48,536 bases of DNA from Bacillus sp. ISL-55 (GTDB lineage: Bacteria; Bacillota; Bacilli; Bacillales; Cytobacillaceae), in assembly GCF_018613155.1 (NCBI RefSeq), contig NZ_JAGGQU010000053.1, positions 1-48,536 on the forward strand, read 5' to 3'. A program made the position numbers and the translations under genes. Shown in pieces: positions 1 through 48,536 of this stretch (its first letter is position 1; each line of letters opens with the position of its first letter). Below the pieces are notes generated by a model, which saw nothing but the letters and a program-made list of their open reading frames with translations, did no database searches and was not told the origin of the DNA.

Positions 1-375
1 GGTCAGCCCCGACAAGCGCTGGAGGGCCTGACAGTGAAGTCGTTCTTTGACTTCATTGGGCGGACCGAAATCGAAAAGTATAGCCGACTGCCCAGAAACG
101 CAGAAACTGGAGACTCCGACAAAGAAGCGCTTTTTGCTTCTGCCGGCGGAGTTGAAGTTTCGGAGTTTCTAGGAGGCGAAACTAGACAATTCGAAAAGCG
201 GAGGCGACTGCCCAACTCCGACAAGCGCTGGAGGGCCTGACAGTGAAGTCGTTCTTTGACTTCATTGGCAGGACTGAAGCGTCTCGAGGAGTTAGGAGCC
301 GCAGCTAGACAGGCGTCTCGAGGGGCCAGGTGCTGGAGCTAGATTACTTATCCACCGCTAAATAATTTTATAAAC
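1..375 (+). repeat. Mosaic intergenic repeat, copy 1 (left end cut by the window)
   Basis: Belongs to the same family as the copies at 8667, 9587, 32468, 39915, 46388 and 48259. It holds two core modules (each with AGCGCTGGAG followed by the hairpin TGAAGTC-GTTCTTT-GACTTCA) separated by a long module with nested hairpins around AGAAGCGCTTTTTGCTTCT. The tail at 348-356 is TTATCCACC, one base off the DnaA box found in other copies. Short open frames on both strands here (for example 3-224 and 34-240) recur in the other copies and are by-products of the repeat, not genes. Confidence 0.85.
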
Positions 376-377
376 GT

Positions 378-1100
378 TTAAAAGGTTTTGCTTAAAAACT
401 CTCGTGTACGTTCTTCGACAGGATTATCAAAGATTTCATCCGGGTGGCCAACTTCTACAATCCGGCCTCCGTGCATATAGACAACCCAATCAGCTACCTC
501 GCGCGCAAAGCCCATTTCATGTGTCACGACTACCATGGTCATGCCCTCTTCTGCCAGCTCCTTCATTGTTGCCAGTACTTCTCCAACCAGCTCGGGGTCG
601 AGTGCTGATGTCGGTTCATCGAACAGCATGATATCTGGCTTCATCGCCAGCGCTCTCGCAATTGCCACTCGCTGTTTCTGGCCGCCAGAAAGCTTGGATG
701 GATAAACTTTTTCTTTATCCGCCAGGCCAACCTTATCTAGCAGTTCTCTTGCTTCCTTGATCGCCTGTGATTTGCTGATCCCTTTTACATGCATTGGCGC
801 CTCGATAATATTCTCAATCACATTTTTATGAGGAAATAGGTTAAAGTGCTGAAAAACCATACCAATTTTCTGGCGCACTTCGTTCAGGTCATGCGAATCT
901 GCATTTACTTCTTCACCTTCAATGATGATTTGGCCATTATCTTTAATTTCCAGGAAGTTCAGGCATCGCAGCAAAGTACTTTTACCTGAGCCACTTGCTC
1001 CTATCAGGCAGACAACGTCACTTTCTTTTACATTTATATCAACGTCCTTCAATACGTGAAGGTCGCCAAATGATTTATTCAGTTTCTTAACATTGATCAT
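378..1100 (-). CDS. Polar amino-acid ABC transporter, ATP-binding subunit (GlnQ/HisP type)
   Basis: This is the ATPase that powers uptake of a polar amino acid at the inner face of the membrane. The 240-residue protein has Walker [10 protein letters not shown] at about 34-42, the Q-loop Gln at 84, the signature LSGGQ at 137-141, Walker B IMLFDE at 157-162 and the switch His at 194. Length and order are typical of the PAAT family. It is the last gene of a three-gene operon (binding lipoprotein, permease, ATPase). The start is uncertain: ATG at 1100 fits the family, but a TTG at 1115 has a much better Shine-Dalgarno (AAGGGGG) about 8 bases upstream and would add five residues. The substrate cannot be told from sequence; glutamine, arginine or cystine are possible. 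Confidence 0.9.
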
Positions 1101-1128
1101 ATCTCTTCCGTCCAAAACAAATTCCCCC

Positions 1129-1788
1129 TTAATCACTTACCGAAAGTTTCTTCTCAAGTAGTCCAACCAAAGCAGATATCAAGTAAACAAGGAATAGATA
1201 GTACACAGCAACGATGAGCAAGTAAGTCATATTGTCAAAATCGTTTGCCCCTTTTGTTGTCGCGACATTGAATAATTCATACATTCCAATGAATGCTGCT
1301 AGTGAAGAATCCTTGAGGCCAATGATGAATTGATTCCCAAGTGGAGGCAAGGCACGACGGAATGCTTGTGGGAGGATAATTCTCCGCATTGTAAGGACCC
1401 TGCTCATTCCAAGCGAACGACCAGCTTCCATTTGTCCCTTGTCAATTGATTGGATGGTTCCCCTGAAGATTTCTGCTATATAGGCACCGTTATGAAAGGC
1501 CAGCCCAAGGGCTACAGACCAGAAAGCAGAGATGTTTAAATTGGTCATTCCAAAGTAGAATATGAAGATTTGGACGATCAAAGGTGTACCTCTGACCAAA
1601 TAGATATAGGCATTTGCAATCCATTCCAAAACTTTAATACCTGATATTTTGAGGAAGGCAAAAAATAACCCTATGAAAATAGCAATCAAAATCGAGACTG
1701 CTGTAACTTGCAATGTAAGCAGCATGCCTTTGAGGAATATATCATACGTGTCAAAAAAGACTTCTATAACATGCGATAGACTTGGCAA
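1129..1788 (-). CDS. Polar amino-acid ABC transporter permease (HisM/GlnP type)
   Basis: A 219-residue inner-membrane permease with about five hydrophobic segments. The EAA loop that docks on the ATPase is visible near residues 140-165 ([20 protein letters not shown]). The early motif [13 protein letters not shown] is typical of His/Glu/Gln/Arg permeases. The start is a TTG with GGGAG 11 bases upstream; no in-frame ATG fits better, because a TGA lies just two codons upstream. It is followed after only 13-28 bases by the ATPase gene and is preceded, beyond a hairpin, by the binding-protein gene, so the three genes form one uptake system. A single permease gene implies a homodimeric channel. 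Confidence 0.9.
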
Positions 1789-1858
1789 AATTCATTCAAC
1801 TCCCTGTGGGCTCTTTTATCGTTTATCGTTTTTGGTAAATATCATTTTTAAGCAGAAA

Positions 1859-1885
1859 CGAATGTGCAGTTATACCGCACATTCG
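1859..1885 (-). terminator. Intra-operon hairpin between binding-protein and permease genes
   Basis: Perfect 9-bp inverted repeat CGAATGTGC / GCACATTCG with a 9-base loop, followed on the minus strand by TTTCTGC. The U tract is poor, so this is probably a partial terminator or mRNA-stabilising hairpin. Such elements usually keep binding-protein output above permease output. Confidence 0.55.
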
Positions 1886-1902
1886 CTCCAGATGACAACT
1901 TA

Positions 1903-2688
1903 TTACTCCGGTTTAGCCGTTATGTCTTCACCGAAATATTTTTCACTGATTTCCTTCAACGTTCCATTTTCTCTTAAAGTTTCCAATGCCTCGTTGACTT
2001 TCTCCAGTAATTCGTCGTTGTCTTGGGCTATGGCAATTGCCTGCTCGCTTCGGCCAAGGAGCTCTTTGCCTTCAATTTCAAGGCCAGCACCAATTGCTTC
2101 TTTCCCTGTAATAAAGTCCGTTATAACAGCGTCGTGCCTTCCATTGGCCAACGCTTCTAAAGCAGTTACGTCACTGTCATAAAGCACAATATTATCTGTC
2201 ACATCTTCAGCAGTCTTTGCATAAGTAGAACCTTTAGAAACTGCAATTTCCAATCCTTCTAAATCAGCAAGTTTCTCTAAATCGCTGTCAGGTCGTACAA
2301 AAATTTGCGGTCCTGAATAGTAGTATGGAGTAGAAAAATCTACATGTTTTTTACGATCATCATTAATTGTATGGCTGGCAACAGCTGCATCGAATCTGCC
2401 TGACTTGACACCTTCTACGATACTGGCAAACTTAAATTTTTTCTGGTTTGGTTCAAGACCCAATTCCTTTGCCACTGCTTCGGCAACATCGATGTCGAAC
2501 CCGGTCATCTTGCCTGCTCCATCTGTTACGCTGAATGGTTTGAATTCTCCAGATGATGCAAAAGTGAACTTGCCATCCTCGGCCAATTTCATGCCGCCAT
2601 CGCCGGATGCTTTTTCATCGCTGCCGCAAGCAGCCAGGAGACCTGTCATGGTCACCATAATAATGAATAATGATAAAATTTTCTTCAC
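1903..2688 (-). CDS. Polar amino-acid ABC transporter substrate-binding lipoprotein
   Basis: A 261-residue type-3 periplasmic-binding-protein fold (SBP_bac_3), lipid-anchored outside the membrane and delivering an amino acid to the permease encoded downstream. The signal peptide ends in lipobox LLAAC with Cys at 21. Family marks include GFDIDVAEAVAKELG, the SGRFDAAVA segment and FSTPYYYSGPQIFV. The start is a GTG with a strong GGGGGAG ribosome site about 9 bases upstream. It is the first gene of the operon; a 7-bp inverted repeat at 2748-2764 in its upstream region may be an operator. The ligand is not determinable from the sequence. Confidence 0.92.
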   Translation of the reverse strand: MKKILSLFIIMVTMTGLLAACGSDEKASGDGGMKLAEDGKFTFASSGEFKPFSVTDGAGKMTGFDIDVAEAVAKELGLEPNQKKFKFASIVEGVKSGRFDAAVASHTINDDRKKHVDFSTPYYYSGPQIFVRPDSDLEKLADLEGLEIAVSKGSTYAKTAEDVTDNIVLYDSDVTALEALANGRHDAVITDFITGKEAIGAGLEIEGKELLGRSEQAIAIAQDNDELLEKVNEALETLRENGTLKEISEKYFGEDITAKPE

Positions 2689-2747
2689 TGTTTAAAACTC
2701 CCCCTCATAATCTTACTTTCTTTAATATTTATTCTGTTAAACGGTCC

Positions 2748-2764
2748 TTATAACCCAGTTATAA
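2748..2764 (-). promoter_or_regulatory. Palindromic operator-like site upstream of the amino-acid transporter operon
   Basis: TTATAAC-CCA-GTTATAA is a perfect 7-bp inverted repeat with a 3-bp centre, about 60 bases upstream of the GTG start. It is nested inside a wider ACGGT / ACCGT pair (2741-2772). It could be a repressor site or a leader hairpin. I do not recognise the regulator. The rest of 2700-3080 shows no gene. Confidence 0.35.
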
Positions 2765-3080
2765 AAAACCGTAACATTCTACCCAAAGTACTTATACCCG
2801 CTTTTCAAGAACGGTAAACTAGTATTGTTAGAATTCATTCAAATTTCCTATTTTACCGAATATTACGCCTAAAATATAAAAATGCGTTATAACAATAATT
2901 GTAACAATCTTGTAATATTCAATCAAAATCCAAATAATCTGATAATTTAACAAATCATGTGATATTCTTTGTTCTCGTCCACTGAGCCTGCCGAGCCTCC
3001 CTTTTCCCTCTGAATCCTCTAAGATACTCCTGATTCTTCCTTGTGTGACAATGTCCGTGAAAAAAAGACATTATACTAGA

Positions 3081-3114
3081 AAAAGCCAGAATCCATAAAT
3101 GGCCCCTGGCTTTT
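3081..3114 (-). terminator. Terminator downstream of fdhD
   Basis: Perfect 9-bp stem AAAAGCCAG / CTGGCTTTT with a 16-base loop. On the minus strand it ends in TTTTTC, so it can stop fdhD transcription; the plus strand also has a short T run. Confidence 0.7.
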
Positions 3115-3204
3115 AGTATGTTTGGTCTATTAAACAACTCATGAAATTAATACTAATTATCAAAAATGAAATTTGTTCAATTTATATAGCTTATAACAAA
3201 AGGT

Positions 3205-4002
3205 TTAATCAACAATTCTTTCTGGACAGGAATACACATTAAAAGATTTTCCACGGATAAAACCTACTGCAGTTATATTTAAGTCCTTTGCCAGTTTAAT
3301 AGCAAGATCTGTAGGCGCTGATTTGGACAGGACGATTCCTACCCCAATTTTCGCCGCTTTCAATAATACTTCTGAAGAAATCCTGCCACTAAATACAATG
3401 ATTTTATTTCTTACAGGCACCCTATTCAAAATGCTATATCCATATAACTTATCCAGTGCATTATGTCTTCCAATATCCGTGCGAACCGCAATCATTTCAT
3501 CAGGGGAACAAAGAGCTGCATTATGTACTCCTCCAGTTTCAAGAAACACTTGAGAGCTGTTTTGCATCTGGTTCATCAGGGCAATGCTCTGAGTCGCTGA
3601 AATGGTTGTATTGGACATCGAGGTTTTCGCTGTCCGGGCATCATTATGAAAATAAAATTGACGGCTCTTTCCGCAGCAGGAACCAATAAAGCGTTTTGAA
3701 TAATACTCCTGATTTGTTGTCATGCTCACTTTTAGCATAACGTATGCATAGCCTCTGCTTTCATCGATGCTAAGTGAATGGATGTCATTGTAGGAACGGA
3801 TTACCCCTTCGGATGCCAGAAAACCGACAACCATTTCCTCAAAATGTGTAGGAGTGCAAACCATTGTGGCAAACTCCATGTCATTTACATAAATGGTCAA
3901 TGGGAATTCATTTACGATGACATCCTCTACATCCAGGAATTGTCCGTCCTGATATTTCGTTATCGTATATTTATCACTCATGTTTTCTAACATAGTCTTC
4001 AC
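3205..4002 (-). CDS. fdhD: Formate dehydrogenase accessory sulfurtransferase FdhD
   Basis: FdhD transfers sulfur from a cysteine desulfurase to the molybdenum cofactor, which is needed before the cofactor is active in formate dehydrogenase. The 265-residue protein shows the family blocks GSCCGKS (Cys 109 and 110, the mobile-loop cysteines), TGGVHNAALC, DIGRHNALDK and the C-terminal SGRISSEVLLKAA through GFIRGKSFNVYS. Length is normal. It is divergent from the plus-strand carrier, DUF2294 and oxidoreductase genes, so the 476-base gap between them is a two-way control region. Its presence supports the idea that the oxidoreductase at 6302-8662 is a sulfurated Mo enzyme. Starts at Met 1, 4 or 8 are possible; the first is reported. 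Confidence 0.95.
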   Translation of the reverse strand: MKTMLENMSDKYTITKYQDGQFLDVEDVIVNEFPLTIYVNDMEFATMVCTPTHFEEMVVGFLASEGVIRSYNDIHSLSIDESRGYAYVMLKVSMTTNQEYYSKRFIGSCCGKSRQFYFHNDARTAKTSMSNTTISATQSIALMNQMQNSSQVFLETGGVHNAALCSPDEMIAVRTDIGRHNALDKLYGYSILNRVPVRNKIIVFSGRISSEVLLKAAKIGVGIVLSKSAPTDLAIKLAKDLNITAVGFIRGKSFNVYSCPERIVD

Positions 4003-4116
4003 CTGAATTTATAAGAATTTGAGAATACTTAAAATCTAAACACAATCTTTTCTTTTTCTCAAGAAAAATTTACAACACACCCATAGTGTAAAATTGATTT
4101 AGCAACCTAAAATGTA

Positions 4117-4145
4117 TTGCATCTACAGTTCTAAGATGATAAAAT
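4117..4145 (+). promoter_or_regulatory. Sigma-A-like promoter for the formate carrier operon
   Basis: TTGCAT (4117-4122), a 17-base spacer, and TAAAAT (4140-4145). Transcription would start near 4152 and give a leader of about 330 bases that contains the structured attenuator described in the next entry. Confidence 0.55.
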
Positions 4146-4183
4146 TTTTTCGAAGTTCACTATTCTGTCACATTTTGATTCGA

Positions 4184-4345
4184 GATAGCGATCCTGTCGT
4201 CGGTTAAGGTGTAATAGGAATTGTAAGCGATTAACTGTTGGTCCGTAAGTAGCGAATCCTGCTTAGTACTAACCGTCAATTTTTCTATTAAAGCCCTGAT
4301 TTTTTAGTTCGGGCTTGGAAAGATTGGCGGTTTTCTGTTTCTCGG
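4184..4345 (+). promoter_or_regulatory. Structured leader with tandem hairpins and intrinsic terminator (putative attenuator)
   Basis: Hairpin A is GATAG-CGATC-CTGTC (4184-4198). Hairpin B is TAAGTAG-CGAATC-CTGCTTA (4246-4265). Two bases after B comes ACTAACC, whose AACC starts a long stem: AACCGTCAAT (4271-4280) pairs with ATTGGCGGTT (4323-4332), with inner AAGCCC / GGGCTT, followed by TTTTCTGTTTCTC. The same ACTAACC region can instead pair with CGGTTA (4201-4206) or GTTGGT (4237-4242), which would break the terminator stem. The hairpin B plus terminator arrangement recurs at 6189-6262. I see no match to the Moco, ZTP, tetrahydrofolate or T-box consensus. Confidence 0.6.
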
Positions 4346-4479
4346 GAAAGAACCAGGAACAACAACAGTATACATATCGAGCTTGGAATCAAGATCTTTG
4401 AAGTTTAAGAGATTCCATCTACTTCATTGTTGCGGTCATTGGTTATATGGAAAAACAAACAAAGTAAAGGGGTAAAAGC

Positions 4480-5742
4480 ATGAAAAAAACGAAGAATCGA
4501 TGGCTTATTGCAGCCTCAGCAGTGGGAATCCACATTTCCATTGGGTCTGTATATGCCTGGAGCAACTTTACAAACCCATTAATCGAGGAGTTCGGCTGGA
4601 CTTCCAAGCAAGTACAGTTTACATTCAGCCTTGCCATTTTATTTTTAGGATTATCAGCAGCCTTCCTCGGGCATTTTGTTGAAAAACATGGTCCAAGAAA
4701 AGCAGGACTCCTGGCAGCAGCCTTTTTCGGAGCAGGTATTTTAGGATCAGGACTAGCTGTGAATCTCGGTTCATTGCCATTATTGTATATTACTTATGGT
4801 GTTTTAGGCGGAATAGGCCTGGGAGTCGGTTACATAGCCCCGGTTTCCACTTTGGTAAAATGGTTCCCAGACAGACGCGGACTTGCCACAGGACTTGCCA
4901 TCATGGGGTTCGGTTTTGCGGCAGCGATCAGCAGCCCAATTATGGACACCCTGATTAAATCTGTAGGTACTGCCAATACATTTTACATTCTGGGCGCAGC
5001 TTATTTTATTATTATGACACTATCATCCCTGTACCTTGAAAAGCCACCAGTTGATTGGGCTCCAAAAGGATTCAAGGAAAAAACAGAGTCTGGAAAAGTG
5101 AAAGTCAAGAAAGATCTTTCCCAGCTGACAGCCAATGAAGCAATAAAGACTTCACGTTTTTACTATTTATGGATCATGCTCTTCATCAACGTTACTTGCG
5201 GTATCGCGATCCTCTCAGCTGCAAAACCGTTAGCTGAAGAAAGTATTGGCTTAACTACTGCAGAGGCAGCGGCATTGGTTGGAGTTTTAGGTTTATTCAA
5301 CGGATTTGGCCGGATCGCCTGGGCTTCGATATCTGACTATATCGGCCGTCCTAACACATATACGATTTTCTTCGCGACACAGATTGTATTATTCATGCTG
5401 TTGCCGCATACGAAAGAAGCTTTTCTATTCCAGGTTATGCTTGCGGTAGTTTACACAATGTACGGCGGCGGTTTTGCGGCCATCCCAGCATTCATCGGTG
5501 ACATATTTGGAACAAAACAGCTCGGTGCGATTCACGGATATATCCTGACTGCATGGGCAGCTGCAGGATTGGCTGGACCAATGTTCGCAGCCTGGATGAA
5601 AGACACTACAGGAAGCTACGCAACCAGCTTAACGTTCTTCAGCGGATTGTTCGTTGTTGCGCTGGCGGTGTCCATTTTAATCCGCCGTGACATCAATAAA
5701 CTGCGAAAACAAAATGAAGCTAATGAAAGACTAGCTGGTTAA
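4480..5742 (+). CDS. Oxalate/formate antiporter (OFA) family MFS transporter
   Basis: A 420-residue, 12-helix major facilitator protein of the OxlT-like family, probably exchanging or importing a small carboxylate such as formate or oxalate across the membrane. Family marks are the N-terminal WLIAASAVGIHISIGSVYAW, the GGIGLGVGYIAPVSTLVKWF block and the second-half GRIAWASISDYIGR. The ATG follows AAAGGGG. It lies behind a 330-base structured leader and ahead of DUF2294 and formate-dehydrogenase-like genes, which favours formate or oxalate as substrate, but the family also contains carriers of unknown specificity. C-terminal tail is charged and cytoplasmic. Confidence 0.88.
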   Translation: MKKTKNRWLIAASAVGIHISIGSVYAWSNFTNPLIEEFGWTSKQVQFTFSLAILFLGLSAAFLGHFVEKHGPRKAGLLAAAFFGAGILGSGLAVNLGSLPLLYITYGVLGGIGLGVGYIAPVSTLVKWFPDRRGLATGLAIMGFGFAAAISSPIMDTLIKSVGTANTFYILGAAYFIIMTLSSLYLEKPPVDWAPKGFKEKTESGKVKVKKDLSQLTANEAIKTSRFYYLWIMLFINVTCGIAILSAAKPLAEESIGLTTAEAAALVGVLGLFNGFGRIAWASISDYIGRPNTYTIFFATQIVLFMLLPHTKEAFLFQVMLAVVYTMYGGGFAAIPAFIGDIFGTKQLGAIHGYILTAWAAAGLAGPMFAAWMKDTTGSYATSLTFFSGLFVVALAVSILIRRDINKLRKQNEANERLAG

Positions 5743-5746
5743 TGCT

Positions 5747-5774
5747 TTGTAATTGCCTCTCAATATGGTAAAAT
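5747..5774 (+). promoter_or_regulatory. Possible promoter for the DUF2294 gene
   Basis: TTGTAA (5747-5752), a 16-base spacer, TAAAAT (5769-5774), in the 73-base gap before the DUF2294 start. It could give DUF2294 expression independent of the attenuated upstream leader. Confidence 0.4.
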
Positions 5775-5815
5775 ACCTATCGTCTTAAAACCTGTATAGA
5801 TGACAGGAGGATAAT

Positions 5816-6178
5816 ATGAATAAATACGAGGCAGAATTCAGCAACCTGGTCCGGTCTTTTCGGAAAAAGCATATGGGCAAAGGACCAAGCAAAATAACCA
5901 CTACCTTCTGTAAGAAATGGGCCATCTGTGAAATGGAAGGAAACCTTTCACCTGTAGAGAAATTCATTGCTTCCGCCAATGAAGGGAAACAGGCACTTAG
6001 GGCAGCTAGAACGGAAATGGTTAAAGAAATGTACCGAAAGAATCCTCCAATGGAAATGGAAGAGTTTCTCGGCTGCAAGTTGGTAGAACTTTTTGTAGAT
6101 ATAGATATCGATCGTGATTTTGGAATGTCCATCTTTGTTTTTGAGGAGGACATTCAAGAAAAATTCTGTAACTTATAA
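5816..6178 (+). CDS. DUF2294 family protein
   Basis: A 120-residue soluble protein recognised as the DUF2294 family: N-terminal EAEFSNLVRSFRKKHMGKGP, then ICEMEGNLSPVEKF, then EFLGCKLVELFVDIDIDRDFGMSIFVF. It has no signal peptide or membrane segment. Its biochemical role is unknown to me. The gene has AGGAGG about 6 bases before ATG. It lies between the OFA carrier and the formate-dehydrogenase-like gene, and between two copies of the same RNA hairpin. The charged N-terminal half would allow nucleic-acid binding, but that is a guess. An 8-bp inverted repeat GAATGTCC / GGACATTC lies in its last 20 codons. Confidence 0.85.
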   Translation: MNKYEAEFSNLVRSFRKKHMGKGPSKITTTFCKKWAICEMEGNLSPVEKFIASANEGKQALRAARTEMVKEMYRKNPPMEMEEFLGCKLVELFVDIDIDRDFGMSIFVFEEDIQEKFCNL

Positions 6179-6188
6179 GGTATGGCAC

Positions 6189-6216
6189 TTGGCAGCGAAC
6201 CTGCTAAAGACTAACC
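6189..6216 (+). promoter_or_regulatory. Second copy of the formate-locus RNA hairpin
   Basis: Stem TTGGCAG / CTGCTAA with loop CGAAC (6189-6207), two bases, then ACTAACC (6210-6216). Compared with 4246-4274, the loop core and ACTAACC are the same while stem bases differ in compensating ways (A-U to U-A, A-U to G-U, U-G to C-G). ACTAACC again overlaps the first bases of the following terminator stem. Confidence 0.6.
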
Positions 6217-6264
6217 ACCGTTAAAACCTGGACCATCGGCTTCAGGTTTACGGTGGTTTTTTTA
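6213..6264 (+). terminator. Strong intrinsic terminator between DUF2294 and the oxidoreductase gene
   Basis: Stem AACCACCGTTAAAACCTG (6213-6230) with CAGGTTTACGGTGGTT (6243-6258), followed by seven or more T. It lies only about 40 bases before the oxidoreductase start and no convincing promoter fits after it, so it more likely works as a regulated attenuator than as the end of the operon. Confidence 0.85.
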
Positions 6265-6301
6265 TAGACTTAAAGATTGTTATAAATGGGAGTGTTTAAA
6301 A

Positions 6302-8662
6302 TTGGGTAAAACAAAACATCCAGGACCACAGAAAAAAGCGGCAATGCCTGCACCAGAGCACTGGGTAAGCCCGATTCCTTTCGGGCTTGGCAAGGTGAAG
6401 CCGAAACATATAAGAGATACGATGAAGACACTTTGGGACAATCGGGATAACTTTGGTTATGCGACCAACATCCTGACCAAAGGAGTATGTGATGGTTGTG
6501 CCTTAGGTGTCTCTGGTTTGAAAGACCAGACTTTGACAGGCCCGCATATTTGTACGACAAGATTGAATGTCCTCAGACTGAATACTGCCGGGGCAATAAA
6601 GCCTGAAATTCTCCATTCTGATATAGATGAACTACGAAAATATGACAGCACCCAGCTGCGCAAACTGGGACGTATCCCCTATCCAATGATCCGCCGAAAG
6701 GGTGAGCGGAAGTTCTCCCGCATTACCTGGGATGATGCAATGGATATGATTGCAGAGAAAGCGAAAAAGCTGGATCCGAAACAGTACGCTTTTTACCTGA
6801 CTAGCCGCGGGATTACAAACGAATCTTACTATGTAGCCGGAAAAGTCTCCCGCTTTCTTGGTACGAACAATATTGACAATGCAAGCCGGATTTGCCATTC
6901 GCCTTCAAAAACAGCTTTAAAACGCTCGATTGGCGTTGGGGCTTCCACTTCAAATTACCAGGACTGGATAGGCACTGATGTCTTGTTGTTCTGGGGCAGC
7001 GTAGCATCAAACAGTTCACCGGTTTCGTCGAAATATATGCTGGAAGCAAAGAAAAAGGGAACAAAAATCATCGTCGTCAATCCATATAAGGAACCTGCAA
7101 TGGATGAATACTGGATTCCTTCTAATCCAGAATCCGCTCTTTTTGGCACAAAAATCGCCGATGATTTTTACCAGGTCAATATTGGCGGTGACATTGCTTT
7201 CATGCATGGGATCATGAAGCATTGGTTTGAGATGGAGGAAATCAGGCACGGCTCAGCCATCAATCATGTATTTGTTCAAAAGCATGTGAATGGATTTGAG
7301 GAATTGAAAGCGAAGGTCCAGGAGCAAGAATGGGAAGATATTATCGCATCTTCTGGCATTTCTAAAGAACGCATTATCGAGTTGGCGGAACTGCTCGCTA
7401 ACAGCAAGAATGCCGTTTATGCATGGGCACTTGGTTTGACGATGCATTCGTTCGCAACAGACAATATTTCACAAGTGGCGAACCTTGCCTTGCTTCGGGG
7501 ACACCTTGGACGAAAGTACGCAGGCCTGATGCCTTTCCGCGGACACTCCTCTGTTCAAGGAAGCGGTGAAATGGGTGCAGATCCTTTCGTTCTTCCTGGC
7601 GGAGATTTTTACGGGGAAAATATTAAGCGAATTGAGAATCTTTGGGGGTTCGAACTTCCGGACTGGCAAGGTGACATCGTCGGAGTGACTCTCGAAAATA
7701 TTCTTCTTCCTGAAGAGCATGAACGCAAAATCAAAATGTATTACTTATCTGGAGGCAATTTCCTTGAAACGATGCCAGACCCACATTTTGTGGAAAAAGC
7801 ATTGTCTGAACTCGAGATTCGTGTTCATCAGGACATCATCCTGAATACTTCTACCCTTGTTGATGCAAAAGAAGCCGTCATTGTCCTTCCAGCGAAGACT
7901 CGTTATGAACAGGAAGGCGGCGGAACATCCACTTCAACTGAGCGTATGGTTTATTTTAGCCCTGAAATCGAAGGCAATAAGAATCAGGTTGAAGAAGCTC
8001 GTGCTGAATGGAAAATCTACATTGATTTAGCCAAGCGGATCAAGCCTGAAACTGCGCATTTGGTTGATTTTAAAGATGCACAGGAGATACGGAATGAAAT
8101 CGCACTGGCGAATCCTAATTATGATGGAATACAACATCTAAAAAAAGCAGGAGATGTGTTCCAGTGGGGCGGAGCCTGGTTATGTGAAGATGGAATCTGC
8201 CCTACTTCAGATGGAAAAGGAAAGCTGATAACAGTTGATATCCCTGAACTCGGTAAAAAGGAAGGACAATTCATCGTTACCTCCCGCCGGGGAAAGCAAT
8301 TCAACTCCATGGTCTACAATGAAGTCGATCCTCTTAACGGCGCTGGACGCTATGATGTGCTGATGAATGCAGAAGACGCACAGGACCTTAGCATTGCCGA
8401 AGGTGAAGGAATTGTTCTATACAACGGATTCGGTGTCTTCCAGGGCAGAGCTAAATTCGTAGACATTTCACGCGGCAACGTTCAGGTTCATTTTCCAGAA
8501 GGTAACTTCCTGCTTCCAAGGGGACGCTATGAAAAATTCGCAGGTATCCCGGACTACAACATCACAGTCACACTGGAAAAAGCTGATCGCTTCAACGCCA
8601 GAAAAGACGTCGAACACCATGAAAAACGAATTGAGGATGATCAACTTGACGCACCAGCATAA
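6302..8662 (+). CDS. FdhF/YdeP-type molybdopterin oxidoreductase (formate-dehydrogenase-like)
   Basis: A 786-residue cytoplasmic molybdenum enzyme of the FdhF/YdeP family, thought to oxidise formate or a related small substrate; the true substrate of YdeP-type proteins is not firmly known. N-terminal GVCDGCALGV and HICTTRL supply Cys 63, 66 and 84. ASRICHSPS places Cys 198 where formate dehydrogenase H has its Mo-ligating selenocysteine. The central GHLGRKYAGLMPFRGHSSVQ segment and C-terminal molydopterin dinucleotide-binding block (KKEGQFIVTSRRGKQFNSM) are intact. The start is a TTG with GGGAG nine bases upstream. No electron-transfer subunit gene is adjacent, and the usual full four-Cys ferredoxin-type N-terminus is absent. 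fdhD and the OFA carrier nearby support a formate role. Confidence 0.9.
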   Translation: MGKTKHPGPQKKAAMPAPEHWVSPIPFGLGKVKPKHIRDTMKTLWDNRDNFGYATNILTKGVCDGCALGVSGLKDQTLTGPHICTTRLNVLRLNTAGAIKPEILHSDIDELRKYDSTQLRKLGRIPYPMIRRKGERKFSRITWDDAMDMIAEKAKKLDPKQYAFYLTSRGITNESYYVAGKVSRFLGTNNIDNASRICHSPSKTALKRSIGVGASTSNYQDWIGTDVLLFWGSVASNSSPVSSKYMLEAKKKGTKIIVVNPYKEPAMDEYWIPSNPESALFGTKIADDFYQVNIGGDIAFMHGIMKHWFEMEEIRHGSAINHVFVQKHVNGFEELKAKVQEQEWEDIIASSGISKERIIELAELLANSKNAVYAWALGLTMHSFATDNISQVANLALLRGHLGRKYAGLMPFRGHSSVQGSGEMGADPFVLPGGDFYGENIKRIENLWGFELPDWQGDIVGVTLENILLPEEHERKIKMYYLSGGNFLETMPDPHFVEKALSELEIRVHQDIILNTSTLVDAKEAVIVLPAKTRYEQEGGGTSTSTERMVYFSPEIEGNKNQVEEARAEWKIYIDLAKRIKPETAHLVDFKDAQEIRNEIALANPNYDGIQHLKKAGDVFQWGGAWLCEDGICPTSDGKGKLITVDIPELGKKEGQFIVTSRRGKQFNSMVYNEVDPLNGAGRYDVLMNAEDAQDLSIAEGEGIVLYNGFGVFQGRAKFVDISRGNVQVHFPEGNFLLPRGRYEKFAGIPDYNITVTLEKADRFNARKDVEHHEKRIEDDQLDAPA

Positions 8663-8666
8663 GATT

Positions 8667-9091
8667 GAACAAAAAGCGCAAGCGCCTCGTTCAGCCCCGA
8701 CAAGCGCTGGAGGGCAACCCAATGAAGTCGTTCTTTGACTTCAATGGGTTGCTCGAAATCGAAATGCATAGCCGACTGTCCAGAAACGCAGAAACTGGAG
8801 ACTCCGACAAAGAAGCGCTTTTTGCTTCTGCCGGCGGAGTTGAAGTTTCGGAGTTTCTAGGAGGCGACACTAGACAATTCGAAAAGCGGAGGCGACTGCC
8901 CAACCAACTCCGACAAGCGTTGGAGGACCTGACAGTGAAGTCGCTCTTTGACTTCATTGGCAGGACCGAAACGTCTCGAGGAGTTAGGAGCCGCAGCTAG
9001 ACAAGCGACTCGAGGGGTTAGGCGCTGAAGCTGGATTAAGAAAAACACATGCAGTTATCCACACCTAAATAAACTTTATAAATTTCTTTAC
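8667..9091 (+). repeat. Mosaic intergenic repeat, copy 2 (long form)
   Basis: Starts GAACAAAAAGCGCAAGCGCC, contains two core hairpin modules and the long AGAAGCGCTTTTTGCTTCT module, and ends in the A/T-rich tail with perfect DnaA box TTATCCACA at 9055-9063. The terminal segments AGCGCCT...AGCCCC and GGGGTT AGGCGCT are imperfectly complementary. It lies between the oxidoreductase stop and the terminator at 9098. Confidence 0.9.
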
Positions 9092-9097
9092 ATATGA

Positions 9098-9136
9098 AAA
9101 CAGCTTGCAGATTTTAACCTCTGCAAGCTGTTTGTA
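9098..9136 (+). terminator. Terminator after repeat copy 2
   Basis: Perfect stem AAACAGCTTGCAG / CTGCAAGCTGTTT (9098-9110, 9121-9133), then TTTGTATTT. It probably ends the formate operon, and the repeat sits between the operon and it. Nothing else is evident to 9256. Confidence 0.75.
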
Positions 9137-9256
9137 TTTAATAATGAAGTTTCTGTTGGTAATTAGGTTCAATTTTTTCAAAACAAAGAAACAGGAAAGC
9201 CATTTTTAATAGCATTTCCTGAATGAAAGAATAATGAAATTAAACTCTAACGTTTT

Positions 9257-9493
9257 CTAAAGCCACCTTGGCCCTCTGTGTCTCTCATTCTTTCGCTCAT
9301 CCGAACTGCTTTCTTCCTCAATGTGTTTGTCTTTCCCAAGTTCATCCCCTGCTCTTCTTCCATGACCAAAGAAATCAAATGGATGTCTTCTGCCCCTCCG
9401 GTGATCCCTGCGGCTTTCCTGGATGATCTCAACTTCTTTTGCATGAATTGTCAGCTTATCTACATGAATAACCTTGCCTTTTTCACGCGACAT
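9257..9493 (-). CDS. Small charged hypothetical protein, 78 aa
   Basis: I do not recognise a characterised family. The 78-residue product begins MSREKGKVIHVDKLTIHAKE and becomes very rich in Arg, His, Asp and Glu (RRDHRRGRRHPFDFFGHGRR, then EEESSSDERKNERHRG). It has no membrane segment. It is judged real because AGGAGGGG lies five bases before the ATG, a near-ideal ribosome site, and because the codon pattern is regular in this frame. The beta-strand-like start followed by a low-complexity charged tail resembles small proteins of spore outer layers, but that is inference. It is flanked on both sides by mosaic repeats. Confidence 0.6.
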   Translation of the reverse strand: MSREKGKVIHVDKLTIHAKEVEIIQESRRDHRRGRRHPFDFFGHGRRAGDELGKDKHIEEESSSDERKNERHRGPRWL

Positions 9494-9586
9494 ATTTTCC
9501 CCTCCTGCCTTTATCTATTCTGTATTATCCTATTCGTTCTTCCAGGAAGGGTATAGGCGGTTTTTCAATTTATTCTTTTGCATTAA

Positions 9587-9939
9587 GAACAAAAAGCGCA
9601 AGCGCCTCGTTCAGCCCCGACAAGCGCTGCCCGCCTGAAACGCCACATCGTGTGGCTGGCGGGTCTAGCACGTCCTGTGCCTCGGAGGGACGACCAATGA
9701 AGTCGTTCTTTGACTTCAATGGGCGGCTCGAAATCGAAATGCATAGCCGACTGTCCAGAAACGCAGAAACTGGAGACTCCGACAAAGAAGCGCTTTTTGC
9801 TTCTGCCGGCGGAGTTGAAGTTTCGGAGTTTCTAGGAGGCGACACTAGACAAGCGACTCGAGGGGCTAGGCGCTGGAGCTGGAATAAGAAAACCACAGGC
9901 AGTTATCCACACCTAAATAACTTTATAATTTCCTTAACA
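9587..9939 (+). repeat. Mosaic intergenic repeat, copy 3 (with CCCGCC hairpin module)
   Basis: Same start as copy 2. After ACAAGCGCTG it carries an extra hairpin module, CCCGCC...GCCAC-ATC-GTGGC..GGCGGG type, that is shared only with copy 6, then one core hairpin and the long module. The tail has DnaA box TTATCCACA at 9903-9911 and stops six bases before a terminator. Confidence 0.9.
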
Positions 9940-9944
9940 TCAAC

Positions 9945-9967
9945 AAAAACGCCGTAACGGCGTTTTT
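9945..9967 (+). terminator. Terminator after repeat copy 3
   Basis: AAAAACGCCGT / ACGGCGTTTTT with a one-base loop on paper (tetraloop in practice), usable on both strands. It probably ends an unknown transcript or shields the sigma-B promoter downstream. Confidence 0.7.
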
Positions 9968-10090
9968 GTACGATTAATTGCTTTGTGACAACACCAGTCC
10001 TTTCCAGATTAAAATTTGGGTGACTTGTCTATTTGTGTAAAAAGTTGAAGATAATATGAAAATGTGTAATATATTTCAACTTTTATGTTC

Positions 10091-10115
10091 GTTTAGATTA
10101 CTAGCCCATGGGTAA
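10091..10115 (+). promoter_or_regulatory. Sigma-B promoter for the M50-like protease gene
   Basis: GTTTAG (10091-10096), 13-base spacer, GGGTAA (10110-10115), matching the Bacillus sigma-B pattern GTTTaa-N12-15-GGGWAW. It gives a leader of about 45 bases. Confidence 0.65.
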
Positions 10116-10166
10116 AATCTGTACATTGATTATAAAAAAACTTTTAAGAATAGGAGGTCTCTAATC

Positions 10167-10646
10167 ATGTTCGGCTTTTCAGACTTTATCGGCTTTCTTC
10201 TAGCACTGTTATTTATTTATCCAATAGTTTCACTAATTCATGAATTGGGGCATTCCTTCTTCGCATGGATATTTGGAGGGGAATTCAGTTTCTCCCTGGG
10301 GCGCGGAAAAAGAATTTTCAAAAAGGGACCATTCAGTTTAAACAGTATGTATTTTCTGGACGCTTTTAGCGAGTATGAGCACCTTAAATGGAATAATCGA
10401 TTAACTCATTTCCTTGTCCATGCAGGTGGAATCATTTTTAATCTTGGATCAGTGCTCGTGCTTAACATCCTCATCTCACAAGACATTTTAGAGCCCCATA
10501 CGCTATTTGTACGCTATTCCTATTTTTCTGTCTGGCTGGCAACCTTTTCACTGATTCCAGTTGATTATGGCAACGGAAATTATAGCGACGGGCTGGCTAT
10601 TTACCACGTTATTCGTTACAATGAATGGCCAAAACTTACCGGATAA
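10167..10646 (+). CDS. M50-like (site-2 protease family) integral membrane metalloprotease, small
   Basis: A 159-residue membrane protein with the zinc motif HELGH at residues 25-29 inside the first membrane segment, as in site-2 proteases that cut within the membrane. A second hydrophobic pair contains HFLVHAGGIIFNLGSVLVLN, and the late segment PVDYGNGNYSDGLAIY holds an Asp-Gly that stands where the family has NPDG. It is shorter than classical S2P proteins and lacks a PDZ domain, so activity is plausible but not assured. AGGAGG precedes the ATG. The sigma-B-type promoter suggests a general stress role. Confidence 0.7.
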   Translation: MFGFSDFIGFLLALLFIYPIVSLIHELGHSFFAWIFGGEFSFSLGRGKRIFKKGPFSLNSMYFLDAFSEYEHLKWNNRLTHFLVHAGGIIFNLGSVLVLNILISQDILEPHTLFVRYSYFSVWLATFSLIPVDYGNGNYSDGLAIYHVIRYNEWPKLTG

Positions 10647-10661
10647 CTTCTTCATTGAATC

Positions 10662-10692
10662 GTACCTGTCCTACTGGAACAGGTACTTTTTT
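10662..10692 (+). terminator. Terminator of the M50-like gene
   Basis: GTACCTGT / ACAGGTAC stem (10662-10669, 10679-10686) followed by TTTTTT. Confidence 0.85.
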
Positions 10693-10714
10693 CTAATGTC
10701 GCTATATCCATAGA

Positions 10715-10746
10715 AAGAGGCATTCCTATCCAAAGGAATGCCTCTT
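10715..10746 (-). terminator. Terminator of the general stress gene
   Basis: AAGAGGCATTCCT paired with AGGAATGCCTCTT; on the minus strand the hairpin is followed by TTTCTATGG. It lies 10 bases past the stress-gene stop. Confidence 0.75.
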
Positions 10747-10756
10747 GCCCTCCAGT

Positions 10757-11299
10757 TTAGGAAGTCACATACATATCAGTGTTCAATGAATTAGAATCTC
10801 TAAAAGTAGTATGGATTTCTTCTCTTCTTTCCTCATCCACTTCGACTAACACAAGGATATTGCCACCCTTTAAGTACCTCTCATATTCCTTAGCGTCATC
10901 TTCTGTTACTCCTGCACCTGTCAATGCACCCACAATGCCGCCTCCTGCAGCGCCAATTGCCGCACCGCTTAGTGTTGTTGCAAGCGGACCAGCAGCAGCA
11001 AGGACACCAATTCCAGGAATTGAAAGCAGGCCGATTTCGGCAATCAGACCAGCTATTCCTCCAAGAACGCCACCAGTCCCGGCGCCAATTCCGGCACCCT
11101 TGCCAGCATTTTTACCGCGATCCGAATCATTTTCAATTACATCGACATCCGTTTGGTCTTCGATGTTTTCCAGCTTATCGTTGTCTTTTGCAAAGATCGA
11201 TAAGTCGTGCGATTCAAATCCCATTTCCTTAAGTCTTCTAATCGCCCCAACTGCTTCGTCTGTATTTCTGAATACTCCACCTACGATTGTCTTTTCCAT
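10757..11299 (-). CDS. General stress protein, YflT-domain with glycine-rich hydrophobic core
   Basis: A 180-residue protein whose N-terminus (VGGVFRNTDEAVGAIRRLKEMGF) matches the heat-induced stress protein YflT domain. The middle (GKGAGIGAGTGGVLGGIAGL, then PGIGVLAAAGPLATTLSGAAIGAAGGGIVGAL in shorter words) is a glycine-zipper-like hydrophobic region that can insert in membranes. The C-terminus returns to a charged alpha/beta segment. A good sigma-B promoter lies about 190 bases upstream (11490-11514), consistent with general stress control. The biochemical role of the family is unknown. Confidence 0.85.
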   Translation of the reverse strand: MEKTIVGGVFRNTDEAVGAIRRLKEMGFESHDLSIFAKDNDKLENIEDQTDVDVIENDSDRGKNAGKGAGIGAGTGGVLGGIAGLIAEIGLLSIPGIGVLAAAGPLATTLSGAAIGAAGGGIVGALTGAGVTEDDAKEYERYLKGGNILVLVEVDEERREEIHTTFRDSNSLNTDMYVTS

Positions 11300-11489
11300 A
11301 GACTATTACCTCCATTCAAGTTTTTATGCTCATTCAGGATTCAATGATTGAGCGTGATGCTTTTTTGATGCGGCATACAAAATCTCAAAGCTGAGATTCT
11401 TAAAATTAAGATTCTTTAAACTAAGACTTGTATACCAAAATGGCAATTTACCATTTAACAATGTGTGTGATTTTGCCTACATACAACCA

Positions 11490-11514
11490 ATACCCGTCAC
11501 ATTTTGGCCTAAAC
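11490..11514 (-). promoter_or_regulatory. Sigma-B promoter for the general stress gene
   Basis: Read on the minus strand: GTTTAG (11514-11509), 13-base spacer, GGGTAT (11495-11490). Spacing and both boxes are identical in type to the promoter at 10091. The long leader contains a weak hairpin AATCTCA / TGAGATT near 11385. Confidence 0.65.
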
Positions 11515-11532
11515 ATAGAGTCACGGAAATAG

Positions 11533-11558
11533 AAAAGATGGCCTGAAAGCCATCTTTT
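11533..11558 (-). terminator. Terminator of the 50-aa gene
   Basis: AAAAGATGGC / GCCATCTTTT with loop CTGAAA, usable in both directions, eight bases past the stop of the small gene. Confidence 0.8.
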
Positions 11559-11565
11559 TGCCTAT

Positions 11566-11718
11566 CTATTTACCTTTATTTCCGTTTTCTTCTCTGTACT
11601 TATTTTCCGCCTTGACTGCACGAGAAAATTCTCTTGCATAAAGCACTTCCTGAGTATCAGTCAAGCCATTGTTCTGTTCCGTATTCAACCCTTTGTTAGG
11701 AGCTTTATTCTTATTCAT
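11566..11718 (-). CDS. Small hydrophilic hypothetical protein, 50 aa
   Basis: Short gene coding for 50 residues starting MNKNKAPNKGLNTEQNNGLT and ending ENKYREENGNKGK. It is rich in Asn, Lys, Glu and Gln with no hydrophobic stretch, similar in character to minor small acid-soluble spore proteins, but I cannot assign it to a named family. AGGAGGG lies about eight bases before the ATG and a good terminator lies just after the stop, so it is a complete transcription unit. Part of the sequence (DTQEVLYAREFSRAVKAENK) would form an amphipathic helix. Confidence 0.65.
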   Translation of the reverse strand: MNKNKAPNKGLNTEQNNGLTDTQEVLYAREFSRAVKAENKYREENGNKGK

Positions 11719-11893
11719 TTAATGATCCCTCCTGAGTTCGAATTAGATGATCTCCATCTACTATTTTTCTACCCTGAGGATACCGCAGTAAACAAAACCA
11801 ATTGAAATGGTAACATTTCCGAAGAAAATCCACCCAAAAACGCAGTAATGGTTTGTCCTTGCTTTTCATATGATGGTGAAAAGGAGGCTTGCG

Positions 11894-12466
11894 ATGATTA
11901 TATTTAATGCTTATATTCTTTTTAGCCTCGCCGTTACAGTTATGCTTTCGATTATGCTTATCCTTCGTAACAGAGATCGATTGACAGGCATGAATGGAAT
12001 GATTATTTCAATGTTTCTCGCCATGAATATTGGATTGACTAGTGGAGTCTTATTCGGAACTGTTTTTCGCGGTGATTTATTTCTTTCTACCATTATATCA
12101 ATGCTATTAGGAGCAGCAGTTGGCACCATGACAGGTGCTTTATTCAGTTCTGCTGCAGCAATCGAAGGTCTTATGTCCGGTATTATGGGCGGAATGATGG
12201 GGGCAATGCTTGGAGAAATGCTGCTGCCTGAAAAATCCCTGATCTTGATTAACATCTTCTTAACGATTTCAGCAGCCAGCTTATTCCTTTTCAAAATACT
12301 CCCAATAACTCAAACATCCATGAAATCAAAAAAATATATCATAAAACCAGTCCTTATTTTTACATTGTTTATCATCTACCTGTATTCTGGAAGTCTTCTT
12401 GGGGATGACTGGTTAAATAACTTACATTTAAAGAAAGACCACGGACAGCACTTACATCATCCCTGA
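11894..12466 (+). CDS. Hypothetical multi-pass membrane protein with glycine/methionine-rich helices
   Basis: A 190-residue membrane protein with about five hydrophobic segments. The centre holds repeated small-residue and Met-rich helices (GAAVGTMTGALFSSAAA, GIMGGMMGAMLGEMLLP), which pack tightly or may bind metal. The C-terminus ends HGQHLHHP, a His cluster that could bind a metal ion. I do not recognise a family. The ATG at 11894 is chosen over upstream starts because AAGGAGG lies about six bases before it. It is convergent with the thiamine-precursor operon across a perfect 19-bp inverted repeat. Confidence 0.65.
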   Translation: MIIFNAYILFSLAVTVMLSIMLILRNRDRLTGMNGMIISMFLAMNIGLTSGVLFGTVFRGDLFLSTIISMLLGAAVGTMTGALFSSAAAIEGLMSGIMGGMMGAMLGEMLLPEKSLILINIFLTISAASLFLFKILPITQTSMKSKKYIIKPVLIFTLFIIYLYSGSLLGDDWLNNLHLKKDHGQHLHHP

Positions 12467-12489
12467 TTCTGTCAACGGCAATTGCCCTG

Positions 12490-12532
12490 ATATCAACGAA
12501 AGGATAGGAGCAGCCTATCCTTTCGTTGATAT
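12490..12532. terminator. Perfect 19-bp inverted repeat between convergent genes
   Basis: ATATCAACGAAAGGATAGG, loop AGCAG, CCTATCCTTTCGTTGATAT. It overlaps the last base of the TatD stop. There is no clear U tract on either strand, so it may act as a bidirectional mRNA 3'-end hairpin rather than a classical intrinsic terminator. Confidence 0.6.
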
Positions 12533-13308
12533 TATATTTGATAGAAGCTTTTCACCTGGTTGTACAAACTGTTGTACACATCTTCAACCCTGACTTTCTT
12601 AATGGCGGCAATTTGCCTGACCACATGGTGCACCATTGAAGGCTGAGTCAGCTTGTCCTGAAAAATCCCTTCAAATGGCCAGGGACCATCCGTTTCCGCC
12701 ATGATCAAATGCAAAGGATAGAATTCTGCAGCCCCTCTGGTTTCTTCTTCATAAAGAATATCCGGTGTAAACGATATTAAATACCCATTCTGCGCCATTC
12801 TTTCCATTGTTTCTTGATTACCTTTAAACCAATGAAAATGCGCCTTACTTATATTGTGCTTTTCCAACAAGTCACAAACAAAAGATGCATCATCATATAT
12901 TGCATGCAGGATGATTGGTTTATTAAGCCGCTTAGCCAGCAAAATAAACTGCTCCAAAACCTCCACATAACTCTGATAGGCAAACCTGCTGCCTCTTTCA
13001 TTTTTGCGCAGATAATAGGGCAGCCCAACTTCTCCGACCGCAACCATTTTTTCCTGATTTGCTTCAATCCAATTCAACAGTTCTGCTATTTCATTATCGG
13101 TCGGCAAAGGCTGTTCGGGATGGTAGCCAAAGGCAGGATGAATATTTGGATTGTGATCAGCCAACCTCAGATTTTCTTTGCAAGATAAAAGATTCATCGA
13201 GACAGTTATTAACCCTTCTACTTGGTTTTCCATTAAACTATTAATAATTTGATTTTGATGACTTTCTTTATATTTATCGAAATGAATATGAGCATCAAAC
13301 ACTTTCAT
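12532..13308 (-). CDS. TatD family metal-dependent hydrolase
   Basis: A 258-residue TIM-barrel hydrolase. Metal ligands are visible in DAHIHFD near the N-terminus, GEVGLPYY in the middle (Glu), ILHAIYD and HFHWFKG (His), and AETDGPW near the end (Asp). TatD proteins are deoxyribonucleases or amidohydrolases; here the gene overlaps the end of the thiamine-precursor transporter ATPase gene by 14 bases and shares its TPP-riboswitch transcript. That suggests it acts on a thiamine precursor, for example deformylation of an imported formylamino pyrimidine, but this is inference. ATG at 13308 is preferred; a GTG nine bases upstream is also possible. Confidence 0.82.
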   Translation of the reverse strand: MKVFDAHIHFDKYKESHQNQIINSLMENQVEGLITVSMNLLSCKENLRLADHNPNIHPAFGYHPEQPLPTDNEIAELLNWIEANQEKMVAVGEVGLPYYLRKNERGSRFAYQSYVEVLEQFILLAKRLNKPIILHAIYDDASFVCDLLEKHNISKAHFHWFKGNQETMERMAQNGYLISFTPDILYEEETRGAAEFYPLHLIMAETDGPWPFEGIFQDKLTQPSMVHHVVRQIAAIKKVRVEDVYNSLYNQVKSFYQI

Positions 13309-14056
13309 GCAGCCCACCCGCCTTCAAATCGCTGTATATTTCCCTCTTTAGCTCGAGAAACTCACTTTCCAATAGCAAAGTATCTGTTCGCGGCCTCTTA
13401 AAAGATACTTCGATCTCCCGAATGATTTTAGCTGGTCTATTAGATAAAAGATAGATCCGGTCAGATAAAAAGATCGCCTCTTCAATATTATGGGTAATAA
13501 ACAGAACTGACTTCTGCTTCTCTTCCCAAATCGATAACAGCCATTTCTGCATATCAAATCGTGTGAACTCATCCAGTGCAGAAAATGGCTCATCGAGCAG
13601 CAAAACTGACTGTGGGCTAAGAAGCGCCCTTAAAAAAGCCACTCTTTGCTTCATCCCTCCAGAAAGCTGGTGTGGATAAACATCCTGATAGTCTGATAAG
13701 TTTATTTTCCTTAACCATTTTTGAGCTTCTTGTTTATCAGGCTTATTGAATAGTTCCTGGCCCAGCAAGACATTATCTGTTACCGTCCTCCAGGGCAGAA
13801 GCGAATTCTGCTGGGGCATATACGCAATATTTCCTGTTTCTCCGTTAATTTTCCGATGATCCAGGAACAATTCTCCTTTTTCAGGTTGAATCAAGCCGCC
13901 AATACATTGAAAAATGGTGCTTTTCCCACTGCCAGAAGGACCAATAATCGAAACAAATTCGCCATCATTCACATGCAATGTAATATCATCAAGCACTAAC
14001 CCTGTGTCTTTAAAGAATTTGGTGACATTTTCAAGTCTGATTTTTGCTTCCATCAT
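13295..14056 (-). CDS. ABC transporter ATPase, thiamine-precursor (HMP type, ThiZ-like)
   Basis: A 253-residue ATPase of the nitrate/sulfonate/taurine-like group, which includes ThiZ. Walker A GPSGSGKST is near residue 38, signature LSGGMKQR near 130, Walker B VLLLDEPFSALD near 155, and switch His in FITHNIEEA. The ATG overlaps the permease stop codon (ATGA), indicating translational coupling. It is the fourth gene behind a TPP riboswitch, and so is part of uptake of a pyrimidine precursor of thiamine. Confidence 0.88.
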   Translation of the reverse strand: MMEAKIRLENVTKFFKDTGLVLDDITLHVNDGEFVSIIGPSGSGKSTIFQCIGGLIQPEKGELFLDHRKINGETGNIAYMPQQNSLLPWRTVTDNVLLGQELFNKPDKQEAQKWLRKINLSDYQDVYPHQLSGGMKQRVAFLRALLSPQSVLLLDEPFSALDEFTRFDMQKWLLSIWEEKQKSVLFITHNIEEAIFLSDRIYLLSNRPAKIIREIEVSFKRPRTDTLLLESEFLELKREIYSDLKAGGLHESV

Positions 14057-14814
14057 TCCTCACCTTTGACCTTCCATTTAATCACATTCTTTTCAATCAT
14101 CACAATAATGCTGTAGAGCAGCATACTGAAAAAGATAATAATGAAAATGGCAATAAATACCCGATCTGTCCTGAAGGCTGACGATGCTAGTGTCATGAAT
14201 ACACCAATCCCTTTTTCGGCCCCCAGCCATTCGGAAATAACGGCCCCCATCACACTATACGTCGCTGCTATTTTCAATCCCGAAAACATAGGTGACAGAG
14301 CATTAGGGAGCTCCAGCTTCGCAAATGTCTGAAACCTGGTGGCACCTGACATCCTCATGTAATGCATAAGTTCGCGGGGAACATTGCTGAAGCCATCCAA
14401 TGATGCAATCGTAACTGGGAAAAAACAGACTAAAATAATAATAATCAACTTCGGAAAAAAACCGAAACCAAACCAAATGACTAACAGAGGAGCCAAAACA
14501 ATGATCGGTACATTTTGCGATAAGATCAGCAAAGGATAGAATGCGTTACGCAAAGAAGGTATTAAGTGAAGGATCATAGCGATCAAAAATCCTGTTGCTG
14601 ACCCCAGCAATAGCCCCGTAATTGCCAGCTTCAAGGTTGCTCCTATATCTTGCAAAAATAATGGGTAACTGGAAATCGCTTCCTTAAAAATGACAGAAGG
14701 AGCAGGCAGCAGCCATGCAGGGATCTCCTGAAAATGAGTAATGCCTTCCCAAAATAAGAAGAAAAGGAGGAGAACCAGAAATGGTCTCCATCCTTTATTC
14801 CATAACGTTTTCAT
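14053..14814 (-). CDS. ABC transporter permease, thiamine-precursor (ThiX-like)
   Basis: A 253-residue permease with about six membrane segments. The coupling loop MRMSGATRFQTFAKLELPNA, about residue 160-180, is the EAA-type contact for the ATPase. It belongs to the SsuC/TauC/ThiX group. It starts on the stop codon of the preceding thiamine-binding gene (TGATG). The TPP riboswitch at the front of the operon and a ThiY-like binding protein support thiamine pyrimidine precursor transport. Confidence 0.88.
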   Translation of the reverse strand: MKTLWNKGWRPFLVLLLFFLFWEGITHFQEIPAWLLPAPSVIFKEAISSYPLFLQDIGATLKLAITGLLLGSATGFLIAMILHLIPSLRNAFYPLLILSQNVPIIVLAPLLVIWFGFGFFPKLIIIILVCFFPVTIASLDGFSNVPRELMHYMRMSGATRFQTFAKLELPNALSPMFSGLKIAATYSVMGAVISEWLGAEKGIGVFMTLASSAFRTDRVFIAIFIIIFFSMLLYSIIVMIEKNVIKWKVKGEE

Positions 14815-15107
14815 CAGCGATATTTCTCCGTCAGTCGGCCCATCGTGATCCCTTCTGGCTGATACAGGATTTTCACCTGAGAGATCACGTTTGGAGATCC
14901 GAGCTCAATTATTTTCTTATTCATCTCAGCAATCACAGCCAACAGGTGCTCCAGCTCGCCCTCCATTGTTGTCTCGAGCGGATGGACTTCATAATTTACA
15001 CCAGACGAATCAATGATTTTGATTGCCTCATCAACCAATCCAATGACCTCCTCGGTAGAAGAAGCCTTAGGAATAATTTGTACACTTACTAACGCTGTTG
15101 CCATCAT
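14814..15107 (-). CDS. Thiamine-binding-fold protein (MTH1187/YkoF, DUF77 type)
   Basis: A 97-residue soluble protein of the MTH1187 family (TALVSVQIIPK, then IDSSGVNYEVHPLETTMEGE, then the GSPNVISQVKIL region), a ferredoxin-like fold that in YkoF binds thiamine or its pyrimidine half. It sits between the binding lipoprotein and the permease and overlaps both neighbours by one base, so it is certainly part of the operon. It may buffer the imported pyrimidine in the cytoplasm or sense thiamine, but its exact role is unknown. Confidence 0.85.
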   Translation of the reverse strand: MMATALVSVQIIPKASSTEEVIGLVDEAIKIIDSSGVNYEVHPLETTMEGELEHLLAVIAEMNKKIIELGSPNVISQVKILYQPEGITMGRLTEKYR

Positions 15108-16108
15108 TAATTCCCCCTCTTCGGTAAAAACTCATTTGTAAAAGCTTTGTCAGCTTCTAATTCCTTCTCAAGCAGGCCATTATCGAACATCCATTCACTG
15201 TAATTCTCCCAAATCTCCAGCTTTTGCTCTCCCCATCGCTCAGCGTCATCCTGGTACTTAGGGGAAAGCCATTCCTGACTTCTCTTCACCAGCTCTTCAT
15301 CCAAATCAGGTACCGCCTTAATCAAAATATCCGCACTGTCAGCTGGGTGCTCTATCGTAAATTCATATCCCTCAGTAAGCGCAGCCATGAATGCTTTGAC
15401 TGTACCCGGGGCATCCTTGATCATTTTTTCATTTGTAGTAATGACTGGTGTGTAGTAGTCCAGTTTCTCTGAGTAATCTGTTAAATACACCATATTGATA
15501 GGTTCATTACGAATTTCCGCCTCGACTCCCGTCCACCCATAATAAATCCAGGCAAAATCAATATCACGATTCACGGCTGTGAAAAAGTCTGAGTCTCCCA
15601 TATTAATTATTTTCACTTTCTCCACATCGGCATTTTCTTGTTTCATTAATGAATTGATTACAGCTTTTTCAATTGGCGACCCCCAGCCGCCATAGGTTTT
15701 GCCTTCAAAGTCTTTTGGTGAAACTATATTTTTGGCCTTAGGCGAGGCAAATCCTGAAGTATTATGCTGAATAACAGCCGCCAGTGAAACAAGCGGAATC
15801 CCCTGAATTCTCGCCTGCGTGATTCCTTCCTGGTAGCTTACTCCGAATTCCGACTTTCCTGACGCCACTAGCTGGTCAGCTCCTGCTTCTCCCGGAAGTA
15901 TGATATTTACGTCCAAACCGTGCTTCTTGAAATAACCTTTTTCTTTAGCAACATAGATTCCCGTATGGTTTGTATTCGGCGTCCAATCAAGCACAATTGA
16001 AACCTTCTTCAATGCGCCTTCCTTTTCCACGGATGACTGGCTCGAAGCACAAGCAGCCAGACTCCAGACTAATAAAAATGCAGAAAACAAGATTAATAAC
16101 TTCTTCAT
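15107..16108 (-). CDS. ABC transporter binding lipoprotein for thiamine pyrimidine precursor (ThiY-like)
   Basis: A 333-residue NMT1/THI5-like lipoprotein. Lipobox LAAC gives Cys 20. The start of the mature domain, VSIVLDWTPNTNHTGIYVAK, is the classical NMT1/THI5/ThiY mark, and GGWGSPIEKAVI is a further family block. ThiY binds formylamino-aminomethyl-methylpyrimidine or HMP outside the cell. First gene of the five-gene operon, with the TPP riboswitch and its terminator directly upstream (16176-16332). The ligand is inferred from family and riboswitch. Confidence 0.88.
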   Translation of the reverse strand: MKKLLILFSAFLLVWSLAACASSQSSVEKEGALKKVSIVLDWTPNTNHTGIYVAKEKGYFKKHGLDVNIILPGEAGADQLVASGKSEFGVSYQEGITQARIQGIPLVSLAAVIQHNTSGFASPKAKNIVSPKDFEGKTYGGWGSPIEKAVINSLMKQENADVEKVKIINMGDSDFFTAVNRDIDFAWIYYGWTGVEAEIRNEPINMVYLTDYSEKLDYYTPVITTNEKMIKDAPGTVKAFMAALTEGYEFTIEHPADSADILIKAVPDLDEELVKRSQEWLSPKYQDDAERWGEQKLEIWENYSEWMFDNGLLEKELEADKAFTNEFLPKRGN

Positions 16109-16175
16109 TTATTCCCCTCTTCTCTATTTTTTTGACAATGAAGGCGGAAAAGAAGGATAAGTAAGTTTGATAAAA

Positions 16176-16207
16176 TAAAAAATGCGCTCAGGGAATCCCA
16201 AGCGCAT
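16176..16207 (-). terminator. Expression-platform terminator of the TPP riboswitch
   Basis: On the minus strand ATGCGCT...GG-ATT-CC...AGCGCAT followed by TTTTTTATTTT. It lies 43 bases after the aptamer, as expected for transcriptional control by TPP. Confidence 0.85.
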
Positions 16208-16249
16208 GAATAAATCCATAATAAACGAAAAAACGTCTATCAGAAGATG

Positions 16250-16332
16250 TTCCCTACGCTGGTACTAACCAGATCAGGTTAAAGGGTCAGCATCTATGGA
16301 CACTATCTCAGCCGGCAACACCGGCTCCCCTA
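16250..16332 (-). ncRNA. TPP (THI-box) riboswitch aptamer
   Basis: Read on the minus strand the conserved core is complete: GGGGAGCC, GGCTGAGAT, GACCCTTTAACCTGATCTGG and TACCAGCGTAGGGAA. It precedes the thiamine-precursor uptake operon. When TPP is bound, the terminator at 16176-16207 should form and shut off uptake genes. Confidence 0.97.
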
Positions 16333-16428
16333 CATTTCCTATTCTCCAATTGTCATCTCTACTATAATACAATGTTTTATGATTCGTCTAGAAAAATAAT
16401 CCATTACTTCCTATTGATAAACCTCTCT

Positions 16429-17514
16429 CTAATCTAAAATAGAAATAATCTTCTTGGCAAAAGCAGCAAGTTCCAGCTTTTCAAGTGTATGACAGTAATC
16501 ATATTCAATATTGCCAACTGATGGTCCCTCTATGTCTCTAAGATACTCTAATACTATAAAATCACTAAACCACTCGCCCTTTTCAGCTTCCTGGTGTTTA
16601 ACGTTTTTCCATACATTTTCAAGTGTCGGGCTATAGATTCTTCTTGCTCCAGATTTAAGCTTGCAGGAACTCAATTTCATTTGATATTTAAGCCCAGGCA
16701 TTCCTTCGTGTACATCATTAAAAATATGCGGCCAGTAATCTTTTCGTGAACCAGTATGTGGGTGGGCCACGGCCCACTCCTCCACTTTTTTCAATACCTC
16801 TTTATCAAAAAGAATGGCATACAATCTTTTTCCTAATTGGATTCTTTCATGCATTGATTCAAACTGATTTACTGTCTGTCCGGCCAATTTAGTCAAACCG
16901 TAATCATTATAGGGGAAAAGAATTTGATTAAAGGATAATAGATCCTGTAATTCAAACTCCAGGGTACTGAAAACATCTTTGATATATATCTGATTCTGGA
17001 TGACTCTATTTTCGATATAATTCTGTTCATTGATAATCAGCCCGAATGTGAGTAGAGATGAATTGGAAGAACTCCAGTAATAATCCCAGATCGTCTCGCT
17101 AAAGATTGATACATTTAAGTGGGGAAGCAGCCTGAATAGCGGTTCTTTCCTTTTGAGACTTTCTTCGTAAAGCAGCAGCTGTGGATAGGCATCCTGGAAA
17201 ATCAGCCAATTCCCTCGTTCTAGGAAAGAAAAATAGGAACTTTTTTCCCTTTTAGATAACAGCCTTGCTAAAAGCTCAGCTTTCAAATCCGTCATGCTCC
17301 AACCGCCATTGCGCGAGACCATATGGGCCAGGAATGCCCAGTGGATTTCCGGATGTTTTTTATAATAATCCAGATACGCTTTCGTTCTAGTGATATTATT
17401 CAGGTTTAGTTCTTTAGTCTTCTGCTGTATCTCGCGAATGATTTTTATCTCTTCCTCTGAGGGGTTATTAGCCAAACTTACTTTTTGCCTTCTTTTCAAT
17501 GTTTCTTGGATCAC
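16429..17514 (-). CDS. DUF2515 family protein (YppC-like)
   Basis: A 361-residue protein with the DUF2515 block near residue 38-80: NNITRTKAYLDYYKKHPEI, then WAFLAHMVSRNGGWSMTDLK. Function is unknown; the family is confined to Bacilli. No signal peptide or clear membrane helix. The reported GTG start has a weak ribosome site; GGGGGG about 45 bases upstream sits in front of an open stretch in the same frame, so the true start may be slightly further upstream on a rare codon. It is a single-gene unit between the TPP riboswitch region and the catalase. Confidence 0.8.
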   Translation of the reverse strand: MIQETLKRRQKVSLANNPSEEEIKIIREIQQKTKELNLNNITRTKAYLDYYKKHPEIHWAFLAHMVSRNGGWSMTDLKAELLARLLSKREKSSYFSFLERGNWLIFQDAYPQLLLYEESLKRKEPLFRLLPHLNVSIFSETIWDYYWSSSNSSLLTFGLIINEQNYIENRVIQNQIYIKDVFSTLEFELQDLLSFNQILFPYNDYGLTKLAGQTVNQFESMHERIQLGKRLYAILFDKEVLKKVEEWAVAHPHTGSRKDYWPHIFNDVHEGMPGLKYQMKLSSCKLKSGARRIYSPTLENVWKNVKHQEAEKGEWFSDFIVLEYLRDIEGPSVGNIEYDYCHTLEKLELAAFAKKIISILD

Positions 17515-17785
17515 TTCAATTGGCGACTTTACTTTTCTATTAAAAAAGAATATCGGTCATCCCCCCTATTTCTTTTTGGATTAGGTATGAAGATTAATGC
17601 AAAAATGAAAAGAATGATAAACAGGTCCTTTTCCATTCTATTGCAGTTTTATTCAATAAATGAGCTATTCATTCAAGAATGACAGCCTCAGTGATTCACC
17701 ATGTCTTTGGCAGGGGCAAGTTACCTAATATTGAATTACCCATATCATAAAAGTGGAGTGCAAAATTGTTTTGGGGAGGCATAAG

Positions 17786-18640
17786 ATGTTTTACCACATA
17801 AAAAAATTACAATATCAAGCAAAACCAGAAAGACCAGACCCTGTTTATGCAAAAAAGCTTCAAGAAGTTCTAGGAGGACAATTCGGGGAAATTTCTGTTG
17901 CAATGCAATATCTATTCCAGGGATGGAATACTCGAGGTGATGGAAAGTATCGCGATCTCTTGATGGATACCGGGACAGAAGAACTGGCCCATATTGAAAT
18001 GCTGTCCACCATGATAGCAAGGCTTTTAGATGGCGCACCTGTTGGCGCACAGGAAGAAGCCGCAAAGGATCCGGTAATGAATGCCATCTTAGGCGGAATG
18101 AATCCACAGCATGTCATCGTATCAGGATTGGGCGCCATGCCCGCCGATAGTGTAGGAAACCGTTGGACTGCAGATTACATCGCTGCAAGCGGCAATCTTC
18201 TGGCCGACTTCAGGGCTAACCTTAATGCTGAGTCCCAAGGAAGGCTCCAGGTAGCAAGACTATACTATGAAACGACGGACCGTGGAGTAAGAGATATGCT
18301 TTCCTGGCTGCTGGCAAGAGACACGATGCACCAAAATCAGTGGATCGCGGCTATAAAAGAGTTAGAAGCAAAAGAAAATGTAGTGGTTCCAAGCACCTTC
18401 CCGAAACATCTGGAAAAACAGGAAGTTTCCTACGTGCTGTTTAATCTTTCAGAGGGAGATGAAAGTGCGGCCGGGAGATGGGCAAGCGGACCTAGCATGG
18501 ACGGTCTCGGCACATTCCAGTACGTTCAAAACCCAGCTCCATTTGGGCCAAAGCCAAAACTTAAACCAGCCCCTCCTTATATTTTTAATACACCACCTGC
18601 CGTCTTGCGCAGTGAGCAAATACCGCCGAATTTGATGTGA
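17786..18640 (+). CDS. Manganese catalase
   Basis: A 284-residue di-manganese catalase that converts hydrogen peroxide to water and oxygen. The metal ligands known from the Lactobacillus plantarum enzyme can be placed: Glu 35 (GQFGEIS), Glu 66 and His 69 (TEELAHIEM), Glu 149 (NAES) and His 182 (TMHQNQW). The C-terminal extension is Pro-rich, as in spore-associated bacillus homologues such as YdbD. The start at 17786 follows GGGGAGGC by five bases. Terminated by a strong hairpin shared with the convergent tRNA gene. Confidence 0.93.
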   Translation: MFYHIKKLQYQAKPERPDPVYAKKLQEVLGGQFGEISVAMQYLFQGWNTRGDGKYRDLLMDTGTEELAHIEMLSTMIARLLDGAPVGAQEEAAKDPVMNAILGGMNPQHVIVSGLGAMPADSVGNRWTADYIAASGNLLADFRANLNAESQGRLQVARLYYETTDRGVRDMLSWLLARDTMHQNQWIAAIKELEAKENVVVPSTFPKHLEKQEVSYVLFNLSEGDESAAGRWASGPSMDGLGTFQYVQNPAPFGPKPKLKPAPPYIFNTPPAVLRSEQIPPNLM

Positions 18641-18657
18641 AAAGTGAAAGAACAAAA

Positions 18658-18692
18658 AAAGCTTCAATCCTTAAGAAAAGGATTGAAGCTTT
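18658..18692 (+). terminator. Bidirectional terminator between catalase and tRNA-Val
   Basis: 15-bp perfect stem AAAGCTTCAATCCTT / AAGGATTGAAGCTTT with loop AAGAA, A run before and T run after. Confidence 0.9.
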
Positions 18693-18698
18693 TCAGTA

Positions 18699-18771
18699 TG
18701 ATTCCTACTGGGTTCGAACCAGCGACCTCTACCCTGTCAAGGTAGCGCTCTCCCAGCTGAGCTAAGGAATC
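18699..18771 (-). tRNA. tRNA-Val (anticodon GAC)
   Basis: Minus strand. Acceptor GATTCCT / AGGAATC, D arm GCTCAGCTGGGAGAGC, anticodon arm CTACC-TTGACAG-GGTAG giving anticodon GAC, T arm GCTGG-TTCGAAC-CCAGT, discriminator A. CCA is not encoded. It stands alone rather than in an rRNA or tRNA cluster. Confidence 0.96.
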
Positions 18772-18864
18772 GTTTTAGCATTGTCCAACGTAGTGAGGAC
18801 ATTTACTAATATATACTGGATTAATAGGAATGTCAATATAATTTTCAAGTAAAAATAACCTAAT

Positions 18865-19482
18865 CTATAATTTTTTAATTGCCTTTATAACACTTTCAAT
18901 ATATGTATCTTCATGTGGGACAAAATCTTTTTTTGTCACAAGCATGCTATGTGATTTCTTTCCTTGACCATCGTTCACCAGGAAACCTTCAACTTTTATT
19001 TTCTTTTTCCTGCCAAACCAAAGATTTTCAAATTCAGTAAGGCTCGCCATCATGATACCCGATACCTCTTCTCTTTGCAGACTGTAATTTTCGAAAGGTT
19101 GAGGTTGTTCATACAAAAACACATGGCATAATTCGTTGTCGATAAATCCAGGACTGTTCAATGAATCTTTGATCATTCCTAACGAATGCAAATCCTCCAA
19201 GCCTAGGTCAATCCCAAGCTCCTCTTTCACTTCTCTTAAGCCATCCACTGGACTTTCATCAGCAAGAATATGTCCCGCTGCGGTAATATCCAACAAATTA
19301 GGATAGTCTTTTTTAGCTGAACTGCGGACTTGGAAGAAAAGAAATTCTTCATTGTCTTTCCTCTCGGTAAACCAGCAATGAAAGGTTTCATGCCAATGTC
19401 CTGATTTATGAACTTCCGACCTCGTAGCAGTACCAGTATAATTTCCCTGTTGATTAAACACCTTAAGCAATTCGTTTTCCAT
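18865..19482 (-). CDS. Nudix hydrolase
   Basis: A 205-residue Nudix protein. The Nudix box runs from Gly 70 to about residue 92 (GHILADESPVDGL, then REVKEELGI), with the catalytic REVKEE helix intact. The upstream HETFHCWF segment is typical of the isopentenyl-diphosphate-isomerase-like Nudix subgroup. It probably hydrolyses a nucleoside diphosphate derivative; the substrate is not determinable. Divergent from the LexA-controlled WYL-like gene; the two starts are 125 bases apart, so LexA binding could affect it too. Confidence 0.85.
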   Translation of the reverse strand: MENELLKVFNQQGNYTGTATRSEVHKSGHWHETFHCWFTERKDNEEFLFFQVRSSAKKDYPNLLDITAAGHILADESPVDGLREVKEELGIDLGLEDLHSLGMIKDSLNSPGFIDNELCHVFLYEQPQPFENYSLQREEVSGIMMASLTEFENLWFGRKKKIKVEGFLVNDGQGKKSHSMLVTKKDFVPHEDTYIESVIKAIKKL

Positions 19483-19527
19483 ATTTACACCCCTCTAAAT
19501 AATACCATATATCCCTTTAAATTTTTA

Positions 19528-19578
19528 CGAACAAATGTTCTAAAAAGATTGAATAAAGAACTAGTGTTCGGGTATAAT
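19528..19578 (+). promoter_or_regulatory. SOS promoter: two LexA (Cheo) boxes and sigma-A promoter
   Basis: Box 1 CGAACAAATGTTCT (19528-19541) and box 2 AGAACTAGTGTTCG (19557-19570) match the Bacillus LexA pattern CGAACRNRYGTTYG at 13 and 12 of 14 positions. The promoter is TTGAAT (19549-19554), 18-base spacer, TATAAT (19573-19578). Box 2 lies between -35 and -10, an ideal place for repression. Confidence 0.75.
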
Positions 19579-19607
19579 ATAAATAGAAATCAAAGGAGTG
19601 AGAGCGC

Positions 19608-19829
19608 ATGAATATCATTCTTGAAAAATCACTTAGAGAAAACCTTCCTGTGGAGATGATCTATCTGGCTGCAAATAACCAGATTACCCAGCGGAGGATT
19701 ATTGTAAAAGAATTGCATGAACGTTATTTTAAAGCCTTCTGTTTTCTCAGAAACGCAGATCGCCTGTTCAAAAAGGAAAATATACTTTCTGTTATGCCTG
19801 AAAGACGCAAACTGCTTAGATCAAGCTAA
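19608..19829 (+). CDS. Small WYL-like domain protein, LexA-controlled
   Basis: A 73-residue protein that looks like a lone WYL domain: VEMIYLAANNQITQRRIIV, then a YFKAFCFLRNADRLFKKENI segment resembling the typical AfC..R..R.F....I pattern of the domain. WYL domains sense nucleic-acid or nucleotide ligands and usually regulate DNA-damage or phage-defence genes. No DNA-binding domain is fused here. AAGGAG lies before the ATG. Two LexA boxes in the promoter point to induction by DNA damage. Function beyond that is unknown. Confidence 0.75.
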   Translation: MNIILEKSLRENLPVEMIYLAANNQITQRRIIVKELHERYFKAFCFLRNADRLFKKENILSVMPERRKLLRSS

Positions 19830-19858
19830 AAAAAAGAAGCCCTGTAAAAGGACTCCTT
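19828..19858 (-). terminator. Terminator of the TRAP transporter operon
   Basis: On the minus strand AAGGAGTCCT / AGGGCTTCTT (two wobble pairs) followed by eight T. It lies directly after the permease stop and next to the stop of the convergent WYL-like gene. Confidence 0.75.
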
Positions 19859-19868
19859 TTCCCGTTCA

Positions 19869-21827
19869 TTAATTTGCTGGCTTTGGTTTCACTGAATCTT
19901 TATCTTTAATAATCAATTGAAGTGCAACAAGCAGTACAAAAAGACCGAGACCGATTATATCCGACATTCCTTCTGGATAAATCAGCATAATACCGCCTAC
20001 GATTCCCAGCACTCTTTCCCACCATTGCAATTTCCTTAACCAGTAACCAATGACCCCTGCTCCAATGGCCAGCATACCAGAAATGGCCGAGAATACCACC
20101 CAAATTAATTCTGTCCAGGTTGTATCGATCATAAGAAGTTCAGGAGATAACACGAACATATAAGGGATGATAAATGCCGCTATCGCCAGCTTGGCCGAAT
20201 TCACTCCGGTACGCAGGGGTTCGCCACCGGAAACTCCTGCCGCCGCGAATGCTGCCAACGCAACTGGAGGCGTGATATCGGCAATAATACCAAAATAGAA
20301 AACAAATAAGTGAGCTGATAAATCCGGTACACCAAGCAGAATTATGGCCGGTGCAGCAATTGTTGAAGTGATAACATAGTTAGCCGTGGTTGGCGAACCC
20401 ATACCTAAAACGATTGCGGCAACCATAGTAAGCATCAAAGTAGGAATTAGGTAACCACCAGAAAGATCAAGCAAGCCATTAGCAAGCTTTAGTCCAAGAC
20501 CAGTCTTAGTAACTACACCAACAATGATACCTGCTGCAGCTGTAGCTGCCGCAACTCCCAGTGCAGTCCGCGCTCCATCGACAAGTGCATCGATCGCATC
20601 TTTGAAACCAATTCGTGTCTCTTTGCTGAAAGCACTGACGACAATTGTCGATAGAATCGACCATAAGGCCGCACGCATGATACTCATTCCGCTTACCATC
20701 AATAAAATAACAATCAGGATAGGCAATAGAAGATAAATCTTTTTAAGGACTTCTTTTCTGTCAGGCATTTCTTCATCAGATAATCCTCGCAGACCAATCC
20801 TTTTTGCTTCAAAATGAGTCATAATCCATATACCTGAGAAATATAACAACGCAGGGATTGTAGCTGCCTTGGCAATTTCCCAGTAAGTAATTCCGCCGCC
20901 GATGAATTCAACCATCAGGAACGCTGCCGCTCCCATGATTGGAGGCATAAGCTGTCCACCTGTTGATGCCGCTGCTTCTACGGCACCTGCGAATTCTTTG
21001 CGGTAGCCAAGCTTTTTCATCATCGGAATCGTAAATGACCCCGATGTCACAACGTTAGCCACTGAGCTTCCACTGATTGTTCCTTGGAGGGCACTCGAAA
21101 AAATCGCTACCTTCGCTGGTCCTCCAGTACTTTTTCCTGCAACAGCAACAGCGAGATCATTGAAATATTGACCAACACCCGTTTTTACCAGGAATGCACC
21201 GAACAAGAGGAACAGGAAAATGAATGTTGATGAAACACCCAGTGGAGTTCCCAGGATACCCTCAGTTGTAAAGAACATTGTCTGGACTAGAGATTCCAGA
21301 TCAAGACCTCTGTGCGCCAAAAAGCCTGGCATATAAGGTCCAAAAAGAGCATAAGCCATGAATAAAGCTGCAATAACCGTGATTGGCAAGCCGACCGTTC
21401 TTCGTGTCGCTTCCAGTACCAGCAGGATAGCGGCAATACCAATGTAGAAATCTGTTGGTGTTAATCGCCCGACACGATTGACGAGTTCATCTATCATCAC
21501 TGGCCAATAGGCCCCAACTGCAATAGCAAGCAGAGCCAATAGCAGGTCGTACCATGCAACCTTTTTTACTTTAAGATTCTTCTTCCTTGAAGGAAACAGC
21601 AAGAAAATAAGCGCTAGAGCGAATCCCAGGTGAATCGAACGCTGGAGTTGGGCAGTAAGGACACCAAATATGGATGTGTATAGCTGGAATACTGAGAAAG
21701 CCAGAAGTCCGAAGAAAACAATCCATCCCATCTTACCTGCCAATTTTCTAGTTGCAGCTTCAGGATCATATTTCTCCAGAAGCTCTTGTTGTTTTTCTTG
21801 AGATACCAATTCTTCATTTGTCGTCAA
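19869..21827 (-). CDS. TRAP transporter fused permease (TAXI-associated, DctM/DctQ fusion)
   Basis: A 652-residue integral membrane protein in which the small (DctQ-like) and large (DctM-like) TRAP permease parts are fused, as is usual for TAXI-type systems. More than a dozen hydrophobic helices. Large-subunit marks include SGSSVANVVTSGSFTIPMMK, AAASTGGQLMPPIMGAAAF and GMGSPTTANYV. It uses a cation gradient to import a substrate captured by the lipoprotein encoded at 22537-23535. Start overlaps the DUF1850 gene by 14 bases. Substrates of such systems include dicarboxylates and glutamate; not known here. Confidence 0.93.
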   Translation of the reverse strand: MTTNEELVSQEKQQELLEKYDPEAATRKLAGKMGWIVFFGLLAFSVFQLYTSIFGVLTAQLQRSIHLGFALALIFLLFPSRKKNLKVKKVAWYDLLLALLAIAVGAYWPVMIDELVNRVGRLTPTDFYIGIAAILLVLEATRRTVGLPITVIAALFMAYALFGPYMPGFLAHRGLDLESLVQTMFFTTEGILGTPLGVSSTFIFLFLLFGAFLVKTGVGQYFNDLAVAVAGKSTGGPAKVAIFSSALQGTISGSSVANVVTSGSFTIPMMKKLGYRKEFAGAVEAAASTGGQLMPPIMGAAAFLMVEFIGGGITYWEIAKAATIPALLYFSGIWIMTHFEAKRIGLRGLSDEEMPDRKEVLKKIYLLLPILIVILLMVSGMSIMRAALWSILSTIVVSAFSKETRIGFKDAIDALVDGARTALGVAAATAAAGIIVGVVTKTGLGLKLANGLLDLSGGYLIPTLMLTMVAAIVLGMGSPTTANYVITSTIAAPAIILLGVPDLSAHLFVFYFGIIADITPPVALAAFAAAGVSGGEPLRTGVNSAKLAIAAFIIPYMFVLSPELLMIDTTWTELIWVVFSAISGMLAIGAGVIGYWLRKLQWWERVLGIVGGIMLIYPEGMSDIIGLGLFVLLVALQLIIKDKDSVKPKPAN

Positions 21828-22347
21828 GGATATTCACTCCTTCCAATTGCTTCAATAAACTAATTTCCTCAATCTTTATCCGTACTCTTGTCCCTGGTTC
21901 AATCGCCTTGGACAACGGATACGTAATGTCTTCAAAAATCAGGGTATGGTTTGCCCGGACCTGGCCAAGCCTCATATCGAAATGCGAAAATTCCCTGTTC
22001 ATATTCGTAATATAGTACTTGCCATCCTTCATTTCAAAGTTCTCTCCATCTCCGACTTCAGATGGCATACCGATAGCAAAATCTTCATACTCCAGTTCGT
22101 ATTGCCTGATTTTATGGCTTTCGGTCACTTCGTAGCTTTCTATCACATCTGACAGATGGATTGAATGCTTATACTTTATCTTAAAGGCTTCCCCTGTATT
22201 AATCGGTACATAGCAGAGTATATCATTACTTTCTGGTGCTTGAAAAACTAGAGCTTGTTTGTAAGGGATATTGATTGAGATAATTGCTAAAAAAACGATG
22301 AGGGTTAACAGAACGAAGATTTTTGATTTAATCCAGTTTATTTTCAT
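21814..22347 (-). CDS. DUF1850 family protein, TRAP-associated
   Basis: A 177-residue protein with one N-terminal membrane segment (IFVLLTLIVFLAIISINI) and an outward domain with the DUF1850 marks FKIKYKHSIHLSDVIESYEV and EYEDFAIGMPSEVG. DUF1850 genes recur next to TAXI-type TRAP permeases and are thought to assist transport. ATG at 22347 is chosen because GAGG lies about eight bases upstream; the longer frame to 22395 has no ribosome site. It overlaps the permease gene by 14 bases. Confidence 0.85.
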   Translation of the reverse strand: MKINWIKSKIFVLLTLIVFLAIISINIPYKQALVFQAPESNDILCYVPINTGEAFKIKYKHSIHLSDVIESYEVTESHKIRQYELEYEDFAIGMPSEVGDGENFEMKDGKYYITNMNREFSHFDMRLGQVRANHTLIFEDITYPLSKAIEPGTRVRIKIEEISLLKQLEGVNILDDK

Positions 22348-22400
22348 ATCAGCAGCCTCGCCTGTCCAATGTCTCCGATGGAGTACTTTCTTCATTACAG

Positions 22401-22432
22401 TAAAAAATAGACCGGTTGGAAGTTCGGTCTAT
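22401..22432 (-). terminator. Intra-operon terminator, hairpin 3 of 3
   Basis: On the minus strand ATAGACCG...CGGTCTAT followed by TTTTTT. It lies between the TAXI lipoprotein gene and the DUF1850 gene and probably lowers downstream expression. Confidence 0.8.
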
Positions 22433-22439
22433 CCTGGCT

Positions 22440-22475
22440 GGGCTTTCACCCATGTGGCCTTCCTTGTGAAAAGCC
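22440..22475 (-). terminator. Intra-operon hairpin 2 of 3
   Basis: Minus strand GGCTTTTCAC and GTGAAAGCCC pair across a 16-base loop that contains GGCC. No U tract; perhaps an mRNA-stability or processing hairpin. Confidence 0.5.
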
Positions 22476-22490
22476 ATTTTTAGATAAATT

Positions 22491-22523
22491 GACCGGACGT
22501 GTCCTCGGGGACACTGCCCGGCC
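22491..22523 (-). terminator. Intra-operon hairpin 1 of 3
   Basis: GC-rich stem GACCGGACGTGTCC with GGACACTGCCCGGCC (one bulge), 14 bases after the lipoprotein stop. It likely protects the 3' end of the abundant lipoprotein mRNA. Confidence 0.6.
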
Positions 22524-22536
22524 TATTTCTTACTTT

Positions 22537-23535
22537 TTACTCAGCTGCCTTAATACCTTTTTCATCATAGTACTTCTGGGCACCTGCGTGAACTTCAATG
22601 CCAACACCGTTCAGAGCATTTTCCAGCTTGATTTGCTTCGCTTTTGCGTGTGTTACCTGATCAAGATTTTCAAAGATTGACTTAGTGATGTCATAGACAA
22701 GATCCTCTGAAAGATCTGCCTTTACAACAAGCATCGCAAGAACTGCCACTGTCGGCACTTCTGAACCTAATTTGTATGTTCCAGAAGGTACTACTTCTTT
22801 AGCATAGTAAGGATACTTTTCGATAAGCTCCTCAGCTTTGTCAGCTTCAACAGGAACAATAACTACCTTTTCCGTTGCAGAAAGTTCTTCTACAGCCGCT
22901 GTAGGTGTTCCAGCTGTAACGAAAGCAGCATCGATGTTGCCATCTTTGATACCGTTTACTGATTCATCAAAGCTCAAGTCCTGCTTTTCGATATCATCCA
23001 GTGAAAGACCGTAGACTTCAAGGATTTGTTCAGCATTCGCTGCTGTACCAGAACCTGGTGCACCGATTGATACTTTCTTGCCTTTAAGGTCTTCTACTGA
23101 TTTGATTCCTGATTTTTCTGTAGTAACGATTTGGATTGTTTCAGGATACAATGTTCCGATTGCCTTGATATTTTCGATTTTGTTTCCATCGAACATTAGC
23201 TTTCCTTCAGTTGCGTAGGAAGCGATGTCAGTTTGTGTGAAGGCGATTTCACCTTTATTGTCTTTAATGCTCTGCATATTTTCTGCAGAAGCTCCTGTTG
23301 TTTCAGCGTTTGTGCTAACCCCAGTTGCATCAGAGACAATTTTGGCAAATGATCCGCCCAACGGGAAGTATGTACCACCTGTCCCACCAGTAAGGATGCT
23401 CATGTATTTTGGCTTTTCATCTGATTTTCCTTCTCCGCCGCCCTCTTCTTTAGAGTCGCCGCCGCCACATGCAGCCAGTACCATTGAAAGAACCAGCATC
23501 AAAGCAGTGAACAAAAGAAACTTTCTTTTTTTCAT
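22537..23535 (-). CDS. TAXI family TRAP transporter solute-binding lipoprotein
   Basis: A 332-residue extracytoplasmic binding protein. Lipobox LAAC with Cys 23, then a Gly/Glu-rich linker. TAXI marks are SILTGGTGGTYFPLGGSFAK (residues 45-65), NAETTGASAENMQSI and KGKKVSIGAPGSGTAANAE. It supplies solute to the fused permease encoded downstream. First gene of the operon; GGGGGAATTC precedes ATG. The ligand is unknown, glutamate or dicarboxylates being known for relatives. Confidence 0.94.
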   Translation of the reverse strand: MKKRKFLLFTALMLVLSMVLAACGGGDSKEEGGGEGKSDEKPKYMSILTGGTGGTYFPLGGSFAKIVSDATGVSTNAETTGASAENMQSIKDNKGEIAFTQTDIASYATEGKLMFDGNKIENIKAIGTLYPETIQIVTTEKSGIKSVEDLKGKKVSIGAPGSGTAANAEQILEVYGLSLDDIEKQDLSFDESVNGIKDGNIDAAFVTAGTPTAAVEELSATEKVVIVPVEADKAEELIEKYPYYAKEVVPSGTYKLGSEVPTVAVLAMLVVKADLSEDLVYDITKSIFENLDQVTHAKAKQIKLENALNGVGIEVHAGAQKYYDEKGIKAAE

Positions 23536-23735
23536 CAGAATTCCCCCTTATAGAAATAGAATTGTTCAACATAATCTTAACATAAGACTTCACACAATTG
23601 TCAAACATGTTACTTACTAACTATCTTTCTTGGACGATACACTTAGATTTTCATAAAAGATTTTTCAAAATACATATGCTAAAATCATGTTGTTGATATA
23701 GACAATTGCAAAAGAATTGATTTGGAGGTAAATGA

Positions 23736-24461
23736 ATGGATTTTCCAATGGGCAAAATAGAAGAAATCACACTTCAAAGCAGGGAACTTGGAGAAGCAGT
23801 GACTATGCTGGTATACTTGCCTGCCAACTATTCTCCCTTATATAAATATTCATTACTTATCGCACAGGACGGCCGGGATTATTTCCAGCTCGGACGGATT
23901 GGAAGGATTGCAGACGAGCTCCTTGGCAAAAAGGAAATTGAAAACGTCATCATCGTAGGAATACCATATGAATCTGTCGAGGATAGACGGCGCAAGTATC
24001 ATCCAAAAGGTGAGCAGCATCAAGCTTATATCCGTTTTCTCGCTCACGAGCTTGTTCCTTATTTAGATGAACAATATCCTACCTACCAAATGGGCATGGG
24101 CCGTGCATTGATTGGTGATTCACTCGCAGCTACTGTTTCCTTGCTTGCAGCGCTCCAGTATCCGCACACATTTGGAAAGGTACTTCTGCAGTCACCTTAT
24201 GTAAACGAGGATGTATTCACAGCCGTAAAGGATTTCCGCCAGCCTGAGTTGCTCCAGATTTACCATACTGTTGGAGATCAAGAAACAGTCGTAAAAACCA
24301 CATCTTCCCAAAACAAAGACTTTTTAACGCCAAACAGGGAGCTGTCGAGTATTTTTAAGGAAAGAGGCTTTGGCTATTTTTACGATGAGTTCAGCGGGAA
24401 TCATACATGGACTTATTGGCAGCCAGACCTCAAGCGGGCAATAAGACAAGTGTTTTCCTAA
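23736..24461 (+). CDS. yjcH: Putative esterase, alpha/beta hydrolase fold (YjcH)
   Basis: A 241-residue serine hydrolase of the esterase-D-like group. The nucleophile is Ser 129 in GDSLAA, the base is His in SGNHTW near the C-terminus, and the N-terminal VTMLVYLPANY strand is typical. Length and position (followed by yjcG and yjcF) match Bacillus subtilis YjcH. The ester substrate is unknown; relatives include enterobactin-type esterases. GGAGG precedes the ATG. Confidence 0.85.
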   Translation: MDFPMGKIEEITLQSRELGEAVTMLVYLPANYSPLYKYSLLIAQDGRDYFQLGRIGRIADELLGKKEIENVIIVGIPYESVEDRRRKYHPKGEQHQAYIRFLAHELVPYLDEQYPTYQMGMGRALIGDSLAATVSLLAALQYPHTFGKVLLQSPYVNEDVFTAVKDFRQPELLQIYHTVGDQETVVKTTSSQNKDFLTPNRELSSIFKERGFGYFYDEFSGNHTWTYWQPDLKRAIRQVFS

Positions 24462-24575
24462 TATACGCTTCTTTATATTATATATTTAGAAAATTTGTTA
24501 TAATGAATGGTAAATCATAATATAGGTTTTCAGTAAATCGATATGCACCACACTAATGAAACGGGGGTACATGAG

Positions 24576-25085
24576 ATGAAGTTCGGTATTGTCATTTTTC
24601 CATCGAAAAAAATCCAGGATTTTGCTAATTCAATGAGAAGGCGTTATGATCCGCACTATGCGTTAATCCCGCCTCACCTAACTTTAAAGTCATCCTTTGA
24701 AGCGACGGAGGAAGAAATCAAGGAAATTGCGAATAAACTCGATTCAATCGCCAGGAATTTCAGACCAGTCAACATCAAGATCACTAAGATTGGTTCCTTT
24801 AAGCCCGTTAACAATGTAATCTACTTGAAGGTTGAATCACCTGAAGAATTAGAACAGCTTCATAATGAGCTTAACGCAACATTTGACGGAAATCAGGAGT
24901 ATAACTTTGTACCGCATATCACGATCGGACAGAAGATGTCTGACGATGAACATTCCGATGTATATGGTTCATTGAGGATGACAAAAGTACAATTTGAGGA
25001 TACCGCCGACAGAATCCACCTATTGTACCAGTTGGATAATGGATCGTGGACAGTATATGAAACATTCAGGCTCGGAAAGGAATAA
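24576..25085 (+). CDS. yjcG: 2'-5' RNA ligase/2H phosphoesterase superfamily protein YjcG
   Basis: A 169-residue protein with the two HxT/S motifs of the 2H phosphoesterase fold: [10 protein letters not shown] near residue 40 and VPHITIGQ near residue 115. The family hydrolyses 2',3'-cyclic or 2'-5' phosphodiesters; the substrate of YjcG is unknown. ATG at 24576 is preferred over the in-frame start at 24543 because it matches the family start [11 protein letters not shown] and lies after GGGGG. Followed after six bases by yjcF. Confidence 0.9.
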
Positions 25086-25091
25086 TCTAAC

Positions 25092-25517
25092 GTGGAAGTA
25101 AAAATTGTTACTAACGAACAAGAATTAGCAGATGCACTCGAAGTACGCAAGACCGTATTCATTCATGAACAAAATGTTCCTGAAGAAGAAGAAATTGATC
25201 AATTCGAATCCGATTCTGTTCATTTTGTATTATATGATGATAACAAAAAAGCAGCTGGTGCTGGAAGATTCCGTGTATTGGACGGAATCGGCAAGGTAGA
25301 ACGGATTTGTGTATTAAGAGAAAACCGCAGTACCGGTGCCGGAGTCGCGGTCATGAATAAAATCGAGGATTACGCCAAATTACAAGGTATATCAACCTTG
25401 AAATTGAACGCGCAGACACATGCGATCCCGTTTTACAGCAAGCTAGGATATGAAACGGTATCAGAAGAATTCATGGATGCGGGAATCCCACATAAAACGA
25501 TGAAAAAATCTATATGA
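25092..25517 (+). CDS. yjcF: GNAT family N-acetyltransferase YjcF
   Basis: A 141-residue acetyltransferase. Family marks: VRKTVFIHEQNVPEEEEID near the N-terminus, the acetyl-CoA pyrophosphate loop VLRENRSTGAGVAVMNKI and the late AIPFYSKLGYETVSEEFMDAGIPH region in two parts. GTG start. It forms an operon with yjcG. The acetyl acceptor is unknown. Confidence 0.9.
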   Translation: MEVKIVTNEQELADALEVRKTVFIHEQNVPEEEEIDQFESDSVHFVLYDDNKKAAGAGRFRVLDGIGKVERICVLRENRSTGAGVAVMNKIEDYAKLQGISTLKLNAQTHAIPFYSKLGYETVSEEFMDAGIPHKTMKKSI

Positions 25518-25522
25518 TTTTG

Positions 25523-25558
25523 AAACTCCATTCTCTTAAGAATGGAGTTTTCTTTTTG
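25523..25558 (+). terminator. Terminator of yjcG-yjcF
   Basis: AAACTCCATTCT / AGAATGGAGTTT with loop CTTA, followed by TTCTTTTT. Confidence 0.9.
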
Positions 25559-25603
25559 CCTTTTCACAAATCAACACCAACAAATACATAATAAGAAATA
25601 CAT

Positions 25604-25647
25604 AAAAAGACACCACAGCTGAGTTTAAATTGACTCGCTGTAGTGCC
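25604..25647 (-). terminator. Terminator overlapping the 3' end of the 110-aa gene
   Basis: On the minus strand GGCACTACAGC pairs with GCTGTGGTGTC, inner GAGT / ACTC, followed by TTTTTATG. The stop codon lies inside the hairpin. Confidence 0.8.
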
Positions 25648-25957
25648 TTCCTTTTCCTGTTATTTCCGCATATGTCTTGCTGACAACTGAAGGATTTACC
25701 CTCTTTTTATATACCCGATCACTATTAGAGAAGCTTATTTCAGAGGCAGCCAGCTGCATTCGTGCCACAGGTTGCTGGTCCTTGCGCTTTTTCATGGGTT
25801 CTACTGCTTGCTCCCGCTGTTCCTGTCCCTGTTCTACAGGATCTTCTTTGCGTACCCTTGCAATTTTATTAATCTGGAACGGATCATAATCTGTCCCTAT
25901 TTCACGCTCAGCATATTGTATATATTGATAATTTGTCACTGGAAGAATGTATCCCAT
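25625..25957 (-). CDS. Hypothetical protein, 110 aa
   Basis: A 110-residue soluble protein starting MGYILPVTNYQYIQYAEREI, followed by an acidic/Gln-rich middle and a basic C-terminus. The N-terminal block is common among Bacillaceae hypothetical proteins as I remember them, but I know no function. ATG at 25957 is chosen because GGGGGA lies seven bases before it; a TTG start would add five residues. Its own terminator overlaps the stop. Confidence 0.7.
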   Translation of the reverse strand: MGYILPVTNYQYIQYAEREIGTDYDPFQINKIARVRKEDPVEQGQEQREQAVEPMKKRKDQQPVARMQLAASEISFSNSDRVYKKRVNPSVVSKTYAEITGKGRHYSESI

Positions 25958-26171
25958 TTTGGTATCCCCCAAGAATAATTATTTTTCTCACTATATTCTT
26001 CTCTTCCTTTTCCCTGTTTATGACCGTATTAAACTGCTAATAAAAAAATTCCGTCCTCCTCCTTATAATGTATTCACTAAGTGGTGCTGGATGCCGAAAA
26101 CACCTTTTGTTAAGAATCTTATTCTGCTATGATAGAGATTGTGCTATTTTTGGTGGGAGATGAGGGAAAAC

Positions 26172-28490
26172 ATGAAAACAGCCAAGTATAATCAACAGAT
26201 AATAAGCCTTGATCGATATAACCGTGAGGATTTTCAAAAGCTTTTTGATGACGGAAAAAAAGGGATGCTTACTTGTTCTGTATGCGGAGGTCCTGTCCGT
26301 CTTTACCTCGGCATAAAAGACAAGCCCCATTTCTACCATCACCTTTCCGCGAAAGAAGATTGCAGTGAACAAAATGAATTCTCCCCATCCGTTCAACCTT
26401 CCGAGGAAACGGAATATATCGAACGAAATGGCTTCCGGATCCCTAAGGCCCGTTCCATTACGGCTGAAGCTGAAAGAGAGGAAAAATTCATCTTCCCACG
26501 AGAAGTAAAGATTCCTTCACCTTTTAATCCGTTCCCTCCAGCAAAGCCAGGAGTTAAGTTAAATTATTTAAAACAACTTAAAGAAGCTGGGATCCTTTTC
26601 GATGGTAATCAGGAAAAAGCTGTTGTTTCTATAGATGGGCCATTATTAATTTTAGCTGGTGCTGGAAGTGGAAAAACGAGAGTACTGACGGCAAGAACCG
26701 CCTTTATGATTGAAGAGAAAAAAGTTGATCCCGGTTCTATCATGCTTGTTACCTTTACAGCAAAGGCGGCCGCTGAAATGAAGAAACGGATTGCCCTTTA
26801 CCCGGGAATGTCCCCCGCTAAGGTTAACCAGCTGATTGCTGGCACCTTCCATAGCATTTTCTACCGAATCCTTTGTTTTCATGACCGTGAAAATTGGTCA
26901 TCTGACAAGCTGATGAAAAAAGAATGGCATCGGGAACAAATATTAAAGGAGGCTGGCCGAAAGCTCCAGCTGGATGAAAAAGAGTTTGCCTATGACCTCG
27001 CACTACAGCAAATTGGTTTATGGAAAAACACGATGATAATGCCACACGAAGTTAAGCCTGAATCTCCTTGGGAAGAAAAGGTGGCTTTGCTGTATAAAGA
27101 CTATGAAGCTGCTAAAGACAGGCAGAAATTATTCGACTTTGATGACATGCTTCTGGGCTGTTATAAGCTTTTTAAGGAAAAGCCTGACATACTTGAAAAC
27201 TATCAAAATCGTTTTCACTATTTTTTAATAGACGAATTCCAGGATATTAATAAAGTTCAATACGAACTTATGAAAATGCTCTCTAGCAAGCATGGAAATG
27301 TTTGCGCTGTCGGCGATGACGACCAGTCAATCTATTCATTCCGAGGCAGTGACCCTGCCTATCTTTTTAACTTTAAGACCGATTTCAAAAATACCAAATT
27401 AATCATCTTAAACCAGAATTACCGCTCGCCGCATGAAATTGTCGAGACAGCAAACACTTTAATTTCGGCAAATCTCACCCGTCATGAAAAAGAAATGCGG
27501 GCCCAATTTTCCGCTGAGCGTCCGCCAGTAATCTTCCATCCTTATGATGAAGAAGAAGAAGCAACGATGATCCTGACAGATATAAAAGAACGGGTCGAAC
27601 AAGGCGAACGCCCCGGTGATTTCGCTATCCTGTTCAGGACGAATGCAGCCAGCCGTGCCGTATTCGAGAGGCTGGCGAATTCAAGCTTGCCTTTCCGTCT
27701 TGATCAGGATATTGAATCCTTTTACGAGCGTTTCATGGTAAAAGGAATGCTGTCATTTCTGCGGCTAAGCATGAATCCCGATGACTCGGAGGCAATCAAA
27801 AATATTCTTCCTTCACTATTTTTAAAACAGTCGATTTTCCGTGATTTACAGGCTAATAGCATCCTGAACGATTGTTCCATGCTTGAAGCTCTTACCCATG
27901 TAAAAACCGGATTTGCTTTCCAGGAACAAAAGCTGAAAAGGCTTATACCGATTGTACGCTCTCTGTCTTCCCTGCCGCCAGTAGCGGCAATAGATATAGT
28001 CGAAAAGGACCTGGGATATCAGGACTTTATCAAAAAGCGCGGAAATGAAGGAAACCAGCTTGAAAAGGGATCGGACGACATCAGGGATTTAAAAGTGGCG
28101 GCACGAAACTTTAAAACCGTCGGAGAATTCATCGAGCATGCTGACCATATGACAGCCATGAACGCTGAAATTAAACGGAGCAGCAGGAACCTAACTGACG
28201 CCATCACATTAAGCACCATTCATCGATCCAAGGGGCTTGAATATGGAAATGTCTATATAATTGGTACCGTTGACGGAAGCATCCCCCATGATTATGCTTT
28301 GGATGCCTATCGTAATGGAGACCTTCAACCACTTGAAGAAGAACGCCGTCTGCTTTATGTAGCAGTGACAAGGGCAGAAAAGAACTTATTCATTTCTGTT
28401 CCACAAAAAAGACGTGGAAGAAAAGCTAATCCTTCCCGTTTTTTATCTAATATAAAGAGAAAAATGCCAAATCAGGACCTGGGGATATAA
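26172..28490 (+). CDS. yjcD: UvrD/PcrA-family ATP-dependent DNA helicase (YjcD-like)
   Basis: A 772-residue superfamily 1A helicase. Walker A LAGAGSGKTR is at about 161-170, motif Ia TFTAKAAAEMKKR near 194, motif II DEFQD at 354-358, motif III GDDDQSIYSFRG, motif IV QNYRSPHEI, motif V TIHRSKGLEY and motif VI VAVTRAEKNLF. The N-terminus is unusual: CSVCGGP (Cys 35, 38) with PHFYHH and Cys 64 forms a likely zinc knuckle absent from PcrA. Probably acts in DNA repair. Start at 26172 has GAGGG upstream and fits the family; an in-frame ATG at 26139 lacks a site. Position beside spoVIF and yjcF matches Bacillus subtilis yjcD. Confidence 0.9.
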   Translation: MKTAKYNQQIISLDRYNREDFQKLFDDGKKGMLTCSVCGGPVRLYLGIKDKPHFYHHLSAKEDCSEQNEFSPSVQPSEETEYIERNGFRIPKARSITAEAEREEKFIFPREVKIPSPFNPFPPAKPGVKLNYLKQLKEAGILFDGNQEKAVVSIDGPLLILAGAGSGKTRVLTARTAFMIEEKKVDPGSIMLVTFTAKAAAEMKKRIALYPGMSPAKVNQLIAGTFHSIFYRILCFHDRENWSSDKLMKKEWHREQILKEAGRKLQLDEKEFAYDLALQQIGLWKNTMIMPHEVKPESPWEEKVALLYKDYEAAKDRQKLFDFDDMLLGCYKLFKEKPDILENYQNRFHYFLIDEFQDINKVQYELMKMLSSKHGNVCAVGDDDQSIYSFRGSDPAYLFNFKTDFKNTKLIILNQNYRSPHEIVETANTLISANLTRHEKEMRAQFSAERPPVIFHPYDEEEEATMILTDIKERVEQGERPGDFAILFRTNAASRAVFERLANSSLPFRLDQDIESFYERFMVKGMLSFLRLSMNPDDSEAIKNILPSLFLKQSIFRDLQANSILNDCSMLEALTHVKTGFAFQEQKLKRLIPIVRSLSSLPPVAAIDIVEKDLGYQDFIKKRGNEGNQLEKGSDDIRDLKVAARNFKTVGEFIEHADHMTAMNAEIKRSSRNLTDAITLSTIHRSKGLEYGNVYIIGTVDGSIPHDYALDAYRNGDLQPLEEERRLLYVAVTRAEKNLFISVPQKRRGRKANPSRFLSNIKRKMPNQDLGI

Positions 28491-28512
28491 ACTCAGGTCC
28501 TGATTTGGCATT
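28463..28512. terminator. Bidirectional 18-bp hairpin overlapping the helicase 3' end
   Basis: AATGCCAAATCAGGACCT / AGGTCCTGATTTGGCATT, perfect, loop 14 bases. The first arm encodes helicase residues and the second reaches to six bases before the spoVIF stop. It can terminate both convergent genes although U tracts are short. Confidence 0.75.
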
Positions 28513-28518
28513 CAAGAA

Positions 28519-28773
28519 TTACTTCTTGTTGATCATTTTGGAAATTTGGCCAAAGTCAAGCTGCTTTCCATCCTTAACGATGGATTCTACAATCTTGTCT
28601 TCCATTTCTTTACTGACAGGCTTGTTAGCCATTTTTGAAACACGGCGGATTACGCCTCGTACAGTTTGCTCATCTTTAAAGTTCGCATTTTGTAATGAAT
28701 TCGCTAACTCAAATACATCATTCATATTTACGCCAGTTTTTTTCTCTATATTCTTGAAGAAATTATTATCCAT
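28519..28773 (-). CDS. spoVIF: Stage VI sporulation protein F
   Basis: An 84-residue protein matching SpoVIF (YjcC): MDNNFFKNIEKKTGVNMNDV, then ANSLQNANFKDEQTVRGVI, then DKIVESIVKDGKQLDFGQIS. It is made in the mother cell and needed for late coat assembly through its effect on GerE-dependent gene expression. ATG at 28773 is chosen because GGAGG lies nine bases before it and it equals the family start. Gene order helicase-spoVIF matches Bacillus subtilis yjcD-yjcC. Confidence 0.93.
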   Translation of the reverse strand: MDNNFFKNIEKKTGVNMNDVFELANSLQNANFKDEQTVRGVIRRVSKMANKPVSKEMEDKIVESIVKDGKQLDFGQISKMINKK

Positions 28774-28871
28774 ATAAATCACGCCTCCTTCTTTAACTAC
28801 TCTATTGTATGAAGGAAGCAAAAAATGGTGAAAGAGAGACTGTAAAAATCATCAATAGTCCAGGCAGAAAA

Positions 28872-28894
28872 AGCTGTTCCGAATTGGAACAGCT
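28872..28894 (-). terminator. Terminator of yjcZ
   Basis: AGCTGTTCC / GGAACAGCT with 5-base loop, followed on the minus strand by TTTTTC. Confidence 0.85.
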
Positions 28895-28909
28895 CCTTCT
28901 TCTTTGCTC

Positions 28910-29035
28910 TTAGTTGTAGAAGCTTGCTCCTACAATAATCAACAAAATGAACAATACGACGATCAATACGAAAGTGGAACCGCCATAGCCGCCGCCTCCG
29001 TAGCCGTAGCCGCCGCCACACCAACCGTAGCCCAT
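28910..29035 (-). CDS. YjcZ family sporulation protein
   Basis: A 41-residue gene product: a Gly/Tyr-rich head ([20 protein letters not shown]) followed by one membrane helix ([16 protein letters not shown]) and ending ASFYN. This is the YjcZ/YubA-type family of tiny sporulation proteins that is well represented in Bacillus. GAGGTGA lies before the ATG, and a good terminator follows. Its role is unknown; the family is made during sporulation and found in spores. Confidence 0.9.
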
Positions 29036-29129
29036 TCTTCTTCACCTCACTTTTTATTACTCAATAGCAATATATGTGAGGCTTAACGAATTTGTATGGG
29101 CGAGCCCCCATCCATTTAGAATTCATGGA

Positions 29130-29846
29130 TTATACTTGATCAAAGTCTGGGAACTGGCAGGATATAAATTCATCATATAAATCAATACTAAGGAGTCCTC
29201 TAGAATCCATTTCTGCATAGAAGACTTGATTTGGCTGATATCCTTTAGCCCTGATTTTTGAAATCAATTCACCTTTATCCAGACCAGCTTTCCTTAAATT
29301 TTCCTCGATAAGTTCACCGTCCATCATGACAGGCACCGAAGCAGACTCTGCTTCAACCTTAATTCCAATATCTTCATACTTTAATGGCTGTTTGGCTTTT
29401 TTCAATAAAACACTTAATTCTCCATTGGAATCAAGCGAAGCAAACTCAACATCTGCCACCTTAAATACACTTTTCTTGCGAAGTTGTTCCAAGAGTTCAT
29501 CTATACTGTATTTCTCTTTTCGCATGTTTTTTTCGAGAATATTACCATGTTCAATGAAGGTAGTTGATTTTCCCTCAATAATATTGCGAAATGTTCTGCT
29601 TCTTAACGATACCGTTGAAATCGCCAAAGGGACGAAAGACCAGACGATTAGGCTGGCAATACCATCCCTCAAGCTCAAATCAGGATCCATCGCTAATGTA
29701 CCAGCAATATCTCCTACAGTGATGCCTACGATATATTCAAAAAATGACAGGCTTGATAACTGTTTTTTTCCAAGAAGCTTTGTAATGATAAATAAGCCCA
29801 AAATCAATAAAATAGAGCGTATGATCGTATTAAGTATATCCGGCAT
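29130..29846 (-). CDS. DUF421 (YetF-like) membrane protein, last gene of the spoVA-type operon
   Basis: A 238-residue protein with three N-terminal membrane helices (ILLILGLFIITKLLGKKQLS, then FFEYIVGITVGDIAG) and a cytoplasmic C-terminal domain with the family marks KSTTFIEHGNILEKNM and KKSVFKVADVEFAS. DUF421 proteins are found at the end of spoVA2-type operons; YetF relatives have been linked to spore membrane properties. It starts 23 bases after the spoVAE stop. ATG at 29846 is preferred to an upstream TTG. Confidence 0.85.
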   Translation of the reverse strand: MPDILNTIIRSILLILGLFIITKLLGKKQLSSLSFFEYIVGITVGDIAGTLAMDPDLSLRDGIASLIVWSFVPLAISTVSLRSRTFRNIIEGKSTTFIEHGNILEKNMRKEKYSIDELLEQLRKKSVFKVADVEFASLDSNGELSVLLKKAKQPLKYEDIGIKVEAESASVPVMMDGELIEENLRKAGLDKGELISKIRAKGYQPNQVFYAEMDSRGLLSIDLYDEFISCQFPDFDQV

Positions 29847-29869
29847 TAAACCACCCTTGAAACACAGAA

Positions 29870-30226
29870 TCAACCTTTGGGCTTAAAGATAAGTGCGCCA
29901 ATAAAGCCAAAGATTACAGCAGCAGATATACCGGAACTGGTGATTTCGAACATGCCTGTCAGGACACCGACCAGCCCGTGCTGCTCAGCTTCCTGAAGCG
30001 CTCCGTGAACAAGCGAATTACCAAAGCTCGTGATTGGAATCGTAGCACCAGCTCCTGCAAAATCAATTAATGGTTCATAAAGTCCGAAACCATCAAGGAC
30101 AGCACCAATGACAACAAGCAAACTCATCGTGTGCCCTGGTGTCAATTTCGCGATATCAAACATCAATTGGCCGAAAACACAAATCAGACCCCCGACAACA
30201 AAAGCCCAAAAAAACATTGGCAGCAA
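29870..30226 (-). CDS. spoVAE: Stage V sporulation protein AE (SpoVAEb)
   Basis: A 118-residue membrane protein with about four helices: [39 protein letters not shown], the [20 protein letters not shown] block and C-terminal [16 protein letters not shown]. Part of the SpoVA channel in the spore inner membrane that moves dipicolinic acid and calcium into the forming spore and out on germination. GGAGG lies before ATG. Its neighbour SpoVAC shows the same GFGxY..I..FAGAG.A.P..GFGN pattern, so the two are paralogues. Confidence 0.93.
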
Positions 30227-30241
30227 TGCGATTCCTCCTTC

Positions 30242-31255
30242 CTAGTTCATTTCAATTGAGACAGCATGGGCGATACATGGAATGGTTTCTTTTTGCTGGA
30301 AAGATAGCGGTGATAAGAGAGCTCCGGTGGCAACAACCAGTATTTTCTTATAGATTCCCTTTTGCATTTGGTTTAATAAATGGCCATATAACACGGAAGC
30401 CGAACATCCTGCTCCGCTGCCACCAGATTGGACCGGCTGGTCATCGTTATAAATCATCAAACCGCAATCCTGAAATTGCTCCTTCGATATTTCCAGTCCG
30501 GACTGCTGTAAAAGCTCGAATGTAGTAGCCTGCCCAATCCTTCCAAGATCACCTGTAACAACTAAATCATAAAAAGCCGGATTACGATTCAGATCTTTAA
30601 AGTGAGCAATGATCGTATCCGCTGCAGCCGGCGCCATTGCTCCTCCCATATTAAAGGGATCTGAAATCCCCATATCCACCACTTTCCCAATAGTGGCAGA
30701 GGTAGTGACGATTTTTCCCTGTTTATCTGAGTTATCCGTTACAACGGCAGCTCCTGCGCCAGTTACAGTCCACTGTGCTGTCGGCGGTTTTTGTCCGCCA
30801 TATTCTGTCGGATAGCGGAATTGTTTTTCCGCCGCTGAATTGTGGCTTGATGCGCCGGTTACCGTCTTCTTTGCTCCCTGGTAGTTCACAATAAATGATG
30901 CTAACGCAAGACCTTCCATAGAAGTAGAGCAAGCACCGAAGAGACCAAAATAGGGTATTTCCATCGTCCTTGCCGCAAAACTCGTCGGTGTGATCTGATT
31001 GATTAAATCGCCTGCCAGCATGAACTGCATGTCCTCTTTATTGAATTCCCCTTTTTGCAAGGCCGAATTAATTGCCTCTTCAAGCAACACTCGATGTGCT
31101 TTCTCATATGATTCTTCCCCCATCCATAAATCGTCATGAAGGACATCAAAGTCAGCTGCCAACTTCCCCTCGGCTTCAAAGGGACCGCCTGATGAGCCCC
31201 ACGATTCAATGACAGGTTTATTCGCAAATTGCCATGACTGCTTTCCAATCAACAT
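30242..31255 (-). CDS. spoVAD: Stage V sporulation protein AD
   Basis: A 337-residue soluble protein with a thiolase-like fold that binds dipicolinic acid on the SpoVA complex. Family marks include IESWGSSGGPFEAEGKLA near the start, LFGACSTSMEGLALASFIV with Cys at the thiolase position, ASSHNSAAEKQFRYPTEYGG, TGDLGRIGQ and QSGGSGAGCSAS. Its ATG directly follows the spoVAC stop codon. Length is normal for the family. Confidence 0.94.
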   Translation of the reverse strand: MLIGKQSWQFANKPVIESWGSSGGPFEAEGKLAADFDVLHDDLWMGEESYEKAHRVLLEEAINSALQKGEFNKEDMQFMLAGDLINQITPTSFAARTMEIPYFGLFGACSTSMEGLALASFIVNYQGAKKTVTGASSHNSAAEKQFRYPTEYGGQKPPTAQWTVTGAGAAVVTDNSDKQGKIVTTSATIGKVVDMGISDPFNMGGAMAPAAADTIIAHFKDLNRNPAFYDLVVTGDLGRIGQATTFELLQQSGLEISKEQFQDCGLMIYNDDQPVQSGGSGAGCSASVLYGHLLNQMQKGIYKKILVVATGALLSPLSFQQKETIPCIAHAVSIEMN

Positions 31256-31735
31256 TTACAGCACCCCCATCATCGTCAACAGTGTTTTTACCAATGCAAC
31301 GACAAAAGCTGCAAAGACACCAAACAAGATTACTGAACCTGCCAGTTTAAACATGTTCCCGCCTACACCTAGAACGAATCCTTCAGTTCGGTGTTCAATT
31401 GCCGCAGAGATCACTGAGTTTCCAAATCCAGTCACCGGTACCGCGCTGCCCGCTCCTGCGAATTGTCCAATATGGTCATAAACACCAAATCCTGTCAACA
31501 GCATGGAAAGGAATATCATCGTAGCAACTGTCGGATTTCCAGCTGTTTGTTCGGTGAAATTAAAAAAGTATATATAAAAATAGGTTATTGCCTGGCCGAT
31601 CGTGCAAATCAAGCCGCCAACCAAAAATGCTTTAATGCAATTTTTAACCACTGGTCGTTTAAGTTCATGCTTTTGTTCCAGCTGTTGATATTGTTGCTGC
31701 TCAGGTGTCATCTTTTGCTTTTTTTTATCCCCCAT
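31256..31735 (-). CDS. spoVAC: Stage V sporulation protein AC
   Basis: A 159-residue membrane protein with four helices; SpoVAC acts as a mechanosensitive part of the dipicolinic acid channel. The N-terminal 35 residues are hydrophilic and rich in Gln and Lys, then FLVGGLICTIGQAITYFYI and the GFGVYDHIGQFAGAGSAVPV block typical of SpoVAC/AE. ATG at 31735 has AAAGG nine bases upstream and is preferred to one at 31744. Confidence 0.93.
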   Translation of the reverse strand: MGDKKKQKMTPEQQQYQQLEQKHELKRPVVKNCIKAFLVGGLICTIGQAITYFYIYFFNFTEQTAGNPTVATMIFLSMLLTGFGVYDHIGQFAGAGSAVPVTGFGNSVISAAIEHRTEGFVLGVGGNMFKLAGSVILFGVFAAFVVALVKTLLTMMGVL

Positions 31736-31749
31736 TTCACCCATCCTTT

Positions 31750-32241
31750 CTAAGTCAATTCTTTTTTCAACGAAATAATCCGCTGTAATTGTTCCTCTGC
31801 TTTTTTATCCGGAAAGGACGGATCTTTCATTCTCTCCCGAAGCTCGACCGCCTCAATAAAAATTTTATAATCACTAGAAACAATGAAGTCGTCATCAGGA
31901 TAATTCTTTTCCAATTTCTTATTGATTTCTTTCTCGATTCGCTTCATGCCGAACCGCTTCAAATGCTTGACCTTATAAGCCACCAATATGTCTTCTTTAC
32001 CTACGATGACTGCAACATCATAAATTTCATCAAGTGCAGCGATATCTTTCTTGACCTTCTTAGCCAGTTTGATATTCTTCTCATCAAGATCATTTGTCGC
32101 TCCTGGATCAGGATTGACTGACTGGATCATTGACTTCCTGCTATCAGGTGATGTTTTGCCAAATGAAGTACAGCCAGCAGCACCAGATCCAAGCAAAATT
32201 AAGATTCCCAAAATCTTTACAACATGTTTCATATTCATCAT
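31750..32241 (-). CDS. YhcN/YlaJ family sporulation lipoprotein
   Basis: A 163-residue lipoprotein with lipobox GAAGC (Cys 24). The C-terminal domain has the YhcN/YlaJ pattern: AKKVKKDIAALDEIYDVAVI, then the KKLEKNYPDDDFIVSSDYKI segment. It heads the operon, followed after 14 bases by spoVAC. A lipoprotein of this family in front of spoVAC is characteristic of spoVA2-type operons. Start ATG at 32241 or 32238 follows AAAGGG; the more upstream ATG at 32262 has no site. Confidence 0.88.
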   Translation of the reverse strand: MMNMKHVVKILGILILLGSGAAGCTSFGKTSPDSRKSMIQSVNPDPGATNDLDEKNIKLAKKVKKDIAALDEIYDVAVIVGKEDILVAYKVKHLKRFGMKRIEKEINKKLEKNYPDDDFIVSSDYKIFIEAVELRERMKDPSFPDKKAEEQLQRIISLKKELT

Positions 32242-32467
32242 TAATCCCTTTCTATGGTTCATCTGATAAAATTATTTTCCACGGCTGAAACCCAATTTAT
32301 GAATTTTTTAAAGCAGGTTACACTTCCAGTTAATGTAAAATAGATAATTACGCCTGTTTTGCAGTAAAAGTACTTCGGTGAGCTTAATAAGCCCTGTGAC
32401 TACTTTTCAATAAAATAAAGCTCTCTCTTATTGCTTTTTATAGCCTTCCCTATTTGACGTAATATAC

Positions 32468-32644
32468 GAACAAAAAGCGCAAGCGCCTTGTTCAACCCCG
32501 ACAAGCGCTGGAGGGACGCACAATGAAGTCGTTCTTTGACTTCAATGGGCGGCTCGAAGCGACTCGAGGGGCTAGGCGCTGGAGCTGGATTAAGAACACC
32601 ACAGGCAGTTATCCACACCTAAGTAATTTTATAATTTCCTTAAC
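32468..32644 (+). repeat. Mosaic intergenic repeat, copy 4 (short form)
   Basis: Core only: GAACAAAAAGCGCAAGCGCC head, one TGAAGTC / GACTTCA hairpin, GACTCGAGGGGCTAGGCGCT, and tail with DnaA box TTATCCACA at 32609-32617. It ends five bases before a terminator. The rest of 32242-32467 shows no gene; it holds the promoter of the spoVA-type operon, not identified with confidence. Confidence 0.9.
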
Positions 32645-32648
32645 AAAA

Positions 32649-32684
32649 AAAACGCCTGCCAGAAAGTTTGGCAGACGCTGTTTT
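32649..32684 (-). terminator. Terminator of the 41-aa gene
   Basis: AAAACGCCTGCCA / TGGCAGACGCTGTTTT, followed on the minus strand by TTTTTTTT. It overlaps the stop codon. Confidence 0.8.
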
Positions 32685-32808
32685 ATGCTTGTTTTTTCTT
32701 TTTCCCGCAGCCACAGCCACGTTTCTTACGCACTCGGCGGGTTGAAGCATTGCTTTTGGATACTGTAGAACCCTTGGTGCTTTTCGTATTTTGCTTTTCT
32801 TCCTCCAT
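32683..32808 (-). CDS. Small cationic protein with C-terminal CGCG motif, 41 aa
   Basis: A 41-residue protein, MEEEKQNTKSTKGSTVSKSN at the start and RRVRKKRGCGCGKKKKQA at the end. It is acidic only in the first five residues, then Ser/Thr-rich, then strongly basic around two cysteines. AAGGGG lies nine bases before ATG and a terminator follows, which supports a real gene. I do not know a family. The location between the spoVA-type operon and coat genes and the Cys/Lys composition are reminiscent of spore coat or spore core small proteins. Confidence 0.6.
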   Translation of the reverse strand: MEEEKQNTKSTKGSTVSKSNASTRRVRKKRGCGCGKKKKQA

Positions 32809-32896
32809 GAATACAACCCCTTCATTAAAGAGTCCATACGATAGTTTATGAACAAATCTTCAATGGAGTTCTGGACGGACTCACTAATTTAATATG

Positions 32897-33241
32897 TCAG
32901 TCTTTTATGAAATAATGCTGGATCACCGAAGCAATTCCCGCTATTGCCAGCACTGTGATGACTGGCATTGAAAAATGCGGTATCATTACATAGCCAGCAT
33001 ACAGGAAAGAAGTTGCCCAAATACCAGTGCACCAATGGCAGCTTAATAGCTCGCCTATCCAATATTTGAGTCCCTCCCCTTTTATTTCTATATAAGTTTC
33101 CGTACTCCCATCCTCCAATGTCTCCTCCACTATATCGTGGAATGGTGCTCGAAGGAATTCAGTGATTGTATCGTAAACAATCAGCCTGGTCAAACGAAAG
33201 CTCGCAAATACAAGAAGGCATAAATCCAACCAATTCCCCAT
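32897..33241 (-). CDS. yjcA: DUF1360 family sporulation protein YjcA
   Basis: A 114-residue membrane protein. Family marks are LVFASFRLTRLIVYDTITEF at the start and LLSCHWCTGIWATSFLY in the middle, the latter with a CxxC pair. The C-terminal half is hydrophobic. Bacillus subtilis YjcA is made in the mother cell and affects spore coat or lysozyme resistance. Position between coat genes and spoVIF agrees with synteny. No good ribosome site was resolved beyond the region just upstream of the ATG. Confidence 0.88.
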   Translation of the reverse strand: MGNWLDLCLLVFASFRLTRLIVYDTITEFLRAPFHDIVEETLEDGSTETYIEIKGEGLKYWIGELLSCHWCTGIWATSFLYAGYVMIPHFSMPVITVLAIAGIASVIQHYFIKD

Positions 33242-33445
33242 CCGCTACACCACCTGTGTTGAATCAAGTCAATACAGCTTATGCAGGGCAAATCCCTATG
33301 TATGGGCCCTTAGCCAGTCCGCTCCTGTCATCATTTTTTATAGGAAACCTGTTGAAAATTAGACAAACACCCACACCATTAGGAGGGCGATTCATATTCT
33401 ATTAAGGACAATAGGTCATATCAACTAAAAGGAGATGAACTTGTT

Positions 33446-33967
33446 ATGGGTTGCAAAGGTAAAAAACATGATGGCGACAACTGTGTATGCGAGGTCCTTC
33501 GTGCAGTAGCAGATGCTCAAGATGAAGTGGATGTAGACAATGATTGCGATGTCAGCTGCCACAAGTCTATCCAAGAATTACTTGCAGGCGCACAAACTCC
33601 AACGACGGATTTAGATACAATCCCACTAATTCTCTATTGCGGTGACTGCGCACCGTTCGAAGGGTTTGGAACTCGCCTCTTCACAAATCCAGGAGGTCAA
33701 CAACGACTTGATTGCTTCAAATCATTTTTCTTCCGTGTCACTTCTGTAGATGACAACTGCTGCGCAAAAGTTGAGTTGTTAGCAACACGTGGTGGTATGG
33801 GAGAAGGTATCGACACTCTATGTGAGCAAATCACAACTGGAGGATCCAGAAATGAATTCTACAGAACTGGCATCTGCATCACTATCGACTTGGACTGCTT
33901 CTGCGCTGTCACTTGCTTAGATCCTGTAGCTGCATTACCACTTTCTAGCCTTCCTGGAAATAACTGA
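33446..33967 (+). CDS. cotZ: Spore coat protein CotY/CotZ family
   Basis: A 173-residue cysteine-rich coat or crust protein with at least 14 cysteines. The N-terminus (CVCEVLRAVADAQDEV) and the later blocks IPLILYCGDCAPFEGFG, LDCFKSFFFRV and ICITIDLDCFCAVTCLDP match CotY/CotZ. It self-assembles through disulfides in the outermost spore layer. Only one family member is present here, whereas Bacillus subtilis has cotY and cotZ. AAGGAGATG lies before the ATG. Convergent with cotO, sharing a terminator. Confidence 0.92.
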   Translation: MGCKGKKHDGDNCVCEVLRAVADAQDEVDVDNDCDVSCHKSIQELLAGAQTPTTDLDTIPLILYCGDCAPFEGFGTRLFTNPGGQQRLDCFKSFFFRVTSVDDNCCAKVELLATRGGMGEGIDTLCEQITTGGSRNEFYRTGICITIDLDCFCAVTCLDPVAALPLSSLPGNN

Positions 33968-33987
33968 TCACTGCAGTCAGAAAAATC

Positions 33988-34011
33988 AGGCTTACCGTAA
34001 TTGGTAAGCCT
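33988..34011 (+). terminator. Bidirectional terminator between cotZ and cotO
   Basis: AGGCTTACC / GGTAAGCCT with 6-base loop, followed by ATTTTT on the plus strand and GATTTTT on the minus. Confidence 0.85.
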
Positions 34012-34015
34012 ATTT

Positions 34016-34474
34016 TTATAAACCTACCCTTTTTATATCGACCAAATCTTCTTTAAAGATGCTTACACTTTTCTTTCTTGGGCTGATCGAATGTATAAAC
34101 AAAACTTCTCCTTTCATTTCCATAAAGTACCCCGTATATGACCTTTCTATGGTAATGAATTCATATTTAACCTTAGCAACAGATGCCGGGACAAGCTTTA
34201 AATGTTTGACCTTTTCCTCGAGTGTATATTCATTGAAATTCCTCTTCCTTGGTGGGTCTGGGCTTTCTGTTTCATGAATTACTTCTTCTTCAGAATTTCC
34301 GTTTGCTTCGTAATCAACTTCATTTGTCTTTGAATTCTGTACTTGTAGATTCTCAGACATCTCTTCCCTATTATTAAAAGAAAAATTCTTTTGCATATCT
34401 GGTTGCGGTAGATCTATGTTTGGTTGATTAATGTAAAACAAAGGAGATTGCTTACGACTTCGTTTCCTCCCCAT
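34016..34474 (-). CDS. cotO: Spore coat protein CotO family
   Basis: A 152-residue protein recognised by its start MGRKRSRKQSPLFYINQPN and by position between cotZ and fabI, as in Bacillus subtilis (yjbX). The middle is low complexity and acidic; the C-terminal domain (KVKYEFITIERSYTGYFM) is ordered. CotO helps build the outer coat. It is shorter than the roughly 225-residue B. subtilis protein, mainly in the middle. Start at 34474 has GGAGG eight bases upstream and is preferred to the TTG/ATG further up. Confidence 0.8.
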   Translation of the reverse strand: MGRKRSRKQSPLFYINQPNIDLPQPDMQKNFSFNNREEMSENLQVQNSKTNEVDYEANGNSEEEVIHETESPDPPRKRNFNEYTLEEKVKHLKLVPASVAKVKYEFITIERSYTGYFMEMKGEVLFIHSISPRKKSVSIFKEDLVDIKRVGL

Positions 34475-34587
34475 ATTCGGCACCTCCAATAATTCGCTCA
34501 CCCTATATGTATGCGGTAGCCTAGGATGGGTGCCAGGCTCACTTTTTGAATTGTTTGTACAAACCCTTAAATCATTTTAAAAAAAAA

Positions 34588-34605
34588 GCCCGCACAATGG
34601 CGGAC
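34588..34605 (-). terminator. Terminator of fabI
   Basis: On the minus strand GTCCGC / GCGGGC (one wobble pair) followed by nine T. Confidence 0.85.
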
Positions 34606-34613
34606 GTGATTGA

Positions 34614-35381
34614 TTACAAGATATGAAACCCTGAGTCAACATGGATATTTTCACCAGTAATTCCTCGTGACATGTCGCTGAACAGGAATACTGCTGTGTC
34701 TCCAACTTCTTCAGGAGTTGTGTTGCGGCGGAGCGGAGCTCTTTCTTCGATTTCCTTTAAGATTGAATTAAAGTCACTTACACCTTTGGCAGATAGTGTA
34801 CGGATCGGTCCGGCTGAAATTGAGTTCACGCGGATGTTATCCTTCCCAAGGTCTGCTGCAAGGTAGCGGACACTTGCATCCAGGGAAGCTTTTGCTACTC
34901 CCATAACATTATAATTCGGAATCGCTCGTTCTCCTCCAAGGTAAGTCAAAGTAACGATACTTCCTCCTTCAGACATTAGTTCCTTCGCTTCCTTGGAAAC
35001 TGCTGTCAGTGAGTAAGCACTGATATTATGGGCTAACAGGAAGCCTTCGCGTGATACATTCATATAGTCCCCCTGGAGTTCCTCTTTGTTCGCAAATGCG
35101 ATACAGTGGGCAACACCAGAAATCGTGCCAACCGCTTCCTTGACCTCACGGAAGCATTTTGCAACATCTTCATCGCTCGTAACATCACATGGCAACACTA
35201 AATAACTCTGATCCAACGATTCAGCGAGCTCGCGTACACTTTTCTCCAGACGCTCTCCCGCATACGTGAAGATCAAATTCGCTCCCGCATTGTGAAGTGA
35301 CTGGGCAATCCCCCAGGCAATGCTTCGTTTATTGGCAACACCCATTACTACATATGTTTTTCCGTTCAATGAAAGAGTCAT
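34614..35381 (-). CDS. fabI: Enoyl-ACP reductase (NADH) FabI
   Basis: A 255-residue short-chain dehydrogenase-like enzyme that performs the last reduction of fatty-acid elongation. Residues: GVANKRSIAWGIA at 14-26 for the cofactor, Tyr 157 and Lys 164 forming the Y-x6-K catalytic pair (YNVMGVAK), Tyr 147, and SAGPIRTLSAKGV for the substrate loop. Length is normal. GGGGGAACG precedes the ATG. A FapR operator lies 33 bases upstream of the start, so malonyl-CoA controls expression. Confidence 0.96.
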   Translation of the reverse strand: MTLSLNGKTYVVMGVANKRSIAWGIAQSLHNAGANLIFTYAGERLEKSVRELAESLDQSYLVLPCDVTSDEDVAKCFREVKEAVGTISGVAHCIAFANKEELQGDYMNVSREGFLLAHNISAYSLTAVSKEAKELMSEGGSIVTLTYLGGERAIPNYNVMGVAKASLDASVRYLAADLGKDNIRVNSISAGPIRTLSAKGVSDFNSILKEIEERAPLRRNTTPEEVGDTAVFLFSDMSRGITGENIHVDSGFHIL

Positions 35382-35413
35382 TTCTACCGTTCCCCCAATG
35401 TTAATACAAGTTA

Positions 35414-35430
35414 TTAGTACCTAGTGCTAA
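35414..35430 (-). promoter_or_regulatory. FapR operator upstream of fabI
   Basis: TTAGTACCTAGTGCTAA closely fits the FapR palindrome TTAGTACC-n-GNTACTAA type found before fap regulon genes. A likely -10 (TAGAAT on the minus strand) lies just upstream, so bound FapR would block transcription until malonyl-CoA rises. Confidence 0.8.
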
Positions 35431-35462
35431 TTCTACACTATATTTGTTCATTTGAAAAGAAA

Positions 35463-35483
35463 AACCCGCCGAGAAGGCGGGTT
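35463..35483 (-). terminator. Terminator of the CPA2 antiporter gene
   Basis: AACCCGCC / GGCGGGTT with 5-base loop, followed on the minus strand by TTTCTTTTC. Confidence 0.85.
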
Positions 35484-35493
35484 AATGTTTCAA

Positions 35494-37347
35494 TTAGCAC
35501 CAAAAACAGAATTCAAGCTCACGCTTTAGCTCATCAACATACTCTTTTGAACCAGAGACAATCAGGCGGTCCTTCAGCCTCAACTCGGTATCACCATGAG
35601 GCACAATCGATTCATTTTCACGGAGGATACGGACAAAAATAACATCTCCGGTAAACGGGAATCGCCTTAGGGTCATTCCATCGAAGTGATCATTAAGCAT
35701 TCTTATTTCATGCAGGGAGTTTTCCTTGTTAGTCAGTATGTCCATGACTCCAGGCGATTCAATCATCACTTGAAGCAGTGATTCAGTTGAACGCAGCACC
35801 GAGAAGACTTCAATTCCCTCTCCTTGTACTTTGTCGGCAAGATCTGGACTTTCGATCCTGGCGATTACACGGTCAACACCATGCTCCTTCGCACTGACAG
35901 CAATCTTAGCATTCAAATCAGGGTCCCCGGTAGTGATGACAATGATATCCGCATCATACACTTCATGTTTTTCTATTGTTTCAATTTCATAATTCTCCAT
36001 CTCGATGATATTAAAAACTGATTCTGCAATTCGGTTATCCGCTTTTTCCTGTTTCGTATGAAATAGTACCGGATCGTACAATGAAGACTGCAAGTCTCGT
36101 GTAACAGGAAGGGTCATCTGGTTGGCGCCAATGAAGACCACTTTCACTTTCTTATCTTCGGCTTTTTCCTGCGGAAACAGCTTCTTGAATAAAATTGGTG
36201 TCAGAACGCTGGATATGACCGCAACGAGAATCAGCGTACCGCTCATTTCTGGAGTGATCATTTCCATTCTTTCACCGATTGTTGCCGCTGCAATGACTAG
36301 CGATAGTGTTGACGTCAGCAAAAATCCAGCTGCTAATACTGTTTTCGTATCATACCATTTTCTCAAAATATAGACCGGAATTACTTTAGATAAAAATAAC
36401 GCCAGCAACAATAGCGGAATCAGCATCAGGAGTTTTTTATCGCTGAATAAGGCCCAAATATCCAAATCAACCCCAACCATAACGAAAAAGATCGGGATTA
36501 AAAATCCATAGCCAAATGAATCAAGTTTGTGAACCATATCTTGGTCTGGTGCCAGAAGTGAAACAAGTACCCCGGCAAGGAAAGCTCCCAGGATGTTTTC
36601 AGCACCAACCGTTTCAGAAATCGCCACTAACAAGATAATCAATGCAAAGACCGCACGTGTACCTATTTGAGTTGTACCAGTGGAGAGAGCATTGATAAAT
36701 GTACGGTTTTTGAATATTTTACCAACGAAATACAAAGCAACTCCAGCTGCGAACAAAAGGAGGAGCAGCCATGTGTTTCCATCTCCGCCATCATAAAGGG
36801 AGACAAAGACAGCTAGGAGAATCATCGTAGCAAGATCTGCGATGACTGCCACCAATAAAATGATTTGACCTATATTTGTTTTCATTAAATGGGCGTCTTT
36901 AAGTGTTGGCACTACGACCCCAAGTGAAATTGTCGAAATAATCAGCGTCATTAGAAATACATTTTCGATAAAACCGGCAAGTACAAATAAATAAGACAAT
37001 CCTAGCGAAGCAATAAAAATGCCCAAAAAGATGATAGATGCAACGACAAATGTATTAGGTTCCTTTTTCGGTGTTGCCTTATTCTTTTTGCCACTTGTAA
37101 ATGCAGAAAAATCTATTTCCAAACCGCTCAGGAACATCAAGAACAGAAAACCTAATGTAGATAGGGTGCCAAGCCAGGCATCCTCATGAACGATATTGAA
37201 GCCACTTTTACCAATGATAAGGCCCATAATGATTTCTGCGACTACCACTGGTATAATGCTCAATTTTAAACGGTGAAGCAAAATTGGTGTCAGAAATGCA
37301 ACGATAATGACGATTACAAGTGAAGTAATCGATGCATGTTGTTCCAT
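35494..37347 (-). CDS. yjbQ: CPA2 family cation:proton antiporter with TrkA-N and TrkA-C domains (YjbQ-like)
   Basis: A 617-residue membrane protein. The first 380 residues form about 12 helices of the sodium/proton exchanger fold (LFLMFLSGLEIDF, SLGVVVPTLKDAHL, ENILGAFLAGVLVSLL, FFVMVGVDLD). A TrkA-N nucleotide-binding domain follows (VVFIGANQMTLPVTRDL; VITTGDPDLNAKIA) and a TrkA-C domain ends the protein (LRRFPFTGDVIFVRIL, GDTELRLKDRLIVSG). Probably potassium/proton exchange at the membrane. ATG at 37347 is chosen for its AAGGAGGG site six bases upstream. It follows mgtE by 18-24 bases and is likely cotranscribed. Confidence 0.9.
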   Translation of the reverse strand: MEQHASITSLVIVIIVAFLTPILLHRLKLSIIPVVVAEIIMGLIIGKSGFNIVHEDAWLGTLSTLGFLFLMFLSGLEIDFSAFTSGKKNKATPKKEPNTFVVASIIFLGIFIASLGLSYLFVLAGFIENVFLMTLIISTISLGVVVPTLKDAHLMKTNIGQIILLVAVIADLATMILLAVFVSLYDGGDGNTWLLLLLFAAGVALYFVGKIFKNRTFINALSTGTTQIGTRAVFALIILLVAISETVGAENILGAFLAGVLVSLLAPDQDMVHKLDSFGYGFLIPIFFVMVGVDLDIWALFSDKKLLMLIPLLLLALFLSKVIPVYILRKWYDTKTVLAAGFLLTSTLSLVIAAATIGERMEMITPEMSGTLILVAVISSVLTPILFKKLFPQEKAEDKKVKVVFIGANQMTLPVTRDLQSSLYDPVLFHTKQEKADNRIAESVFNIIEMENYEIETIEKHEVYDADIIVITTGDPDLNAKIAVSAKEHGVDRVIARIESPDLADKVQGEGIEVFSVLRSTESLLQVMIESPGVMDILTNKENSLHEIRMLNDHFDGMTLRRFPFTGDVIFVRILRENESIVPHGDTELRLKDRLIVSGSKEYVDELKRELEFCFWC

Positions 37348-37370
37348 CCTCATCCCTCCTTATTCGTTTA

Positions 37371-38750
37371 TTAAGTTAGATAACTCATAAAAGCAGTAGC
37401 AATCCCAAAATAAACCAAGATACTAATAATGTCATTTATAGTAGTGATGAACGGTCCGGATGCTACAGCCGGGTCAATTTTCAGCCTATGCATGAGCATG
37501 GGTATCAATGCACCAGCCAGTGTTGCTATGATCAATGTAATAAAAATAGATATACCAACTAATATCCCCAGAAATAATTCACCTTGCCAAAAATAGACGA
37601 CGAACGTGACCAGTATTCCGCAGATTGCTCCTGTTATAAGGCCAGTTCCTGCTTCCCTGAGGATAATGTTCCACTTGCTCTCTTTTTCAAGGTCACCAGT
37701 TGCAATTCCCCTGACAGCAACAGCCAGAGCCTGAGTCCCCGTATTCCCTGCCATTCCGGCGATCAAAGGAATGAAAACAGCTAATATTGCAACTTTATTC
37801 AAGGTTTCCTCGAACCTTCCGATCAAGCTTGCTGTGAACATGCCCAAAAAGAGAAGGATGATTAGCCATGGCAGCCTCTTTTTGGCAGCCGATAGCGGGT
37901 TTCGGTCTACCGTATCAAGATCAGCGATACCAGCTAGTTTTGAATAGTCATCTGACGCCTCTTCTTCCATGACGTCCATGATGTCATCAACAGTGATAAT
38001 CCCGAGAAGATGATTTTGAAAATCAACGACAGGAAGAGCGAGGAAATTATAATCTCGCATCATTCGTGCGACTTCCTCCTGATCCTCTCCAACAGAAACG
38101 GAAACAACTCGGTCATTCATAATCTCAGCAATCATCGTTTCATCATCGGCAACTATAAGATCACGCAATGAAATTACACCAGCCAGCCTTTTATCTTCAT
38201 CGACAACAAAGATATAATAAATAGTCTCAGCCTGGGGTGCTTCTTTTTTTAGAATATACATCGCCGACCGGACAGTTTGGTTGGCAGAAATCGCAATGAA
38301 TTCTGTCGTCATGATACTACCAGCTGTGTATTCCTCATAATGCAGCAAGCCCTTGATTTCCTGTGCTGCTTCAACATCCATGATCGTCAAATAACTGACG
38401 ACCTGGTCTTTATCAAGCTCATTCAGGACATCGACTGCGTCATCAGCATACATATTTGACAGCATATCTGCCGCATAATTAGGATTCATCTGGGCGAGTA
38501 CATCTTTAAAGTCCTCTTCATCTGCTTCTAGATTTTCAAATAAATCGGCCATTTCTTCGGGAGATAGAAAGTTATACACTTTCGCGCGCTCTTTATCATT
38601 AAGTTCCCCGAAAAAAGCTGCCTGATCATAAGGATGCAACTCTAAAAATTCATCACGAAAATCATCGATCTTCTCAGAGTAAAGTGCTTCCATCAGCAGC
38701 TCTGTATTAATCTGCTGCTTAGATGCCGTTTCTTGGCGTTCTTCAGACAT
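37371..38750 (-). CDS. mgtE: Magnesium transporter MgtE
   Basis: A 459-residue magnesium channel. The order is the N-domain (residues 20-130, FLSPEEMADLFENLEADEED), two CBS domains (GSIMTTEFIAISANQTV; VVSVSVGEDQEEVARMM), a plug helix, and five membrane helices with the pore signature GNTGTQALAVAVRG and PFITTINDIISI. Length normal. GGGGGTAAGGTGG precedes ATG. No M-box magnesium riboswitch consensus was seen upstream; instead the gap holds unusual inverted repeats. Likely same transcript as the antiporter downstream. Confidence 0.95.
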   Translation of the reverse strand: MSEERQETASKQQINTELLMEALYSEKIDDFRDEFLELHPYDQAAFFGELNDKERAKVYNFLSPEEMADLFENLEADEEDFKDVLAQMNPNYAADMLSNMYADDAVDVLNELDKDQVVSYLTIMDVEAAQEIKGLLHYEEYTAGSIMTTEFIAISANQTVRSAMYILKKEAPQAETIYYIFVVDEDKRLAGVISLRDLIVADDETMIAEIMNDRVVSVSVGEDQEEVARMMRDYNFLALPVVDFQNHLLGIITVDDIMDVMEEEASDDYSKLAGIADLDTVDRNPLSAAKKRLPWLIILLFLGMFTASLIGRFEETLNKVAILAVFIPLIAGMAGNTGTQALAVAVRGIATGDLEKESKWNIILREAGTGLITGAICGILVTFVVYFWQGELFLGILVGISIFITLIIATLAGALIPMLMHRLKIDPAVASGPFITTINDIISILVYFGIATAFMSYLT

Positions 38751-38832
38751 CCACCTTACCCCCTTTCCTTTATGTACATTTCATTATACTAGCATTTATT
38801 AATTTCTTTGTCTTTTATCTACTCTTTTTCAG

Positions 38833-38992
38833 GCTCTTTTCTCAAACTTTGCTGCTATTGAATACAAAATTGGTTTTAAGTGCCTTGTTCCTTCGTAAAG
38901 TTTACGCTTCTTATGAGAAAAGAGCATACAAACTTAATACCGACCTGCAAATTAGGTATATATTACGTTAAAATCGGCTTTAGGATTTTAAC
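38833..38992 (-). promoter_or_regulatory. Inverted repeats in the mgtE-prpE divergent gap
   Basis: GCTCTTTTCTCA (38833-38844) pairs perfectly with TGAGAAAAGAGC (38914-38925) across 69 bases, and GTTAAAATC / GATTTTAAC (38967-38992) makes a second hairpin. A TATAAT box for mgtE lies at 38783-38788 (minus strand), downstream of both, so they may lie in a longer leader or act on DNA. No gene or M-box found in 38751-39161. Confidence 0.4.
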
Positions 38993-39161
38993 ATCAGTGA
39001 TTAAGAAAACAACTTCTTCAATTAAAATTAATTGGGCAATATATGTTAAGATGCCAGCTTGTTTGACTACGGCCTTTTCTATTAACATTCCCTTTTTTGT
39101 TGTAAACTTGTCTTTTTTCCGACTTTCGTGAGGACTGAATTAAATAAAGGAGGAATACCAA

Positions 39162-39902
39162 TTGAACCTTGATATTATTGGCGATATCCATGGCTGTTAC
39201 GGTGAATTTGAAGAGCTCACCAAAAAACTTGGATACGAGTGGAGCACCGGCCTTCCAGTTCATCCTGATGGGCGGCACCTTGCTTTTGTCGGTGACCTGA
39301 CTGACCGTGGACCAGATTCATTAAAAACCGCAAATCTGGTTTGGGAATTAGTGGTGAATAAAAAATCCGCTTTCTATGTTCCCGGAAACCATTGCAATAA
39401 ACTTTACCGCTATCTTTTAGGGAATAAAGTCCAGACGACCCATGGACTTGAGACAACTGTTGCGGAGTTTATGTCATTGAGTTTAGAGCAGAAAAATGAG
39501 TTCCGTGAAAAATTCCTTCACTTATACGATTCTGCACCTTTATACCATGTCCTCGACCAGGGCCGACTTGTGATTGCCCACGCAGGGATCCGTGAAGACT
39601 ACATCGGGAAAAATAACTCTAAGGTAAAAACCTTTGTCCTTTATGGTGATATCACGGGGCAAAACAATCCGGACGGAACTCCTGTACGTCGTGATTGGGC
39701 AAGGAACTATCAAGGAAAAGCAACCATAGTTTATGGGCATACACCGGTCAAAAAACCGAGAGTACTCAATAATACGTACAATATTGATACAGGAGCTGTT
39801 TTTGGCGGCAATTTGACAGCATTGCGTTATCCTGAGATGGGACTTGTATCCGTTCCCTCCTCCATGCCTTTTGTGCCGGAAAAATTCAGGGAGATAAATT
39901 GA
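39162..39902 (+). CDS. prpE: Bis(5'-nucleosyl)-tetraphosphatase PrpE
   Basis: A 246-residue metallophosphoesterase matching PrpE (YjbP). Metal-binding blocks are visible: [14 protein letters not shown] at 5-19, [37 protein letters not shown] and YGHTPVKKP. It hydrolyses diadenosine tetraphosphate, and in Bacillus subtilis affects germination response. The start is a TTG with AAGGAGG nine bases before. Divergent from mgtE and followed by a mosaic repeat. Confidence 0.93.
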
Positions 39903-39914
39903 TACTCGTATTAA

Positions 39915-40032
39915 GAAAAGCGCAAGCGCCTTGATCAGCCCCGACAAGCGTTGGAGGGCCTGACAGTGAAGTCGCTCTTTGACTTCATTGGCAGGGCCGA
40001 AACGTCTCGAGGGGCTAGGCGCTGAGCTAGAC
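39915..40032 (+). repeat. Mosaic intergenic repeat, copy 5 (short, no DnaA-box tail)
   Basis: Head AAAAGCGCAAGCGCC, core hairpin TGAAGTC / GACTTCA, end CTCGAGGGGCTAGGCGCT. The A/T-rich tail with TTATCCACA is missing. It lies between prpE and the CAP-protein terminator. Confidence 0.85.
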
Positions 40033-40073
40033 ACTAATCTAAGTGAAAAATTTATCCTTTCTTATACAGTGAA

Positions 40074-40104
40074 AAAGCTAACCATAGCAATGATGGTTAG
40101 CTTT
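40074..40104 (-). terminator. Terminator of the CAP-domain gene
   Basis: AAAGCTAACCAT / ATGGTTAGCTTT with 7-base loop, followed on the minus strand by TTCACTG and preceded by A run; works in both directions. Confidence 0.8.
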
Positions 40105-40111
40105 CTCTGCT

Positions 40112-41260
40112 TTATTTTCCGATAAACATCTGAGTCCAGTAGTTCCCTTGTGTTGTGTGCCCAACTCCAATATGTGTGTAGTTAGGACTTAAAATATTCT
40201 TCCTGTGCCCTTCGCTGTTCATCCAGGCGTTTACAACTTCTTCCGCACTCCGCTGACCCATCGCAATGTTCTCGCCAGCAGTGTTATACGATACCCCAAA
40301 GTCCCTCATCATATCGAACGGAGAACCATAAGTAGGACTCGTATGCGAAAAATAATTCTTCGCCTGCATATCATTAGATTTTTCTTGTGCTACATTGCTT
40401 AACGCTGTATCTGGCTGCAGGTTCTGTAATCCATTTTTCCTGCGCTGTTCGTTGGTCAGGTCAATAACTTTCGCTTCAAACGCACTTAGCTCGGTCCCAG
40501 AAGGTGTCGCTTTTTGTTCTGGAGCGGGAGCAGCTTCTTCTTGCGGAGCTGGTGCTGTTCTTTCTTGTGGTGCTGGCGCTGCTTCTTGTTCAGGTGCTGG
40601 AGTTGCTCTTTCCTGCGGTGACGGTGCTGCTCCTTGTTCAGGTGCTGGAGTTGCTCTTTCCTGCGGTGCCGGTGCTGCTCCTTGTTCAGGTGCTGGAGTT
40701 GCCCTCTCCTGCGGTGCCGGGGCTGCTCCTTGTTCAGGTGCTGGAGTTGCCCTTTCCTGCGGTGCCGGTGCTGCTCCTTGTCGTGGCGCAGGAATTCCTC
40801 CCCTGTTCAATTGCGGTAGTTCGACACCTGTACGGCGCTGCAATTCGGCCAGCATTTTATCAAGGTCAGCTCGTTGTCCTTCTGTTAATGTCAGCCTGCC
40901 TTGCCCATTCATTTGTGTGTGTGGAAATTTAGCACTAGGAATATCAGTACTATAAGAATTCGGGTCTATGGTAATATACCCATCAGGCGTCTGCATGATT
41001 TCACTCGTTGCATTTCCGCCTTTTTGATTACGCCCTGACTCATTTGTATTTCTTTTCGCAGAACTGATTTCCGCTCTGCGCCTCTGTTGCTTGATTCTAT
41101 TTGCGTCATTATCCCAATAACCTTCTTGGCCATTTCCAAGGGTGGTCATTCTATTGTCGCGTAAATCCAATGCTTCTTCATTATTGTTGTTGCAGGCTGC
41201 GAGACCTAATAACATAACAGCGGATACGGCAATTAATTTACCGTGCTTATATACATTCAA
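40112..41260 (-). CDS. CAP-domain lipoprotein with Pro-rich tandem repeats (YkwD type)
   Basis: A 382-residue cell-surface lipoprotein. Lipobox GLAAC with Cys 23. Residues 24-150 are low-complexity and hydrophilic. About residues 158-250 consist of a 16-residue unit, GAAPAPQERATPAPEQ, repeated about five times with small changes, a flexible wall-spanning stalk. The C-terminal CAP/SCP domain carries VIDLTNEQRRKNGLQ, NYFSHTSPTYG, GENIAMGQ and WMNSEGHRKNILS (His and Glu of the CAP pocket). Role unknown; YkwD-type proteins are often envelope or sporulation related. TTG start with GGGGG nine bases upstream. The long frames on the opposite strand are repeat artefacts. Confidence 0.88.
   Translation of the reverse strand: MNVYKHGKLIAVSAVMLLGLAACNNNNEEALDLRDNRMTTLGNGQEGYWDNDANRIKQQRRRAEISSAKRNTNESGRNQKGGNATSEIMQTPDGYITIDPNSYSTDIPSAKFPHTQMNGQGRLTLTEGQRADLDKMLAELQRRTGVELPQLNRGGIPAPRQGAAPAPQERATPAPEQGAAPAPQERATPAPEQGAAPAPQERATPAPEQGAAPSPQERATPAPEQEAAPAPQERTAPAPQEEAAPAPEQKATPSGTELSAFEAKVIDLTNEQRRKNGLQNLQPDTALSNVAQEKSNDMQAKNYFSHTSPTYGSPFDMMRDFGVSYNTAGENIAMGQRSAEEVVNAWMNSEGHRKNILSPNYTHIGVGHTTQGNYWTQMFIGK
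40510..40790 (-). repeat. In-frame 48-bp tandem repeat inside the CAP-domain gene
   Basis: About five 48-bp units, nearly identical at DNA level, encode the 16-residue Pro/Ala/Glu/Gln repeat. The unit is a multiple of three, so copy-number change by slippage would keep the frame. Some units differ by single bases (for example Ala to Ser). Confidence 0.85.
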
Positions 41261-41353
41261 CGGATGTTACCCCCTTCAAATTTTTCATTTATTACTCCCT
41301 TATGATTTGATGTATTGCACGGAATTATAAAATGAAAAATTTGAGAGAAATGT

Positions 41354-41390
41354 AAAAAGGCAAATCGTCTCTAAAACGATCTGCCTTTTT
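41354..41390 (-). terminator. Terminator overlapping the yjbO 3' end
   Basis: AAAAAGGCA / TGCCTTTTT outer and ATCGT / ACGAT inner stem, T run on the minus strand. The stop codon lies in the loop. Confidence 0.85.
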
Positions 41391-42276
41391 CAAGCACTGC
41401 ATCGATATCAGGTGGAAGGCTTGCATTGAAACGCAATTCTTTGTGAGAAAATGGATGGACAAACCTTAGTTCACAGCAATGCAAAGCTTGTCTTGATATC
41501 TTATTTTTATTTCCGCCATATAAAGTATCCCCCAGCAGAGGGTGTCCTGAATAATTCATATGCACTCTGATCTGATGTGTTCTGCCTGTCAATAGCCTTA
41601 GGTTGATATGGGTAAAACCTTCATATCTCTTAACAACTTCAAATAATGTGCAAGCATACTGACCATCGGGATGGACTTCACGTTCAATGATGCTGTCCTG
41701 TTTCCTGGCAATCGGTTGTTCGATACTGCCTTCATCCACATCTAAACTACCTTCGACAAGTGCCATGTACTTTCGCTTAACACCGCCACTACGCTGCTGC
41801 TTGCTGAATAAATGATGGACATGGCTGTGCTTCGCAATCAATACCAGCCCGGAAGTATCCCTATCAAGTCTGGTGACAATATGGGTTGTTGCGGATAGGC
41901 CACTACGTTGATAATAACCGATAAGAGCGCTGGCCAGACTGCCGTTTGGATGCTCCCTTGAAGGAATTGTATTCATTCCGGCAGGCTTATTGACTACCAG
42001 TAAATACTCATCCTCATAGATGATTTCAAGCGGGATTTCCTCCCCTTTCATCCCCTCAGAAGGAAGTTCAGATGGAAACTCCACGCTGATAAAATCGCCG
42101 CTCTTCAGTATATATCTGACATTTACCTCCAGGCCGTTTACTGAAATGAAACCACCCTTGAACTTAATATCGGTAAGAGCCGACTTGGAGATCTCTTTAT
42201 CCTTTAGGTATTCCCTAAGCATTTTACCTTGGTCAGCAGCCCCGGCCGTATATTCCAGTGTAAAGTTCTTCCACAT
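41371..42276 (-). CDS. yjbO: RluA/RluD family pseudouridine synthase (YjbO)
   Basis: A 301-residue RNA-modifying enzyme. An S4-like N-terminal part (KFKGGFISVNGLEVNVRYIL) precedes the catalytic domain with the invariant Asp in HIVTRLDRDTSGLVL and further marks VNKPAGMNTIPSRE, RKYMALVEG and LLTGRTHQIRVHM. It converts uridine to pseudouridine, probably in rRNA or tRNA. Start at 42276 has GGAG eight bases before. Located downstream of nadK but separated from it by the 52-bp hairpin array. Confidence 0.92.
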   Translation of the reverse strand: MWKNFTLEYTAGAADQGKMLREYLKDKEISKSALTDIKFKGGFISVNGLEVNVRYILKSGDFISVEFPSELPSEGMKGEEIPLEIIYEDEYLLVVNKPAGMNTIPSREHPNGSLASALIGYYQRSGLSATTHIVTRLDRDTSGLVLIAKHSHVHHLFSKQQRSGGVKRKYMALVEGSLDVDEGSIEQPIARKQDSIIEREVHPDGQYACTLFEVVKRYEGFTHINLRLLTGRTHQIRVHMNYSGHPLLGDTLYGGNKNKISRQALHCCELRFVHPFSHKELRFNASLPPDIDAVLEKGRSF

Positions 42277-42349
42277 ATCAGCGGCTCCTGTCTCCAATGT
42301 TTCTAATACTAATATTTTTTACTTTTTTTCAAAGAAGGATGCCCAACGA

Positions 42350-42970
42350 TAACTGTTTATTGGACAAATTGTTCGCAACCCGCCTGCGAAATGTCCATTA
42401 AACCTTGTTTATTAGACATTTTGAACACGACTCGGCCGCGAAATATACATTAAACCTCGTTTATTAGACATTTTGACTGCGACTTGGCCACGAAATGTCC
42501 ATTAAACCTTGTTTATTAGACATTTTGAACGCGACCCAACCACGAAATGTCTATTAAACCTTGTTTATTAGACATTTTGACTGCGATTCAGCCGCGAAAT
42601 GTACATTAAACCTTGTTTATTAGACATTTTGACTGCGATTCAGCCGCGAAATGTACATTAAACCTTGTTTATTAGACATTTTGACTGCGACCCAACCACG
42701 AAATGTCCATTAAACCTCGTTTATTAGACATTTTGATCCCGACTCCGCCGCGAAATGTACATTAAACCTCGTTTATTAGACATTTTGATCCCGACTCCGC
42801 CGCGAAATGTACATTAAACCTCGTTTATTAGACATTTTGATCCCGACTCCGCCGCGAAATGTACATTAAACCTCGTTTATTAGACATTTTGACTGCGACT
42901 TGGCCACGAAATGTACATTAAACCCTATTTATTAGACATTTTGAACCTGACACGGCCACGAAATGTCCTT
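42350..42970. repeat. Tandem array of about twelve 52-bp hairpin units
   Basis: Consensus core of each unit: CGAAATGTACATTAAACC, then TYGTTTATTAGACATTTTGA, then about 14 variable bases such as CTGCGATTCAGCCG. GACATTT and AAATGTC within each unit are complementary, so each copy can fold. Period is exactly 52 bp over most of the array. Three consecutive units (about 42725-42880) are identical, and outer ones are more divergent. Not coding: 52 is not a multiple of three. It fills the nadK to yjbO gap. Confidence 0.92.
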
Positions 42971-43028
42971 CAATCATCTCTCCCTGGACAGTCTGTCAGC
43001 GGTCTTTCCATAAAATCAATCTTTCTTC

Positions 43029-43829
43029 TTAATCGCTGTCTGAAATAAAGGAATCGTGCACCCTTTTCCAGAACGGGAACGGCCTGAAGCGGGCAAAGCG
43101 GATTTTTTCATCCGCAACCCTGAATTGGATTGATTTAACGTCCTTATGCAGCAGTGTCAAATGATCAACTGTTACCTGGAAGTCACGTCGATTAACCGGC
43201 TTCAGTGTACATGTATGATGGTCAGGAAGAATCAACGGTGATCCCACTGTCCTGAAGACACGATTGTTGATGGATGCCATTTCCGCAACCTGGATCGCCC
43301 TTAGTGAAGGGTGAAGGATGGCGCCGCCCAATGCTTTATTGTAGGCTGTACTTCCTGATGGCGTTGAAACGCACAAACCATCTCCACGGAAGCGTTCAAA
43401 ATGCTGGCCTCTGATTTCAACATCCATGACCAGGGTGCCCTCAACTGACTTTACGGTCGATTCATTCAGGGCCAGATATCTTGTTTCTCTGCCGCCATGC
43501 TGGTATCTGATGATTACCTCCAGAAGTGGATATTCAACCACCTGGTAGGGTGTTTTGGCTACAGCAATGACCAGCTTTTCAATTTCTTCAGGAACCCAGT
43601 CGGCATAAAAGCCTAGGTGTCCGGTATGTACTCCAATGAATGCTGTTTTGTCCAGCCTGCTCGCGTATCGATGGAAGGCATACAGAAGCGTGCCATCTCC
43701 ACCCACGGAAATACAAATATCGGGCTGGTCTTCATCATATTGTAAATCAAAGTCCAAAAGATATGTCTTCATTTTATGCATCAACGTGTTGGACCTGGAA
43801 TCCCCTTTTGAAGTGATCGCAAATTTCAT
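43029..43829 (-). CDS. nadK: NAD kinase
   Basis: A 266-residue enzyme that phosphorylates NAD to NADP with ATP. The GGDGT motif is at 43-47; [20 protein letters not shown] contains the second, NAD-binding glycine-rich block; the C-terminus [14 protein letters not shown] is characteristic of the Bacillus YjbN protein. ATG at 43829 matches the family start [10 protein letters not shown] and has GGGG about 12 bases upstream. Immediately downstream of the alarmone synthetase gene, in the same order as Bacillus subtilis yjbM-yjbN. Confidence 0.96.
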
Positions 43830-43861
43830 GTAATCAAACACCCCTGCATTTCGGATTTAAA

Positions 43862-44509
43862 TTACTTCTTCCCATCCTGCTGCATTTCTTTTTTCCTTGT
43901 AAAAAAAGCCTGTGCATCCTGGATTTCCCCTCTGATTGTCGACATTTCTTCATCAAGCCGGAATGCGGCCTCCGCTGCTCTCTGCAACCTGATCTTTATG
44001 TCCTCAGGAAAAAGTCCTTTATACTTATAATTTAGCGAATGCTCCACTGTTGCCCAGAAATTCATCGCCAATGTTCTGATCTGGATTTCTGCCAGTATAT
44101 TTCTTTCACCGCGAATTGTCTGCACTGGATAACGGATCACGACATGATAGGAGCGGTAGCCGCTCGCTTTCTTATGGGAGATATAATCCCTCTCCTCGAC
44201 AATCTCAAAATCATTACGGCTTCTCAATTGTTCAACAACTGTCTTGATATCATCCACGAATTGGCACATGATCCTTAAGCCCGCAATATCCTGCATTTCT
44301 GTCTCAAGCTTATCAAGTGAAATTCCCTTTTGATGCGCCTTATCAAGAATGCTGGCAATAGGCTTTACCCTTCCAGTGACGAATTCAATCGGGGAATGGT
44401 CGGAATGGAGTTCATATTGGCTCCTGATTCCTTTTAACTTTACCTTCAATTCTTCAACAGCGTGCTTATAAGGTTCTAAAAATTGATCCCAGTGTTTCAC
44501 ATCAGTCAC
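43862..44509 (-). CDS. relQ: Small alarmone synthetase (GTP pyrophosphokinase, YjbM/RelQ type)
   Basis: A 215-residue synthetase-only RelA/SpoT domain making (p)ppGpp. Marks include FVTGRVKPIASILDKAH, DIAGLRIMCQFVDDI, the RDYISHKKASGYRSYH substrate loop, and EIQIRTLAMNFWATVEH. No hydrolase or regulatory domains. It is followed by nadK after about 30 bases, in one operon. RelQ-type proteins are tetrameric and stimulated by pppGpp. Confidence 0.94.
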   Translation of the reverse strand: MTDVKHWDQFLEPYKHAVEELKVKLKGIRSQYELHSDHSPIEFVTGRVKPIASILDKAHQKGISLDKLETEMQDIAGLRIMCQFVDDIKTVVEQLRSRNDFEIVEERDYISHKKASGYRSYHVVIRYPVQTIRGERNILAEIQIRTLAMNFWATVEHSLNYKYKGLFPEDIKIRLQRAAEAAFRLDEEMSTIRGEIQDAQAFFTRKKEMQQDGKK

Positions 44510-44534
44510 CTCATCCGGTTCTATTCACGAAAGC

Positions 44535-44915
44535 CTAAGCGGAGGGTGCGGCAAAAACCTGTTCCACTTTCGTGACCATTTCCTCTCCATAGTTGCTATT
44601 GCCATTTATATTTTCAATCAAATATTTCATTTCGCTATGGAAGCCTTCTAGTTTAAGTTTGCCTCCATTATTGGTTAAATAAGTTTCTAATCCAGACTGC
44701 AAACCTTCTTGAATGACACTCCAAGTACCTGCAGGAATGGTGACATAATGATATCCATCTTCTTTATCAAGAATATAAATAAATGATAATTGATCGGAAT
44801 CAACAAGCATTTGCCCTGTTGGAGCAAAATCCTCCAGACCTGTCTCTATGTCTGTAGAGAGTAGTAACTCATTATTTTCTATTTTTGCATCGATAATTAA
44901 AATTCTTTGACTCAT
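44535..44915 (-). CDS. YjbL-like hypothetical protein
   Basis: A 126-residue soluble protein (MSQRILIIDAKIENNELLLS at the start). The position directly before the alarmone synthetase gene matches yjbL of Bacillus subtilis, and length is similar, so I regard it as the same family; function is unknown. The start at 44915 fits better than an upstream in-frame codon because GGAGG lies 9-10 bases before it. The predicted fold is mostly beta at the start and helical at the end. Confidence 0.75.
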   Translation of the reverse strand: MSQRILIIDAKIENNELLLSTDIETGLEDFAPTGQMLVDSDQLSFIYILDKEDGYHYVTIPAGTWSVIQEGLQSGLETYLTNNGGKLKLEGFHSEMKYLIENINGNSNYGEEMVTKVEQVFAAPSA

Positions 44916-45035
44916 TTCCTCAACCTCCATAATCTTTTTTATTTTATCATATCGAACCATTTTCTACTAAGGATTGAAGCAAACCAGATTTAACGAGATA
45001 ATAAAGAGAGAGCTTGTTGGAAAGGGCGGATAGAT

Positions 45036-45623
45036 ATGAGCCAGAATATCGAAATTGAATTCAAGAATATGCTGACAGAGGAAGAATTCCACTTCCTTGA
45101 ACAATTCTTCAAAATTGAGCCGGAACAATTCAAAAAACAGATTAATCATTACTTTGATACAAATTCCTTCACCTTGAAAGACCATGGTTCTGCATTAAGG
45201 ATCAGGGAAAAAGGATCCAGGTTTGAAATGACTTTAAAGCAGCCTGCACAACAAGGGTTGCTAGAAACGAATCAAATACTGACGGCTGGCCAGGCTGAGG
45301 AAGCCTTGTCATCAGGAAAGCTGCCAAAAGGTGAAGTAAAAGACGCTGTTGTGAAATTAATCCAAGATACAGAGCCATTGCAATACTTCGGGTCGCTCAC
45401 AACCGTTCGTGCTGAGGTTGAGTACAAAGAAGGATTGCTTGTCCTGGACCATAGTTACTATTTAAATACAGAAGATTATGAGCTAGAATATGAAGTAACG
45501 GATGAGGCAGAAGGAAATAAAGTTTTTACTGAATTATTGGGAGAATTAAAAATCCCTCGCAGACCGACCGATAATAAAATTAAAAGGTTTTACACTAAAA
45601 AATATAATCTTTTACAAGAATAG
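45036..45623 (+). CDS. yjbK: CYTH domain protein YjbK (triphosphate tunnel enzyme)
   Basis: A 195-residue CYTH protein. The ExExK signature is EIEFK at residues 6-10; further basic and acidic tunnel residues lie in LRIREKGSRFEMTLKQP, TVRAEVEYKEG, LELEYEVTD-like EYELEYEVTDEAEG and KIKRFYTKKY. Such enzymes hydrolyse inorganic triphosphate or ATP derivatives, or bind nucleotides. Divergent from yjbL, with a GGAAAGGGCGG ribosome site. It is followed after 16 bases by the transglycosylase gene. Confidence 0.9.
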   Translation: MSQNIEIEFKNMLTEEEFHFLEQFFKIEPEQFKKQINHYFDTNSFTLKDHGSALRIREKGSRFEMTLKQPAQQGLLETNQILTAGQAEEALSSGKLPKGEVKDAVVKLIQDTEPLQYFGSLTTVRAEVEYKEGLLVLDHSYYLNTEDYELEYEVTDEAEGNKVFTELLGELKIPRRPTDNKIKRFYTKKYNLLQE

Positions 45624-45639
45624 ACCAGGCAGGAGAATC

Positions 45640-46290
45640 ATGATGAATGTTGACCAGTTAAAAGTCATGCTTGAATTGCAGGCGCTCCAAAACTTCAACC
45701 AGCCGGCAGCCAGCCAATCAGGTAATAATGTTTTTCAGGAAATGCTTTCCGGCATCCTCAGTGACCAAAGCAATGCTCTTGGTGCCACTGCAACAAGACT
45801 TGAAGAGTTATTTAACAACGCTCAAACTGCAGTTAGCTCTTTTGATATAGCCAAACCGAACTTTGGACAAGTTCTGCCGCCTATTCAGCTGACAAAAGTA
45901 GCGGCGAAAAGCGATGCTGATTTTGATGGGATTATTGACAAGGCTGCTTCTATGTTCAATATTCCAGCCAAGCTCATTAAATCTGTCATTCAAAAGGAAT
46001 CGAACTTTAATCCAAATGCCGTGAGCCATGCCGGTGCTTCAGGACTTATGCAATTGATGCCGGCGACAGCTAGAGGCCTGGGCGTTAAAAATGTATTTGA
46101 TCCAGCGGAGAATATTCTCGCAGGAAGTAAATACCTTCGTCAAATGCTGGACAAGTACGACAATAATATAGAACTTGCACTTGCAGCATATAATGCCGGA
46201 CCAGGAAATGTTGACAAATATGGGGGAATCCCTCCATTTAAAGAAACGCAAAACTATGTACGTAAAGTCACAGATGTCTTTTACGGATAA
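45640..46290 (+). CDS. yjbJ: Lytic transglycosylase, SLT domain (YjbJ)
   Basis: A 216-residue protein whose C-terminal half is a Slt-type lytic transglycosylase that cleaves peptidoglycan. Catalytic Glu 120 lies in VIQKESNFNPNAVS, followed by GASGLMQLMPATARGLGV and LALAAYNAGPGNV. The first 90 residues are low complexity and lack a classical signal peptide, as in YjbJ of Bacillus subtilis, so the export route is unclear. GGCAGGAG precedes ATG. Ends in a strong terminator. Confidence 0.92.
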   Translation: MMNVDQLKVMLELQALQNFNQPAASQSGNNVFQEMLSGILSDQSNALGATATRLEELFNNAQTAVSSFDIAKPNFGQVLPPIQLTKVAAKSDADFDGIIDKAASMFNIPAKLIKSVIQKESNFNPNAVSHAGASGLMQLMPATARGLGVKNVFDPAENILAGSKYLRQMLDKYDNNIELALAAYNAGPGNVDKYGGIPPFKETQNYVRKVTDVFYG

Positions 46291-46329
46291 AAGGCACCTC
46301 AAAAAGGAGAATATTCCCATTAGTTTTGA

Positions 46330-46360
46330 CCGCCTGTCAGTGGTAACAGGCGGCTTTTTT
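46330..46360 (+). terminator. Terminator of yjbK-yjbJ
   Basis: CCGCCTGT / ACAGGCGG with 8-base loop, followed by CTTTTTTG. Confidence 0.9.
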
Positions 46361-46387
46361 GTGTACATTAGTAAAGCAATCATAAAA

Positions 46388-46562
46388 AGAAAAGCGCAAG
46401 CGCCTTGATCAGCCCCGACAAGCGTTGCCCGCCTAAAAGCGCCACGTCCGTGGCTGGCGGGTCTAGCACATCGTGTGCCACGGAGGGCGGACCGATGAAG
46501 TCGCTCTTTGACTTCATTGGGCGGACCGAAACGACTCGAGGGGCTAGGCGCTGGAGCTGGAC
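46388..46562 (+). repeat. Mosaic intergenic repeat, copy 6 (with CCCGCC module, no DnaA-box tail)
   Basis: Same head as copy 5. Carries the CCCGCC...GCCACGTCCGTGGC...GGCGGG hairpin module plus the palindrome GCACATCGTGTGC, then the core TGAAGTC / GACTTCA hairpin and GGGGCTAGGCGCT end. The tail is absent. Nothing gene-like was found from 46563 to 46725 apart from the yjbI ribosome site. Confidence 0.88.
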
Positions 46563-46725
46563 ATCAATCTTCGTTCAAAAATCTATATATTCTACAAAAT
46601 CAAGTCCGTTTTTATAGAACTCAAGACGATTTGTTTGAGATATAAATTTAGCATTGCTACAATAAAAAGCATAACTATCAAAGCAGAATGGAATTTTAAA
46701 AATCTATTTTAAAGGAGTTATCAAT

Positions 46726-47127
46726 ATGGTTGAGAATAAGACCTTACCATTCGAAGCCATTGGCGAAGGGACACTTCACCGGCTGGTCGATGCTTTTTAC
46801 CACCGCGTTGGAATGCATCCTGATCTTGCTCCTATATTCCCGGATGATTTAACAGAAACTGCCCGAAAACAGAAGCAGTTTTTGACTCAATATTTAGGAG
46901 GGCCACCCTTATATACCAATGAACATGGCCACCCAATGCTCCGCGCAAGACATTTGCCATTCGAAATCACACCGGTGAGGGCATCAGCATGGCTTGCATG
47001 TATGGCTGAGGCCATGGATGAAGTTGGACTTGAAGGGCCTTTAAGGGAGGACTTTTACGCAAGACTTTACCTGACCGCCCAGCATATGATCAATACACCA
47101 GATGACGAAACTGGTGATATCACATGA
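46726..47127 (+). CDS. yjbI: Truncated hemoglobin, group II (YjbI)
   Basis: A 133-residue truncated (2/2) hemoglobin. Proximal His 76 lies in [11 protein letters not shown], distal-side Tyr 25 in DAFYHRVGM, and Trp 89 in ASAWLACM, the group II signature. It binds heme and oxygen; in Bacillus subtilis YjbI has peroxidase-like activity that protects surface protein. AAAGGAG precedes ATG. Overlaps the SpxH gene by four bases (ATGA), so they are translationally coupled. Confidence 0.94.
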
Positions 47128-48005
47128 AACTGAGTCGGGAAAACCTTTTGAGCTATGACCCATCAGAATTTTGCCATAGCTTGGATAAAAAGCCTATTGA
47201 AATTTATATTTTTGTAGACCCGCTCTGTCCCGAATGCTGGGCACTCGAACCCATCATCAAAAAGCTCCAAATCGAATATGGAAAGTATTTTTCCATTCGC
47301 CATGTCTTGAGTGGCAAACTGGCCACACTGAACATGAGCAGAAAAAAACGTTACGAAACGATTGCAGAGCTATGGGAAAAAACGGCAAGCAGAACAGGAA
47401 TGTCTTGTGACGGATCACTGTGGTTCGAAAACCCTGTATCGTCCCCATACCTTGCATCGATTGCGATAAAATCCGCTGAGCTTCAGGGGAGAAAGAAAGG
47501 CATTAGATTCTTGCGCAAGCTTCAAGAAGTTCTATTTCTTGAAAAACAGAATGTCTCGAACTTCGAAGTGCTAAAAAACTGCGCGAGGAGCGTCGGTTTG
47601 GATGTTGAGGAATTCGTAACCGATATTCATTCTGAAACAGCAGCAAAAGCATTCCAGTGCGATTTGAAAATTACGAATGAAATGGATGTCCAGGAAATAC
47701 CGACTTTCGTCTTTTTCAACGCAAATGTTGAAGAGGAAGGTATTAAGATAACCGGTCTTTACCCATATGAGGTATACGTCCAGATTCTCGAAGAAATGCT
47801 GCAGGAAAAACCAGAAGCGGCCCATCCGCCGCTCCTCGAACAGTTCCTGAAGCAATACAAAATGGTAGCCTCCAAGGAAGTAGCCGTTGTATATAACATA
47901 ACTGTTCACCAGGCAGAGAAGGAATTAAAGAAATTAATGTTAAAACAACAAGTCGAACAGATTCCTGCTAAATATGGAGTATTCTGGCGATATGTTGAAG
48001 GATGA
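47124..48005 (+). CDS. spxH: ClpXP adaptor protein SpxH (YjbH)
   Basis: A 293-residue DsbA-like thioredoxin-fold protein. The CPEC active-site-like motif is at residues 35-38 in [13 protein letters not shown], with [15 protein letters not shown] and [15 protein letters not shown] later. It binds the redox regulator Spx and presents it to ClpXP for degradation, so it sets the disulfide-stress response. Cotranscribed with the truncated hemoglobin, as in Bacillus subtilis. The C-terminal helical extension beyond residue 210 is normal for the family. Confidence 0.94.
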
Positions 48006-48028
48006 CCGTGCATTTGCACGGTTTTTTT
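48006..48028 (+). terminator. Terminator of yjbI-spxH
   Basis: CCGTGCA / TGCACGG followed by TTTTTTTA. The first C pair overlaps the stop region. Confidence 0.9.
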
Positions 48029-48094
48029 ATTTGGAGTCTGTAACGATGCTCCACTAGTTCGTGATAACGAAAAACACATTGGTAGGATACCTGG

Positions 48095-48212
48095 GCGATA
48101 AAACCAAGTTGGTCGAAATAATTGGCAAAGTGGTCGAAAAAATTAAAAATCCGCCAAAATAATTCGAAAAGTGGTCGGATAAATTTAAAAATCTTTGAAT
48201 TGTGGTCAATCT
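48095..48212. repeat. A/T-rich imperfect short direct repeats
   Basis: The words AGTGGTCG and AAAATTAAAAATC recur four to five times with spacing of about 25-38 bases (for example near 48109, 48129, 48170). Non-coding, imperfect. No function is evident. The rest of 48029-48258 shows nothing gene-like. Confidence 0.4.
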
Positions 48213-48258
48213 ACTTTTCTTTCATCACTTCTTCGAGTGGTTTTCAACAGCACTGCAC

Positions 48259-48430
48259 GAACAAAAAGCGCAAGCGCCTCGTTCAGCCCCGACAAGCGCT
48301 GGAGAGCCGCCCAATGAAGTCGTTCTTTGACTTCAATGGGCGGATCGAAGCGACTCGAGGGGCTAGGCACTGGAGCTGGATTAAGAAAACTACATGCAGT
48401 TATCCACACCTAAATATAATTTCCTTAACA
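48259..48430 (+). repeat. Mosaic intergenic repeat, copy 7 (short form with DnaA box)
   Basis: Same layout as copy 4: GAACAAAAAGCGCAAGCGCC head, core hairpin, GACTCGAGGGGCTAGGC, tail with TTATCCACA at 48400-48408. It ends four bases before a terminator. Confidence 0.9.
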
Positions 48431-48434
48431 AAGA

Positions 48435-48470
48435 AAAAGGCCTTGCAGCTCTCCAACTGCAAGGCCTTTT
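48435..48470 (-). terminator. Strong terminator near the right end
   Basis: Perfect 14-bp stem AAAAGGCCTTGCAG / CTGCAAGGCCTTTT, usable in both directions. It probably ends a gene that lies beyond the window. Nothing else seen to 48536. Confidence 0.85.
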
Positions 48471-48536
48471 CTCTATTTTATACGAACAAAGGGGATGGGA
48501 GAAATTTTTCACGGTCAAACAAAGGGGTAAATGTTT

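Follow-up and report, generated by a model that had tools for sequence, protein, structure and literature searches.

The leaders of a formate locus in Bacillus sp. ISL-55 carry copies of a structured RNA element which we propose, with a probability of roughly 0.55 judged from comparative sequence evidence, to be cis-acting antiterminators of the formate regulon bound in trans by a DUF2294 protein. Within the window, i.e. the whole stretch of 48,536 nucleotides that was analysed, genes and elements are arranged in the order fdhD (divergent), element I, element II with its terminator, the gene of an MFS carrier, DUF2294, a further element with its terminator, and fdhF (Table 1). A preliminary description of this DNA had placed one copy of the element before an oxalate/formate carrier and another before a formate-dehydrogenase-like gene. 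The latter assignment is borne out by the match of the gene product to the FdhF/YdeP model (810 bits, cut-off 582). The former holds in so far as the copy precedes an MFS carrier, yet this protein stays below the cut-offs of the NCBIfam oxalate/formate models while scoring 465 bits with the L-lactate MFS transporter model (cut-off 320). Interspersed repeats are also present in the window (3-346, 8691-9038 and 9666-9879), one of them immediately 3' of fdhF; they comprise a 214 nt unit occurring three times (93% and 78% identical to the first copy), adjoined by a 135 nt unit occurring twice (91%).

Table 1. Features of the formate locus, given as feature, position in the window, strand, and supporting value or evidence.
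FdhD, formate dehydrogenase sulfurtransferase; divergent neighbour	3205..4002	-	protein family models
Element I, upstream copy in carrier leader	4171..4211	+	-12.5 kcal/mol
Element II (copy 1)	4237..4273	+	covariation, folding, pattern match
Intrinsic terminator, carrier leader; first bases AAC common to P1 of element II	4271..4340	+	-31.0 kcal/mol
MFS carrier, OFA/monocarboxylate type; top NCBIfam model L-lactate MFS transporter	4480..5742	+	
DUF2294 / PF10057 'MpsC' protein, 120 aa; putative RNA-binding antiterminator	5816..6178	+	
Single element before fdhF (copy 2)	6179..6216	+	folding, pattern match, model
Intrinsic terminator before fdhF; begins within element, AACC in common	6213..6263	+	-25.4 kcal/mol
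FdhF/YdeP family molybdopterin oxidoreductase, formate-dehydrogenase-like	6302..8662	+	TIGR01701

Each copy consists of an outer helix, P1, around a hairpin, P2, with a junction between the two and a P2 loop of the form CGNN(N)C. The sequence ACUAACC supplies the 3' arm of P1 and is at the same time the start of an intrinsic terminator. In element II, P1 is formed by GUUGG (4237-4241) and CUAAC (4269-4273), while the strands UAAGUAG (4246-4252) and CUGCUUA (4259-4265) of P2 enclose the loop CGAAUC (4253-4258) and are followed by GU and ACUAACC (4268-4274). In the single element preceding fdhF, GGU (6179-6181) and UGG (6183-6185), separated by one bulged A, pair with CUAACC (6211-6216); here P2 is made up of UUGGCAG (6189-6195), the loop CGAAC (6196-6200) and CUGCUAA (6201-6207), with AG and ACUAACC (6210-6216) following. 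The hairpins, loops, spacers and ACUAACC motifs which had been reported for these two copies thus proved exact to the base. The preliminary description had, however, not noted a third copy, element I, which lies only partly in the stretch it dealt with (starting at 4184), so that the carrier leader holds two copies in tandem and the fdhF leader one. P1 of element I, in which CAUUUUGAU (4171-4179) pairs with GUUAAGGUG (4203-4211), followed by CGA/UCG, is longer than and different from that of element II; its P2 is GAUAG/CUGUC with the loop CGAUC (4189-4193), and no terminator overlaps with this copy. In the 4.5 Mb genome the pattern GCGAAN{0,2}CCTGCN{2,6}ACTAACC occurs at two places only, which are copies 1 and 2, and the reversed control pattern yields no match. 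An operator-like box, GTTCA(C/T)...TG(T/A)NACA, is found 5' of element I (window about 4150-4172 and homologous leaders) in 39 of 70 carrier leaders; it is perhaps the site of a DNA-binding regulator.

Two findings had been named beforehand as speaking against the proposal, absence of conservation at homologous loci and a clear Rfam match; neither arose, and conservation is clearly present. Scanning for relatives of FdhF and taking the best 80 of 263 gave 80 named genome loci, which supplied 20 of the 21 hand-picked carrier-type sequences that make up the sequence model R1. R1 matches 73 among these best 80 of 263 (best match per locus E <=0.13); with matches listed up to an E-value of 5, one of 116 is on the wrong strand. 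Beyond the 73, a simple pattern reveals the element in L062, L077 and L090, and a diverged version is discernible by eye in L048. For L076 only 200 bases are available before the gene, and in L073 and L108 neither R1 nor the simple pattern detects an element. In the FdhF loci the copies precede the carrier gene and fdhF, two of the kinds of gene named in the proposed model search. The element I hairpin is present in 68 of the 70 carrier leaders with a model match versus one of 39 fdhF leaders, hairpins of this type being otherwise rare (326 per 988 kb of fetched sequence on one strand, true copies included).

The element extends to 10 of the 25 genera of the family, as detected by the model R2, and to further families of the class. 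Among 398 genomes of the class R1 finds matches in 20, whereas 47 contain a close DUF2294 gene; at all 26 of the latter loci that were looked at an element is present, as recognised by R2 at E up to 1 (weakest 0.47) and also as hairpins with the loop consensus. Since 18 of these 26 loci belong to genomes without an R1 match, R1 must be regarded as insensitive. The P1 sequences of the class loci include GUUG/CAAC and GUUGAU/AUUAAC. In a few places chemotaxis genes were observed as neighbours: in G084 (L256) an element stands before an ORF with an EAL domain, behind which comes a CheW ORF, another element precedes the gene of a methyl-accepting chemotaxis protein in G009 (L153), and in G164 (L151) an orphan DUF2294 gene lies beside those of CheW and a chemoreceptor. 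Possibly, these neighbourhoods reflect formate taxis or signalling.

Base changes within the helices indicate that it is the structure which has been maintained. In the 21 carrier-type copies of element II (alignment A2) 100% of the cells are paired and 6 double-change cells compare with 1.0 in shuffles, the outer pair of P1 being G-C, A-U or U-A. For element I (A6, 54 of 68 sequences) the corresponding values are 90.0% and 64 versus 22.6, with nine pairs showing double changes. Neither of these alignments was fitted to a model, in contrast to those of the carrier and fdhF types together (A4, 74 distinct sequences; 98.4% paired, 24 versus 4.7) and of the variant element described below (A9; 95.8%, 29 versus 8.3), which, having been fitted to the model structure, lean towards it. 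In all four alignments none of 500 shuffles reaches the observed number of double-change cells or the covariation score, a test inflated by the kinship of the sequences, and every control with slid pairing is lower. A weaker measure is how many pairs show a double change: 27, 56, 6 and 42 of 500 shuffles reach the observed count for element II, both types, element I and the variant, respectively; for element I, sliding by +3 still leaves eight such pairs versus nine unslid. The number of pair types is reached by 38, 8, 0 and 155 of 500 shuffles in the same order. The covariation suspected from two copies thus becomes evident once many sequences are used, and together with the conservation it supports the earlier notion of a selected regulatory RNA on the terminators of the formate locus. 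That the copies merely reflect chance, or one sequence recently duplicated and devoid of RNA function, would agree with the Type B cores, which are near-alike between species; in view of the shuffle results and of the spread over family genera and further class families we consider it very improbable.

Both terminators fold strongly and begin inside ACUAACC, in agreement with the previous reading of AACC as the first part of their stems, and in neither case is any of 200 shuffles equally stable. Of 70 carrier leaders (all carrier-type R1 matches, window included), 68 have a terminator stem that begins at the element, as do 29 of 39 fdhF leaders (39 of the 45 fdhF-type matches, with L035, L042, L044, L047, L053 and L102 left out), compared with 108 of 2000 random stretches; the one wrong-strand match was dropped from these sets. 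Competition between element and terminator probably follows from this anatomy. The overlap, however, amounts to three to four bases only, and in the carrier leader the terminator (-31.0 kcal/mol) is far more stable than the element (-11.5 kcal/mol), so that P1 alone could not win and a bound factor or kinetic folding would be needed. In addition, the predicted minimum-energy fold of the free carrier leader retains P2 and part of P1 alongside the full terminator, which again implies that a switch requires a stabilising partner. The same fold means that the two structures need not exclude each other in this leader, as would be expected if the element stabilised or positioned the terminator, or acted as a signal for mRNA processing or stability, without any antitermination. 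Against such a role, which we regard as improbable, stands the overlap of the 3' arm of P1 with the 5' arm of the terminator in both leaders as well as in the variant group, i.e. an alternative structure having bases in common with an intrinsic terminator, the hallmark of an attenuator.

Searching the whole window with Rfam at gathering scores yields only a TPP riboswitch (window 16234-16341, minus strand) and tRNA, both located elsewhere. Permissive scans of both leaders give rdlD as the best match (E 0.061; 20.1 bits versus a gathering score of 50), which is not credible, and those of six related loci give nothing credible at the element. Hence, the element resembles the riboswitches and T-boxes of Rfam in being a cis-regulatory leader that would switch a terminator, but matches none of them, in keeping with the misfit to Moco, ZTP, THF and T-box motifs noted at the outset. 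Neither this motif nor an involvement of DUF2294 with RNA is described in any paper that our literature searches brought up, and on the present evidence we regard the motif as a genuine attenuation element, conserved at formate genes and absent from Rfam and from that literature. RAT elements, the targets of LicT and SacY, are short hairpins, interrupted by internal loops and stabilised by a protein, which overlap a terminator with their 3' part; compared with their general description the sequence differs here, and the putative binder contains a PF10057 domain only. As far as the available text of PMC3369931 describes them, the target RNAs of ANTAR proteins (EutV, NasR, AmiR) are two small hairpins in tandem, 5' of a terminator or overlapping it, bound by the protein in antitermination, with hexanucleotide loops in which the first base is A and the fourth G. 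The tandem hairpins of the carrier leader, their conserved loop bases and the terminator overlap are reminiscent of this description. In contrast to it, the loops are mostly CGNNC or CGNNNC and sit inside an outer helix, and the fdhF leader holds a single copy. By inspection, no loop in A2 and A6 shows the A1 and G4 so described, there being few exceptions to CGNNC/CGNNNC, and a scan of six window proteins revealed no ANTAR protein. The element may work like an ANTAR target, by analogy, without being classed as one.

The distribution of the element closely follows that of DUF2294. Among 193 genomes of the family the element is found in 80 (R2) and a DUF2294 of the close kind (E up to 1e-55, at least 69% identical) in 79, with both in 78. 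FdhF is present in 85 genomes including all of these 78, so that DUF2294 and FdhF are told apart by few genomes only. Seven family genomes possess FdhF but no close DUF2294: in two (G109, G189) FdhF lies at a contig end which cuts its upstream region, in one (G150, with DUF2294 paralogues only) the element before FdhF has the altered loop UGAAC, and four (G025, G026 and G027 of one genus, and G040) lack the element. Conversely, close DUF2294 occurs in G164 in the absence of both FdhF and the element, while G084 has a canonical element with loop CGAUC and terminator but neither close DUF2294 nor FdhF. In two of the three genomes with a credible match but no close DUF2294 the first C of the loop is missing (UGAAC in G150, UAUAC in G592). 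From these exceptions we conclude that the element tracks DUF2294 somewhat better than FdhF, the independent cases being few. In the class, all 20 genomes with an R1 match contain DUF2294, which is close in 19 and at 46% in one; in G318 a CG-loop element stands alongside a 46% paralogue.

Linkage is not required for this association. Seven named loci (L039, L042, L043, L045, L047, L090, L106) have the element but no adjacent DUF2294; in six of these genomes a DUF2294 gene, 79-85% identical, is located elsewhere, such unlinked genes adjoining fdhD or another carrier gene, whereas in the seventh, L047 of G592 with its UAUAC loop, no PF10057 match is found. In one of the six, G591, the unlinked DUF2294 gene itself has an element upstream, while no element is detected near that of four Cytobacillus-type genomes (L133-L136). 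In G211 elements stand before the carrier gene, fdhD and another formate-dehydrogenase-like gene. DUF2294, if it acts at all, would accordingly have to act in trans. The main rival explanation is a small-molecule riboswitch, in which the element binds formate, the molybdenum cofactor or another metabolite and DUF2294 is just one regulated gene of the pathway. Nearly all elements looked at do adjoin genes of one pathway, loop and junction are conserved, copies occur in tandem in the carrier leader, and in the 78 genomes FdhF co-occurs as completely as DUF2294. On the other hand, the four genomes which retain FdhF without close DUF2294 also lack the element, and an element of some 37 nt, comprising a single hairpin and a short junction, is small for an aptamer. 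We therefore judge a riboswitch unlikely, the more so in the light of the loop variation described below.

The DUF2294 protein of the window scores 113.8 bits with PF10057 (cut-off 23), the sole domain found. It is slightly acidic overall, with basic first 60 residues, and its fold is predicted with confidence (mean pLDDT 92.8); no clear match to this fold was found among known structures, RNA-binding proteins included. A further protein of the same genome, 231 residues long, shows two DUF2294 matches and is encoded beside a DUF3231 gene (G000:C1:189279-189944; L280 1774-2469, minus strand). PF10057 is named after MpsC of Staphylococcus aureus; according to the available text of PMC6689103, deletion of mpsC has no growth phenotype. 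Unlike the S. aureus protein, the diverged or distant DUF2294 paralogues studied here, at 60 loci hand-chosen from the family and class lists, mostly lie with formate genes: FdhD, the carrier or FdhF has a relative at 50 of the loci (E up to 1e-3), and the paralogues accompany several kinds of formate dehydrogenase and FdhD.

These paralogue loci contain a variant of the element. A detector which ignores sequence and requires just P1, a hairpin and a terminator that overlaps finds 31 matches in them versus 6.7 per random pass, and two in 36 kb of the window. The model R3, derived from 13 hand-picked variants (GGAUUGG...AGUAC-N4-6-GUGCU...CUACUCC), yields 33 matches with E up to 0.05, spread over 32 of the 60 loci; 20 of the 32 had not contributed to the model. 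Relative to DUF2294, 16 matches are found downstream in the same orientation and the other 17 on the divergent side; 32 are within 450 nt of the gene (the exception, L197, is at 1,037 nt), and a terminator stem follows 30. When R3 was run against the first group (42 sources), 23 matches with E up to 1 were obtained; a comparison of coordinates places every one of them at a known element, which indicates that the CG-loop and variant kinds are related. When 99 DUF2294 proteins were arranged in a tree, a single clade of 37 rows took up 36 of the 37 rows with a CG loop, and the CG-loop label requires three changes versus 30.2 in shuffles; the tree is a quick one (124 columns, long branches) with loop labels set by hand per locus, 28 rows have no detected element, and neighbouring genes that are co-inherited would also cluster. 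As a single case, two tandem DUF2294 genes in G214 (L203) adjoin leaders with UGACC and UGAA loops, a possible instance of paralogue specialisation.

The apical loop varies by lineage along with the DUF2294 clade, while the pocket of a metabolite ligand should stay constant, and of the two mechanisms originally envisaged protein-dependent antitermination is favoured over a riboswitch. A different trans-acting protein might bind the element, with DUF2294 serving, for instance, as a maturation partner of formate dehydrogenase; the paralogues beside several formate dehydrogenase kinds and FdhD would fit a maturation factor, and G084 has an element without close DUF2294. The joint divergence of loop type and DUF2294 clade, together with the element preceding the unlinked DUF2294 gene of G591, makes another binder appear rather doubtful to us. 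As far as sequences can tell, DUF2294 is the only one of the genes compared that matches the element in both distribution and divergence.

For antitermination by DUF2294, whose direction, binder and signal we infer, the following course can be envisaged. By default, the terminators before the carrier gene and fdhF would form and transcription would mostly stop. A trans-acting factor would clamp P1 and P2 and thereby withhold the CUAAC(C) arm from the base of the terminator stem by the U-tract, enabling the polymerase to read on; with three to four bases in common, the bound element would deny the U-tract an intact stem. This factor would most likely be DUF2294, encoded between both copies and reading the P2 hairpin with its CGNN(N)C loop upon activation, for which formate, the Mo cofactor or the redox state are candidates. 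Two tandem copies before the carrier gene versus one before fdhF could grade the response. The more far-reaching proposal, that DUF2294 represents a new family of RNA-binding antiterminators for the formate dehydrogenase loci of Bacilli, with a loop code and with tandem copies setting the strength, we hold at slightly less than even odds; protein clade and RNA loop having diverged together, the recognition code would be readable, and the natural variation of loop and protein makes its rules testable. If true, this would reveal a control mechanism for formate metabolism across a large bacterial group. A widespread protein family, at present named after an operon for which it apparently does not work, would thereby gain a function, and the small number of known antitermination systems would be joined by a further pair of RNA and protein.
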